NCBI GenBank assembly: GCA_015501595.1
Contig: JADNRX010000026.1
Span: forward strand, 244,679-308,678
Source of the DNA: Hymenopellis radicata
Lineage: Eukaryota; Basidiomycota; Agaricomycetes; Agaricales; Physalacriaceae
Direction of reading: 5' to 3'
Length of the DNA stretch: 64,000 nt
The translations under genes were made by a program, and so were the position numbers. Positions 1 to 64,000 of the stretch are shown here, one piece after another. The notes under the pieces are model-generated. The model did no database searches. It worked only from the letters and a program-made list of their open reading frames with translations, and was not told the DNA's origin. Position 1 is the stretch's first letter; every line of letters begins with the position of its first letter.

Positions 1-1067
1 CGGCTCTGCAATCGTTCAAGGCCATCTGGAAACGATTGGAATCCATCTACCCCGAAAGAGAGTTCAAGAGAGCCTAAGGCGAGTGGATGCCATTGGAGTC
101 CTAACAAGGCGTGTAACACTCTTATTTCAAGGTGAACGACTGATTGACTGTAGTATAGATGGGCGAATGTTACCAAGCGAAGGGTCTACAAGGTCCGAGG
201 ATCCAATGCACTCTGGCATCAAGATGGGCACGAGAAACTCAAATACTGGGGCTTCTGGGTGCACGGCTGCGTCGATGGACATTCACGCCTAATCGTTTAT
301 ATGGAGTGTCGATCAAACAAGCGCGCGGAGACTGTTCGTCAGTGTTTCCTTGCCGGAGTGGCATTATTGGGATGGCCAAGTCGTGTTCGCGGGGACTTTG
401 GGACAGAGAACAACAGCATTGAGAAGGACATGATTCTGCATTGGGGTGAAGCACACCACGCCTATCTACGAGGACGGTAAGTCATCATCCTGCTTGATGG
501 CAAGGCTAACGGGCTGATAGATCAACCCATAATGTTCGGATTGAGCGTCTTTGGGTCGATGTTCAGAAGGACTCGTTAGAGGCCTTTCGGCAGGTCTTTC
601 TCTATATGGAACAGAACGGGCTGTTTGATAAGGAAAATGCTATCCATTGCCTCTGCATATTCCTAGTCTACCAACCTCGTATCCAGGCCTCCCTGAATCG
701 TGCAAAACATGCGTGGAACCACCACAAGATTCGTACCGCTCGCAGCAAGACTCCCATTGCCATGTATGAATTGAGTCGGGAGAAACTCATTATGCTTGGT
801 GTGTGGACTGGGGATGTCGGTGATGACATCTCCTGCGTTGATGGATTCTACGGCGTTGAAGGAGCAGAACGTGAAGAGGAGGGCTTGGCTATGCCAAGGG
901 TGGATCCAAATGATCCTAATTCAGCGCTGGCAGAAGACGAGGACATTGAATCTGCGCGTGAAGCCTTAGGTGATTTTGATTTTGAGGAGGAAGATGACAA
1001 CTGGGGCATAGATGTTTATTGTAGAGCTGTAGTTCAACTGCACGCCCATGTCTGTAGTCTTAATTAG
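1..1067 (+). CDS. DDE integrase core-domain transposase, 5' partial
   Basis: The gene enters from the left edge. I read exons 2-112, 154-476 and 521-1067, joined through introns at 113-153 and 477-520; both splices keep the frame and rebuild a continuous protein of about 326 residues. The catalytic acids of the retroviral-integrase fold are visible: Asp in WHQDGH, Asp in RVRGDFGTEN, and Glu in VRIERLW, which follows a STHN sequence. This is the 'integrase core domain' family widespread in Agaricomycetes; members are thought to be transposases, though the elements they move are poorly described. The tail is acidic and ends WGIDVY plus about 17 residues. No frameshift or internal stop is present, so the copy may be functional if its 5' part outside the window is intact. 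A terminal-repeat-like sequence lies 281 nt downstream, suggesting the gene sits inside an element ending at 1379-1381. Family assignment is confident; the link to those repeats is inference. Confidence 0.85.
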
Positions 1068-1348
1068 GCATCTCAAACTGTTACCTGTGACTGAGTTGAT
1101 GGCGGGATTCGGGCTACCCTTTTTGGAGCAGCGGCGATATCTAGGGTTAGGTCCTACCATGGCCTCTTCTCACTTGCGGCTCACAAGGGAAAGTGGAATC
1201 TGACTTTACACTGAACCAGGAAAAGTCATTCCTCACTTTTAGAGAGTGAGAATGTACTTTTCCCGAAATTTTACAAAGTGTAGCAGAAATCCAGGCAAAA
1301 GTGAGAAAAGTGAGTGTAATTGAATTATTAGACAGTATATTGCCGATA

Positions 1349-1381
1349 CAACTTGGATTTTTCCCCAGCATTACCCCCATA
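1349..1381 (+). repeat. Terminal inverted repeat, right end of left element
   Basis: A 33-nt sequence ending CCCCAGCATTACCCCCATA. It recurs as a perfect reverse complement at 1519-1551, and its outer 25 bases recur in the same orientation at 4995-5019. It is preceded by several AAAAGTGAG-like repeats (about 1186-1320), typical of subterminal transposase-binding sites. It would be the right end of an element carrying the integrase gene at 1-1067; the left end is outside the window. The flank outside it reads TAAA. Confidence 0.7.
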
Positions 1382-2201
1382 AAACTAGCCATCCCAGTGA
1401 GATCGCGAGCGTAAGAAGTCCCTCTTATGAGGCATTTTTTGTTAACGACGCGTAGCCTGGTCACATTTCGAACTGCATTTTCATCACTAGTGAGGTACGA
1501 GCTAATGGAGTCTGCCTATATGGGGGTAATGCTGGGGAAAAATCCAAGTTGACTGTTTTACTACTACTATGAAGTATTCTCACTTTTAGTATAACTTTCA
1601 CTACGACTTTTGAGCCAAAATGAAAAGTGGTACAGTTCTACTTCGGAGTCCCACTTCTTCAACCAGTATCAGTTTTCCTTTCCTGTAGATTCACAATTGT
1701 CACACCACTCTTTTGGGCTGCATCCTTTGTACCTAAGTACTTAGACACTTAAGTTTAAACTAGATTTAGTAATCTTCAGTGCGCCACAACACGTAAGCTG
1801 ACCTCACGAAAAACATCAATCTCCCAGTTACTTCCCGTTGTCTGCCTCGCAATCAAAGTTCTCCTGAGTGAACAACACTCTAATGTCTTCCAAAATATCC
1901 TCGTCCCAGTCGAGCGAAACGACTTGTGATCACCGTCGACCGGTCTGCACAGTCGAAAACTTGCCTGCGAAAAATGAGAGAGCATCACCGACTCTGCTGC
2001 TGTCGTTGCTGCGACAAGTTCCGAAGCACGAAGGCCGTCAATCTGCCACTCTGATCAAAATCAAGGTTCGCGTTTGTGCCCGCCTTGAAGGAGACTACGG
2101 CCGGACCTGTCATCGAGAGTGCTGTCCAAAGGCTGTCGTAGAGAGCCTGCAGTGAAGAGCGTTGCTCCTGAGGTTGTGTTCTACCCGAGCCTCCAGGGAG
2201 A

Positions 2202-3120
2202 ATGCAATACCTGAGTGCAGTGGAGGAACCTGTTGTCGAGGCGCCTGTAGTTGAGGAGCGGTCTGTTCCAGCGCCCGTTGATGATACTCTCGCGCCAGTA
2301 CCTGTCGATGATATTTCTGCTCCTGCGCCTATTGTTGATATACAGCTCCAGCGGCTCTGGACGAAAAACCAGCACCCGTTGTTGAAGATGTGGTTGAAGA
2401 GGAGTACGCACCTGTTGCACTGCTTGACACACTCCTCTTTCTGATGAAGTCGAGCCTGTGGAGGAATTCCCAATGCGCCCATCGTCCTCGCCACAGAACA
2501 AACTGTCCCGCTCGTCCCTAAGGAGGTTATACCGGCTGTACCAGTAGAAGAGGAGACACCGATTATCCAGGAAGCACCGGTTATTGAAGATACATAGCCC
2601 TGCTGTGTCGCTAGCGGACGACGTTCTGCGCTTGAAGGGCCCGCTCCGGACCATCCACGTTTACCCGAATGCACTCCATTCAAACATTATGCGTAGACCT
2701 GTTATCAACAACCTTTATATTTGTCAACAGTTTGAGAATAGAAAACACGTACTTCCGCATGTGTATGTGCGATGAGCCTTACCCAAGGTGAAGATCGTGG
2801 AGTTCGCAATTTCCGGTCCATAATCCCTCGAACGCGACTCCGCCATCCATAGTTCTCCATCCCAGCCAGGAAACACTACGTCAACGTTGCGGCGTCCGCA
2901 GTCGTGAACCCACGTAGTTCCCCAAGTCAATGTCTCCGCCCAGATAGACATGGAGGTCCAAGATGATGTCCAAGCCTACGACGTTGCCCAGGATGAAATG
3001 GCTGCGACCAAGCCAGGGGTCGACAGAGGCAGAGGCAGAATCAGAGGTCGCCACAGAGACGACGGAACGAGGGCTGTGCTGTTGGATACCGACACCAAGG
3101 TGGACGTCGAATATGAATAG
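2202..3120 (+). pseudogene. Decayed Pro/Val/Glu-rich coding remnant inside the element
   Basis: Reading across frames on the plus strand gives successive pieces of one low-complexity style: PVVEAPVVEERSVPAPVDD, then PAPVVEDVVEEEYAPVALLD, then VPLVPKEVIPAVPVEEETP, then a piece with an RGRGRIRGR stretch ending near 3117. Each piece runs into a stop unless the frame is changed, so at least three frameshifts separate them, and no splice signals explain the changes. I do not recognise the original product; the pattern suggests a disordered acidic repeat protein. The minus strand of 1985-2683 is open, but its Ser/Thr/Gly repeats look like the shadow of this sequence. Confidence 0.35.
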
Positions 3121-3805
3121 CTACAGCCCAGTATCGGATGCCCATATCCTTAGTCGTGAGGAAAGATGTTGAGCCTTTGTAGGGAGGGTACCCGAAACCT
3201 TTTGCGGACTCAATGTTCACGCGAAATGCGGAAGAATAAGACATTTATTGCGAAAGAAGGTGGTAAATATCAAGTGAGATGGAAGCAGGCACCCGACCCA
3301 GAACCCACACCTGCGAGACGGCTCAGTCGTGAGGTTGGGAAGGCGAACCCGACAACGCACCATAGAAATGGTGTTGAGCGCTCTGGAGGGCACGTCGAGT
3401 CGTCCCAGAACCATCTTAAACAAAGGAAAGACGAGATCCTGATCTTGATCCGCTGGCCGTATCCGAGAGGAAAAGGTCGATCTGGAAAAGATCAGCAGAA
3501 ATGAACGATGGTCGGTGCGCACCGTGAAGTCAAGCTGGGAGAAATTTCCATGGGGAGCTCTACGATTACATGTCGCGCACGAAGTACCTGGAGGGCCCAT
3601 TGATGAAAGGCACTGATGGCTTTGATGACCTGATTGGTGACTTGGATGAGTTCTTCGGAGGGATACCCGAAGGACATGGACACTGACGTGTTACAAACGA
3701 GTTTGATGCAGTGGTGTGCGCGAAAATTCAAACGCTGAGCGCTGCCGCAGGATATCAGAACCAGAGTCGAGAATCGAAAGACATAGAAGGTGGCATTGTG
3801 GTTAG

Positions 3806-4122
3806 TGAAGAGACACAATCTCTGAAGTACGCGTTAGTCTCTGGACGACGTCAAGAATGGTACCTAAACATGAGACGACTGTCAACTCGGATACGACGAG
3901 GATGACAATGTACACAAGACCCACTTGGGGAGAAATAGAGAAAAGGCCGCCCTTCAAAGGGTTCTGGTTGTGACTGATGCGCGGGCGAGCCACATGAAGA
4001 GCGGCGAGCCGCACGAAGAACGCTTCGTCCTGAGTGCTGACGATGTCCACGCCACATTTGATTTGAGTATCGATAGAGATCAGAATAGTTTGGAAGATGA
4101 TGAAGGTAGCGTTGGCCCATAG
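3806..4122 (-). pseudogene. Possible membrane-protein remnant
   Basis: On the minus strand the frame is open from about 4122 to 3806. It encodes two hydrophobic segments (ATFIIFQTILISI and VGLVYIVILVVSEL) separated by a basic loop. No start codon fits well, and neighbouring minus-strand pieces at 4174-4655 lie in other frames. It could be a fragment of a multi-pass protein carried and decayed within the element, or chance. I do not recognise a family. Confidence 0.2.
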
Positions 4123-5403
4123 AGCGTCGGTCGCCTGGCAGAGGTGCTCGTTGAAGATGGGTGGCAGGCATGCTTAAAGCAAACAGAAAGGTGAGGTTGA
4201 AGCTGAAGTGATGCGGGTAGAGTCCGGCGCGGCAGTGTTCAGGGCAGGCGCCGAGGATGCCAGATCCAGTATGGCTCGAATTCGAGCACTGCTTGGTGAT
4301 AGAGACGACGATTCTTGAGAGCTGGAGGGAGGAGCAGCGACTGATGGTTGAGGATGAGGGTTGCGTCGGGGGTAATTGACGGTTACGACGTTCGCGCAGG
4401 CCATGAGAAGGGGAGAGACACTATTGTAGGCAGAGGAGGGCCATTCCCTGCTAAAGTCCAGCAGTCACATGGTGGAAGCACAGTGAATGAAAGCCACACA
4501 CCTTCAACGTTATTCTCCACCACCGCCACCACCGACAACGCCCCCAGCGAACAGCGGGGCCGCGGCTTGTGTTGACATGCTTGGTGATGGTGGTAGGTGG
4601 CAAGGCGCATTGTCACGCTCTGTGACGACGTCCGGAAGGTTCGGATGATGAGCACCAGGGCGCGCGCCGCGGGAAGACTTCGACCAGTCGAAGCACGCTT
4701 GACGTGTGTGGCGTAGCAGAATATGGTGTAACGTGATCACGTTGAAAAACACGACATAATTGATATTCAAAAATATTGTCTTAATCAAATATCTCTTTTT
4801 GGTCAACACGACACGTCGGCCGTCGGGTCATGTCGACGCGTCGTGTAACGGTCACCAGGAGGAGCGAAAGTCGTACTCGAAAGTGGGACTCACTGCGATT
4901 GAGATCAGTCCTACTTTGCACTTTCTAAAAAGTGAGATTAAAAGTAATACTTTTTGTGAACAAAAGTGACAAAGTAAGAGTAAAATCGCTCTGAATTTTT
5001 CCCCAGCATTACCCCCATATAGTTTGATTATGACTACTATGACTACTCATTCCAATATACACTAGGGACCCTGGCTGAAATACTACGACTACTGCCGAAG
5101 AACACACTCAATTTGAGACCCACGCACTTCCTTATTGGGCTCTTGTGGGCGCCTAATGACGGACGCATACGTCATGCCCGTGTGCTTCTTATGCTCGCTC
5201 TCTTATATAGAAGCGCACTCGTTGTGTCTTTCTTCCAGACCCCCACCACTCCAGCTTTCAGCGACGTGCTCCCTGGCTGACGCGGTCTTTGGCTCGAATT
5301 GCTTCGGTAATTTCTCATCCAATATCTCTGCAGGGTTCTTCTCTAACATTACTTGTAGTCTGTAGTCTCGCTCTCCATCAACAATCTATCGACGCACCTC
5401 AGT

Positions 5404-6103
5404 ATGGTCCAAACCAACGCCAAGGTCGATGCCTCACAGACCAAATTAAGCCAGTTCTTCCCGAAGAAGTCGTCGTCCTCTACCTCCTCCTCCTCCTCTA
5501 GCTCGTCCTCGTCGTCGTCTAGCTCATCATCATCGTCGTCTAGCTCATCCTCATCGTCGTCTAGCTCGACCTCCTCTAGCTCGTCGTCGTCCAGCTCATC
5601 CTCGTCGTCGTCTAGCTCGGCCTCCTCTAGCTCATTGTCGTCGTCGTCTAGCTCGACCTCCTCTAGCTCATCGTCGTCGTCGTCTAGCTCGACCTCCTCT
5701 AGCTCATCGTCGTCGTCGTCTAGCTCGACCTCCTCTAGCTCGTCGTCGTCGTCCAAGACTTCTCATAACAAACGCGCACGCGAGAGCGTCGGAGACGGCA
5801 TTTGTATTGACTTGACCTTGCTGGAGCCCGATGCGCGTCCCACGAAGAAGCCAAGGATGAAGACCACCACCACCTCCTCCTCCTCCTCCTCCTCCTCTAG
5901 CTCCTCCTCTTCCTCCTCCTCGTTGTTGGAAGCACATCGAGAAGACACATCCCGACGCTGCTAAACGATTCTACTGCCCTCTATGCCCGGGCCGCAGTTA
6001 CACGAGAAGGCATCGTTTACTGTATGTTGCCATATCCTTGCTATTTTCTTGCCCTGATCAACGGCCTAGCAAACACGACCGGAAATTTCATGGGAAGGAA
6101 TAG
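5404..6103 (+). CDS. Ser-rich protein with PIP-box and C2H2 zinc finger
   Basis: A three-exon model (5404-5803, 5901-6021, 6070-6103) gives about 184 residues. Near the N-terminus QTKLSQFF matches the PCNA-interacting PIP-box consensus (Q-x-x-hydrophobic-x-x-aromatic-aromatic), followed by PKK. About 90 residues of almost pure serine encoded by a minisatellite follow, then a basic patch (HNKRARE). After the splices, a finger reads FYCPLC...RRHRLLKHDRKFH, that is C-x2-C-x13-H-x4-H, preceded by KHIEKTH, which looks like the end of another finger. Without the first intron the frame instead runs through a SUMO-interacting-like ICIDL and a second poly-Ser tract to a stop at 5962-5964, losing the finger. 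The spliced model is inferred from donor GTATTG, acceptor CTAG and frame. A nuclear role linked to replication or repair is suggested by the PIP-box only. Confidence 0.55.
5647..5754 (+). repeat. 36-nt coding minisatellite, three copies
   Basis: The unit begins TCTAGCTCGACCTCCTCTAG and is followed by CTC plus a TCG run. It occurs in tandem at 5647, 5683 and 5719, the last with minor changes. Each unit encodes Ser with a single Thr. Flanking Ser codons (5467-5646) are a degenerate version of the same pattern. Confidence 0.9.
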
Positions 6104-6538
6104 TAACTTATCAAGAAAACCGAGGGCCCTGGAAGCCCCGCTACTACCCCATTGAAGTGTCGAAGGGCCCGGAAGTGATTCAATAACCTTCTACACCGCT
6201 ACCGACTACCTCTGGCAGCTTTGTCTGATCATCCATAATCCCAAAATCATGCAATGAAATGGTGAATAGAACTGTATTTTGCAATATAGAATAGACGCAA
6301 ATACCTACGAAGACAAATAAAATAATCTACTTTTGGCTGCGTATGAAACTGGCAGGATCCTCGGATTGTCGTAGTCAAGGTGTCGGTTGAGTCGTTGTGG
6401 ACCTGCCATGCAGTCGGAACTTCAAGCTCGGAAGGTATGTATTTTTCCCGGCTTCATCAACGTCGTGACAAGTGTCAATAAATGATATTAAAAGCTTTGA
6501 ATACAGAATGTTACACTTCTTCTCCCGACTTGCCCTCT
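6104..6538. other. Intergenic, nothing recognised
   Basis: This is the convergent 3' region between the Ser-rich protein gene and the aldo/keto reductase gene. I see no supported reading frame, RNA gene or clear repeat. Confidence 0.6.
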
Positions 6539-7982
6539 TCAGTTTGGCACGGTACCCCCCGTCGTCATATTCCAGCCAAGTTGCTTATACGTCCACCCGA
6601 ATACGGTCTGGTCGGGCTTATGATAGGTCAGCAAAGACTTGTGCATGCCAGGTTGCAGATGGATGCCGTTGATCGTCTTCATTTGGTCATCAGAAAGTGT
6701 TACAATCTGGAGGAAACATTAGTATCGCAGAGCCCTGTTAAGTTGGTGACAGAGGAACCTTGATATTCGCAGCCATCCGTTCTTCGTTCTCGCTCTTGGG
6801 CACGACAATCATTCCGAGTTGGACAGCCCAGCTGAGAACTACTTGCGCGGGTGATGCAGCCAGCTCATCGGCAACCGCTTTCACTGTTTCATCATTCATG
6901 AGAACGGGGCCACGACCTGGGAAGCTGTGGTTAGATCAGAAGAATGTCTCGAGAAACGATGTACCGAGAGGCGAATAGGCTGTTATAAGAATTCCTTTCT
7001 TCTTACAATAGTCGAGGAGCTCTTCTTGAGGAAGACACGGATGACATTCAACTTGATTGGTTGCTGGGATGATTGTGCAATGGGGGAGAAGCTCTTCGAG
7101 CAGCTTCACACCAAAGTTCGAGACGCCGATTGTCTTCACTTTGCCTGAAAGCATGTCAAGGGTTTGTGAACACCGTGGCAAAGTGTCGATTTACCTGTAG
7201 CAACCAGCTTCTCTATTTCTTTCCAAGTCTCGACGAACGTAGGCGATTCGTCTGGCTGCAAAGTGATGGTTGTTCCTGCGGGTCCTGGGAACTTATTAGA
7301 CGGAGAGATTTATGGGAGCGGGAAACTCACCGAGCGTTGTCGTCTGAGGCCAATGCATGAGGTACAGGTCGATATACTCGCAATCAAGCAGTCTTAGAGA
7401 CTCTTCAAACATCTCTTGAACCTTATCATGGTAGTTTCTTCGTGATAATAAGCCTTGCAGTACTTGAGGAGAGTTGTCCTGCACTCACGGAAGCTTTGTA
7501 GTGAGATAGATCTCGCTTCTTGGGATACCGGAATCGCGGATAGCTCTTCCGACTTCTTGTTCGTTCGCTGTGAGTAACGATAAGTGACGAACCAAATTGA
7601 ATAGTTATAAGTTCACCGTAGCCAGACGCCTAATAATGGCCATCCTTGTGTGAGGACAGCTTAATAGTCGAATGAAGAACGAGCTCACAGTATCAAAGTG
7701 ACGATAGCCTGCCTATCGATGGAGCGTCAGATAGCATTAAGACAAAAGGTACGATCTTTACCTTCAGTGCCTTCGTGCACATATCGTAGACGCGTTCCCC
7801 GCCTCCCGGACTTCCCTAAAAAAAGTTTGATCATTTGGTCTGATTAGGGAGACTAGGACTTGCCATCCAGCAGCTGGATGGACGTCAGAGCCAATTGATA
7901 GATGGACAGACATAACACACCCCATTCCAACAGAGGGAATCTTAGAACCATCGTTCAAGATGAATGAGGGGACTCTGGCCAT
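6539..7982 (-). CDS. Aldo/keto reductase, 11 exons including a 10-nt micro-exon
   Basis: NADPH-dependent reductase of the AKR superfamily, 314 residues, predicted cytosolic. Exons on the minus strand: 7982-7921, 7873-7864, 7815-7762, 7712-7689, 7629-7617, 7567-7489, 7437-7331, 7284-7195, 7144-6965, 6916-6759, 6706-6539; all phases agree. The catalytic tetrad is visible: Asp and Tyr in HFDTASGY, Lys in TTKLP, His in LMHWP. The cofactor-binding C-terminal half reads IGVSNFG, NQVECHP, AYSPLG and VVPKS. Exon 2 is only 10 nt and is needed to rebuild [18 protein letters not shown]; its downstream intron is GC-AG with the classic donor GCAAGT. Exons 4 and 5 are 24 and 13 nt. A TATA-like box lies about 40 nt upstream of the start. 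The substrate cannot be told from sequence. Confidence 0.93.
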
Positions 7983-8020
7983 ATTATCGTAAAGAGAAAC
8001 TATTTCTTGCCGACGAAGCC

Positions 8021-8028
8021 TTTATAAG
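8021..8028 (-). promoter_or_regulatory. TATA-like box of the aldo/keto reductase gene
   Basis: CTTATAAA on the minus strand, about 40 nt upstream of the start codon at 7982, in the 213-nt gap to the divergent gene at 8196. Confidence 0.45.
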
Positions 8029-8195
8029 CTATTTGGGGATCCAGACACATGACCCACCGTGACGCGTGGGATTCGCAGGTCAAGGAGAGAGTCCCGGAAG
8101 GGTTGGAAGAGCGATTTATTCTTAGTTTTGGGAGAGGAACAATCCCGGACCGTGGTGCCGGCCCGATCACTCATTTTCCTTCCACCAACACAAAA

Positions 8196-9091
8196 ATGAA
8201 GCCTGCGTACGACTCCGCCTCTGAAGAATCCGAAGACGACGCGCCGGAGGCGGTATCCCTCTCGCAATCCAAAAAGACCGTTCGAGAGCAGACCTCGGCT
8301 CTTCAACAGGCGCAGACCGCGGAAAAAGAAAAGAAACGCACAAAGAATAGGGAACGGGATCGCAAACTCAAGGAACAGGCTGCGAGCAAGAAGGGAAAAC
8401 AGGTGGCCATTGAAGAGGAGCAGGACGAGTCAGATGACGATGAAGATGCTGTTATGGCGCGTATGCGCAAAGCGATGAGGGAGGCTGAGGCGGAGAGTGA
8501 CGAGGACATGGACGACGGAGGTTCAGTTATAGACGACGACGACGACGCTATGCTGGACGATGAGAGCGACGACGACGAAGAGGAATTCCACGGATTTGAC
8601 GCCCCGGAGCGGAAAACACAGAATCCAAATCATCTTCCGGATCACCTCTTCACTTCTGCCTTTGCTTCCCAATCCAAACCCGCTCTTGCGAAAGGCAAAT
8701 CAAAAGCCCAACAGCATAAAGAGAAACAAAAGGCGAAGAAACGATTTAGAACGAAGCCGAAGGATGTCATTGTTGGGTACGGATAACACACCACTTTCGC
8801 TTGAACTGCTTGCTAACTGCCAAGTACTTGATTAGCTCTCGTGTTGTCCGGTCCTTGAAAGATAATACCACTCCGACTGGGACATCTGCGATGGTCCCTA
8901 CAGCTAAAGTGCGCAAGTTCCTTGACCGTTCGTTGGCCCTCAGGCCAAACGGTAATGCGCGAAAACGCGGTTGGGAACGACGGCCAGGTAAGTATCGATA
9001 TCAATGCAACTCGCGTGGACTTATATATTGTCCAGCGAGTGTTGGAAGCCTTAGGACTAGCGGTCCAGCGGCTCGCTTCGTTCGATCATGA
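8196..9091 (+). CDS. Probable U3 snoRNA-associated (UTP16/BUD21-like) protein
   Basis: Exons 8196-8776, 8836-8987 and 9036-9091 give 262 residues. The N-terminal two thirds are highly charged: a Lys/Arg/Glu-rich predicted coiled coil (about residues 35-70) and several Asp/Glu runs typical of nucleolar proteins. The C-terminal part is ordered, with RFRTKPKDVIVGSRVVRSLK, an AKVRKFLDRSLAL segment and a basic end. This layout resembles the fungal U3-snoRNA-associated family (yeast Bud21/Utp16), which acts in 18S rRNA processing; the assignment rests on layout and the C-terminal block, so it is moderate. I chose the ATG at 8196 rather than an in-frame ATG at 8049 because the upstream stretch is unlike the protein and lies in the short divergent promoter. 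Confidence 0.6.
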
Positions 9092-9575
9092 ACTACGTAT
9101 TCGTTGTAATTCCACGAGTGTACAAGTGTCGATTTGGCCTTGTCCCCGAGGATAGGACTGCTTACGGCGTGGCGTTGGTCTGTTAGAAATTCAGATGAAC
9201 ACCGGGACTTGGCTTCGCCTTTTCCAGTTCTGCATAGCTTAGGCAGAGGAAAAAGTATGTAGTCAATTCGAGCCAGCACGCCCTGTCGAGAGCGCTCCTG
9301 TTAGCTGTCTTAGCCCAAGTCGCACCTTGAATTCACCCCAACTTGCTCAATGCATGGATAACAGTGCCAGCGGTCACCGGGGGACGAGGGATAATGTGGC
9401 GAGAGAGGTCGACTTTTCAGGCGCCTATGGCTTGGCTTCGTCTAGAAAAACCGACCCATGAGCCGCTCTGCCAACGAAAACGAACATGCTAGAGGTAACG
9501 AAAGACATGTTTGCAAGAGGTATAAATTAGTATCATGGAGTGTCCTCATCGTATATCCTACATTCATCCCCAAGA
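9092..9575. other. Intergenic, nothing recognised
   Basis: Convergent 3' flanks of the U3-associated gene and the GT17 gene. Only short, unsupported frames are present. Confidence 0.6.
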
Positions 9576-10923
9576 TCATGCGATATCTAGATCATTAATC
9601 AGAGGCTCAATGGTGTCCAAGCCTAGGGCTTGCTGATTCCTTCGACAACCTCCCGGTAACAGGAATTTGAAGTCTTCGGCATGGTCGAGGAGATACCGAG
9701 GAAGACCGACTGCTGACTTCAACCTGTAACACCGTAAGACAGCGGTAACGCCATTCAATCGTACACTTACGGTTCAAGATGCATTTGGTTTATCAAGTCG
9801 CGGTACTGCAATGGGTATTAGATAGGTTTTCAAGACAAAGCAGCCGATTACGAACACTATACGCCTCTGGTAACATGCCGAATATATCCTTTCCAGTACA
9901 GATAGTGTCTTGGATTCGGTCAGGATCCAGCAGCTCCATTTGGCCGCCTATACGATCCGAGTGAGAAAATCCAGTCATTTTAGTGATGTATTCGGGAATG
10001 GTTTTGAAGCAGTAGCTACAATGCCAGCCCGCATCGGCTAGCATGTAGTCGCTGGTCTTCCGATGCGAATAGAATCCGTTGGAGGTCCAAAGTTGGATGC
10101 TGGCGCGCCAACTGTTGAAGCCGATGAACCATTCGAAGCTACTTGAGTGTGAGAAGCCAGGATGGCTATGCTTGATAAAGTCGGACGTACCTATAGAGAT
10201 AGTTGCGAAGTTGGAGGTGCAACGACATCCCAAAATCACAGTACTTCAACAGCTTCATGGTCGACAGCGACGGTATCTCGTCGATGTCGGACATGATTAC
10301 TAGCGACTTGGTGTTTGGATGAAACTCGATCATATGCGAGCGCAATAAGGAGGTCATTGCCCCGCGCGTCTCTGCCTCTGCCTGCCAAGCAGTCTGCCCT
10401 TCCTTCAAGGGATACCCGGGGACACTAAGAAAGCTCAATACACAGATAACACTTGTCAAAAGACGCCTCACAAACGATACGATATCTTCTTGTCAAACTG
10501 AGCGAATCGTTTCCGGTTGTTGGCGAAATAAGTCTCCTTGGCCAATCCGGTGAACGTCGCGTTGGACTCGATGATGAAGAATCTGTCCACTATTGGGCTG
10601 AGTTCATTAAGCCGTATCTCGAGCAAGTCCAATTCGCTGCTCATGAGTATGGCGTCCAGAAGCTTGTAGTCCTCAAGATTGGCCCTCGGCTTCCATCCGT
10701 GGAGCGAACACGTATGCTCGTCCAGGAGCATACCCTCTGCATAATAATGCGGTATTACATGCGTTGGTCCGTCCGCGGTATCCCATAATGGCCGTGTCCC
10801 GTAGGAAATGACATTCCGTATCTGGTAGTGGTAATGCGAGAGGACGTAGACCAAAGTTCCCGCGACGACGAGGGCGGGGATGAGGAGCGTCTTGAAGCGC
10901 TGTCGCCGAAGGACATTCGACAT
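9576..10923 (-). CDS. GT17 beta-1,4-mannosyl-glycoprotein GlcNAc-transferase-like
   Basis: Exons 10923-10472, 10424-10191, 10141-9856, 9805-9771 and 9723-9576 give 384 residues. A signal anchor (TLLIPALVVAGTLVYVL, about residues 12-28) follows a short basic cytoplasmic N-terminus, a type II Golgi topology. Family features include DAILMSSELDLLEIRLNEL, FIIESNATFTG, the acidic metal-site-like MSDIDEIPS, SSFEWFIGFNSWRAS and GWHCSYCF. Vertebrate MGAT3 of this family adds bisecting GlcNAc to N-glycans; fungal members are widespread but their acceptor is not established. About 250 nt separate it from the next gene on the same strand. The frame is intact. Confidence is high for the family, low for the exact reaction. 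Confidence 0.88.
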
Positions 10924-11175
10924 TATGGATGCGCTGTCAGTGGTAGAAGGAAAATAATGGACCCACCACCATGCAGTTCAGCATCAAGATGACGACGTGG
11001 GAGAATATCGCCACGTGGAGGGATTTGCCACCGACACTGCGGGATCTGCGCGTCTCTTTCGACGATTGGAACGCCTTCCAGAACATTGAATAGATCGTAA
11101 GTGTCATAAATATCAAACGTCGGGGTAAGTACCGTGATAATAATGTAAAGTATATAAGTTTAGTCCACCTTGTCA

Positions 11176-13084
11176 TTACGACACAGACGTCCCTCGTCCT
11201 TTTCTGTCTTTAGTTGGTGGAGGTCCAACAGACACGACGCGCAGTGGTAGGTTGCCTATCCTGTTGGCCGAGCCACCCGCGTATGGTGGCGGAGAGTCTA
11301 ACCCACTGGAGGATTCTGAATACTCCGTTGTGACTTGCGTTGAGGACTCGGTAACGTCGCGGTAATAATGAGTCGATATAGGTCTGTAAGGAGATAGTGA
11401 TATGCCAGCAGTACTGGGGGTCATGGGCATGAGTGTGGTGGTCTCATGCGGCTCTATGGAGTAGATATAAGGAGTGGCGGCTGGACCGGTTGAAAAGTCG
11501 GGCTGAGCTCCCTCCGCTGCCTTGGCTACCTTCGCGCGATGCAAACGATACAGCATGACACAGCCGATAACCAGGACGACGACGAGGGCGACCACGCCTA
11601 TGGTGATGCCTGCGATGGCACCTGCAGAAATGCCCGTAGAAGATTGCGCCCTTGGGACGAGTCCAACCGATCCTTGTGACGGACCAGAGACAGAAAAGAT
11701 CCTACAATGAGTTGAGTGAGTAGGAAGGTTTGATTCGAAAAACAGGCGTACATGTAGATAGCGGAAATGAACACGGAACCAAGAGCATACTCGGAGACAG
11801 ATGTATCGATCCATTCTTCGACGGTGCTAATGCAGTGGCCTGTCGCCGCTTGTCTTACGAGGACGGACTCGTCAAGACTGACCGCGTATCCATTGAAGGT
11901 GAATGTCAGCGTCATCTTAGCGTCACACGGGACATCCCACACATTCGTGGCAGATGTGTTTGGGTTAGGATGGGATTGGGCGCCTTGCACAGTAGAAACT
12001 GAATAATATCAGCAAGATGATTTTTATCACAGCTTGGAGAACTTACAGATGGAACGAGCTTGTGCTGATGGAAATCGCAGCGGAGCAAGGAAGGGATCGA
12101 CAATAGCATGAACTTTAGATTGCCGCAGTTGACCTCCTCCCGAACTCTGGAAAACCCAAGAGTCCATGTCAATGTAAAAATCTGCATCGCTTGCATTCGA
12201 GTTGAAGGCGGTCATCGGCAGCCATGTGATATCACCAGTAAACGCGGAGGGATCGGGTGCAAGCAAATGCATTTCACCTCCGTCAGTGGGGGAATGCGGG
12301 CCGTTGAGCGCCAAACCATATGTGAAATTCGAGCTCTCCGGATGCTGTGAGAGCCAGTTGCCAGCCAGAGTTTCATTGAACTTGCCGTCGCCTTAAATAG
12401 GGTGGTCAGTGAAACCTTATAGAGCGGAGTGGACGAGCTTACGGCCGTTTGTACCGAGACCAATGACGCCGGAGTACCCGTAGGATGGCACGATTGTTTG
12501 CGACTGATTCGCCACAATGACTGAGGAAAACATAAGGAGAAGGCAAATAGGTCATCGTTGGAAACCTACTAGACTGGTTTGCATATGCCCAAGGTGAACC
12601 GTTAGCCCTTGTGAGCTGGCAATCTTCTTTGACCAGATTACCGCTAGTAGCGCTAGACCATAGCGATACCTGCCCAGTATTCGACGTCTCTTGAACGGAA
12701 GACGAAGCGGATGGATCATATCTGAAACGATGCGGTGAATGAGAGTACTGAGAGAGCTTGCGAACACCTACGATTGCACACCACACGAATCGCAGGTGTT
12801 TCCTGCTACCATGGTATAGCCCGTCGACGTTGAGATTGAGAAGGGAAGGTTTTGGACATTAGCCCCCGAGGACTGTTAGAAAAGTAAGAATAAGCCCGTG
12901 ACCAGGCAGCGGAGGGAAGAATACGAACCATGGCAAGATTTAGCGAGTATTGTCGCACGTCGTTGACGTTCAGAGGAATTCGCACCGGCTGGACTCCTTG
13001 AGCGCGTCTGTCCAAAAGCCCTCTCTTGCTTCCAAACACCACATGACAGAAAGAAAGAAAAAGAAAAAATCGAAAAGAAAACAT
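11176..13084 (-). CDS. Membrane-anchored aspartic-protease-like (A1 fold) protein
   Basis: Seven exons (13084-12929, 12872-12772, 12721-12570, 12520-12443, 12391-12047, 11998-11752, 11701-11176) give 534 residues. A signal peptide (FSFRFFLFLSFCHVVFG) starts the protein. The ectodomain follows the pepsin fold in outline: SYGYSGVIGLGTNG, AIVDPF near residue 265, and the C-lobe ending YALGSVFISAIYM, comparable to the ILGSVFLRSVYTVFD block of A1 peptidases. The first catalytic DTG is not present (ISTSTGYTM at the expected place) and the second reads DPF rather than DTG, so proteolysis is doubtful. A transmembrane helix (AGITIGVVALVVVLVIGCVM) and a cytoplasmic tail of about 140 residues rich in Ser/Thr/Pro follow. 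Cell-surface location is inferred; function is unknown, possibly a binding or sensor protein. Confidence 0.8.
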
Positions 13085-13135
13085 GAAGGAGAGAAGGTGA
13101 AAGTGAATAAAAAGGAAACACCTATGTCGCGGTGT

Positions 13136-13144
13136 TTTATATAG
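13136..13144 (-). promoter_or_regulatory. TATA box of the A1-like gene
   Basis: CTATATAAAA on the minus strand, about 55 nt upstream of the start at 13084, followed by a pyrimidine-rich leader. Confidence 0.5.
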
Positions 13145-13705
13145 GCGGGTGCGCCCATAGCGGCCGATCGGTATATAGCGGGCATGCTGGGCGCCCAAGT
13201 CAGACACGTTCCAAGTTTCACTTTTGGGAGGGCACAGCAAATGTGTGGCGGTTGGGGCAGGCATACCACTAGTTTGGAGCAAGTTCAGAGTGAGTTGGAC
13301 ACAGCGACGTTTCAAAGGCTAAAAGCGTATTGTATGTACAGCGTATGCAGAGGTTTAGTGCTTCGCATTCCAACGATGCTAGACGGATGTATCTCAGAGG
13401 CAACAGAGTCGGGTGCGGAGTCAGGTAGGTGGATACCAATTTGAATGTAGATGCATCCAGATTCCAGGGTATAAGCGACGGTGTTACTGTATTAGTCGTC
13501 GACTTAGTCGTGGTCCGAAGCTTTAGGGGGTCTAACCCTAACCTTGTGTTGAACGCGCACATGTGAGCACGTGCTTGTGACACGGGCCGTAAGCTTCTCA
13601 CGGTCGTTTGTTGAGCTGCCACTTTCATCGTCGTTCCCTTCCGCCATCACCGCCCTCTTCATCTCCGTTCTTCCCGTCGTAAAGACTTTGCCACTGTCGG
13701 GAACG

Positions 13706-16700
13706 ATGAACTCGCACAAGTCGTCTCCCTTGCGAGACAGACTTTTGTCGAACTCCCCGGACCCAATCAAGTCGTCCATTCTTCGAGAATCCGGTATGGG
13801 CTGGAATTCTCCCCCATCATCCGAGTCAAACGGCAGTGGAAACTCAGTTACCTCTCCTTTGCGACTTCAGAAACGTGACCATCCTGTTCGCCCTCCATTG
13901 CCAGAGGTCCATCGTCGCTCGTCGTCTAGCTACCGCCATGTTCGAAACAACAACCTCGTCTCGAAATCTCCATTCAAATCCCAGATACCAATGCCCTTGG
14001 GTACACCAACTCGCAGTTCTCCTCTTCCCTCCACGGTGCCGCCTCGTAAAGTGTCGGGTGAGAAGCGGGCGCGTCCATTGTCCATGCACGAACAGGCAGA
14101 GAACGAGAATGAGCGGCCGTTTGCTTTGAAGAGGGAAAGGCGACAGTCAAAGACATACCAAGGTCTTATTCAGAAGGAGCCCGTCACCAAGAGTCCATTT
14201 CGACGTGGTCTTCATTCAGATTCAGACCCTTCCAGCAGCTCCAGTTCGGATCCCCCTCCCACCTCTGAAACCGAACCACCTCTCCCTCCACTTCCTTCCT
14301 CTGATCCTGACCTTCCCGTACCCTCGCGGTCACACGTCCTTCAGTCACCCTCGAAAATCCCCACTCCAAATTCTAGGCCGCGACACCTACACGTCCATCT
14401 TTGGTATCCCGTCGCCTTCACGGTCCCCGTGCCAGTGGACGGCGTGAGCGCAGAAAAACGGTTACATGGGACGAACGTTGCGACGTCGTGGAGATCAGTT
14501 GCGGAGAAGAGGGCAGTGACGATGCGCTGGACATGGACAGTTCAGACGAGGAGCCCTCTCATCCTTTTGAAGAACACGCCGATCCATTTTTCCAAGGTGA
14601 CCAGGACGATGACCAATCGTCTGCGAATGATTCGTACGAAAGCATTGACATCCAGGCTATCGAGAACCCTTTGGAATTGGATCCAGATACCAGCATCACT
14701 GGACTGGTAGATGAAATGTTTGGCTCCCGCCACCAAAGTACTCCTCCAAGACATGGGGCGGATATACCAACTGATCTTGAGACGGAGGACGGTGTCCCTT
14801 TTGGTCGGTCTCATCATGCAGATAGAGCCGCTTACCAGCACCACGAAGCAATGTCACCTCCACCCATCCCCTTTAACCCCACGTCCACCTCCTCGCCGAT
14901 GGGTTCTTTAGACCGCATGCGTGGTTCACCGATGAATACAGGTCGTCCTCGTTCAAACTCCGATATATTGGACGATTACGAGGACGAGGACATTCAAATG
15001 TTACCAGAGTCTCCTTCCCCTGTCAAGTCACGCAGAAATACGATGCCCAGTGGTAGCCCTGTGCCACCTTTCCGCCTATCTATCGGTAAGTTTTCAATGT
15101 ACTTATGGGTTACCCTTCGATCTATATCCACTCAATAGGTTCTCCTACGGAAGACCCATATGTTCCACCATCTCTTCCAGACGAATCGTTGCCTGTCAAG
15201 GCCGACGAGAGTTTTCAGGATGAGGCGACAAATCCTGACAGTTCCTTTGCTCGGTCTGATCTGGACATAAGCGCTTTGGAGGAAGAATTGAACGTTCACC
15301 AGGTAGGAATGGTACCACTATTAGACTTCTATGCCTCTAACTCGCTTCTCATTTTAGTCTACACCCGATAAAGGACAGCCTGAGGTATCCACTACAACCG
15401 ATTCGCCGTTTTCAGTTGCTAGACGTCCACCTCTTCCCCTCACTCCATCAGCCGCTATATCTCCATTGGGCGCAGCATCTTCACCTTCTTTGCGCACGAC
15501 AAGAAGTCCAGAATCAGTCAACACCACTCCCGACCACAGAAAGCCGCGGATCAGTCTCGAGGAGCTTCAGCAACGTCTTACTCAACGACGCAGCTTCGGC
15601 AGCCCTAGTCCCGGCCCCAGTCCGCATTCTAGCTCCAGGCCGAACTTCCAGGCTGGAGATTACCTAGGCGCGCCAGGTGCTGTTAAGGACGAAGAAGAGA
15701 AGGATAGGGACACTACATCCATCATGACCGCGATGACAGACGTTAGCGCCATCAGTGCCGAAACCGCTACTATTATGAGGGCCGAAAAGCACATTGTTGA
15801 CGTTGCCGTAGCAGTTGTCGAATCGTCTCGCGAAGACCCTGCTGCAGATTCGGAATTTGGCATGTTGAAGGCGGATGACAGTCATCGATTGAAGTTCGAT
15901 TTCGGGAGCAAGTTCGGTCGTGGTCTAGGGTTCGAACAGTTGGATTCCGCCGATGAGACTGGCTCCGGCAGCCCTCTTTTGTCTGTGAAGACTTCCCTTC
16001 CTTTAGAAAGCAGCAGCATGCAATGTGACCCTTCCGCGGACACTAACAGCATCGCACGAACCGAGATCTCCTCTGTCGACGTCGACATGGACATGCGAAG
16101 CGCTCTCGACAGACTCATGGACGATGTGTCGAGCCACCGACTCGAACCCAGGGACATAACAATGTCGACGGAAGACGGGGATGAGTCGTTAGAACGCCTC
16201 CAAGACGAGGAACCCATGGACGAACCTGCCATTCCTCGTATAATGGAGCGTGCGGCAACCGATTCAGCCATCATCATAAATGCGCCACCAAATGGGTTAC
16301 TCAGTCGCAGCGCCAGTGGGGCTTCCAGCACTACCATCCCACCTCCAGTCCCACCTAAGGATAACATTCGCAACCGCGAGGCCCTCATTCTAGAGAAGAG
16401 ACGGGAGATGAGACGACTCGAGGAAGAAGACGAAGCTGCTTTTTATGGTCGCCCACCTCCGAGAGCGGAGCATCTTGCAGTTTCTTCTGGACGCCCTAGT
16501 CGCAGAAGGAGCAGGAGCACAGGTGATGTGGATGACGTTAGGGTTGGTACGAAGCGTTACACAACTGGAGGTCTGCTGGATATCGGACCATTATCACCGC
16601 AAGATGACGACCCTCTCGGAGATAGTATTGAAAAAGAACTTCGAAAACTGGAAGCCCCGCAGAAGAGTGTAAGTCAAGTTCACATTACTGTATTACCTCC

Positions 16701-18309
16701 AATTAACCTCGCGTTCGTAGAAATACCAGGTCCGACAGCATGTGGAAACTATATATGCGTCGTCGGACAACAATGTGTCGCATGCAGGTGATCTCAACAC
16801 CGGAAGGGCCTGGAAAACCGTCAGAAGACCGTCAGATATGGTACGCTTGAACCACTAGCCTCTATATGATTTCTGACGTGGCACATTCAGAACGAGTACT
16901 CCAAGCAGATCAAAGAATACCGCGCACAAGAAAAACCAGGCAAGGCGTATGGCAAAGTGTTTGTGAAAGGTCTGTGTCCCGTTCAACCGTTCAATCAATC
17001 TCTTATCTTCTTGTAGTTTTGGGTTTGAAGGGTATCTCAACACCAATGCCCCAAGAACCGACCGCGGTGTCCTGTACACTCAACAATGGTATTCATTTCG
17101 TCACGACGCCAGAGTGCAGGTTCAGTCCTGATTGTGCGATCAATCAAGAGTTTGAACTGTAGGTTGCCTCTTGCCTTGCCGATTATTTTGAATGTAATGC
17201 TAATTTTCATTGTAGTATCGAACACAGTAAATTGGAGTTCACGTTGACTCTGAAAATTCGGCGAGATCCTCATATTATCTCCCAATTCAAGGCACTGGCG
17301 CCTCCTCCTGCTGCGCCAATTGCACCACCACCTGTCGTCCACACCTCCTCAAAGAGCGGGATGCGAAGTTTCTTCTCCTCTTCTCCTAAAAAATCGAAGG
17401 AAAAGTTGAAGGCCCAAGCACCCCCCGCGCAGCCTGCACAGCCTGTACATCGTCTGCCCGAAAATCTTGCTCGATATCTGAAGCCAGATGGCACACTGGC
17501 GCGTGCTTTCATCTCTTTCAAGGACGTGGCACAACGATGTGATACACGGATCTTCGAGACGGCTTTCCCGCTCATTGGACAGAAGTTGGAAGCTGGTAAT
17601 AAGTCGACGACCGCCCAGGTCGGCGAGATGGTATTGCAGATTTTCCGACTACCGCCACTACCAGGCATTGCACCCGACCAACTACCGCAAAGTCTGGAAG
17701 AATGCCATCGTGGGCTGCGACATATCAATTGGCATAAGGTCACCTACTTCGAAGGCACTCTTACTCAAAGTGGGGGTGACTGTTTGGTATGTTATGTTGA
17801 GCTGGTATGAGTTGTTGTGACTGATATGCATGCAGACCTGGCGGCGTCGACAATTGAGGGTGATTGGTTCCAACTTGGTCGCGTTCAACGATGTCACGAA
17901 AAAGGCTACGGCTACCATCAGCCTCAAGAAGGCCATCACAGTTGAAGACGACAAGGCTGTACGCGACGCGGCTATGAGTCCAGCGTCTGCGTCGACTTCG
18001 AGAAGTCGATACGCCGACGACTACGATGGAATGTATGGAGTCGAACGTTCGTTTAGACTCGTGTTTCCCGACGAAGAGATTATCTTCTTCGCTGACACGG
18101 ACGAAGAGAAGGAGAAATGGTAAGTGTCGTTTCAACCTCGCCTGCGACGCGTCTGGATTCATTGTTCATCTAGGTTGGAAGTTCTACGCGCATTGGTAGG
18201 GCATATTCCCCCGCATCCCTTATGGGCGGAATTGCTCTGGCAGAGGGCGGAGGAGATGGCGAAGGCCAATCGCAGGACATCGACCGTCCCGAAGAAGGGA
18301 CCCGTGTAG
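13706..18309 (+). CDS. BUD4: BUD4/anillin-like septation protein with C-terminal PH domain
   Basis: Ten exons (13706-14317, 14377-15085, 15139-15302, 15358-16668, 16721-16840, 16891-16969, 17017-17158, 17216-17786, 17836-18119, 18174-18309) give 1375 residues. The first half is disordered, rich in Ser/Pro and acidic stretches with many SP/TP sites, as expected of a cell-cycle-kinase substrate. Near the C-terminus is the anillin/Bud4 C2-like region (VFVKVLGLKGISTPMP, TTPECRFSPDCAINQEFEL, LEFTLTLKIRRDPHI), then a PH domain (KVTYFEGTLTQSGGDCLTW to LVFPDEEIIFFADTDEEKEKW, with the conserved Trp) ending at HPLWAELLWQRAEEMAK. Bud4/Mid1-type anillins organise septins and the cytokinetic ring; this role is inferred by homology. 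The intron at 14318-14376 has a weak donor (GTACCC), but the frame demands a splice there. The frame is otherwise intact over 4.1 kb of coding sequence. Confidence 0.92.
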
Positions 18310-21300
18310 ACCACGCTTGCTTTGCTGACAGTGACTTATCTTGTGCATTACCTTGTATACTATTTTCGCTCAGAACACTGCACTCATCATGATCAATCGT
18401 ACATTATGTCCATGTATTATGCTGTTCACTTATGATTGATGCTTTTCGCCACTCCAAAGGCGCACAATACACGGCCGGGCTCGATGCATTGAATGAGCGC
18501 AGGCACCTTATTAGATCCCGATTCCCGGTCCACTCTTGAATTCTGGGCGAGTTTCACGCCGAGCGTGGCGGCGGGGACGCCGATGCTTGGTCCCCCGGCC
18601 CGGGCTGAAGAATTTGATCTTTCCGTTCAAAGAAGCTTTCAAGTTTAGACGCATGTCGAGGATCGCATCAAATGATAAATCATCGGTTTCTGCGCACGTA
18701 CACAGGTTGTTAACGGATAAGGTACGGATGCTGATGACTTTGGGCTGAGAATGCGGACGTCCCATGATGGACTTGCGCTCGATAACTGCGAAATTTATAC
18801 GTCAAAAGCCTGATGAAAGAGGCTCGTTGAAATAGCGCGTGTTATGAGTGTGTACAAGAGGCCACTGAATGTGTAGTATTCATCGTTCGATTCCATTCGC
18901 GCAGATGCGTAAGATACCGTTAATTACGAGTGAGTGCTAAGGCTTTTTGAAGACTGGCAGACTATAAGCCGTTGAGGGTTGGGAGTATGACTGAGACATA
19001 CCAAGAAGATGGCCATCGGAGCTGATCACTGTAACTCCTGAAGTCCAGGATGAGAAGGGCCTGCAGTCTTCTGGCGTTCGCGAAGATTTGAAGATAGCAA
19101 GCTCTGACCTTGGTGAATTCAATGTTGACGTGAATCCTGCCAACAGGCTTCCATAAATGAAGTACAAAGTACTCGTTTCCAAGAGCGTAGATTACGTTGA
19201 AGGACACGACTGTTGATAGTTTAAAGATGGTCGTAGTGGTCAATGAGGAGGATGAGCATCTCGATCAAGATTGGTAATTCAGGTTTTTTCCCTTCCTCCA
19301 CCTACATGCCAGACATTTCGAGACCAGCTCCATGCCATGTCGCTATGGAACAGCTTCATCGAGGACGTCTTTTTCCCCTGGACAACATGTCGTCAAATTC
19401 AACAGAAATAACGAGGGGGAGAACACCTACGGGATTTATGCCTGTATTCCAGCTCCTTTACGGGTCGCCAGGATTGCCAGAAAACAGGATTCAAGCATAC
19501 TCCACCGTCGACCAGGGCGTAGAAGAGGAGATTGCACAATCCGTGATATAAAGAGAGAGAGGTTCTTTCTTGGTCATCAAGTCTGATTGACGACTACACT
19601 GCTCTAGCGTGCCACGCTAGAGAGAGCGGTTCTTCCTTGGTCATCAAGTCTGATTGACAAGAACAACTACACTGCTCTAGCGTGCCACGCTAGAGCGTAC
19701 TCCCTTCCTTTTCATGCTGTAATGGATTGAGAGGGCTCGGGTTCTTGAGACAGCGAGGGTGAATTCTTGAGGAGGACGACAAGTTTGGATGGGTCTACGG
19801 TGAGATTGAAGCTCCTTCCACCGACGCGGAATTCATAATTCACGCCTGGCAGACGAGCGTATCCTTGTTCTTTTCGCGACTTCGGCAAATACCTACTTGA
19901 ACTGGACTTGGCTTATCTGTGCTCCCAAAATTGTCTCTGAGCTGATCATTCTTGTCGTCCTCTCCAATGCTATTTTGATTCCTGGTCTTGCATGCTGTTC
20001 TCGACGAGTTCACGCAGGCTTCAGAATTCAAGTTCTCCTCCTCCTCCGCCGCCACATCACGTGATTCCGTCTGAGGAAGGAGAGTTTGAAAGTACCACAC
20101 GCTTTGGAATAGTCGAACACAATCACTGTGTACAGAACGCACTTTTTGCCTGGTTATGGAGCGGAAGGGAAATGGTTCGTTTGGCTGTCTCCTCCAAGCA
20201 TGGATGTGAAGGGGTGGAATGGGCTGTCCCGGCTACGTGCTCGCCATCGGGTATGTCTGAGGCGCGTCGTGGATGATTTTTCGTCGCTAGAACGCGCAGG
20301 GGGTCGGTGGTCGAGGCAGATTGTTCCTGGTTTCTGACGCGAGAGAAGCTAGCGTTGCACTTTCGTAACCAAAACTGGATCCTCCGTCTCCGTTAAAAAG
20401 TTTAAAATTCAATGGCGGCACTCACTTACTTCCCACCGCCCTCAGACATACGCTATGGACCATAGACCTCCATCCCGCGCGTTGCGCCTCCGTGCGCCCG
20501 TTTGCAAGAGCTATGGCGGGCGGTACCATCCCTACGCTCGACTACGTCCATCGTTACGTCCATCGTTCGATACGGAGATGGTGCTTGTATGTCGCTTGAT
20601 TCTTGTCCTGGCGAAAGTCTGGCTGACGCTTCTACATAGATTTTGGCGGCTATTGAGATGGACATTGAGCAGCTGGCGGTACTACCCACTTTAGTCGCGA
20701 TCACTGTACAGTTACTTACGCGGACTTAAAGATGCCTGAAGAGCTGGACGAAGCCTCGGATACAGGCGTTGAAGATGCCAATGGAGAGGCGCCATCGCTG
20801 CCTCGCTTGACCTGGTGGAGATTGCTGTGGGCCGCCATCGTAAGCCATCCTGACGTATGTTGCACCTGGGTTGAATCTTCTGCTAGGGGGCTGCTATCGT
20901 TTGCCGAGTCGTCGAGCATGCGATTGGTGCGTGAAGAAATGAGTGTAGGAGGAGAAGCAGTAGAAAAGGTGGGTTGAAGCGTCTTCTTTGTCCTTATTCG
21001 TCAGTCGCCTTAATGCATTAATTTTATTGCAGGCCCTGCTCACGCCGACTCCCACGTCAAAGAGCATCACAGCTGTCCTTGTTCTGTTTGTTGCCTTCTT
21101 TGATGCCTCTGGTTTTTCTTGTTACTCGTTGATCTGTTTGCATCATCTTGTTCTTGTTCTTGTATTCTTGTAATAATCATTCTCGTTCGGTCCATTTTTC
21201 TCTCCCATTTTCACTCGAAGGCTCAGCGCTCAATGCAAGGAACCGGCATTACTATTGCGTCAATGGAGCATGAAGGAATCAAAACCAGTTACTATATTCC

Positions 21301-22082
21301 ATACCACGGCCAAGCCGAATATATTCCAGCGTTTCCTGTCGCTAGCTTCTTTTCCCTCGTCAACGTTATAAGGCGCTGTCTGTGCCTTAGCGTTCTAGCC
21401 AAGTGTACGGCATGCATGTGGCGTTGCACCAAAGGCAACTGTGCCCTCATACGAGAAACTGCGGCTACTAGCTGCGATGCGACCACATGAGAAAGCAGGC
21501 AAAGTGGGCTGGTGGAGGTAGAGAACAGAGAGCCACACGGTTACCCCAGTTATTTTATGACTATGCAAGTTCGAGTCAATTCTAGGGTCGGCCGGCGGTA
21601 CCGACAGATCATCATAGGCGGCAGTGCCGCCTGTTGCAAGATGCGTTGAGACTTGAGGTCGACGGCGGCTAATAATGATCAGAGGCGGGATGAGAACGTT
21701 AACGTCGCGATCGGCCGGCGTCTTTACCTGATCTACCATAATAATAACTAAGGCTGCCTCACGCTGACCACCACCATCTTCCAGATTCTGTTAGAACAAC
21801 CTTGTTTGAGTCTCAGTCCTTGTCGTTTGCACGTTGGGCAATAACACCGAGCCAGAATGGTCCCATGCTAGCCCATGCGCCGTCGGTAGCGTCGGTTCAC
21901 AACTATTATTAACCATTCTCGGTCCGGTCTTCCTCTCGCCGCCACAGTATTCGTGTGAAACGACAGCGACGGCTGGGTTCGGAGCCTGAATGGCCCTTGA
22001 TTCGCCCCCGCCTCTGCCTCTGCGCATGACCAGCCAGCATCCGAGCGGACCGTCGAAAGTCATGCCACCATGTACAGAGGAC
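18310..22082. other. Gene-poor stretch, weak frames only
   Basis: No gene can be supported with confidence in 3.8 kb. Weak candidates are a minus-strand frame from about 18795 to 18511, with VIERKSIMGRPHSQP leading to a basic C-terminus RPRRHARRETRP and perhaps preceded by spliced pieces up to 19243; a two-exon minus-strand model 20919-20720 plus 20649-20532 of 105 residues; and plus-strand open pieces at 19990-20340. None matches a family I know. A tandem duplication with palindromes lies at 19554-19695. From 21000 the sequence is T-rich and AT-skewed. Confidence 0.4.
19554..19695. repeat. Tandem duplication, each copy ending in a perfect palindrome
   Basis: Two neighbouring copies (about 19554-19620 and 19621-19692) share GGTCATCAAGTCTGATTGAC and then CTACACTGCTCTAGCGTG. 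Each ends in CTCTAGCGTG-C-CACGCTAGAG, a perfect 10-bp inverted repeat around one base (19602-19622 and 19675-19695). The copies differ by a few substitutions and a 6-nt insertion. It lies in the gene-poor stretch; function is unknown. Confidence 0.9.
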
Positions 22083-22089
22083 TATAAAG
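22083..22089 (+). promoter_or_regulatory. TATA box of the first GH43 gene
   Basis: TATAAAG, only 29 nt upstream of the ATG at 22118, implying a very short 5' leader. Confidence 0.5.
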
Positions 22090-22117
22090 GCCAGGGAACA
22101 CAAAGATTTACGCAACG

Positions 22118-24013
22118 ATGAGGTCAATCTTCGCCATCGTCGTCGCGCTTGCTGCGCTAAAAGGTGCGTCTGGGCCATCCGATGTTTCCCCGGCCCTAAA
22201 CGACGCGTCGAGCAGACTTTGCCAGCGCTCTGATCAACCCAATCATCCCAGGATGGAACCCCGACCCGACTTTCCTACGCGTCGGCTCAGATTACTTCAT
22301 TGCTACTTCGACTTTTGAGACGTGGCCGGGGGTGCCGATCTACCATAGCAAAGACCTTGTCAATTGGAACCTCATTGGACATGGCCTGAACAGGCCGTCT
22401 CAACTGCCCCTGTTCGGGACACCCTTTGCTGGAGGTACGTTGCACATCTCGTGTTGGTTCAGGTACCCATTCGAGTCAATCCAAAGGCGTTTGGGCCCCA
22501 GCATTGCGATACCACCATGGGGTTTACTACCTTACGACAACGGCAAGATACGTGTATACAGGTGCGTCGTAGCTCTCTCGTTGTGTACTTGTTACCTGAC
22601 GCGTTGATAGCGGAATTCCGTCAGTTTCCCCGTTCGTTCTATGTTACCACCACGGACATCTTTTCCAACAAATGGAGTGATCCAATATATTTTGGTTAGT
22701 TCGTTCCTCTTCAAAGCGAAACCATCATTCATTCGATATCTTAGACTTCTTGGGTTACGATTCGGATCTGTTCTGGGACACGAACGGTGATGTAGGTATA
22801 GCGAGTTACTCAAATGCACGCGTCGTTAAGTTCGACAATACTAGGTCTATTGTACCTGGTGTGGTATCAACAACGCGGTCGACAAGATCTATGGGATATA
22901 TCAAAGCAAGGTTGACCTTGCAACTGGCGACTCTCTCACCCCGGCTCAACTTATCTTCAATGGTACATTGCCCAGCAACTCAACGGCCAGACCAGAGGGA
23001 CCCCATGTTTACCTGATCAATGGAACTTATTACTTGATGATCGCAGAAGGTCAGAGTCCAGTTCAACGATCTGGCGCGACATGACTCATCTGGTGCTAGG
23101 TGGTACCGACGTTCACCATCGGACGACTATCCAACGGGGTCCTTCGCCATCTGGCCCTTGGGAAAGCAATCCCAACAACCCTATCCTGTTCAACGGCGCG
23201 AATATTTCCCTCCCTGTTCAAGACACAGGCCACTCCGATCTCGTTGAACTTGAAGACGGGACATGGTGGGGCTCGGCTCTAGGTGTTCGACCTCAAGCAG
23301 GAAACTTCAGCCACCAGCAGTTGGGTCGCGAGCCCTACATTTTCCCTGTGACATGGGAAGATGGTTGGCCCGTTGTCAATGGCGGTGAACCCATCAGCGA
23401 GCACTTAGAGGGTGTTCTGGAGGACGTGGATCCCGTGAAGCCATATTATAACGACTTCTCGCACCCCCGCCTTGACGAATCGCTCTTCTATATGCGCACT
23501 CCGTACAAAACATTCCATTCCCTTACCGCGCGGCGCGGATACCTTCGTATCAAAGGAAACGCTTACGCGCCAGGCGACAGAGATAGTCCTGCCATGTTTA
23601 TGCGGAAACAAACGAGTTACGAGCAGACATTTGAGGTGCAACTCGAGTTCAGCCCGACGTCGAACCTTACAGAAGCCGGCATTAGCGTCCTTGTCGGGGA
23701 CAGCATGCATAATGATATCGCTATCACCGGCGATTTTGCTGGTTCTGGGAAGCGCTATATTATCACCCGCACCCTCAGGCCTGCGACGCAGGTGGGACCA
23801 TGGGCACTGACTTTGACCAACAACACGATCACAGAGGTATCGTACACGGAATTGAATACAGAGGATGAACCCGTTGCGCTCACTATTATCGGAAATTCGA
23901 CTGAATATACTCTGGGTTATGCAGAGGGAAACTCGACCTTCACTCCCCTCGTCACTTTCGATAGCGTGACCCTTTCCGTCCCGCCTGGGGGGTCAGTGGT
24001 GTCTTTTACTTGA
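22118..24013 (+). CDS. Secreted GH43 beta-xylosidase/arabinofuranosidase
   Basis: Seven exons (22118-22163, 22216-22434, 22463-22561, 22611-22694, 22745-22791, 22845-23049, 23100-24013) give 537 residues. The short N-terminus RSIFAIVVALAALK acts as a signal peptide. The five-bladed propeller shows family landmarks: base Asp in PGWNPDPTFLRVG, YFIATSTFETWPGVPIYHS, GVWAPALRYHHGVYYL, Asp in YDSDLFWD, and the general acid Glu in PEGPHVYLINGTYYLM. DTGHSDLVELEDGTWW follows. From about residue 335 a concanavalin-like C-terminal beta-xylosidase domain runs to the end (FSHPRLDESLFYMRTP, YLRIKGNAY). Such enzymes remove xylose or arabinose from hemicellulose oligosaccharides; the exact sugar is not decided by sequence. 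A TATA box sits 29 nt upstream. The frame is intact. Confidence 0.93.
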
Positions 24014-24273
24014 TCAATACTGAGGAGCTTACCACCTTTCAGAAACTTCTTTTTTACTGGCGCATCATTCGCCATTTACAACACTGGGAAAGGCATGCCG
24101 ACCCTCGCACCAGCCGACTTCAAGTATTGGAAGCAAGGCTGATTCTGTCCGTCATCCTGTACGTAGAAATGTGCGAATTGAATTCATAAATTTGTGAAGA
24201 AACGAGCATAACAATCATAACGGGTCGTAGCAGCATGAACACAGTGCAACAGTAAATATCGGAACGCGCCAGC

Positions 24274-25063
24274 TTAGGCGTTCTCCTTGCCTCCTCCCAT
24301 AACCTTCGTAGGACACCTTTCAACAGGCTTCTTGTTCACAGGCATCTCCCAAGTCAAACTTCCGTTTGCATGGGTCACCATCAAAGGTCGTCGCTCTTCA
24401 TTTCGCGACTTTCCAACAGTCTTGACTTTGCGAGGGGCGTCTTGACGAATAGAGTGCGCGAGTCCTACTTTGAACGCATATATCGGCTCGAGCATAGGAG
24501 CAATAGCACTGGAAGCGGGTGTAGGACCTGGATAAGCACCGACTAGTATGTCGCCGATCTGCGCGCGCGTAAGTTTGGGTGGGATCACTCTAGGACTCTG
24601 AGGTTTGGGCGGTGAAACGGTGCGAATAAGCGCTGCGACGTTGCAGTGGTTAGGATGCAGAGGATGTACGGTAGTTGCGGCAGGTTTCGATACAGCGAAA
24701 ACGATCTTCTTCTCGGACAGAGATGGAGGTTCTGAGCTGTACAGCTCGCGCTTCGTCTTGGACCGCAAGACCTCTGCCTGGCTGGAGTTGCGCTTCAAGG
24801 AAAACGGATATGGTCTGACGACCTGTGGATGGAATCAGTCAAATCGCCTTTGTAGACGATATCGCACGGACCTTGGCATAGATAGCCTCTTCCTTTGTTG
24901 ATTTGTAGCCGAGTCTGTTGCACAGCGACCATCTTGCGCGATAGAGAGCGTAGATAATAGCGATAATGACTGGCGTGATAGCGGCGATGAGAATGATTAG
25001 GAATGTGGAGTCGGAGACACCGTTGATAGGACTGCGACTGTGAAGGTAATGAACGGCGGGCAT
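24274..25063 (-). CDS. Small single-pass membrane protein, function unknown
   Basis: Two exons (25063-24872, 24822-24274) give 246 residues. One transmembrane helix near the N-terminus (FLIILIAAITPVIIAIIYAL, about residues 21-40) is followed by a long basic, proline-rich tail, predicted cytoplasmic, ending MGGGKENA. No signal peptide precedes the helix. I do not recognise a family. It lies convergent with the GH43 gene, 260 nt away, and upstream (tandem) of nothing obvious. The single intron (24871-24823) has a good frame and consensus, which supports a real gene. Confidence 0.65.
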
Positions 25064-25252
25064 GGCGGGCTAGTAGGGACAGTGGTGGTGTAGAAGCAAG
25101 GTTGGTTTCGGCTCAGAGTGTTCAACGCTATGACACCAACGTCCTCGATCGATCGCGTGCGGTACGGTCAGGTGAATTCAACACGAATCTTATTACTTGG
25201 AACAAGTGTTATAAACAGACAAAGTCCACAGAGCTAAGCATCCTTATATCAA

Positions 25253-26179
25253 TCAATCAGGGCAGACCTGGACCTGCAACACATATCCCGTCTTAATGGT
25301 CGGAACTGCCCAGATATTAGCTTTTCGAGACCATCCGAAGACTAATCACTGACCTGTGCCATCTCCCAACGCATATAAGATGGGTTCTTCACCCGTGATG
25401 TACAAATCAGCACTCGTCGCGAACTGGGTAGCAGTGGCAGTGGCATTGAGAGGGAAGGCGTCGTCCGGGATGGCATATTGGATGTCATCAGTGCCGTTGA
25501 AAACTTGGTAGTTTCCTTGCGCGTCCCAAACCTCGAGAGTGAGCGCCATGCCATAGTTACATCCGCTGTTGATAACCTCGAGGACACGGTTCTGGAAAGG
25601 AAGATACTTGAAGTCACCGTCGTCCTGGATGCAGAGATGGGTTTCAGGATGCAGTTTGCAGGGCCAGGAAAGAAAGAACTCACCCATACTTCGCGCTTCG
25701 TGACCGCAGATTCAGCGCCGGACGTCGGATAGTCCTGGGAGATGGTATGCACCCAGAAGATACCACGGTCGCCCTCGTTGGTTTCGACCAACAGAGGCTC
25801 AACAGAGCTGTCATACGAGTATATAATAGAGGACGAATCGCCTTCGCTTTTCAGTCTGTTGTGGATAATAAAATAAGTCTGAGGACCGTATTGTGACGAA
25901 GGAAAATATACCTGTAACCAAGTTTGGAAGGGTCATAAGAACCACCAAGACTGAATCCTGCAGCATCACTTTCAAGGGTGAACCAGGTATCTTTCGAGTT
26001 AGTCCGGTACTCGATACCGCCCTCCTAGAGTAAAACGCGTCAATGATATTTGCGTTTGAGCGCTAATCCTGATAACTTACAATGTTATTGCCATTGGGAA
26101 TAGCAATATTGTAGTCTTTCCAATAAGCCAGTGTGGGCAAGGCCAAAGAGGCGACGAAGAGGCTTTTCGCCGTCAACAT
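25253..26179 (-). CDS. Secreted protein of unknown function
   Basis: Five exons (26179-26081, 26024-25912, 25855-25684, 25624-25354, 25305-25253) give 235 residues with consistent phases. A signal peptide (MLTAKSLFVASLALPTLA) is followed by a beta-rich domain with features such as DTWFTLESDAAGFSLGG, RLKSEGDSSSIIYSYDSS, GIFWVHTISQDYP and INSGCNYGMALTLEVWD. Only two cysteines are seen after the signal peptide. I do not recognise a family; similar lineage-specific secreted proteins are common in mushrooms. A TATA-like box lies about 58 nt upstream. Confidence 0.7.
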
Positions 26180-26236
26180 TGTCGTAAGAGCTCAGGATGG
26201 GAGGTATGGGAAGGAAAGGTTGTAGAGTTTCGAAGT

Positions 26237-26243
26237 TATATAC
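26237..26243 (-). promoter_or_regulatory. TATA-like box of the secreted-protein gene
   Basis: TATATAA on the minus strand about 58 nt upstream of the start at 26179. Confidence 0.4.
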
Positions 26244-26767
26244 CCCAGCGTCTTGATTGACAACATAATCTCCGTGCATATGGCCTCACAGAGAAGACGT
26301 GATTCGTGCATGAACCACAAGATATTTGTCCTAGCAGATTTGCCCAGGAAGAGGTTCCGGTCCCCAAGATACCCGTGAGTGATGAAACCGCTGGAAAATA
26401 TTCGGGCGCTGAGCCTTCCCTGGCACTAGGCAGGTCCTCGAGCGACAAAATGGGAAAGAGTTGGCAGAGAGAGGCCAGGGATCGCCAACGAAGTGACCGT
26501 TTTGCCTTGGTTTGCCACGCCCTCCGCAATCAAACCTGAATCGTTTCGGCTCGCGCCGCGCGGCCACGGGTAAGTACTTATCTTGAACACGACCATCATC
26601 ATTCTACTCGTGTTGAGCGCTGAGCGCTGAGCACTGACGGCTAACACTATGATACTACCGGGATTTACTCTATCTACAACTACGTTTTCCCACTAGATGA
26701 ACTCTCAAGCAATACTCGAGGGAAGGAGCTATACAATATGTTAAAGCTGAATACTGAGGCTCTCTAT
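26244..26767. other. Intergenic, promoter side of the secreted-protein gene
   Basis: Upstream region of the secreted-protein gene and 3' flank of the haem-protein gene. It contains a short triplicated word (GAGCGCTGAGCGCTGAGCAC near 26613). No gene was seen. Confidence 0.5.
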
Positions 26768-28283
26768 TTAGTTTGTTTTCTTCAGCCGCTCGTACAAGAA
26801 GCTGTCCAGGAAGCTCAAAACAGCTTTCAAAGTCGGCCTCTGTTCAGTCTCCAGAACTGACTTGCCAGCCGTCATCATCATTCTCTCTGGCGCTGGCTGG
26901 CTCAGATAAGGGCGCACTCTTGCTCGATGCGCTTGTCGAAAGGCCTATCGCTATATTGAATGCTTCCGCGTCACCAAAATGGGATGAATCTCACCTTCAT
27001 CGTCTTGACCATTCTGTCCGTTTCCACCTTCAAAGCGGAACCCTCTGCCATGTCCTCAACATTTCCCCGGAAGTTATGCTTCCTCAGACTCGATACGAAG
27101 TGTCTCTGCGTCGCCGGGATGTACCTTTCGAGATCTCGAGCCGGCAAATATGACTCGAGTCCTAGGAAAGCATCGACTGCCTGGAATACTAGCAGCTGGT
27201 TCCCTGACAGTCCGTCATACTCCACGTACTCGTTGTCAACCATTTCCCCACATCCCCATGCTTGGAAGCCTTGGGCGTATCGCATCCAATAGGTGCGCGG
27301 GATCTTCGACTCGCTCATGATTTCGTAGTAACAGTCTAACACTTGGATCAAAATCTCGTTGATTGATGCCATCGCACAAGCACAAGCTGACTTGTCCCCT
27401 CGGCGAAAATGGGCAATGGTCTTGGCCATCAACAGATACATCGGCAGGGTCTATAGACCGGGTCAGATCAACCATTTCTTGTGCTGGTACGAGAACTCAC
27501 CAACTTCTCGATGGCATAGAAAACATGCCCAAAGTTGTACTCTGTCAGGCGGTATACATCCGGCATACCCTCATTAATTTCGTACACGATCTGCTCTTCG
27601 CAGTCAAAGTTGCAGAGGTAATTCGAGGTGACGCATCCACCGAGCGAAGATATCCCGTAGCGACGTTGGAGAAATGGCCAAGGTATGTCAAGCTCTGTGG
27701 GAAACTGAACGATCTTCTCATTTTGGATAACCTTAGCTACAGGTATCGTGCCCCATCTGAGGCCAAAAAGTCAGTATGGCTTGACAGGTACAACGAAGTG
27801 CAAGACGAACCGATAGGCATGTCTGCATAGCGCCACACATGCGAAGAACCCATTCCAGTCCGCCGGTGTCATGGTACTGTCTGCTTTGTCGTTTTCTTCC
27901 AACAAAGTCCTTACAGCTTCGGTATCCACGCTCTCCAATGCTTTCTTCATGCCCATCCGGAAAGTCAAAGTCCGTTGCAAGTTGTGCTCGTCGTCCAGAC
28001 TGATGTCCTCTGTAGATAATGACGGGGCCATGATCTTATATGCTTCGTGATACGCGCGAAGAGCCGGGGGCCATTCGTCGCCATACGTTGTCCTGGGTGG
28101 CCAGGTACCGCCACTGAGAGCGACGAGCTGATGTAGGCATGCGAATGTGTCATCCTCTTTCTGTCTGGCGTGGATCTCCTGAACAGCATCGCAATCCTTC
28201 GCATGGGCTACGCTGTACGAGAGTGCAGGTTGTACCGTCCGCGGCAGGAGAGAGAGCAGGACATGGACTAGCGAGGTAAACAT
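26768..28283 (-). CDS. IDO/PrnB-like haem-dioxygenase-superfamily protein
   Basis: Four exons (28283-27811, 27756-27501, 27450-26995, 26944-26768) give 453 residues. Family blocks run in order: DWNGFFACVALCRHAYRWG, QNEKIVQFPTELDIPWPFL, RRYGISSLGGCVTSNYL, YEINEGMPDVYRLTEYNFGH, the helical LTLPMYLLMAKTIAHF, then GFQAWGCGEMVDNEYVEYDG-LSGNQLLVFQAVDAFLG, and AFRQAHRARVRPYLSQPAPE near the C-terminus. This is the indoleamine-2,3-dioxygenase-like superfamily branch that includes PrnB (a haem enzyme acting on an indole ring in pyrrolnitrin synthesis); the fungal members have no settled function. Cytosolic, no signal peptide. A TATA-like box is about 35 nt upstream. A relic of a second copy lies at 29447-29530. 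Substrate unknown; an indole compound is a guess from the superfamily. Confidence 0.82.
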
Positions 28284-28316
28284 CGCTTCTACTGCTGTGA
28301 TTGCCCCTCGTCGAAT

Positions 28317-28323
28317 TTTATAC
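28317..28323 (-). promoter_or_regulatory. TATA-like box of the IDO/PrnB-like gene
   Basis: GTATAAAA on the minus strand about 35 nt upstream of the start at 28283. Confidence 0.45.
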
Positions 28324-30236
28324 AGGGCGTTCCGGTTTGACAGGCATATTGATGGCGTCTACGGACTGTTAAGCGCGCGCTCTGATCCCGCCATTAGACC
28401 TACCGAACACTGGGCCTACACGGCTTCGTGTGAAGAACTCAATCACAGCGTAGAGATCGGTTCCTGAATTTCTAAGTCTATTAGATCAGTTCTGGTCACA
28501 TCTTGCTACTATGTATTGAATCAAGTCAACATTAGGACTCCCCGGTGGTGCTGTACTGTTACCTAAACCAATCATAGTACCTGGACTGTCAGTGGAGATG
28601 ATGCAGTCGGATGAAATGGCGACCCGATGACTGGCCATCGCTGCGAGACTGGATGGATATCTAGTACGTCTACTACACTGCTTAACGACAGTTATTGAAC
28701 GCGTACTTTGGAAATGAGCATATTTGGGTCTGATTCTGTTGGAACTTGGCGATAATTTTAACTCACTTGGTCTCCCTGTCCTCGCCTAGTGCTCAGCCGA
28801 GGCAGAGCGGCGTCTAGATAGTAACCGGGCGGCCTGTGTACTCGTGCCTGCGCGTTAGTATTGAATACGTAGCCTTCTGAATTTTGAACTACCCATCAAT
28901 AGTACACTAGAATCAACAGCTTGTACGCTGGAATCACGCTGGCTTGCTTGCATGGGATTGTCTATGAGCCTGACGCCTAGATCGCGTAGAACATGACACG
29001 AAGGCAGAAATAATATATTCAGCCCTTGAGCTGGATGTTCTTCCGGAATACGCGCCACTACTTAGCGGTGACTAATGATGGAAACCCTTAAACGCGTTGC
29101 AAAGCCTTCCATAATAATAGTACTAGGCAAGTTCTCCAGCAGAAACATGGGAAACGACTTGGGGAGTTCGAAGGCCAGGGATTGAAACCATTAACGGCAC
29201 TCATGAGCACCCTTCTTCTTCAAGTTGTTTAAATACGCGGTCGCGTCTTGGACTACGACCAGTACCGCTGACCACCGATTGCTCGTCTTTTTACGCGTCT
29301 TATAATTCTCTGTTTCCTTGATAACTGGATTGGACGGACTTGTCAAACTGCTACCCGTTGGCTACGCGCATGAGTGTTTGGACCGACGCATTGCAGCATC
29401 AACATCACAAGCCTACAATAAAGAAGAGTTATACGGGATCCAAAAACTATTTAGATGTTTTTCTTCAATCGCTCATACAGCAAGAGGCTGTCTAGGAAGG
29501 TCAAAAGTCGGTCGCTCCCCTGGTGGCGCGCGCGCTCTTCAACTAAAAATAGACACGCCATTATCCAACTGTGAGTTTGTTAACTTTTGACAGTGTAGTC
29601 GAACTGAAAAGCGGGCGCGATTTCAAGCAGGGAACCCTCGCAAACGGACGAGGTTCCAAATCCATTTCCATACCTCTAAATACAAGAAGAACAATGTGCT
29701 ACCAAATAGGGTGAATAAAAGTCTGTTTGGTATCAGTATAATGGGCAGCTTCGTCGCCAAATGCAAGACAATGAGAACAATGGGCGCGCGTGTCCAAATA
29801 TGGAAACAGCGACCCACTCAACTCCGAGTGTGAGTGTTTGTACTATTCCAACAGAGTTATTAACTGGTGCTCACCAGACGTCGACCGGAGTCGGTATCAC
29901 TGGAGGCTAGTGTACTTAGTACGCGCGTCAGTAACCACGAAGGCAAACATTCTGCAATTCAAGCAGTTCTTTGATAAGGCTAGACAACACTTCGACGCGT
30001 GGGATCCAGGGTCTCACCGTGACGTCACATCAACAACTTTGTACCCCTTCAAGCATTCAAGCTTAACTGTGTACATCACTCATTCGGCGCATGATCATGA
30101 TGGTACGACGGAAAATGTCTTTCATTCAAGTCTATGTACTCATTCTAGCAGACTTCTTGCCAAGACTGCGGTCTACAAACTACGGAGGACCGCGTCCTTT
30201 CCCCATGTAAAACGAGCCCCCAAATCGAGCGAGCAA
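28324..30236. other. Gene-poor stretch upstream of the IDO/PrnB-like gene
   Basis: No intact gene is supported in 1.9 kb. A relic of the IDO/PrnB-like 3' end is at 29447-29530. A minus-strand frame at 29623-29817 encodes a hydrophobic stretch but has no supporting context. Confidence 0.4.
29447..29530 (-). pseudogene. Relic of a second IDO/PrnB-like gene, 3' end only
   Basis: Read on the minus strand, FLDSLLLYERLKKNI and a stop correspond to FLDSFLYERLKKTN and a stop in the intact gene. At the DNA level about 60 nt around CTATTTAG...TCTTCAA.CGCTCATAC are roughly 80% alike by eye. Nothing upstream of it can be read as the rest of the gene. It is in the same orientation, so it probably remains from a tandem duplication. 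Confidence 0.6.
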
Positions 30237-30241
30237 ATGTT

Positions 30242-31729
30242 TTGAGCGCCTGTAATGATCCACCCTTAGGCCTCGAACGACGCGAATTGTCGGATCTGCT
30301 CCATTCCTGCCAGAAATATGGCGCCAATCTTGACGAGCGCGTGGCGCTGATACAGGCGACACTAGACACGCTTCAGGAAGCGAAGAAGGAGGTGGATGCA
30401 TTGGAAGCCAAATTAAAAACAGCTCTCCATCCCATTCGAACTGTTCCCAATGAGGTTCTCGGCGAGATTTTCTCCGCCCTTGTCGAGGCATCTCCCGCCC
30501 CGTCATTCCAAGATTTGCAGGATGGGAACTTCGTGGACAGCCTGAATATGGTCAGTCCGGTATGGGTCGTATCTCAAGTGTCCTCTCGATGGAGGGAAAC
30601 CGCCCTGGCGACTTCCCGCCTTTGGACCAGAGTTTCGCTCTCGTTCCAAGCGGGCAACTTCAACTCCTTCTCCACCGTGTTCCTCCTTACAACCTACCTC
30701 TCCCGTTCGGGAAATCAACCTCTGTATGTCAGTCTTTGCGGAAATAATGACATCTCGAACCACCGCGCGATGCCCGCACTTCTATTCTCTTGTCCCCGAT
30801 GGGAGGATGCCAAATTCTCTCTCTCCCTGGAAGCCTACACCCTCTTCAATCACATCCCCGCTCAATTTTCTCTTCTGAAGTCTGTTCAATTACATCTCAT
30901 GGTTCCCATCGAAGCAGACATATTTGTCTCGTCCAGTCGAGGCTCCATCAAGGCGTTCAAGGAAGCGCCTGCACTACAGCATATCACCGTCGATAATCCA
31001 GGCGTGTTCGAGTTCCTCTTTGACGTCAAATGGCAGAACGTCTTTCATTTTCATCATTCTGGACGTCGAGGGAGTAACAGAGTTCCTTGGGCTATCCTAA
31101 AGCAGGCCCGACACCTCCAATGCGCGTCATTCAACGTCGTCGATCTACTCCCCGGCATCGAGCCCAGCACAGAGCACCGCGAGCTCCGCTTCCTGTCGCT
31201 TAAGGGCGCGTCCAATGCCATCATCAAATGCCTCTCAAACATGCTTCTTCCGAACTTGGAGTCCTTGTGTGTTCACTTCCCCAAAGATGTTTTAGACCGC
31301 CCGTTCATACACCCATCCGCCATGGCTACGTCCCTGAAACAATTAACAGTGTCTCTACGCCATGCGGACGCCAGAGAAACCGGCACTTTGAGTGCTATGC
31401 TTCGTGCGGCGCCCAACGTGACCCACCTAAAGATTCACCTTGTGGAGGTGGATAATCTTTGTGCGGTTGCCAACATGTTGCAGCCAACGACAACGAAAGC
31501 GCCGCAATTGCAGGTGCTAGTGTTCATCGGACTGCGTGGGCTGAGATTGACACCAGAGCTAAACCTCATGATAGCTGTCCGACGCACGGGACAAAATGGT
31601 GTTGCGGTGCTGAACAGGGTTGTGGTTAACAATGTAACCGGGTTTGAAGTTGGTGTGCGGGAAGTAATCGATGATTTTGTGAGGCAAGGACTGAGCGCGT
31701 GGTTGACCTTTGGCACAAATGTTTCCTAG
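30242..31729 (+). CDS. F-box protein with N-terminal coiled coil
   Basis: A single long frame of about 495 codons. Residues 12-55 form a heptad-rich helix (LSDLLHSCQKYGANLDERVA to LEAKLKTAL), followed by an F-box-like motif (HPIRTVPNEVLGEIFSALV and VSSRWRETALATSRLWTRVS). The remainder is Leu-rich with irregular repeats, as in the expanded F-box families of Agaricomycetes, which recruit unknown targets to SCF ubiquitin ligases. The true start is unclear: there is no ATG in this frame before the coiled coil, and the listed start is only the first plausible codon (TTG). A short 5' exon ending before about 30147 or a non-ATG start is possible. No stop interrupts the frame. Confidence 0.78.
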   Translation: MSACNDPPLGLERRELSDLLHSCQKYGANLDERVALIQATLDTLQEAKKEVDALEAKLKTALHPIRTVPNEVLGEIFSALVEASPAPSFQDLQDGNFVDSLNMVSPVWVVSQVSSRWRETALATSRLWTRVSLSFQAGNFNSFSTVFLLTTYLSRSGNQPLYVSLCGNNDISNHRAMPALLFSCPRWEDAKFSLSLEAYTLFNHIPAQFSLLKSVQLHLMVPIEADIFVSSSRGSIKAFKEAPALQHITVDNPGVFEFLFDVKWQNVFHFHHSGRRGSNRVPWAILKQARHLQCASFNVVDLLPGIEPSTEHRELRFLSLKGASNAIIKCLSNMLLPNLESLCVHFPKDVLDRPFIHPSAMATSLKQLTVSLRHADARETGTLSAMLRAAPNVTHLKIHLVEVDNLCAVANMLQPTTTKAPQLQVLVFIGLRGLRLTPELNLMIAVRRTGQNGVAVLNRVVVNNVTGFEVGVREVIDDFVRQGLSAWLTFGTNVS

Positions 31730-31812
31730 ATCATTTTTTTTGCAAGTGAACGCGGAAATGTTCCGTCAGTATAACTTGTGGTTCGCTGGAATATTGTACA
31801 ATAGGTCAGACG

Positions 31813-32553
31813 CTAAATTTGTAAATTCCCCAAGAGAAGTTCTCGCATCAAGTTCACATCCTCTTGCTCCAAATCCGTCCATTCAAGCTCATCCTCAACG
31901 ATGGCGACAGGCAGTACAGCTTGTGGCTTTGCCTCATGGCGCTCATCCTTGACAGACGGATCACATCTAGGCTTTGCGTCAGGAATGAATGAGAATGCAT
32001 GGACTCGTGAGCTCTCGTCATCAAAGTCAGGAAAGTGAATCTCCTCCCACAGCGACGTCTCGGGAATATGCACGTCGAGTTCCTTAGGAGAGAGGGTAGA
32101 CATGGGGTAGCAGCTCGTCATATATGTTTGATCAGAGCGCTCCTCTTCCGAATCACTCTCTGCCATTCCGTCGTGTTCGTAAAAAACCGAGCCGGTATCT
32201 CTCCTACTCCTCTGGGGTATTTTGCTCCGATTTGGGAATAATCCGCTTCCAAGGGTGAGTGTCATCTTTGGAAGGTGAGGGATGAAGTCGGAGAGGGATT
32301 TCGACTGGGAATATTTGGAAACGGGGGAATGGTCAAGGGGAGGTGCGTCGCCAACGGTGATGTTCTTTCTGGAGTGGATAGACATGCTGCGCCGGAAGCG
32401 GTGGGTTAACGATGGAAGAGAGGTGGATCGTATCGGAATGCGCGACCGGGATGCACCAACATGCTCGACTGGTGTGGGACTACGTGGCGAAAGAGAGGTA
32501 CTCTCCTTGTTAGGGTACATGATGAAAGCGGGGGAAGCCATGTTGCTTGCCAT
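31813..32553 (-). CDS. Hypothetical intronless protein
   Basis: An uninterrupted frame of 246 codons. The N-terminal half is basic and Ser-rich (SPRSPTPVEHVG, SRSRIPIRSTSLPSLTHRFR), with many potential phosphorylation sites. The C-terminal half is acidic and ends in a helix with ELEWTDLEQEDVNLMRELLL. No membrane segment or signal peptide. It is divergent from ALG3 with a gap of 306 nt and convergent with the F-box gene (83 nt). I do not recognise a family. Codon usage and amino-acid composition look like a real protein. Confidence 0.6.
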   Translation of the reverse strand: MASNMASPAFIMYPNKESTSLSPRSPTPVEHVGASRSRIPIRSTSLPSLTHRFRRSMSIHSRKNITVGDAPPLDHSPVSKYSQSKSLSDFIPHLPKMTLTLGSGLFPNRSKIPQRSRRDTGSVFYEHDGMAESDSEEERSDQTYMTSCYPMSTLSPKELDVHIPETSLWEEIHFPDFDDESSRVHAFSFIPDAKPRCDPSVKDERHEAKPQAVLPVAIVEDELEWTDLEQEDVNLMRELLLGNLQI

Positions 32554-32859
32554 TCCTCGAGAATGAGAATGAACTATATATCGTGATAAAAAAGGGGTCG
32601 CATAGTGTCTTGTTTTGGAGGATTGGGTGGAGAGACATCGTTAACTTCGAAACAGGATTCATATTTCGCAGAGGAGCGTTGCTCCTTAGAGTTAGTAGCG
32701 TCAGTCTGATCCGCGACAGTCTCATTGGGATTGAATTTTTTCAGAAACTGACACAGGATCCGAGGCGTCGCCCGCGTAGCAGTACGTTGAGATCGAGGCG
32801 AGCGGGAAGGTAAATGTCCGGGAAATACCGAAAAGTCCGCGTGCGAATGATCGGTCACA

Positions 32860-34120
32860 ATGTCACTCCTCTTCCGCCACGTCCATTCACTTTTGTTCGA
32901 CCGGCGCTCCTTCTGGACGCTTGCCTCCCTCGTCGTTCTTGGCGATGTATTCCTCACTCTCCTCATCATTCGTTTTATTTCCTGTCAGTCTTCAATAATA
33001 TGCCCTTGACGAAACTTACATATTTCCAGACACTGAAATCGATTGGGAAACATACATGATCCAAGCTAGCCTGTACATCAAAGGCGTACGCGACTATTCA
33101 CTCATTTCTGGCCCCACTGGGCCCCTAGTGTACCCGCTGGGCACGTCCATATACACCAATGGCTATATTCCATCGGAGACAATATCCGGAACGTTCAATA
33201 CGTGTACGCTCTTCTGTACATCTCAACTCTGGTATCATCCATCGGCATCTACGCGCGCGCTGGTGCTCCAAATTGGCTGATACTCGCCCTTCCCCTCAGC
33301 AAGCGCCTACACTCCATCTACGTACTGCGCCTCTTCAATGATTGTTGGGCCGTCCTTTTCATGAACCTATCCATCCTCGCCATCCAGATGGAATTCGACA
33401 TCATTGGCGCCGCGCTTTTCAGCGTCGCGCTTTCCGTGAAAATGAACATCCTCTTGTACGCGCCCGCGCTTGTCGTCATCTTTGCGAAACGAACGTGGTA
33501 TCCTCCCTTCGTTGCCCGCGGTAGCCACAGTCGCTGCTGTCCAATTGGCGGCTGCTCACCCATTCCGGGAATACCCAAAAGAGTATTTGAACGGCGCGTT
33601 CGACTTGTCTCGCGTGTTCTTGTACAAGTGGACCGTGAACTGGCGTATGGTCAGTGAAGAGACGTTCTTGAGCGCGCAGTGGAAGTGGTCGCTGCTTGTG
33701 GGACACCTATCTGTCCTCGTAGTCTTTGGTTGGAAATGGTTTGGAGGGTGGAACGTCATTGAGAGGGCTTTGAGACGTCCTTCGCTTCCAGCCGGATTCG
33801 GCGGTCAGGAAGATGTTGTGCTCGTCCTGTTTACGTCGAACTTGATTGGAATAACCTTCGCGAGGTCTCTTCATTATCAGTTCTATTCCTGGTACGCCCA
33901 GCAAGTGCCCTATCTTGCTTGGAGAACACGATTCCACTGGAGTATCAAGTTAGTGAATGGTTTAACACTTCTGACAAAGTGCTGAGTCTGATTTTATAGA
34001 TTATGTCTCATTGCTGCTACCGAATATGCGTGGAATGTTTTTCCTTCGACACCGCTGTCATCCTCGACCTTATTCGTAGCAAATGCTGGGCTCCTATTGG
34101 GTCTGTACATAGCATCCTAA
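32860..34120 (+). CDS. ALG3: ALG3 alpha-1,3-mannosyltransferase, frame shifted twice
   Basis: ER membrane enzyme adding the first Dol-P-Man-dependent mannose (alpha-1,3) to Man5GlcNAc2-PP-dolichol in N-glycan precursor synthesis. Exons are 32860-32983, 33030-33948 and 34000-34120, nominally 387 residues. Landmarks: [117 protein letters not shown] and [11 protein letters not shown]. Between GPLVYP (about 33133) and the hydrophobic VVIFAK (about 33488) the family sequence continues in a different frame, then returns. The total exon length is a multiple of three, so the shifts cancel. Each shift sits at a three-base run (CCC, AAA, CCC). Either the copy is damaged or the sequence has homopolymer errors. 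Identity is certain. Confidence 0.88.
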
Positions 34121-34666
34121 AGTGTGTCGTCTAAGCTATTAAAGATTTAGACTATTTCTTTGTATAGTCTTGAGATTTGCCAGCGAGACATGATCTGCTT
34201 CATCCCACAACGATCGATTGTTGACCACTTTGCAGAACCGAAAGGGGGACGAAGTATATAGCATTTTGCGCACGGTTATTCTGATCGCATTGTAATCCCA
34301 AGCTTTACATCACTTAGTCTAGTCGGGTTCCATGAGTATTACCCTTGGCATCACGTCACGGGTGGGACGCTGACAAGGGCTCGAAGCTGGACGTTGAGCT
34401 CTGCGTGAGCTTGCGATCGCAGAGGTCATAAGGTGCTGACTAAGCGAACGATTTGCACTCGCGTTTGCGATTTCTGGGCTCGAAGCTTCGCTACTTATAA
34501 GCTAATTATCCCAATGCGACAAGGGCCTATTTCGCGCCACAGAAGATTTCGTACGCCAGTTCTTTCGTGTACGGTGGTAATACATCATCGTGTATACAAA
34601 CTATTTTGAAGAAAAGCTAGTCCAAGAATTCATCAACAAATGCCATCATATCTCCGGTATGTTACT
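34121..34666. other. Intergenic, nothing recognised
   Basis: Convergent 3' regions of ALG3 and the following membrane-protein gene. No supported frame or RNA gene. Confidence 0.6.
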
Positions 34667-35583
34667 TTAGCCTGACCCGACAAGAGGCGCACGTTCCTCA
34701 TCCTCCAATCTGACACCACCACCCCTCATCTTCCTGGTCGTGCCCAGGCGCCCTTGACAACCCAGACCAAAGCGAAGATGGCGAACACGAGAGCGCTCCA
34801 GTGCACAAAGCCAGAAGTACGCTGTTGGGCGAAGATCGCCCACAACGACCATGCGATGGCAATGCTCGCCGGAAGATCACCCTCGGGACTGGAGAACGCG
34901 TACGTAGCAGCAGTTCCTTCCAAAAAGAAGAGGGCAAGGAACACAAAGACCTTGGTCCAAACGCCAGCTTTATGGGAAACTGCGTCTACGCCGAACGCCT
35001 CGAACGCGGTGAGGACGACGAGGACCGTCGTCCAACCATGATACAGAGAGAATGGGAGATGAACAAAGAGCTCATCAGGCGTGCTCTGGGAGGAGTGATG
35101 CTTCTTGACAACGTAGTAAATGTGGGTTACTGTGGATGACACGAACAGCGCGAATACGAAGGCGACAATGTAGTGATGCGCAGCCCAGACGTTGACGTAG
35201 ATGATGTTGAGAACGCCGAGGAGGGGGAAGCGCCAGGAAATGCCGTCAATGATGACCGCCTTTCCGCCGGGAAGAATTGGTAGATGATGGTGCCCAATAA
35301 CAAAAGGTGAATCAATGACCTGGGCGCCTTCAGTAAGACTGTCAATACTGAAGAAAGTATCGTACCATATCAGGAATGCCCAAGGAGCTGGAGTAATATA
35401 CGTCTCCTTGCCAGTGAAGTAGATGTCTGACGGCGCAGCTACCGTGTACAGGTTCGATCCGAGGAACAGGAAGTAAACAAGAACATTAATGATCTGTTGT
35501 AGAGTCAGTATCATGTTCAGTACTGTACAAGGAAGGCGGCAAACTTTGAGGAAAATACCATCTTTCCACGAAGCATCAGCCAT
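34667..35583 (-). CDS. Multi-pass membrane protein of unknown function, frameshifted
   Basis: Exon 1 is 35583-35366, the intron 35365-35320, and exon 2 runs from 35319. At least seven hydrophobic helices are seen, starting [18 protein letters not shown], then [40 protein letters not shown] and [18 protein letters not shown]. The [13 protein letters not shown] block with its helix pattern is typical of a conserved fungal membrane family distantly like TspO/DUF1774 proteins; I give no function. Two frame changes are needed: at about 35270 (GGG on the plus strand) and about 34744 (CCC). After the second the tail reads [20 protein letters not shown] and stops at 34667; without it the frame stops at 34726. 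A stretch near residues 9-20 may be a very short intron. A TATA box lies about 40 nt upstream. Confidence 0.7.
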
Positions 35584-35622
35584 GGTGGGAGCAGTGAAGG
35601 AGGATGTAGGCAGGGTGGAGGT

Positions 35623-35631
35623 CTTATATAG
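35623..35631 (-). promoter_or_regulatory. TATA box of the multi-pass membrane-protein gene
   Basis: CTATATAAG on the minus strand about 40 nt upstream of the start at 35583. Confidence 0.45.
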
Positions 35632-38378
35632 GAAACGTGTTTGAGATGACGCATATTCCCAGTCATTCTCCCCGTGATGATCTCATGTGCGGGGATAAGA
35701 TCAGTACTCGTTTTCCCATTCTTCCTCCATTCTCTCTGTCAGATATTTACAGACGAGTACTCGGCTTGATGCGCTCGACTTGGTCCGGCTTCAAGAACAT
35801 ATACATTCATCACTGCAAACACGCAAACCTCCAACTGAATAGCGCGCTCGGTCACAATTTGAATGGATCACTACTATTGCTGTCCCCACCACGAGTCCGT
35901 AATATGGCGCCATTCAGTTTGAAATAGTCAGCTGCGCATAGTGAAGGGAATGCGGCCGTTCCAAAGCGAAAATGGGGCGACATTCCAATCCGGGAGGCCA
36001 GGAAAGGTTTAACCAGTCTACACGAATGATCCGAACACGAACGAGGCGTTATTGTGGAAGAAAGGAAGTGCATAAGAAGAGACCTGTGGAAATAATGACA
36101 TTATACTGTATTTGGCATGGCAGAATGGGCTGGACGCCAACAATGCTGAGGTCGTTATGATACAGACAGTCCATTCAAAACGCGAGCGCAACCGACTGAA
36201 GAGTTTCGTAGACAAGTGAGCGACCGATTCTGAGAAGGATCGAGCTAGACGCTGATACAGTTTCGAGAACCGCGGACTTGGCAGTTCTGGGCGGCATCTA
36301 GCTGGCACACTAATGATTTGGACGCTTCCGAGCCGTAATAAATGGAGAATGATGAAGTTCATTGATTGGGTTCGATGAAAGCAGTTCGCTATTGAGAAGC
36401 AAGGTGAGGTGTATGAAGTCGGGGGAAATGAACACACGGACTAGAAGCAGACATTGCCGTGGGCTTTTTTAGACATTGAATCGACATCCAACCTGCAGTA
36501 AGGCCTCGGGAAGTTCCCCTAGACCGCCGGCAAGTTTTGTACTTTGAAAGCTCAGAATCGACGACATCCCTGGTGAATACTTGGTCCTTTGAGCCAGACT
36601 TTCCGGGAGATCCGGCGAATTTTGGACTTTCGAGGACACAGCGCAACAAAGCTGGGGAGTGTGGATTGAAGATGCTCGGAAAAACTTGAGGTGAGGAAGT
36701 AAATCACATGACGAACGGTACTGCGAATGTTTTTTCTTGTTCTTTTCAGAGCCTTAATGTGACAGGTGTAGAGCTTCCCGGGGCCTCTTCACTGACATCA
36801 ACGACCCGTAGAATTTGACAACATGCGACGTCTCGGCGGGAGACCTTCCGGCAGCTGCTGTCCGAGTCGTAGAGGCGAAAGAATGGGGATGACTAGTCGT
36901 CGTCCTAGTAAAGAGTGCGAGGACGATGGTCCTGGAAACACATCAGTCTGCTACGTTCGTTCCATTCATTGGAACTCACCATCGACATATTTCCTGGTCA
37001 TCACTAATATTGGGACAAGGATCGTGAGCGGTTGCGGAGGTGCGGGAGTCCGAGGTATTAGGGTCGGTGCACACTGCAGGTCTCACCGATAGTCGAGCCT
37101 TTCTGTACAGTAAAGTTCTGAGAGGTCACAAATGAAAACTTGTGCGAGGAGAGAACATGTGTAGACGTGCAAAGGGGTAAGAAAAAATTATCGCGTGGTG
37201 ACGGTGGCGCCGGACCACACAACCCTGCCAAACACCTTGCAAACACACACCAGCACGGTACCACTCTCTGGGCACCTCTTCGATGTGATTCTCACAAGCC
37301 TGCATGCCAGAAAATCAACGATAAACGCATCTATTCTTCACCAGAACAGTCGTACCAAAATTCTCAGACCTCTACCTCGCGCACTCCATCCTAGGAAAAT
37401 CTCGTCCGGGTCCTCGAAATGTCTCAGTATCAGTCTCATCATATCATCGCACACTCACTGTAGGTCCCTAGCGCTCCGTGATGGTAATCGCAAAGGACCT
37501 CTGAACGATAGGGCCGCATCTCGATGCAAGTCAGCGCTGCCCCCTCCCCCGCGGTGACAATAGCGCTGACATACTATATCCGATATCTCCTACGGGTATT
37601 TGGTCTTGACCCATCTACCACGCTTCGTTAAACCTTGGTTCACTCAAAGAGAATAATTACGAGTTCACATGGCCTCGGTACTACCCATGTCCTTTCCCGA
37701 TAAGACCATATCATGGTCATTGGACCGCTGAGGACCTACAATACTCCAAACGGACTTGGCAATATCGCATGGCCTGTACGCGCACATATGACCTCAGAGA
37801 ACGCGCTTCGGCCAACCCGCTGCGCCTAAACACGCTTATAATGGAATCATCGGCTAGACGACATATTTGGGATCTCCGCAGAGCCTCTGACAAGGTAGTC
37901 GAAGTTGTTTGTCATCCAAATGACGGTGGCGTCCCGTCTGTCACGTGATCGTCTTTGCTGATGAGGACCACACAGGAGCAAAAGAGAGAGATGCGAGGAT
38001 AGCGGCCGACTTTCCATGGACTAGCTCTAGATGGTGGGGCACTCGGAAGGCGTCGACTCGTCGTCCTCCTGCAGCGAGTGGCTCGGTCGCAGTGCAAATC
38101 TTCCGTCCGATCCCTAAAAAACGACGCATCCAGTCTTGCCCTTGCGTATGCGAGCGGCTAAAAGAGCTTGATGTAGCGTTCTCTGCCTTCACATCCGTGG
38201 AACACGTCGTCCCGGGAGCTCCGGACTAGGTAACCAGTGGCGAATCCAAAAGGTGAATCTGTTCGAACATATTCACCTTGCTGCTGATTAACATTTAAGC
38301 TCGCAGTCCATATTAGGCGCATTATGAGAGCTCAAAAATTTCGACCTACGGGCGCTTAAGAACGTACCTCCAGCAAAT
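35632..38378. other. Gene-poor stretch with one orphan open frame
   Basis: No recognisable gene in 2.7 kb. On the plus strand 37610-37948 is open for 112 codons with aromatic-rich, protein-like content (EFTWPRYYPCPFPIRPY, then RTWQYRMACTRTYDLRERA), but has no early ATG and could be an exon of an unseen gene or a relic. Minus-strand frames at 36018-36437 and 36389-36649 and the plus-strand frame at 37945-38229 have no family resemblance. Confidence 0.4.
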
Positions 38379-38782
38379 ATGCCCCCGTCGCGATCAAGCT
38401 CCCGTGGACGCTCACACCGCCGCTACCACCCGTACCGTCGCCCAGATGATACCACTGGTACGTTCTGTCGCCTCTCACTAGTTGACATTAACTGTAGTAG
38501 CTCACCAGGTCGAAGTTCAGGCTGCACCTGTGATGGTGCAAGTTCAACCACGGATTCCACAACCACCAGGTTAGCGTCTTGTTTGTCGCTGTTCCTCCAT
38601 GTTCAGCGAGCTTGGGATTCAGCGGCAAACCCACCAGAACCTTTTCCCGTCGTCGTGCCAATCTTGATCCTTGTCGTCTTTTGGTACGCGCCGACATTTT
38701 CTTTGCTCCGTCGAGGCTCAAAACATGGCTGTAGGCATTGAAACTCCTACCATCTGAATCGGTCCATGGCGGCTTTGAATGA
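38379..38782 (+). CDS. Small four-exon gene, basic protein of 91 residues
   Basis: Exons 38379-38457, 38498-38569, 38607-38683 and 38735-38782 join in frame through three GT-AG introns of 40, 37 and 51 nt. The protein starts MPPSRSSSRGRSHRRYHPYR, passes a Gln/Val/Pro segment (EVQAAPVMVQVQPRIPQPP), then a basic FSGKPTRTFSRRRANLD and a short C-terminus. No family, signal peptide or membrane segment is recognised. Three successive consistent splices favour a real gene, but introns this short and the low-complexity N-terminus leave doubt; unspliced, the frame stops at 38741. Confidence 0.4.
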
Positions 38783-39354
38783 CAAGCGTGGGCCTGCGGG
38801 ATGGCTGTGGTAAGTCTTCGCCAACGTCTCATTTAATTAGGCTTGATGATTGTTGGAAGTTCGCGTGTCTAGACGGGAGAGAAATCAACTGCTTATTGAT
38901 TGACGTGAACATCATTTTGTTTGTACTCCATATGATAGTTGTATACCCCCATTAATAGTAGTGTATTTCTTGGTCGTAGTCATTCCGTTCCCTAAGTACT
39001 GTTCAGCTTTGACGATGAGTAGACAACAGAGGATATCATAATCTACAATTAATGCGCCAAGTCCTCTCCGGCGGGAAGGTACAGGACGTCCAACGCGCTG
39101 CAGTATTCCATGAAGTCAAAGCCCACTCAAAAGGTCTCAAAGGTTGTCACACTGTTGATAATTGTGTCATGCAATTCTGAATGGATGCATCTCTGGTCAT
39201 ACAAGTACTCTTGCTTCATTTGGTTCGTCATGGTATCGACAGCCGTTTCCTCTTCATATCCTCTCGATTGCTAGAAGCTATGGTGTCATCCATATCCGGC
39301 GTTGTCTGAACTCGAACATAAGCGCTTCTATTTCTCAACAAAATAGGAGTAAGT
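38783..39354. other. Intergenic, nothing recognised
   Basis: Convergent flanks of the small gene and the DUF6534 gene; AT-rich near 38900-39050. No supported frame. Confidence 0.5.
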
Positions 39355-40730
39355 TCAACGGACCACATTATGCATCGTCGTCTGAAGATCGTCCGCCCAA
39401 GATGAGACATCAACGTTGTCCGGGTGGCTCTCTCGGTGAGAAACGCCGCGCGGGTTGAATTTCAACGGTCCACCAAATTGGAATCCTGTCGAAGCTGTCG
39501 AATAATGAAGCTCCATATCACTCCCATGAGAGTCCTTAGCCTCTTCACGCCCCCCGCGCACTTTTATTCTGCTGTTGAAAAGTACGAGAACGGCATTTGA
39601 GTATATTTTGGCGAGGCACTGAGCGGGAACGGTATGGTACGTCGCGTGAGGGAAGACGAGAAACAAAATCAGGTCGAGGACAGCGACCGAAGCTGCCGGG
39701 AGAGCTTTCTAGGTATGCGATATATTTAAAAGAGAAGAGCGCACCTGTTACCGAGCCGGTCTCAACAACGAGTCTGATGATTTTGGTGAGAATGAGATGG
39801 GTCGACTTGAATCCGGTATCCGCCGAAACCAACTTCACGACGTTAGACGCCAGGATGCCAACTCAAGGGCTACTCACATGATGGGTCATGGCGATTGCAA
39901 TGACAACGTCACAAGCGGCGCTCCCTGCCAGCCATACCTAGACACGATTGTTCAGAAAATAAGGAGAAAGGAGGGTTATCGGATTTTCTTACTGTCGACG
40001 CGGTCCGTGCGGACTCTATTTGAGAAAATCGTCCTTTCAGATATACCTGGATGCCGCCGGTGACTGCAGCAGTAAATTGAGTGAAGGCAAGCTGGTCTCT
40101 CTCAGTGAGCATACTAGGAGCATATGTAGGGACAGCATACGAGTGCAATTGCCGAAGGAATCCAGCAGCGCTCAGTGAGCAGATATATTCGGTGGCCGTA
40201 GAAACACTGCACGATGAAGCTGACTGGTTTTCGTCGTGTGAGACAAATTCGATATAGAGAATTGGGACGCACCCAGACCGGTCAATACGGGCACCGCTAG
40301 CCAGGACAGATGTATCTGATCCAGGGTATCTAGATCCCCGTAACCAACAGCGAACAGATCGAATACGTCGGATATGTTCATGATCACTTGAGCAGTCTCG
40401 ATGACGAAAAGCGAGTAGACCACCGCTTTAGACCTTGAATGATCATGCGGGAACGAAATATAGTAGAGATCTGCGACTCAGTCAGAGACCAAGAGTTCGA
40501 AGGAAAGAAGCTGCAAACCCTACAAACTTGGACACAGAGCGCACCGTACAGCCCACAATTTAGGATATAACCTAATAACTGGAGTAACGGATGAGGAATA
40601 TTGTTTCGACAGTGTATTGTGCAACTCACTAACGGACCAGTCCTAGACGAGGAATGTGACAGAGGAAACGAAGAGATGAGGCGAATTCAAACGTTTTGAT
40701 AAGATCCACCGGCATACCAGTGTCTGACAT
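39355..40730 (-). CDS. DUF6534-type seven-helix membrane protein
   Basis: Eight exons (40730-40638, 40578-40524, 40470-40273, 40223-40141, 40100-40047, 39937-39878, 39832-39745, 39704-39355) give 326 residues. Family blocks: LLGYILNCGLYGALCVQV, YYISFPHDHSRSKAVVYSLF, VYSLFVIETAQVIMNISDV, FAVGYGDLDTLDQIHLSW, FYGHRIYLLTERCWIPSA, then DTGFKSTHLILTKIIRLVVE, TGSVTALPAASVAVLDLILF and CLAKIYSNAVLVLFNSRIKV. These receptor-like plasma-membrane proteins are greatly expanded in Agaricomycetes and have no established ligand. Several introns are only about 40-55 nt; the 40-nt intron 40140-40101 and the last one (39744-39705) use acceptors GAG and AAG. The first exon border is the least sure. The frame is intact. 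Confidence 0.85.
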
Positions 40731-41969
40731 GGTCTCAGTTGAAGTAGCAGACTTTCAAGGGAAGGATGCCGTTGGCGTCAACAGTGGCCAGACAGTGGCA
40801 AAGGGCAAGCGCTGTACCCTTGAGAAAGAGCGCGCTTTATGTACAAGATCCCCCTAGTTGGGCCTTGGGAAGATGTTCAGTAGTTAAGCGGAACAAAAGC
40901 GGAAGAATATGAATGCGAGCATATTTCTGAAGAATCATGCACGCTGACCTGGTCCGGGTTATCTCGTGGTGACCGAAATCTACTGAATAGGACGGCAGAA
41001 TGGCAATGATCACCGTGCTTAGAATATGTCAAGTCCAGAGCAACGCGACCATCAAAAGGCTTGGGAGTCGAGAAAAGAGTCGAGTTCGAGGTCGTTTCAG
41101 TTTCTAGAGTTGAAAACGCAGTGGATTCGGCGGCATGAGGACCCCGCAGAGCAGTTAGGAGTTGGATGTTTGAGGGTTTGAAAGATGGAGAGATGTGAAT
41201 CGATTCGGGTCGAATTGGTTTTAAGCGGCAGGGATGCACATGCGAAGGAATGTTTTGAGCCCATCGGTCAGCGCTAACGTGACAGTCCTTGAGTAAGCTG
41301 TCCAGGTACAGACGGTAGCAAGAACCGCAGTACACTGTACAGTTTCGTATCTTCATGAAGGACCTGGATAAATTAAGGGAAACGGTTTCGACTGAGTCTG
41401 AAGACTCGTGAAGAGACGTGACGCTCTGCTCAAAACGCGTTCGGATGATCGGACCGGCGAATCGCGAAAGATAAATTTGAAATGCCGCGTCTTGACAGGA
41501 GCCTCTAAACTCGTGGGACGTGTGCCACAGAACAGAATTTTCGATGCTCTCCGCTCGCCGCTCGGATTGCGCAAACCTTAGGCACAGTCAGGCGCTACTT
41601 TAGCGCATGATGTCCTCTCACGAACCATCATCCCTTCGTTGCGTGCCGGAGGCCCCTCCGATCTCCACCCTTCTCCACCTTGAATTGAATCCAGAGAAGA
41701 TTGCGACGACAGACCTGTGATAGACCACGATGCGTCCTTGCCTGTTCTAAAGATACTCTGTCTGCCGGCGCCAAAGCTTTCCTGTTGATTCCCATGAGAA
41801 AGTTGTTTCTGCCCGGCACCTGGTCGGTTGCGGCAATCTCATAGCGTTGCTACGCATCAGGCCCAGGACAGGCCCGGACAGTAGCGCGTCCATTCAGGTC
41901 CACAATTGGTCATATTGCAGCTAGCGCCTTAAAGTCTGCATATTTTCTGGGAATAGCTAGCCACTCCCC
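40731..41969. other. Intergenic, weak minus-strand frames
   Basis: Two overlapping minus-strand frames, 41353-41574 and 40877-41356 (159 codons), have no family resemblance and no splice support; I do not call them genes. The right part is the promoter of the GMC gene. Confidence 0.4.
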
Positions 41970-44244
41970 ATGTCTGGCCTCGCCCTCGTGTTCTGTTCGA
42001 CACTATGGCTTCTATCCACGGCCAAACTCTTCACTGATTTCTCAGAGCTGTCGTACCACACGTATGATTATGTTGTCGTCGGTGGTATGTCGGCGCGTGT
42101 CTCTCTCTCTGTGTCTCGCTTGCTCAGGACGCTACAATAGCCGGTACCGCTGGTAATGTCATTGCGGCGCGTTTGACCGAGGACTCCGCAATTTCTGTGC
42201 TTGTTCTCGAGGCTGGTGTTGCGTGAGGATCTTCGTGCATTCTTTCCTCTCAATTCCTGATAGTATTTGAATACAGAGACAACGATATCCTCCCAGCACA
42301 GAGAATCCCATTACTGGGAGCTACACTCACGCCCAATACGATCTATGACTGGAATTATACTGTGGTACCTCAACCCGGCTTCAATGGCCGTGACTTTCCA
42401 TACCCAAGAGGACGCGTCCTCGGTGGTTCAAGTACAGTTAGTACGTGTCGTGGCTTTATTTCCGTCTTCTTCATCCTTATAGGACGCGTTGCCCAGATTA
42501 TATGGGCTACTCTCACGGATCCAGTGAAGATTGGGACAGATACGCAGCTCTCACAGGCGACGATGGATGGAAATGGGATAACATGGAGAAGTATGCCCGA
42601 AAAGTATGCAACCTTCTCCCGTAGTCACGTCTTTAGCTGAGCATCACTGTCAAGAACGAGAAGTTGGTGGCCCCCGCAGATGGACACAATACGACAGGAC
42701 AGTTTGATCCAACGCAGCATGGGTTCCAAGGTCCTCTTTTGACTAGCTTGACGGGGAATGATGGAATTCCTCTCGATGAACACGTACTTGCAACGACTCA
42801 AGAACTCGCTTCTGAATTCCCCTTCAGACTGGACATGACTGGGGGCTCTCAAGGCGTCCTTGGCATCGGTACGTGAATAAACCTCGCTGGTATGAGTTCA
42901 TGAGAACCAACGATGAAATAGGTTCATTTGTATCATCCATCGGTAACGGAGAGCGTAGCAGCTCAGCCACTGCATACCTTCACCCCTCACTGGATCGTCC
43001 TAATCTTGATGTTCTCATCAACGCTCAAGTCACAAAGTTGGTCAATACCGGCGTTTCTGATGGTCTTCCTTCCTTCCACGGAGTGCAATTTGCTGTTTCG
43101 GAGGACTGTAGGTGTCATGCCTGTGCACTACATCCATACTAACAAGTCGCAGCTCCCGTACAGACAGTTTACGCTACGAAGGAGGTCATCCTATCCGCCG
43201 GAACCATTGGCACGCCCACAATTCTGCTCCTCTCCGGGATTGGCAACGCGACTGAACTGGAAGCGCTGGATATTCCCGTTTATGTCGACAACCCATCTGT
43301 CGGTTCGAATATGACAGATCACGCTCTCGTCGCCAACGTATACGAAGTCACCAGCAGTGGGACCTACGACGATCTTCTACGGAATTCGACGCTTATGGCT
43401 GCCGCGAAGGCACAATGGCAGACCACCAGGACGGGGCCTTTGACGGCTGGAGTAGGCAACCATGTTGGCTACCTTCGCCTGCCCGATGACTCGGCCATCT
43501 TCGAGACAGTCCCCGACCCGAGTGCGGGGCCTCAGTCCAGCCATTTTGAGATTCTGATGGCAGTGAGTGGCTCATGTACAAGCTGCTTCTGCGACGTCTA
43601 ATATGCGCTCCAGAACCTCTGGCTAGTTCACGGTGTGTCAGTGCCGTCCACTGGATACTTCACAAGTTTCTCTACGATTGTGATATCGCCGACGTCTCGT
43701 ACGTTCGCTGTGCTCTGTTGTTTCGTAGTGTTCACGAGTATCATTATTGTATAGGCGGCGACCTCAAGCTCACCTCCGCTAATCCGTTCACCCATCCCAG
43801 TATCAACCCCAATTCTTTGACTACGGAGTTCGACATTTTCGCCATGGTGGAGTCGGTGAAGACCGTGAAGCGCTTCTTGACCGCGAGTACATGGGACGAC
43901 TACATTGTTGGTCCCGTTCGAGATCTCGCCAACGCGACCACAGACGCCGAAATCGAACAGTTCGCCCGCAACAATGCGCAATCCATACTGCATATGCTGG
44001 GCACCGCGAGCATGTCTCCCGCAGACGCCGACTGGGGTGTTGTGGGTCCTGACCTGAAGGTGAAGGGCGCTGAAGGACTGCGTGTTGTCGATGGATCTGT
44101 AATTGTACGCCTTGATTTTATCTTTCTCAGCGAACAGCTTGTTAACTCTGTACGTTTCAGCCCTTTATGCCCAACTGCCACACTCAAGGACCTATATACA
44201 TGGTCGCGGAGCGTGCCGCTGACTTGATAAAGCAGTCGCAGTAA
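41970..44244 (+). CDS. Secreted GMC oxidoreductase, aryl-alcohol-oxidase type
   Basis: Ten exons (41970-42084, 42141-42222, 42277-42440, 42497-42603, 42655-42868, 42922-43107, 43153-43562, 43614-43698, 43755-44104, 44161-44244) give 598 residues, the usual length. The signal peptide is SGLALVFCSTLWLLSTAKL. FAD-binding DYVVVGAGTAGNVIAARL and LVLEAG, the GMC signature PYPRGRVLGGSSTVNYM, and STIGNGERSSSATAYL-like SSIGNGERSSSATAYL are present. Catalytic His pair: LHMLGTASMSP and PNCHTQGPIYMVAERAADL. Such flavoenzymes oxidise aromatic alcohols and supply H2O2 to ligninolytic peroxidases; some members act on other alcohols, so the substrate is inferred. The frame is intact. The next gene, a GH43, starts 425 nt downstream on the same strand. 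Confidence 0.93.
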
Positions 44245-44620
44245 GATTGTCGTGTTTTCATTTTGCAGTGTACTATTAGGATTGAATTCATGAAGCAACG
44301 CAAACTTGACGACATCAGGTCATCAGACGACACCTTTTCGGCACCTTTAGAGTCTATTGCTCTTTCCGGAATGTTTCCTCTTCGTCCTCTCCGTCGTTCA
44401 AACGCTTGTGTCTGATTCCGACGACTCTGCTTGAGCTTCAAGCTTCCATGACAACGTTGCTGCTACGTTAACGTTGCTAGGCTGCCAGTTGGTAATCTAC
44501 CTCAGTGCTTCATTCGGACTCGGAATGCACTTCTTCGCTGGAATAACTATCTCTTGGAAAAGCATGTCACGAGTGGCGAGTATTTCCGTCGGACCGTCTC
44601 GATGGGCCGCACATAAACGA

Positions 44621-44630
44621 CTATATAAGA
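44621..44630 (+). promoter_or_regulatory. TATA box of the second GH43 gene
   Basis: CTATATAAGA, about 40 nt upstream of the ATG at 44670. Confidence 0.5.
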
Positions 44631-44669
44631 GTACTGTTTGTGGAAAGAAACGAGGAACTCTGGCCAACC

Positions 44670-45910
44670 ATGCAGTCTTTTCTCTACAGATCACTTTTTC
44701 TGCTTGTGCTCTGCGCAGTCGGCTTTGGCACACCTGTTTCCGATGATCTCGAAAAAAGAGCCAACAGCGTTCGTGTCTACGCTTTTGGCCGTGTCCTTTT
44801 ACTTATCCTAACCCAGTCATTCGTTGGCTACCTCATGATTCACTTCTGTGCGTGTCTCTTCAATTTTGTCTGAGCGCGCCCCACCCGAACTCAATTCACC
44901 TCGCCCAGATGACCGAGAACCATCCATTTTCGCGCACCTAAGCAATGGAAACGACCCACTTTCATACACTGCGCTCAACGGAGACAACGCCATCCTCGTT
45001 CCAACCGTCGGAACTGGAGGCGTCCGAGACCCATACCTGGTCTCGCGGCCCGACAATTCCAAGCACTGGATTATCGCGACCGACCTGGACATCGATTCCA
45101 CCAACTGGGATGCGGCGACGCGGCGCGGTAGTCGCGGCCTCGTTGTTTGGGAAAGCACCGACCTTGTTAGATGGACCGGTGAACGCCTGGTCCAAGTCAT
45201 GCCAGCGACAGCTGGTATGGTTTGGGCGCCGGAGGCGGTATGGGATTACGAGAAGCAGCAGTTCCTCGTCGTGTGGTCCTCGCGCTTGTATGCTTCAACG
45301 GATACACAGGTATGCCTTCGGACTCTTCGTCATGGAAGTTGACAAGTGAATATCATTCTTAGCACACCCGCTCTGCAACAACGCTAGATCAAATATTTTA
45401 CGCGTACACGACGGATTTCCAGACGTTCACGACGGCGCAGCCGTACATTGCTCTCAGCGGCACGCCTGTGATCGATCTGACGTTCTTGCCCATGGATACG
45501 ACGGGCCAGTCCTATGCCAGGTTTATCAAGAATGAGACGACGTTGACTGTGTGGGAGGAGCGCTCTACCACAGGCCTTTTCGGGACGTGGCAACGCGTCG
45601 GTTCGCAGAGCTACATCACCAATGTTGTCTCGGAAGGTCCCTTGGTGTTCTGGGACAACAAGGTGGAGAACAGAGCTTATCTTTTCCTGGACGAATATGT
45701 CACTGCCTTCGTAAGCCTTGCTGTTTCGCCATGAAGCAGAACTTGCTCTTATTTCACGTCTAGGGATACGTTCCGTACGTGACGAACAATGTCGATAACG
45801 CCGCTTTCAGCACCGCGTCAACAAGTTCATTCCCATCCCTGCTCAAACATGGTGTCGTGAAACCAGTTACTCAAGCGCAGTACGATTTGATCCGAAGCAC
45901 CTGGGCTTGA
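44670..45910 (+). CDS. Secreted GH43 hydrolase (single-domain)
   Basis: Five exons (44670-44768, 44817-44847, 44909-45309, 45363-45710, 45764-45910) give 341 residues. A signal peptide (SFLYRSLFLLVLCAVGFG) is followed by a short propeptide ending in the Kex2-like KR of DDLEKR. The propeller begins SFVGYLMIHFYDREPSIFAH, then LSNGNDPLSYTALNGDN, GVRDPYLVSRPDNSKHWII (base Asp in RDPYL), RGSRGLVVWESTDLVRWTGE, MVWAPEAVWDYEKQQFLV and, late, EGPLVFWDNKVENRAYLFLD (Glu candidate acid). This is the short GH43 group without a C-terminal domain, often active on arabinan or galactan side chains; the sugar is not certain. It lacks the second domain found in the GH43 at 22118. It sits directly after the GMC gene. 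The frame is intact. Confidence 0.88.
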
Positions 45911-46042
45911 CGAGGAGTACTTGACATGGAATGTGAAGAGTCATCTCATTCAATAGAGTACACCACGTAGTTATACAAGATCAATCAGACAATTCCATGT
46001 ACATCGGATCGGGAGAAGAGACGCTAAGACTCGACATACGAT

Positions 46043-47470
46043 CTACCAGTTTATCTGGAGACATAAGGGCATGAAGCTCCGGGAGGCCTGCTTAGGGGCG
46101 CCTGTGCGCCTGACTTTCGTCGGCGAAGGCGGCGGAGAGTCGTCCAAGTCCGGATTAGAATCAATTCCGCCGAAGTCGAAATCTTCTCCGCTACTCTCTT
46201 GAGGAACAGCTTTAAACGGACGGCCTCTTTTCTTGGATGCAGGAGAAGCTTTGGCTACAAGACGCGTTTTAACTTTGGATTTTGAGGGCTGTGGAAGCCG
46301 TTCGTCATCGGTATCATCCAGCTCTGGATTGGAATCAATGCCGCCGAAATCGAAGGCCTCACCATCGCTTGATTCATGGCCCGTCTGTATCTTTGGTGGC
46401 CTGCCTCTCCTCTTCGGAAGGGATAAAGCTGAACTGGTAGGAACTGCTATCTTCTTCGGCCGTCCGACTTTCTTTAGTACAGAGTGCCCTTTCTTCGACG
46501 GCGAAGGTGAAAGTCCGTCGTCACTAATGGTCGTGCGCTTTCGTGAAGTGCTCGTGCGTCGTTTCCGTTTGGTAGGAGTGGTTTGAGTTTCATCTTCAAC
46601 TCCATCGTCGTCCTCCATGTCCAACCCATCTTCTTGATCATCATCATCCATGACCTGGGTCGTACCAACGCGGCTGAATATCCCTTTGACAATGTCACCC
46701 CAAAGAATGTACTTGGCACATCCTGGACATTTGCCTCCTCGTGGAATCATGCGTTCCACGCTCCCAAGGAAACGGGCGGAGAGGCATGGCAGATGCGCCG
46801 ACATCCCACAATCGGGGCAAACTGCAATTGAAAGCGGTTCTGGAGGAAGACTAGAAGAGCAGATGTGACAGCTCGAGTGTGGTGGTGGAGCTTTGATTTG
46901 CGAGGAGATATCGAGAGTAGACGGGCCGCCAAGCACAGTCGAAGATGAAGCAACACTTTTTGGAAGCTTGCTCCAAAGTCTCACGGCAGTTTCGGTGAAG
47001 AGCACAACACGAAGGGGCTGCACATCATATGGATGAGTTGCGACCATCGTGTGCAAGTTCTTTACGTGCTGAGCGAGACTTCGACCCTTTGTAGTCTTCC
47101 CTTTAGATGACGGGAGATGTGAGGGTGTTGCCAGGCCCATTCGAACTGTAGAGCAGCTTGTTTGGATGGAAATCCGTGTACCAGCATGTGCATAACCCAT
47201 GGACGCTTGCGCGATGTCTTGAAGGCTCCCTGAGATATCTCGCCTGTGTTCGATTAGTGAGCTATAACCTTTTGTTATCGATACAAGTTATTCACCGTTA
47301 TGTTGCCTGATACGCCTCAGAGGATTTGGCGTGCTACCAATATAAGTAGCTGTTGCGGACGGAGTCTTGATAGATTTCAGGAGATAGCATGCGTAAAACT
47401 GTGGGTATGCATGCGCCTAAGAACCTTAGTCGAAACTGTCGCGTTAGCGCAAGTGAAAGCTTACATTCAT
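46043..47470 (-). CDS. SLX1: SLX1 structure-specific endonuclease subunit with AT-hooks
   Basis: Catalytic subunit of the SLX1-SLX4 nuclease that cuts branched DNA. Exons 47470-47465 (6 nt: Met-Asn), 47398-47296 and 47243-46043 give about 436 residues if one frame change near 47100 is allowed. The GIY-YIG domain is plain: [56 protein letters not shown] and FEWAWQHPH. The C-terminal RING-like zinc domain follows: [31 protein letters not shown], ending [18 protein letters not shown]. Beyond it is a tail with three AT-hook-like GRP cores ([21 protein letters not shown]) and two copies of an [14 protein letters not shown] motif. Between HPHISRHL and the following [10 protein letters not shown] the frame changes at AAA/GGG runs (plus-strand 47099-47104). 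Divergent from a RING gene 363 nt away. Confidence 0.88.
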
Positions 47471-47833
47471 GATGGTGGTCTGTTAAGAACTGTAGCACGA
47501 TCACGTGTTGTTGTTGGACTGACTCATCTCTGAGGTGTGGTTTAGGAAGCGACTGCTCAGCACCTGAGGCTCATAGACCTCTTCAACGTACAGCAATGAT
47601 TTGACATTTTGGCTGGCCAGTGGTTCGACTCCCGCAGAACTCACCCCTGAGCGGCATGCCGGGTGGCGTTATCGGCACGTGGAAGTCACGTGGTGAAATT
47701 TCGTGAGCTGCCTTAGTTTGCTTCGCTGGAGTTTGAACCGCAACTACAACGACGAGGGCCAACTCGGCCTCGATTCTCTCTCTTTCTCAATACAGAGGCG
47801 TTTAACTTGCTCTGATACCCTTTCTCTGCTCCG
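47471..47833. other. Divergent promoter region between SLX1 and the RING gene
   Basis: 363 nt between opposed start codons. No clear TATA box. A T-loop-like GGTTCGACTCC at 47618 is not part of a tRNA. Confidence 0.5.
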
Positions 47834-48813
47834 ATGCCTGCCGCACGGGCTACAAGGCAAAACAGGGCGTCGCCACTCGCAACGAGCCCCAAGCACTCAA
47901 ATCGGTCGCGCGACGTAATAGAACTACCCAGCCGCCCAGCAGCGCCGACAAAGCGCAAGCCGCGTCACACAGAGGTAATCGAGATCTCCTCTGACGACGA
48001 CGAGGCTGCTCTACCGGCCTATGAGGCTGCAAGAGCCGATGCGCTGGAGGCACAAGTAAAGAAATTGAAAGCGGTTCGTCATTTGGTCGAGAATCGTTAA
48101 CGTGTCGCTTATGTTGTTATAGGAATTAGCCAAATCTGAAGCGGATAAGAAACGGATTCGGAAAGAACGGACTGCGTTACAAGAAACTGTTGAGAAGCTA
48201 CAAGCGTCCAAGGCTCAAGACGCTGGGGATGAGGAGACTATAGTGCGTTCTATTTCACCGCCAATTCCCTTTCACTGATTTCATTTGTGCAGGCCATCTC
48301 AAAGCTCGAAGATGATCTTACCTGCGAAATATGCTCCATGAAAATGTGGCACCCCTACATGTGCGTCTGTCCTCTCCACGGCCATGTTCATCGCCAACAA
48401 CATTTTCTAGATTGCCCAAATGTGGACACACATTCTGCGAGACCTGTCTGCATGGGTGGTTCACGACGACCACCACACAATATCAAGCTACACATCCCAA
48501 CTACAACCCCAATCTCCCCATTCCGATGCCTAATTTCTTGCGAGACACCGTCTACTATGGCCAGATCGTTCCTCGGCAATTGATCAATATGGTGAACCAA
48601 CTCGACACCGGTGGGCCTTCCCTAACATGTCCCACCTGTCGAGAGGCTGTCAAAGTTCGGCCAGTCGAGTGTTTCGCCATCAAGAGCCTGGTCAGGACCG
48701 TTGGTTCCGCCCAAGGCGAGGAAAGTCCCAAGAAACCTGCTGCAGCAAAGGGGCGAGGAAAGCATAGAGCACCGGTCGTCAAAGACCCATGGGCGGTATT
48801 CTTTCCCTCATGA
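47834..48813 (+). CDS. RING-finger protein with coiled coil
   Basis: Four exons (47834-48073, 48123-48242, 48293-48360, 48411-48813) give 276 residues. A disordered N-terminus contains EVIEISSDDDE, a SUMO-interacting-like acidic patch, and is followed by a coiled coil (EAARADALEAQVKKLKA to ERTALQETVEKLQASKA). The C3HC4 RING reads CEICSMKMWHPYILPKCGHT-FCETCL with the closing CPTC about 55 residues later, so the loop before the last zinc pair is unusually long. The C-terminus is basic (KGRGKHRAPVVKDPW). Probable E3 ubiquitin or SUMO-targeted ligase; target unknown. Such SIM-plus-RING layouts occur in genome-maintenance ligases, which would suit its divergence from SLX1, but this is inference. 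Confidence 0.82.
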
Positions 48814-49067
48814 TCCGGGATAGGCATTTATTGTTATTCTTGGGACTCGCATTGCATTCATGTATAACTTATATGCAGTATCTCTAAATTAGCCCTGTCT
48901 GTATACGCGTCTTGACCCCCATACATCGGTAAATATCCTACATACTCTATCCAATATTACATGATACATTAGCTACAGTGGAAGTGAGTGTGGTTGTACA
49001 GACATGCAAGAAGAACGTAAGGTCGTGAATCTAAATGCGAAAACATGCAAAAAAAGTGGGAGCTAAC

Positions 49068-52000
49068 TTATCGCTTTCGAGGCTTTGCCTTTGTGGCTAC
49101 GGTCTTCGACGCAGTTCTCTGCTTCTTGGGCTTGGGAGCAGGCATTGGCCCTTCAATGATTACCACCTCGTCGTCACTAGGAGGTGCTTTTCTTTTAGAG
49201 CCAGACGTCCTTCGAGATGAAGTCGACGCGATGGGGAGCATATCCACGTCAATAATCTCGCTCGAGTTTGACGAACGGTTGACCGATGGACTCCCACGTC
49301 GTCCCGAAACTCGAGCCGAGGAACGCGAATGAGGAGAAGACGCCGGAGACGCGCGTGACGTCATACGGGTGGCCGACGTCGACGAGCTTGGCTCATGAGC
49401 GCTCGTCGGCGCCGCTCTACCCTGGTGTGCTGTGGGCGCGGCGCCAACCTCCAACCTCGTCTCCCGCCAATCCCGTTTGAAGATGCTATCCGACGATAAT
49501 CCATCCTCAAAAGTCCTCAGATTCCCTTCAATGACAGGATCGTCCGTCCGCGATTCCAGGATGCCATCGCCAGTCATGCGAGCACCGAAAGTATCGAGAG
49601 ACAGCGAGCCGGTATTTTTGACGAGGTATTTGACCTTGAGACGCTGCTTTTCCTCCCTTTCCCGTTCAGCCTCCTTTGCATCAAGATTCGACGGCTCTCC
49701 GAGATTCTCGATCCACTCCCAAGGTCGGTTTACCACAGGCGTTTCTTGAACGACTTGTCCAGATTGGTCACGACGACACGACGCTAGATCTGCAACCCTC
49801 GCCACGTTAGGCAGCGACGGTAGTAAAGAACGAAGCTGCCTCAGATATTCCGGCGGAATGTCCGTCGTCAGCGCAGAGGCGTCCATGGGAGGGTATGCGG
49901 CGAACGGGTCAAAAGCTGCCAATTTGTTTGCAGCTGGGGTTTCTGCAGCACTGTCAGATAGTGCTCACGGTAACATGAAAGGCAACGTACCATCAACGAG
50001 GAAGAGCAACGTGTCCAAAAGTAAGGGAAACACGATCGAGTCGAAGTTACTCCCAGATGCGTGAAACTGAAGTTTATCAGCACTTCGTACTTATTACAAA
50101 GAATGAGATGCATACCAAAGCGAGACGGTACAAGGTTTGGCTGAGACCACGACACTGACTCGTCGTGCTTGGTGTCCATGCCCCATCGAAGCCTAGGTCA
50201 AACTGCAGTAACCGCGCGAGAAGAATGACTCGTCGTGTAAACGAATCTCTACGTGAATCATCGAGCTCCTTCGATTCCGCATCTATTCTGTTGAACTTGG
50301 CACATAACGTCGAAAAGAAGGCGTCCTGAACCTGAGGATTGAGCGAAGGAAGCTGGGACGGTTCTTGACGCAGCGGTTCAGCCACATAGATAAGGATGCG
50401 GAACGATTCTCCTGCACGAGTAGCACAGTCCTCGATTACTCCCACATCCGTCGTGTCTTTGCCAATAGTCTCGGTGAGGAAGCGAAGTCCGTTGTTAATA
50501 ATTTTTCCCGCAACCGCCGACCCGACTCCTTGAGTCATTTGCGTAACAAAACTCGCTTCATCCGAGGAAAGAGAATGGTCAAAGATGACGGCCGTTAGTT
50601 TGTCCAACGTCATGCACGCTGTCTCGTACGCATGGGACTCAGTCGAGACCGAATGCTCCATCTGCTTCAGGAAAAACTGTAACTGAATCGTCGTGGCCGA
50701 TATCATCCACGGGCTCAAGAACGACGACTTCTCGGGCCAGCTGTAGATTTCGATGTCTGAAGTAGTGCATTAGCGTCAGTTCGCACACCATTGTTATCGA
50801 TCATACCTTCTTCAGGAGCCTCAGAGAATATCATCCTCAACGCCGCCATCGTTCGGTCGCCAACCTCCGGACTGGTGTTCTCAAGCAAATTCATGGCATG
50901 TTCAAATGCGGTCCGAAGAGCATCCAGGTTACGGAAAGTCCCTTGCCGAAAGTTATTGTCCTCGTAGAGGCAATGTCGGATTGTCTTCACCTCCGCCCTC
51001 AGCCTCTCAGGAATGAGCTCGTTGTTTTCCAAGGAAACGATGATCGGAATATTAGTGACCAAGACAGGAAAATGTGGATCGCAGTAGACGTCCTGCTTTC
51101 GTGTCCTCAATCGTTGAATGTCAAAGATATCGGCTGGTGGCATCGCCGCTGCCGTTCCCTCTTCGCAGAGCAAAAGCACCTTGACGAGATTGTTCGCCGC
51201 AGCGAGAAAGAGTTCCATCTGACTGGCCTGCTGCGGCGTCGAAGCGGACGCACCGAGCTGCCAGGCGGGATAAACAAGACCGGTCATTATCGTCGTAGTT
51301 TTCAACGCCCCGCGAACGACCAAGAATAAGAGCAGAACAGTCGCGATATCCCACGTCTCTGGACTCAGCATCGCAACCTCATGTTTTCCCGGCCCCAAAA
51401 ACCATCGCAAAACTTCATCGTCAAGGCCAGACGGCAGATGTTGGTCAATGTGACACAGGAAGTGGGCATAACGAAGCGCGCAGTCTCGCCGTCCACTTTC
51501 TTCGGGAGTCATAGCAGGGATCTGACGCAGACTGGCGATAGTGTTGTCCCACACTTTCCATGCCCAGTCATACGACATTCGGTACTTGATCCAGAGGCCA
51601 TTGGCAAGCGTGGAGGGAGCCTGTGGGTCGAAATCTCCGGCTAGAAGTAAAATCTCAGGTAACACGTCGGGAACCGCGACCGGAGCTTGGTTGACCATCA
51701 GGGGTTGAAGGGCCTGTATACTATTCAGCGAGTAGGCTAGATGAAAGAAAAAAGTGACTGACTAATGCATAGATAGAAGCGTCCGTCTGTATCTGGTCAC
51801 GAGCTTCGCGGCTCAGAAGCGCGTTGTTGTCCAATTCCACGATCAAGAGAAGAAGGGCGCGAGACTGAACACCTCGACTTTTCCATGATTGATGCGCTGT
51901 TTGAAGAGTCGCCAGTATCGTATTAACTGCATCCATGCATGCCCAAATGGTGGCGAAACGACGAATGATGTCGATCGCGGTGTTCAGGCTATCTGCCGTC

Positions 52001-54716
52001 GAAGAGTGCTCAAGTAGGCAGAGAGTGAGCTATTGGTAAGACATCAGGTAACATTAAAGGAAAGAGAGTATTTGAAGTCACATTCAACAACGATTGAAAA
52101 CATTTCGTCTTCGCCATGAGTTCGACAGTCAGACAATACGACTTGAGAACACTTTCATCACCACTTGACTCTGCACTAAAAGCTGTGAAAACAGAGTCAG
52201 ATGTTTGAAGAAAAGAGTCTTACTTGGACATTCGTTTCTGAAGAAGCGGGAGCAGCCACAACTTCAACGTCCTAACCTGCTCGTACCGAGAAGCCACCAT
52301 GAACTGGGGACACGTGGCAACTAGCGCTGAGGGGGAGCGCAAGATGTCGGTAGATGAACCTGTCCAAAAGACATTTAGAACCACGTCACATAGCACGCTG
52401 ACAAGCAGACCTTCGAAAATGGGCAGGACCGCACGAATTTCTCTGCGCATCTCCCTCTCGTTCTGCTCTTCCGGTACATCTCTGACCCTGACACCATAGA
52501 GGGCGGTCTTGCGTTGCGCGATATGGGACTTCTCCGTTAAGGTGATCCAGCGGAGGAAGTGCCGATGTCGAGACTCGCCCGGCTGAACAACGTTGAGCAC
52601 GTACTGATAATGTGATCAAACCGAATACGTACGTCACCGACGGTCAACCCAGGTTCCGATCGCGCCACAAGCCGCTGGATGTACCTCTCATATGAAAAGA
52701 GCTGTCGCTGCACCAACTTTCCAAATAGTAATGACACCGTCCGAATGACTTTGGTATCGCCGGCCACGTCGGAGCAGTCCAGCCAGGTGAAGAGCTCATC
52801 CTGCAGAAACTCATCCGGAGAAGTACACTCGCGACGAATAGAGCGAGCAGACGCCCGCTGTCTCCAATTACATATCAGAGTAACAGCAGCGAATGGCCGG
52901 TGATCACCAAATTGAAGAGGCGTTATACACCATGTCAGCAACAAATCAAGTTTGTGCTTAGTGTCCTCCAAGTCGTCAGAAAAGAAGGATATAGAATTGA
53001 TATTGGTCGTTTTCGAGATAGAATTCAGCAACTATCAGTGGATTAAGTATCGCGCTTCATGTCACGAGAGTCTCTCTTACTTTGATGTCAAGTACCGATG
53101 ACCCGAGACGAGCTGTGGCGAGAGGCGGCATGTTGATGAACAACATCGCCTGATTTCTCCGTTGAATGTCACTGCAATGACGAGCCAATGTTTGTCGGAT
53201 GGCAAGCGTATTCTGCGAAGCCAGCGTTTGGTCCATGATGTTCTCCGCCAGTACGGTGTCCAACAATCTCGAATGGAGTTGCCATTGCTTCGGACTGACA
53301 AAAGCGTCCGGTAGTGCAAGACAAATGCGCTAAAGGTGCGTTAGCGTTAAGCTCGAGCGACGGAGAAGGCCTGACCTGGACGATAACTTTCAAAAGCCCT
53401 TCCGTATCGACAAGAAACTCCTTAGATGCCGAAAGGGATATCTACCGGTAGTTGAGCAACGCAGGCAAGACCACGAGCTTTAATGTACCTCTGACAGTTT
53501 GCCCACACATGCGTCTACGAAATGTTTACTTAACGGTCTGCACGCCAGCATACCTTCAAGGTACTCATCGGCAATGCGAGCGATGAAGCCAGCCTGGGCC
53601 AGATTACAAGTGCTCATCTGATGGACAACCCAGACGAGAAACGTCCGATGATCGACTAGACCCTCTAGATAGAACGACTGGAGAAGTTTTAAGCTATATG
53701 CTGTTAATGAGACTGATGTACGTGTCAAATAGTCAGCCGTACCAGTATGAAAATCGTAAGATCCAACGCTCGCGTGTCGCCGAGTCCGCCAATACTCCCT
53801 TGAAAGTCTGTTTGATATTCATGCCCGGGCGAGGGGCGCTCGGAAGGGCGATATCGGCTAGCTGTTTCTTCATATAGCTTGTAACGACGCCAGTCCATTC
53901 CACACTATACTGAGATGGGTTGTAGGACGGTTTATTACGTAGACCAGCCTGACTGCGTGTGAGTATATTGACAGCGGCGATCGTTGGAGTGACTTACAGT
54001 TTCGTTGGCACCAAAAACGCGTAGAAACCATACCGCTCTGGGGATAGCAACGTTGTTGGACTGGAGGAGATCCAGTAGATCGTGTCCTTTGGCACCATGT
54101 GGGACGCTTTTCCCAAGCTTGTTCAGTGGCACGGCTGGATTGGCAAGGTCGGCAAACCAAGTTTGCCGTTTTGGGTCATTGAGCGTCACTCTGGAAGGAA
54201 AGCGAAATGAGGAAGATCTTGGATCAAGAATTCAGCCAATAAGCAGGAAATGGAGGGTAGACCACGCACGGAATGGGCGGTAATTGCTGTGATCGGCGGG
54301 CAAACACCTGATTCATCAACTCCTCCAGTTTGGCAAGTGTATCCGCGCCATGAAGGGCCTCCGAGACGCCCGGCTGTGCAGTTGATGTCTCCAGCTGTGT
54401 TCTGGGTGAGCTAGGAGCAAAGATGATGTAAAGCGGACATACGGAGACAGAAAGCGGGAGTGCAAAGCCATTTTTAACATTTGCGTCGGAAAGAACGTCC
54501 TCCTCTTGGTGCACATGCGGAGGGTGGTATCCGGCATATCCTACGACGCCGTCAGTGCCAACAAAGAGAAAAAAGGGAAATGACCAGACCAAGCTCTGCT
54601 GAAATATGCGCTGGTGGGAGCCACGATGGAGGATGGGCGTGGTACAATGGAATGGGAGTCCTGGGTTGCCTCTCATTGCAGCGTCTGTATGGGCGCAATG
54701 TCGCCGTCGTCGCCAT
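49068..54716 (-). CDS. MED12: MED12/Srb8, Mediator kinase-module subunit
   Basis: Sixteen exons with consistent phases (54716-54590, 54540-54443, 54394-54270, 54190-53998, 53948-53743, 53693-53489, 53441-53376, 53329-53081, 53031-52633, 52582-52224, 52175-52082, 52029-51763, 51713-50807, 50756-50116, 50066-49991, 49942-49068) give 1628 residues. N-terminal landmarks are YHPPHVHQEEDVLSDANVKN, LAKLEELMNQVFARR, the Med12 domain PKRQTWFADLANPAVPLNKL with SVPHGAKGHDLLDLLQSNNV and AVWFLRVFGANETAG, then YNPSQYSVEW, SFYLEGLVDHRTFLVWVV and CNLAQAGFIARIADEYLEGM. Later blocks include WPEKSSFLSPWMISATTIQL. The C-terminus is disordered and basic. MED12 activates Cdk8-cyclin C and links the kinase module to core Mediator in the nucleus. 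No frameshift in 4.9 kb of coding sequence. It diverges from LEU5 across 203 nt. Confidence 0.95.
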
Positions 54717-54919
54717 TCAACAAGGAGTGATCATGGCGGTGAATGAGCAAAACCGCATTTGCAATTGCGAGTATATGGTCCGTTTGCCGGCGGCTAACCC
54801 CGAGAAGAACTATCCTTCTTGAACCGTCACTGGCCATTGGTGCGTCTCTTGTGCCGCCTCTGTTGGTCAGACTCTGATTAGCTAACAGGTCCTCCTTATG
54901 AGCCTTGTCGTCTGTGCCA
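54717..54919. promoter_or_regulatory. Shared MED12-LEU5 divergent promoter
   Basis: 203 nt between opposed start codons of two housekeeping genes. No TATA box is evident. Regulation of both genes must lie here or inside the genes. Confidence 0.45.
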
Positions 54920-56059
54920 ATGAGTTCAGATGTTTCCAAGACCAAGGACCTTGACCGCATTCTTCGCTCGGGACTGGCTGGCGGGGTAGCGGCTTGTGTG
55001 GTACGTATCCATTCCCATCCAACAATCTTTCTCTCACTCTCTACAGGCAAAGTCAGTAGTCGCCCCTCTCGACAGAGTCAAGATCCTTTTTCAGGCATCC
55101 AACCCCGACTATTCAAAGTATGCCGGTGCGTTAGCATTCTCCGATGTTCGTCATCGTTTCTCAACTTGCGGAAGGCTCCTGGAGTGGCGCATATCGCGCA
55201 GGAACTCGCATATACCACGAGTCTGGTGTGCGCGGACTCTTCCAAGGACATTCCGCGACATTACTAAGGATTTTCCCTTACGCGGCTATTAAATTCATGG
55301 CATACGATGAGATACACTACGTGAGCGCTACCGCGTAATGCTCCAGAGCATGTTCTAACGGCTTTCTCTAGATCCTAATGCCAACGAGAAACGACGAGAC
55401 CAACGTTCTCCGCTTCACAGCCGGAGCTTTATCCGGTGCGTCTTCCCTCGGTGCATGAGCCGCACCCCTTCTCACCTTGTACAGGGATGACATCAGTCTG
55501 TTTTACTTACCCTCTCGAACTCGCGCGTGTTCGCATGGCCTTTCGAACTACAGCCTCTCCTGACGCCCTTCGTCCCTCCTTCCTAGGCGCTTTGCGTAAG
55601 ATATATCACGAATCCGCCTCCATACCACACGGCCAGAAAACCGCACCTCTATTTGAACAGTTTCCGTTCCTCAAGTTCTATCGGGGCTTTACCGCGACGA
55701 TGATTGGTATGATACCGTACGCGGGAATGTCGTTCCTTGCCTGGGGTTACCTTCGCGCACGCTTTCTTCCCAAAGACAAGTTAAAGGCTGCCTCTCCTGG
55801 AGCGGATCTGATAATTGGCGCTGTTTCGGGTGCGGCGGGACAAACTGTGTCTTATCCGTTCGAAGTGATCAGGAGGCGCATGCAAGTTGGCGGTATTACC
55901 CGACCGGATCGCTGGTTAGGATGGAAAGAAACCGTCATGGCAATATATCGCGCTGGCGGCTTGGGAGGATTCTATGTCGGATTGAGCATCGGATATCTTA
56001 AAATTGTCCCCATGAGTGCCGTCACATTCGCGGTTTGGGAAGGAGGAAGCGTTTATTAG
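54920..56059 (+). CDS. LEU5: Mitochondrial coenzyme A carrier (LEU5/SLC25A16-42 type)
   Basis: Exons 54920-55000, 55047-55125, 55175-55320, 55372-55435 and 55485-56059 give 314 residues with three mitochondrial-carrier repeats. Signature P-x-D/E-x-x-R/K motifs are [21 protein letters not shown] and [11 protein letters not shown]. Family blocks: [92 protein letters not shown] and [14 protein letters not shown]. The pattern matches yeast Leu5, required for CoA accumulation in the matrix. There are two in-frame upstream alternatives for the start; I chose [13 protein letters not shown] because it precedes the first helix at the usual distance. The frame is intact. Confidence 0.9.
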
Positions 56060-56493
56060 AGTTTTAGGGCTTACAAATATTGTGCGTGTTTCCTTGCGCC
56101 ACACTTGACTGAAGCTGACTTGTGGAAAGTTTTTTGTACATTATAGACACGTTGTACCACATAATCAAGAGACTCCACTATAATGCCGTTAGCTTACTTG
56201 AAGTCTGCTGGAACCAATGTCGGTCGTCCATGTCCAGTCCCTTATTCACGCGCCACTGTGGACGAACATTTCTCTAGGCAAGGATCGACGGCAGACTGTG
56301 CTGAACCAGGAGGAAAACTATTTCCAGGTGGACCAGGTTGCCTTTTTCGGATGTCAATTGGATGGATGAATGTCATTCCAACCCATTGTTTGTTACAGCG
56401 CGTGACTCGTCACACTGCTTTCTTACTATAAACACTGACAGACGCGACCACAACTACTTCCCTACTCCTTTCGCCATACGCTAGTTCATTGGC
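56060..56493. other. Intergenic, nothing recognised
   Basis: Between LEU5 and the BRCT-protein gene on the same strand. A short frame at 56183-56431 has no family resemblance. The right part is the likely promoter. Confidence 0.5.
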
Positions 56494-58814
56494 ATGGCCG
56501 CTATCTTTCCAGACAAGCGGACACGCTCCCAGCTCACCTTAGCCCGACAACCTACTCGACAATCTACACTTGGACCGCTCGCCCTTGAAGGACGCGCGCA
56601 CTCGCATGCGGGCGGAGCCCCCAGGAGTACAACACCCGACGCAGCGTGCTCCCATGATGAGCCTAGCAAGAAGCGTGCCGCATCGCCGTCGTTGCGAGCC
56701 AACGAGTGTGCGTCCAGCGCTGCTGACTTTCCTGCTGCCAAACGGTTGAGAACAGAGGGCGGGATATCGAAGGTGATTATGAGAATACAGCGGCGAATCC
56801 GCTCAAGTCGACCTCGGATGCAAGCCTCGCCACGGAGGCCCCATATACCAGCTCGTCTCCGGACAAGCATCACAGAGCTCAGCCTGTTCCCGTCATTCGC
56901 AGGCTCGACCTCCGAGACTACGTCCCCAAGCGACAGCGCTTCCTGTTCGAGTACAAACTCCTCCCCTCATTCCAAGAACCAGCTGTTGGTCCTCCGCGTC
57001 TTCCTGTTGAAGGAACACCAGTGTCGGACTCCAAGAAATCTGTCAAAGCCGGTGCCTCCAAGAAGAAACCCGCAATTCCTCGTGTCAGCCGGGGTGCTTT
57101 GCAAAAGAAAGAACAACAAGCAGCGAAGGCTGGTCAAGGTAAGTGAAGCCATCTTTTCTGTGTTGGTATAATTTCTCATTTCCTGTTCAATAGCACCTAG
57201 AAGCACAATGGCCCGGAAAGCTCTCATTTCGGCGGCGCAGGCTTCCCCGAAGAAGGCTGAAGAGCTGTCGCCGCTCTCAGATTCAGAGGAGTCTGGCGAT
57301 GCCCCAGTCGCATCGACTTCGACTCTTCGAGTACCCCAGACTCCCGCGAAGCTTCCTTCGTTCGCAAAACCTACCCAATCGAGCTTAGCGAAAACACCTG
57401 CAGCACTGAGATCACCGGTCAAGGCTTCTTTCGAATCTCCTACCAAGTTGCCCGGATTTACCACACTTGCTACACGGCCTACGAGTATGTATACTTCTCT
57501 TTTTGGTCTTCGATAAGGTTACTGACGATGTCCTGTTTGCAGAAACTTACGCATTCCAACCGGACGCTAAGTTGCAGCGTTCCGTCGCACATGAGTCAGC
57601 CTTAACAAGCGGGACCTAGCTCCGCACGTTCGAATGGTGCTCCTTCAACGCAAGCTGGCCGGCAGCTCAGCCTTGCTGACTTCATTGATTATAAATTGGA
57701 TCCTAGGACTGGGAAGCGTATTTATGCCGGCAACATCAAGCCCATATTTGCACACAGGGCAGCATGCAAGGCGAGTGAGAAGACGCCTCTGGCGGCTGTC
57801 CCTGGTAGTCCTGTCAAAGGTGATACCAGCGTTGTTGACCTCTGCGAGGAGGTATCATATCAGGGCGAGAATAGGGAGAGGCTGCTGTTACTAAGGGCGA
57901 GGACGAAGGATGACGACCTGAAAGCAATATTGGATAACACCCTTTACAGGAGAGAAGCTCCTCCAGAAGAGGAGGAGCCGATGATGAGGGTGTCTACGGC
58001 TGAAGCATTCGATAATCTGCGACAAGCTGTGGACCAGCTACACCTCCGCGGAGGGGATTGCGCCCACATAGCGCTCTGGCGACGTATCGGCCCGCGGAGG
58101 TGATGCTGAGGAGTTCCCAGTGACGATGAAGATGTGGATGATGGCGATTTGATTGATGACAAGAACTACCATGGTGCGAGCAAGAAGAAGGGTGGATTGA
58201 CTGTTCTGTCTCACGTGAGGGCGTTTGTTGATGTGCGGGATTCACATACATCGCGGGATTCTGGAGAAGCATTTGTGGAATTCTTGGAATTGCTCGGTGC
58301 GAAGGTTCGTTGCTCACTCATTCTTTCGTTGCGTTGACATTGAGCATCACCAGGTTTGCAAGAAGTTGACCAAGACCTGCACCCACATCGTTTTCAAGGA
58401 TGGCTCCTTTAACACCGTAGCTACGTGGAAGTGAGTCGATGGCGGTCTACTAGGGGTTTCTCCACAGATGCTTACATTTGCATAGAGCCGCTGAGGCCAA
58501 GCCGCTTGTGTGCGCCTCTCTTGGGTTAGGAATGTGTCAGCAAGAAGCATATGTCGTTGAGGACGAGCAACCTCTCGACATATCTGACTTATTCCCTAGT
58601 GGCGTCGATCCCAAGGTAAGTACTTTGGCCCAGTTTTGTTTCTTACTCTTCATTGACGTCCATTAAGATCAAGGTCGCTAAGCGCCATTCTTTCGATGAG
58701 TCGTGGGAGCTTTGTAAGTCCATCTGCATCACTCATATCGGGGCCCCATCTAACGCCCGTGCAGCCATGGATTCATCGTTGAAGCCCCTCGAGATTGCTC
58801 GGCAGCGTGGTTGA
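56494..58814 (+). CDS. BRCT-domain protein, several frameshifts
   Basis: Seven exons are inferred: 56494-57138, 57194-57484, 57543-58304, 58354-58430, 58486-58615, 58668-58713 and 58765-58814. The N-terminal part is disordered and basic with RDYVPKRQRF-type patches; the middle carries LADFIDYKLDPRTGKRIYAG and long acidic stretches; the C-terminus is a BRCT domain (HVRAFVDVRDSHTSRDSGEA, FLELLGAKVCKKLTKTCTHI, then VVEDEQPLD and a basic IKVAKRHSF). A microcephalin-like DNA-damage or chromosome role is possible but not shown. To follow the protein the frame must change at about 56758 (GGG), 57619 (CC), 58060-58085, 58117 (CCC), and again around 58515-58550 where the conserved BRCT Trp lies. Either it is a pseudogene or the sequence has errors. 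Splice sites are all canonical, favouring a recently functional gene. Confidence 0.6.
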
Positions 58815-59344
58815 GAGAGCGGCCACAGATAGTCGGGGTCATATTAATTTTATGTTACTTTCTTTGGGTTGTCGATTTCTGCTGTTATGATTTTTTGTTT
58901 CTTTATTATCGTCCAGGCTGTATGATATGAATATCACGATGTATTCACAAACGCGGACTCTCGGGCACCCGACTTACTCGAAAAGGTTGTATCAATCCTA
59001 GCATATTACTTCTGGCAGTATGGGCCAGTGCTCTCTGCCGTAGCTGCCGAGGTGCAACGCCAGTTCACAACTGGACTTCCCTCAGCACACGCCATGCGCA
59101 CCTAAATACGATACCCACACTGATCGTCAGCTAGCTTACTCCACGTACATAGTATAGTGCTCCAAGCCCCGCAAGCACTCTAACTTAGTTAGTAATGGAA
59201 ATTGAAATGAAAAACTGGACTTGAACCACAACGAAGAATAATCTTGCAGAAGGTGCGAACAAACGACGAAGATACTGTCACCATTAATCTGTTGAGCGTA
59301 TACGTACTACAACGTGCCTCAAAGCCGAAGTGGTGCTGCAGGTG
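58815..59344. other. Intergenic, nothing recognised
   Basis: Convergent 3' flanks. T-rich just after the BRCT gene. No supported frame or RNA gene. Confidence 0.6.
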
Positions 59345-59775
59345 TTACAGGTGATCTAGGTTGGTCGTAAAATGTAAGCCCGTGAAATCAGCAGAACAGG
59401 CAACGCACCGCTCCCTCGAACCCACAGGTTTCCCAGGATCGACTCCTCCAGCCCAGGAAGTGCACCCAGTTCCTTCTGCCTGGTCTGGAGACGTATAGCA
59501 TCCACCCGCGGTAGCGTTGGTGGAGCAGGGAAGGCAAGCGGTGCAGGTCACCTATGCAGGATGAATTCAACTTTGTGAACAATGTCCCGAAACAAACATA
59601 CCTCTGGGAAAGTGCAAGTGTTCGAACCGCCGTCACCTCCGGCCCAAGTCTGGCAGCCGTGGTCGGTCGCATTGTCAGGAGAGTTCCAGCAACTTCCTGC
59701 CGTGCACAAAAGGGCCAGCTGAGCATTAGCACTGGCGACAAACGCGAGGGAAGCGAGGGCGAGAGTGAAACGCAT
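59345..59775 (-). CDS. Small secreted Cys-rich protein with internal duplication
   Basis: Exons 59775-59602 and 59551 onward. A signal peptide (MRFTLALASLAFVASANA) precedes two similar modules: C-x4-C-W-NSPDNATDHGCQTWAGG and C-YTSPDQAEGTGCTSWAGG, each followed by a Cys-containing tail (TCTFPEVTCTACLPC in the first). Read straight, the frame ends at 59345 with about 126 residues; if one base is missing in the AAA at 59429-59431 (plus-strand TTT), the second module gains TCGFEGAVRCLFC and stops near 59388, a better match to the first. Secreted Cys-rich proteins of this size are often effector candidates or wall-associated, but I know no family and assign no function. Confidence 0.72.
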
Positions 59776-60424
59776 TATCTGGGGAGAGGATAGGTGAGGT
59801 CGACGCGGCAGAGAAATGCATCCATCTCACGGTCAGAGTGTTGAACGAAACAGAAGACAGATATGTAGGTGAACGCAGGGTGAACGTGAACGATGAAAGA
59901 CCTTGCATATTTAAGCCTAGATGTGAGATATTTTAATCTGCAACGGCTAGATATTGCCGCGAGGATTATGTTGACGGCGTTACTTGGCCGAAGCGTGGCG
60001 AGAGGTGGCGAGAAACGAATCGAGTCCAGAGGACCCACCCGAGAGCCTCCGTGATGATCGGTCCAAGTTCAAGCTGATTCCGTTGCCGGCCCGGCTTCTG
60101 CTGTGGCGCACTAAATAAACGAAAATACATGCTAGGACAATGCCCTGAAGTTCTACACTCCACCTACGCCACACCGGAGAGTGTTATACTGCCAGCACCC
60201 GATGGCGGAAGCGAAAAAAAGTTTGAATCTCTGAGAACGCCTCGGGTATCTCGACCGATGGTTTGTAAAGCGGTTTATAGATGAAAAACTACACGAGAAT
60301 CTCTATTCGCATGTGAACTAACCAGCTTTCTCGCAGCCATCAACTCATCTTGCGCATCATCAAGAAGCATTCAGATCTACAAAATACACAAGGAGGTATA
60401 TGTACAGCAAGATTCCAGTCCATT
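59776..60424. other. Intergenic, upstream of the secreted Cys-rich gene
   Basis: An AAATATGC/TATTTAAG stretch at about 59905 could be a distal AT element. No gene is supported. Confidence 0.45.
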
Positions 60425-63400
60425 TCACGCATACTGCGGTGGAGGCTCATACTGAGTCCTCGCACGCATCTCCTCCATCTCCCGTCTGAGATTCTCCACC
60501 TCACTCCTCAGCTGCGTCGATTGGTGGTCCGTATCAGGATTTGAAGCGCCGCTGGAAGACGTCCACGTTTGGTGGCTTGTCGAGGTGGCGGGCGCCGGGA
60601 TGCCATATGCCATATGCACCAAACCCGATTTGCCGGACTGCGGCGCAGGCTGCATTGGCACTGGCGGCGGGGGCGGGGGCGCAGGCGCATGCGCCGACGG
60701 AGCCGAAGAATATGTCATCGAAGAGATGCTCTGGGAGGCAGTATGACCGTGTGGATGGTTCTCATACGGATTGTGTATCTGCTGTTGAGGAGAATAGTCT
60801 GCCACCTTTGAGGCCCAGGCGGACTCATCCAAGTCGGCGCGTTCATGCTTCTGGCGCTGGCGTCGTCTCCATAACAAGAATCCGAGGACGGCAAGTGCAC
60901 CCGCGGCCAAACCACCAACAACGCCTCCTACGATTGCACCGATATTACTCTTTTTTGGATTTCCCACCTAGAGACGCAGACACAGATTGCGCGTGTAGGC
61001 TACAAGTCAAAAGAACGTCAGCACATCTACGATGTCAAATAGATCCGGGACGTACTTCAACGCCAGAACAGAGAACATAGCGCCTTGGGCAGGGCTGATT
61101 CGTATGTCAGCTCCATTCTGTAGTGACCTTAAGAGAAAGACAAACCTAGCCCGTCCTGAAATCGCCGTGCCATTATCCGCGCTGTAAGTTGTAGGGAATA
61201 CGCCAGCAGATGCATTTGAAGCAGCTTGTATGTGCACCAAGGATATCAGTGTATCCCGGACAGAGGAGTCTGACGCTGCCGCGGCGGTGAACATCGTCCA
61301 ATCTGGTTGGGGTGAGAAAGAGCCCGGCGCAATGAATATAAAACCTACGAGATTTCACTTCATCGGGAACGGTGCTGTCGTACAGGAGTCCATGCGATCC
61401 CGCAACATCGGCTTGACTGGCATAGAAAGAGTCTTGTTGAGTATAAATCTAGAGAATTTTGGTTAATTATGGCATCCCGTTTTAACGACAAGTTAACCTA
61501 CACTGTTGTCCACGAGTTTGGTACCGAGAAGTTTATCGGCAAATAAGTTATAGATCAAGGCCCACGACGAGAGTTCGTTGTAAGTGGACACGAGATGACC
61601 TTGAGAATCGGCTAAACTCTTCCACTGGTCGTAGAAACTGGAAGCCTGCTCCTGGGAAAGAATGTGAGCACATGTAGCACATCAGTAACGTAGGGCGAGC
61701 CTTACTGAATACGTGCTACTGTCGTCATGTTCCCCCAAAGCAGAGCTGATCTCTGACATGGCCTTTATGCCCAAGATGCCTTTGATGGCAAGATTCGTCA
61801 TGTTAGCATTATCGACACCATCAGCGTCAGAACTGAAACATATTAGGACGAGCGCTACAACTTGAAGGGATAATCAATCGGCTTACTATCCGCTAGGTTT
61901 GACGACGTTGTTAGAGATCATGTAACCCGCAAAATTCTTGTATAGGTTGTACTGCGAATAACTGTCAGTCGACCCGCCAAAGCAAGACATGAACAACAGA
62001 CATATTCACGGAGCATTGACCCGTCTCCGCTAAACCGAGCATGAGCCCATCCCATTATGAGCATGTCCGCAGAATCTAAAAGATGTTTACTATACAAAAG
62101 ACCGTCAAAGCAATGCGGGTACCTTCGAGGGCTCCGAAGATATTTGGGTTACTATTGCCAGCCGCATATGGGTAAGAAGCACCTTAGGTAGGTTAGATTT
62201 GTGAAGAAAGGGTTCCACATTGAAGGCGTACCAAGATCGGGCGCAGCGTATGATCGAGAGTATAGAGAGGATGCCTGGTACTTCAGTAAAGGCGCCAGTA
62301 GCGAGCCCGCCCAAGTAGCATTGAAGTACAGAAAAGCTGGGAACGCGGCATAGATTACTTCGACAGGGTTGGTGCGTCTGAGGGGTATCAGAATATTTGA
62401 AACAAGGGATCTGTAGAGGACTTACCGAGAGTTGCCCGTGTCGCGCATAAACGTCATAACATCCGAGGTATTGAACGTTCCGTCACTGCCATGGGAGACT
62501 GTAATATCCACCGCCAATGCTTGTCGGGCGGCAAGTGAAACAAGGTCGGCGTAATCAGTAGATACGGCCTTCGCGTCAGAAAGTAACTTGTCATCGAGAT
62601 CAGTGGCGCGCTGTTGGGCGTTGTCGAAGTCGCCCAAGAAGAAATCAATCTAGATAGTAATTAGAAATAACGTGAAATCAACACAATGCATTGAACTCAC
62701 TGCATCACCAACCGTCCCATACTCACTAAAGAAGTAAGAACTGCGGGTTTGGTTCCCCGACGGAGTGGTCATGATGATAGCCGGGTCCCGGACGAGCCCG
62801 AGTGCGAACACGACTGGGGACGATGTACTGGAGATGCTTCCCAAGTCCACGGCATGGCCAAGGACCACAAAGTTTCTGCAGATTTAATCAGTCGATGTCG
62901 GTATTCGGGATCGCGAACGTACTGATTGATGGCCCGGAACTTGGTATCCACACTGTTGAAGAGCGCTCCATTAGTGCGGAAGTCGCCTCGGACAACGGTA
63001 TCGTTCCCGGTTTGAAAAGATGCATCATCACTCTGACGCGACGGTTAAATCTGTAAACAGGAGAAGTTGCCAAACATACATTCAACGTTCCATAGTACAC
63101 AAACGCATCCTCCACCAAGTCACCGATTTCGGTAGCGGTTTGTGGCGACTGTCGGGTACACATATGATACGTGGTGGAATCCGAGTTCGTCGTGTTCCAT
63201 CGAGCGAGGCTAGCAGAATCACCGGAAATCCATTCTAAGAGAACTGAATAAGAGATGGGCGGAGAAATATGACAACCACTGACCACAGCTGATGTCAGAG
63301 TAGAACTGAATGGTATGCGCGGCGCCGTCGTTCGAAGAGGCTTCGAGATATATATATGAGAATGGCAGAGACTGCAACGCAATATTGGAAGGCTATTTGT

Positions 63401-63859
63401 GGTGTTAGTGTACTGTACCCCTCAGATAAATGACGACGGACCTCAATGGGACTAAGCCAAGTAACATTCACGTTCATGGTACCCGCTGTAATGCTCAGCT
63501 TCGTCCGTGTCGGCGTGATTTCTACGTTGGTCAAGTTGGTCGTGGTGCCACTCTGTCCCCACAACTCGTATGTCGTCCCATCTACTCGAATCCATCCACT
63601 CCAACCTAATATCTAGAGAATTGTTTGTGTGAACAATAGGATTCGAGAGAAGAACCTAGATACGCACCCTGTTTTCGTTCCAAAAAGTCGGCCACTGGTT
63701 AGGCAGGGTAGTGCCCGCCACGGAATTAATGTAGGAATTAAGGTAAGGCGAACGAACGGCGAGCGGAAGGGCAGCTGGCCAGAGTGAGCCCTGTGCGATA
63801 ACGAACGCAGGGAGGCCAAGACAAAGAAGAAGAAGAACGTCGAATAACATGGCCAGCAA
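60425..63859 (-). CDS. Glutaminase-A-like ectoenzyme with membrane anchor
   Basis: Seventeen exons (63859-63668, 63612-63442, 63392-63284, 63234-63080, 63032-62923, 62875-62701, 62649-62426, 62377-62232, 62182-62123, 62075-62002, 61951-61887, 61832-61706, 61651-61502, 61448-61349, 61302-61146, 61094-61052, 60967-60425) give 866 residues. After a signal peptide come PLAVRSPYLNSYINSVAG, LGWSGWIRVDGTTYELWG, QSLPFSYIYLEASSNDGAAH, the DUF4965/GtaA core IDFFLGDFDNAQQRATDLDD and LVSLAARQALAVDI, then SNPNIFGALEDSADMLIMGW and ELSSWALIYNLFADKLLGT. Related secreted fungal proteins (GtaA) hydrolyse glutamine to glutamate. Unlike soluble GtaA, a helix (IGAIVGGVVGGLAAGALAVL) follows, with a Pro-rich cytoplasmic tail ending EMRARTQYEPPPQYA. 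The border near 61052 (donor GTCCCG) is uncertain. Activity is inferred. Confidence 0.85.
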
Positions 63860-64000
63860 ATCCGTAGAAGAAAGAGAAGAGCAAGGCTTGCTCGTGAAGC
63901 AAGTGTAAGAGACGAATCCAGGCCACTTTTAGATCAAACACGAAGAGTTTTGGAAATGAAGCGTGGCTGTGTCGTTTGGAAGCCTTTTTACCGGCAGAAC

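Follow-up and report, generated by a model that had tools for sequence, protein, structure and literature searches.

Transposons of the IS3EU superfamily are described, in the excerpts available of two reports (PMC10045372, PMC12730594), as having TA..TA ends, 6-bp target-site duplications (TSDs) and an IS481-like transposase. Excerpts of the second report also give TAYGG..CCRTA termini for rust IS3EU families, terminal inverted repeats (TIRs) longer than 30 bp for the rust families that carry a TET gene (TET+), and an alpha-kinase gene in the TET+ IS3EU families of Pucciniales and Tuber indicum (PMC12730594). Two further groups of mushroom DNA transposons, Kyakuja (7-bp TSD) and Plavaka (2 to 3 bp), carry a TET/JBP-type gene, as the family described here putatively does, and differ from it in transposase class and ends. 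Many mushrooms have integrases with the domain PF24764, and any name that these proteins have been given is that of the domain, as the original prediction made from this locus had said.

Here, we describe a transposon family with TGGGGG ends, found through a 64,000-nucleotide stretch of Hymenopellis radicata DNA (the window). Judged by published features and domain matches, these ends very probably mark a family of cut-and-paste DNA transposons within the IS3EU superfamily. Shared with IS3EU/GingerRoot elements (Repbase IS3EU; excerpts of PMC10045372 and PMC12730594) are TA..TA termini, a 6-bp TSD, TAYGG-type ends and a DDE transposase that weakly matches IS481; relative to the same excerpts, the family is distinguished by a same-strand second gene without a Pfam match (gene 2) and by inner ends (A and B) that are strongly unlike each other, and its sister lineages by B ends starting TTTGG. 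The outer TIR, common to both ends, is about 28 to 31 nt long, at or below the >30 bp given for rust TET+ IS3EU in the excerpts of PMC12730594. Like the TET+ IS3EU of Pucciniales and Tuber indicum, as portrayed in that excerpted text, this is an IS3EU family with a TET/JBP-like gene (putative here; gene 3), but the host is an agaric, gene 3 is of HxD type and not of the PE-type HxE, it lies at the far end from the integrase in the opposing orientation, gene 2 separating the two, and no alpha-kinase match was found in the three gene models of the TGGGGG family. The proposed TIR family with a PF24764 integrase does exist; it had been taken for undescribed, but its kind is known and fits IS3EU as far as these excerpts go.

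In the mechanism that we favor, the integrase would cut both TGGGGG ends, join them to a 6-bp staggered cut and move non-autonomous copies in trans, with gene 2 as a presumed core helper and gene 3 as a putative TET/JBP-like 2OG-Fe(II) dioxygenase that would relieve transposon silencing. Once tied to whole elements that have defined ends, 6-bp TSDs and empty sites, PF24764 is no longer just a domain label but marks a classified transposon that often has a partner gene.

Ends, target duplications and empty sites

An exact 17-mer, TGGGGGTAATGCTGGGG, is present in the window at 1363-1379 (− strand), 1521-1537 (+ strand) and 5001-5017 (− strand); shuffles gave an expectation of 0.08 window matches to this end at up to 3 mismatches. 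The repeat reported earlier is real, but its arms are longer (31 to 33 nt) than the 25 nt then assigned to the terminus: positions 1349-1381 and 1519-1551 are 100% identical over 33 nt, and 1516-1546 and 4992-5022 are 97% identical over 31 nt when 3 flanking bases are included. The TATA flanks were likewise found on both sides of 1521-5017, but not at 1363-1379, where the flank is TAAAAC. Two of these ends bound a 3,501-bp TGGGGG element (copy X; 1519-5019), whose A end (TATGGGGGTAATGCTGGGGAAAAATCCAAGTTG; 1519-1551, + strand) and B end (4992-5019, − strand) have 27 of 28 outer nucleotides in common and are unlike further in.

In the genome, the exact TGGGGG end occurs 28 times, 14 times with each of the two subterminal types (A and B) and each time after TA and with TATGG, and allowing up to 2 mismatches yielded 41 ends, against 5 for a reversed-pattern control. 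The termini read TATGGGGG..CCCCCATA, and every closed copy has one A and one B inner end. An exact 6-bp TSD lies outside the TA in eight of nine closed pairs (the exception is copy X), and a tenth element (C629), whose B end is damaged, is flanked by TGCTTC on both sides. Empty sites were searched for with the joined flanks of the eight TSD sites, five of which yielded related empty sites; of the nine related empty sites examined, seven contain a single 6-bp copy and no added TA. The TA is the transposon's own end and not a duplicated target. A TA or TATA target, with empty sites showing one TATA, had been expected; such a target is ruled out by the 6-bp TSDs and the empty sites.

Tc1/mariner transposons duplicate a TA target on insertion. 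The TGGGGG family resembles them in having TA beside every end, but its TA is part of the element, and no duplication of a TA target was found.

Gene content of the fuller copies

As anticipated, fuller copies carry the integrase between inverted termini. In an 11.5-kb copy (C852), a DD34E integrase reads toward the A end, gene 2 lies upstream of the integrase and shares its strand, and gene 3, opposed to the integrase, reads toward the B end; the compared blocks of the C545, C1008, C629 and C264 copies are 95 to 99.7% identical to it. A long integrase gene adjoins 4 of the 14 A ends (C852, C629, C1008 and C264), a 3′ part adjoins one (C1, at a contig edge), short remnants adjoin five, and no integrase trace was found at three. 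The C852 integrase gene model matched PF24764 (E = 1.9e-60), with a sub-threshold match to PF00665, and the NCBIfam IS481 transposase match (E = 3.6e-6, 26.7 bits) was far below the cut-off of 224.

Matches to gene 2 were found on at least 18 contigs, at least 14 of which have PF24764 downstream on the same strand. Gene 2 had no match in Pfam and its protein P0056 none in NCBIfam; among 7,995 candidates screened in a word-limited search, none from outside H. radicata was homologous at E ≤ 1e-3. The protein has a J-domain-like YHPDKN tail, and no description of such a protein was found. Between the C852 and C956 copies, dN/dS was low, 0.07 for an integrase block and 0.038 for the last exon of gene 3, at a dS of 2.8 to 2.9, near saturation.

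The last exon of gene 3 weakly resembles TET/JBP dioxygenases (Pfam, E = 0.075 and 0.059, single exons), and the alignments of two copies that have diverged to 81% identity cover the same Tet_JBP positions, 76 to 161. Aligned with CcTet and a genomic TET-like open reading frame, gene 3 matches at N, HxD, two G, the second His and the C-terminal His, and its hhalign score of 16.1 is above the 95% point of 300 shuffles (15.2). We give even chances to a reading in which the core of mushroom IS3EU elements consists of two genes (integrase and gene 2), joined in two of the four lineages under study by an HxD-type TET/JBP-like demethylating dioxygenase; the elements would then be TET+ IS3EU of Agaricomycetes, independent of the published rust and truffle captures.

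A substantial, if somewhat less than even, probability attaches to gene 3 being a 2OG-Fe(II) oxygenase of some other kind, or an unrelated protein that has the motif by chance, with a different role. The shared Tet_JBP positions, the matching residues and the shuffle rank speak against this, but the hhalign score is below the shuffle maximum (20.8), the Arg that should follow the second His is shifted by one column in the alignment of gene 3 with CcTet, and neither the full gene 3 model nor the annotated protein P0055 had a Pfam match, the other matches being weak. A genome search with Tet_JBP gave nothing at gene 3, and a PDB sequence search with the gene 3 exon profile returned beta-trefoil proteins only (E ≥ 0.05) and no TET. 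No usable fold was obtained: both AlphaFold models of the exon had a mean pLDDT below 50, confidence was lowered by including the TET-like open reading frame in the alignment, and a fold search of the last exon was uninformative.

At E ≤ 1e-3, gene 3 had one homologue, P0055 from H. radicata, whose public model is missing about 10 residues of the conserved last exon. By coordinates, this exon has one base fewer in the C1008 and C445 copies than in the C852 and C545 copies, and P0055 may have been annotated across a frameshift. Should gene 3 prove to be a TET/JBP enzyme, the family would be a further transposon lineage with an anti-silencing enzyme and may escape DNA-methylation silencing, and its near-identical copies within one genome would make an anti-silencing role testable.

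Exchanged flanks and nested elements

Copy X is an internally deleted, non-autonomous derivative of the family; three of its blocks match the outer TGGGGG element of C956 at 84 to 91% identity. Ten of its longest frames had no Pfam match at E ≤ 0.1, and no integrase match was found within it at E ≤ 1e-3. Its own two 6-bp flanks, TGCCTA at the A end (1513-1518) and TAGTTT at the B end (5020-5025), do not match. A second copy (copy Y) is inverted relative to copy X, 137 bp apart and nearly identical (1 mismatch in 492 nt of the A-side piece; 635 nt exact in the B-side piece); the outermost 33 nt of its A end are at 1349-1381 (− strand), with the body separated off by a nested element. The 6-bp flank of this end, AAACTA (1382-1387), is the reverse complement of the flank at 5020-5025, and TGCCTA is that of TAGGCA, the flank of the copy Y B end (C585:208519-208524). 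Copy X is an exception to the TSD rule because its flanks are exchanged with those of copy Y: with the spacer turned back, TAGGCA and TAGTTT each form a perfect TSD, which points to inversion of the 137-bp spacer or to a mis-assembly. Hybrid-end (alternative) transposition, in which the transposase paired the ends of two elements and the spacer was inverted, would account for the close, inverted, near-identical pair and the restored TSDs, but is improbable, since inverted-repeat recombination or an assembler flip at the 3.5-kb repeat needs fewer assumptions.

The element that interrupts copy Y is a separate, 14,787-bp IS3EU-type element (C585:231240-246026), whose right-hand part is at 1-1348 (+ strand) of the window and which has the 6-bp duplication CAACTT on each side (1349-1354, within the copy Y A end). 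Its terminus, TATCGGCAATATACTGTCTAATAATTCA (1321-1348, read on the − strand), ends in TATCGG at 1348 and was counted in the genome three times exactly and three more times with 2 mismatches. The TATCGG element sits nested 33 bp inside copy Y. Its integrase has an exon with catalytic D and D (154-476, + strand; PF24764), a 44-nt GT-AG intron (477-520, + strand) and a last exon with catalytic E and the stop codon (521-1067, + strand; stop at 1065-1067); the exons splice cleanly, 34 residues separate the last two catalytic residues (DD34E), and PF24764 was matched at E = 5.1e-31 and 1.6e-24. The TIR-like end predicted 281 nt past this stop was reproduced, at position 1348, and likeness to the C484 and C865 copies of the integrase ends exactly there.

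TIR-like ends near a spliced DDE integrase are thus real, as the 17-mer at three sites and the PF24764 matches attest, but the integrase does not own the adjacent TGGGGG ends as had been supposed. It belongs, as a diverged member with TATCGG ends, to the group of the TGGGGG integrase, and stands beside a TGGGGG end because of nested insertion, not enzyme-substrate pairing; for several copies, integrase genes do lie in elements with other ends. Two elements of the same kind, nested 33 bp from a terminus, are a trap that mimics one gene by its own end. That the window integrase acts on the adjacent TGGGGG ends and inserts at TA or TATA in Tc1/mariner fashion would suit the related integrases inside TGGGGG elements and the TA before every exact end, and sister lineages may cross-mobilise, but it is highly implausible given 6-bp TSDs outside the TA, empty sites without TA, a separate terminus at 1348 with its own TSD CAACTT, and a PF24764/IS481-like enzyme.

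Downstream of 29 other PF24764 copies, a recognisable TAYGG end was found in 7 and none with the same probe in 22. In the 19.5-kb C956 copy, integrase, gene 2 and gene 3 lie inside a nested element (E956 positions 631-12512) with TSD CAAACG and TATGGGCGG ends; C956 as a diverged autonomous TGGGGG element is ruled out, as all three genes belong to the nested element. Insertions of the sister lineages also have 6-bp TSDs (CAACTT, CAAACG and TATATG). Their A ends are TATGG or TATCG, and because the B ends of two start with TTTGG, not TATGG, TA..TA is not universal here.

Ends and target site of the TGGGGG family

The positions originally reported for the 17-nt terminus were exact in the window (shuffle expectation, 0.08 matches with ≤3 mismatches). 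The terminus has 28 exact copies in the 75.5-Mb genome, and 41 copies with ≤2 mismatches versus 5 for a reversed-pattern control. All 28 exact ends are directly preceded by TA and share the outer repeat TGGGGGTAATGCTGGGGAAAAATYCA, inward of which they split into two kinds, 14 A ends and 14 B ends, of terminal inverted repeat transposons, probably of the IS3EU type (here, the TGGGGG family). Facing pairs of exact ends, each one A plus one B, were found at nine places (contigs C485, C585 [the window], C729, C792, C852, C892, C956, C1162, and C1362).

Identical 6-bp target site duplications (TSDs) lie outside the TA in 8/9 facing pairs (AAAGTT, TGATCT, CGAGTG, TGACCG, CTACTT, GATATG, AAGCTA, and ATGTCG), and TGCTTC flanks the C629 element, whose B end is damaged, on both sides. 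Flanks of the eight TSD sites were joined with one 6-bp copy and searched against the genome; related uninterrupted sequences exist for five (C729, C792, C852, C892, and C956), evidently because these insertions lie in repeats. Exactly one 6-bp copy and no added TA were present in seven of nine fetched empty sites (C729, two; C852, three; C956, two); the C892 site has one extra base, and the C792 site (75% identical overall) is diverged at the site. TA is therefore part of the element, and the target has a length of 6 bp instead of being the TA or TATA originally proposed; the TATA on either side of 1521-5017 is the element's TA plus chance neighboring bases.

The exceptional ninth pair is window copy X (1519-5019), an internally deleted element flanked by TGCCTA and TAGTTT. 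A neighboring inverted copy, Y (C585:208525-246059, carrying three large inserts and flanked by TAGGCA/AAACTA), lies 137 bp away and shares 100% (rounded) identity with X in three blocks, with one mismatch in 492 nt of the A-side piece. Inverting the spacer gives TAGGCA..TAGGCA and TAGTTT..TAGTTT; the simplest cause of this flank exchange is inverted-repeat recombination or an assembly flip. Beyond copy X, window positions 5466-5771 hold an array of CTCGTCGTC/TAGCTC-type units spaced 15 and 21 nt apart.

Integrases of the family and of the window

That TGGGGG ends bound elements with their own integrase was borne out: a gene matching PF24764 (integrase core domain), or its remnants, lies near 10 of the 14 A ends. 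A long gene follows the A subterminal region on C852, C629, C1008, and C264 (on C264 after an inserted stretch), its 3′ part adjoins that region at a contig edge on C1, and short remnants occur on C729, C892, C956, C1162, and C1362. None was detected (E ≤ 1e-3) near the A ends of C485, C792, and copy X; the remaining A end is that of copy Y, which is interrupted.

The window gene encodes a DD34E integrase. The similarity to its close copies on C484 and C865 ends at window position 1348, beyond which each copy enters different DNA, and the sequence read backwards from 1348 (TATCGGCAATATACTGTCTAATAATTCA) has three exact occurrences genome-wide. An insertion ending at 1348 was predicted to have its other end at the break in copy Y, with CAACTT repeated. 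This end was found, delimiting a 14,787-bp insert (C585:231240-246026) with ends TATCGG and TTTGG and CAACTT on both sides. The window integrase therefore belongs to a separate element nested in copy Y, 33 bp in from the A end of that copy, and the original assignment of the adjoining TGGGGG end to this gene does not stand. The nested element also encodes a relative of gene 2, a companion gene without known domain.

Copy Y is further split by ~8.9-kb (C585:221803-230747) and ~10.3-kb (C585:209170-219457) inserts; the latter ends in TATGGGCAATATACTGTCTAAAAATTCA, an IS3EU-like terminus also found at C585:207966-207993 and on C1007. Public databases list a Mycena sanguinolenta integrase (P0001) as "Ethylene-and jasmonate-responsive plant defensin", a name that is evidently an annotation error.

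Full-length element and companion genes

The full TGGGGG element on C852 (60617-72131) is 11,515 bp long; compared blocks of C545, C1008, C629, and C264 are 95 to 99.7% identical to it, and by this identity the spread looks recent. From the A end, it carries the integrase (~286-1883, minus strand), gene 2 (~1959-5506, minus), and gene 3, a putative TET/JBP-like dioxygenase gene (~8317-11245, plus), all as spliced models (simple splicing script plus C956/C752 homology) with uncertain 5′ ends.

Gene 2 matches occur on at least 18 contigs, with a PF24764 match downstream on the same strand on at least 14, both lower bounds from best-scored candidates only. The contig ends before any such match on C545 and C445, and none was among the best-scored candidates on C1237 and C1080. 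Gene 2 seems to accompany the integrase often, perhaps always. By eye, with no profile match, its YHPDKN C terminus recalls a J domain.

Gene 3 yielded 51 matches on eight contigs, all eight with gene 2 matches. The C852 and C956 copies share 81% identity in the last exon (dN/dS, 0.038; dS near saturation), which matches Pfam Tet_JBP weakly (E values, 0.075 and 0.059, both on the same profile stretch); no Tet_JBP match was found in the full model or in P0055, the annotated H. radicata protein. In an alignment of gene 3 with CcTet (a TET protein) and a C1362 open reading frame (ORF) matching CcTet at 2e-7, the conserved positions in gene 3 are N, HxD, two G, the second H, and a C-terminal H; Arg is one column off. 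Its hhalign score was 16.1 (300 shuffles: 95% point, 15.2; maximum, 20.8). AlphaFold predictions for the exon have mean pLDDT values of 47 and 36, and a fold search gave no meaningful match. On balance, we lean toward gene 3 being TET/JBP-like.

A genome search with Tet_JBP did not recover gene 3; three other ORFs matched weakly (C391:74374, C1362:47510, and C699:30915; E about 2e-4), all below cut-off. About ten residues of the exon with the strongest conservation are missing from P0055, the public model of the C1008 copy; judging by match coordinates, this copy may have one base fewer there than that of C852.

Published elements and sister lineages

IS3EU termini are described as always TA..TA, with TSDs usually of 6 bp (PMC10045372), and IS3EU is named in papers on the agaricomycetes Ganoderma (PMC8955403), Phlebopus (PMC12411881), and Marasmius oreades (MarorIS3EU-2; PMC9674265). 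TET+ IS3EU elements, with the TET gene between transposase and alpha-kinase, are described from rusts (6-bp TSD, TAYGG..CCRTA) and Tuber indicum, and the TET+ elements of Agaricomycetes are Kyakuja, Zisupton, EnSpm, Plavaka, and Helitron2; the examined text does not mention Hymenopellis (PMC12730594). By title and abstract, no earlier description of the present elements was recognized among the papers listed for IS3EU, GingerRoot, and the H. radicata genome.

A closed 9,063-bp element (C863:147501-156563; ends TATGGGCGGCATAGTGGGG and TATGGGTGTGATTGTGGGG; TSD, TATATG) carries integrase and gene 2. All three genes are present in an 11,882-bp element (TSD, CAAACG) nested inside the C956 TGGGGG element (E956 631-12512, in coordinates of the latter). 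Its C752 relative, 96 to 99% identical in integrase/gene 2 blocks and 78 to 92% in gene 3 blocks, has the same kind of A end; its second end was not found. Gene 3 thus occurs in two of four lineages (TGGGGG and C956-nested/C752), being absent from the TATCGG-ended element (no match at E ≤ 0.01) and that of C863 (no match at E ≤ 1 in the examined part). Downstream of other PF24764 copies, 7 of 29 stretches have a recognizable TAYGG end; the same probe found none in 22, whose ends may be diverged or of another type. The outer C956 element also holds a 3.3-kb insert (E956 14998-18272) with 215-bp direct terminal repeats (98.6% identical), probably an LTR retrotransposon.
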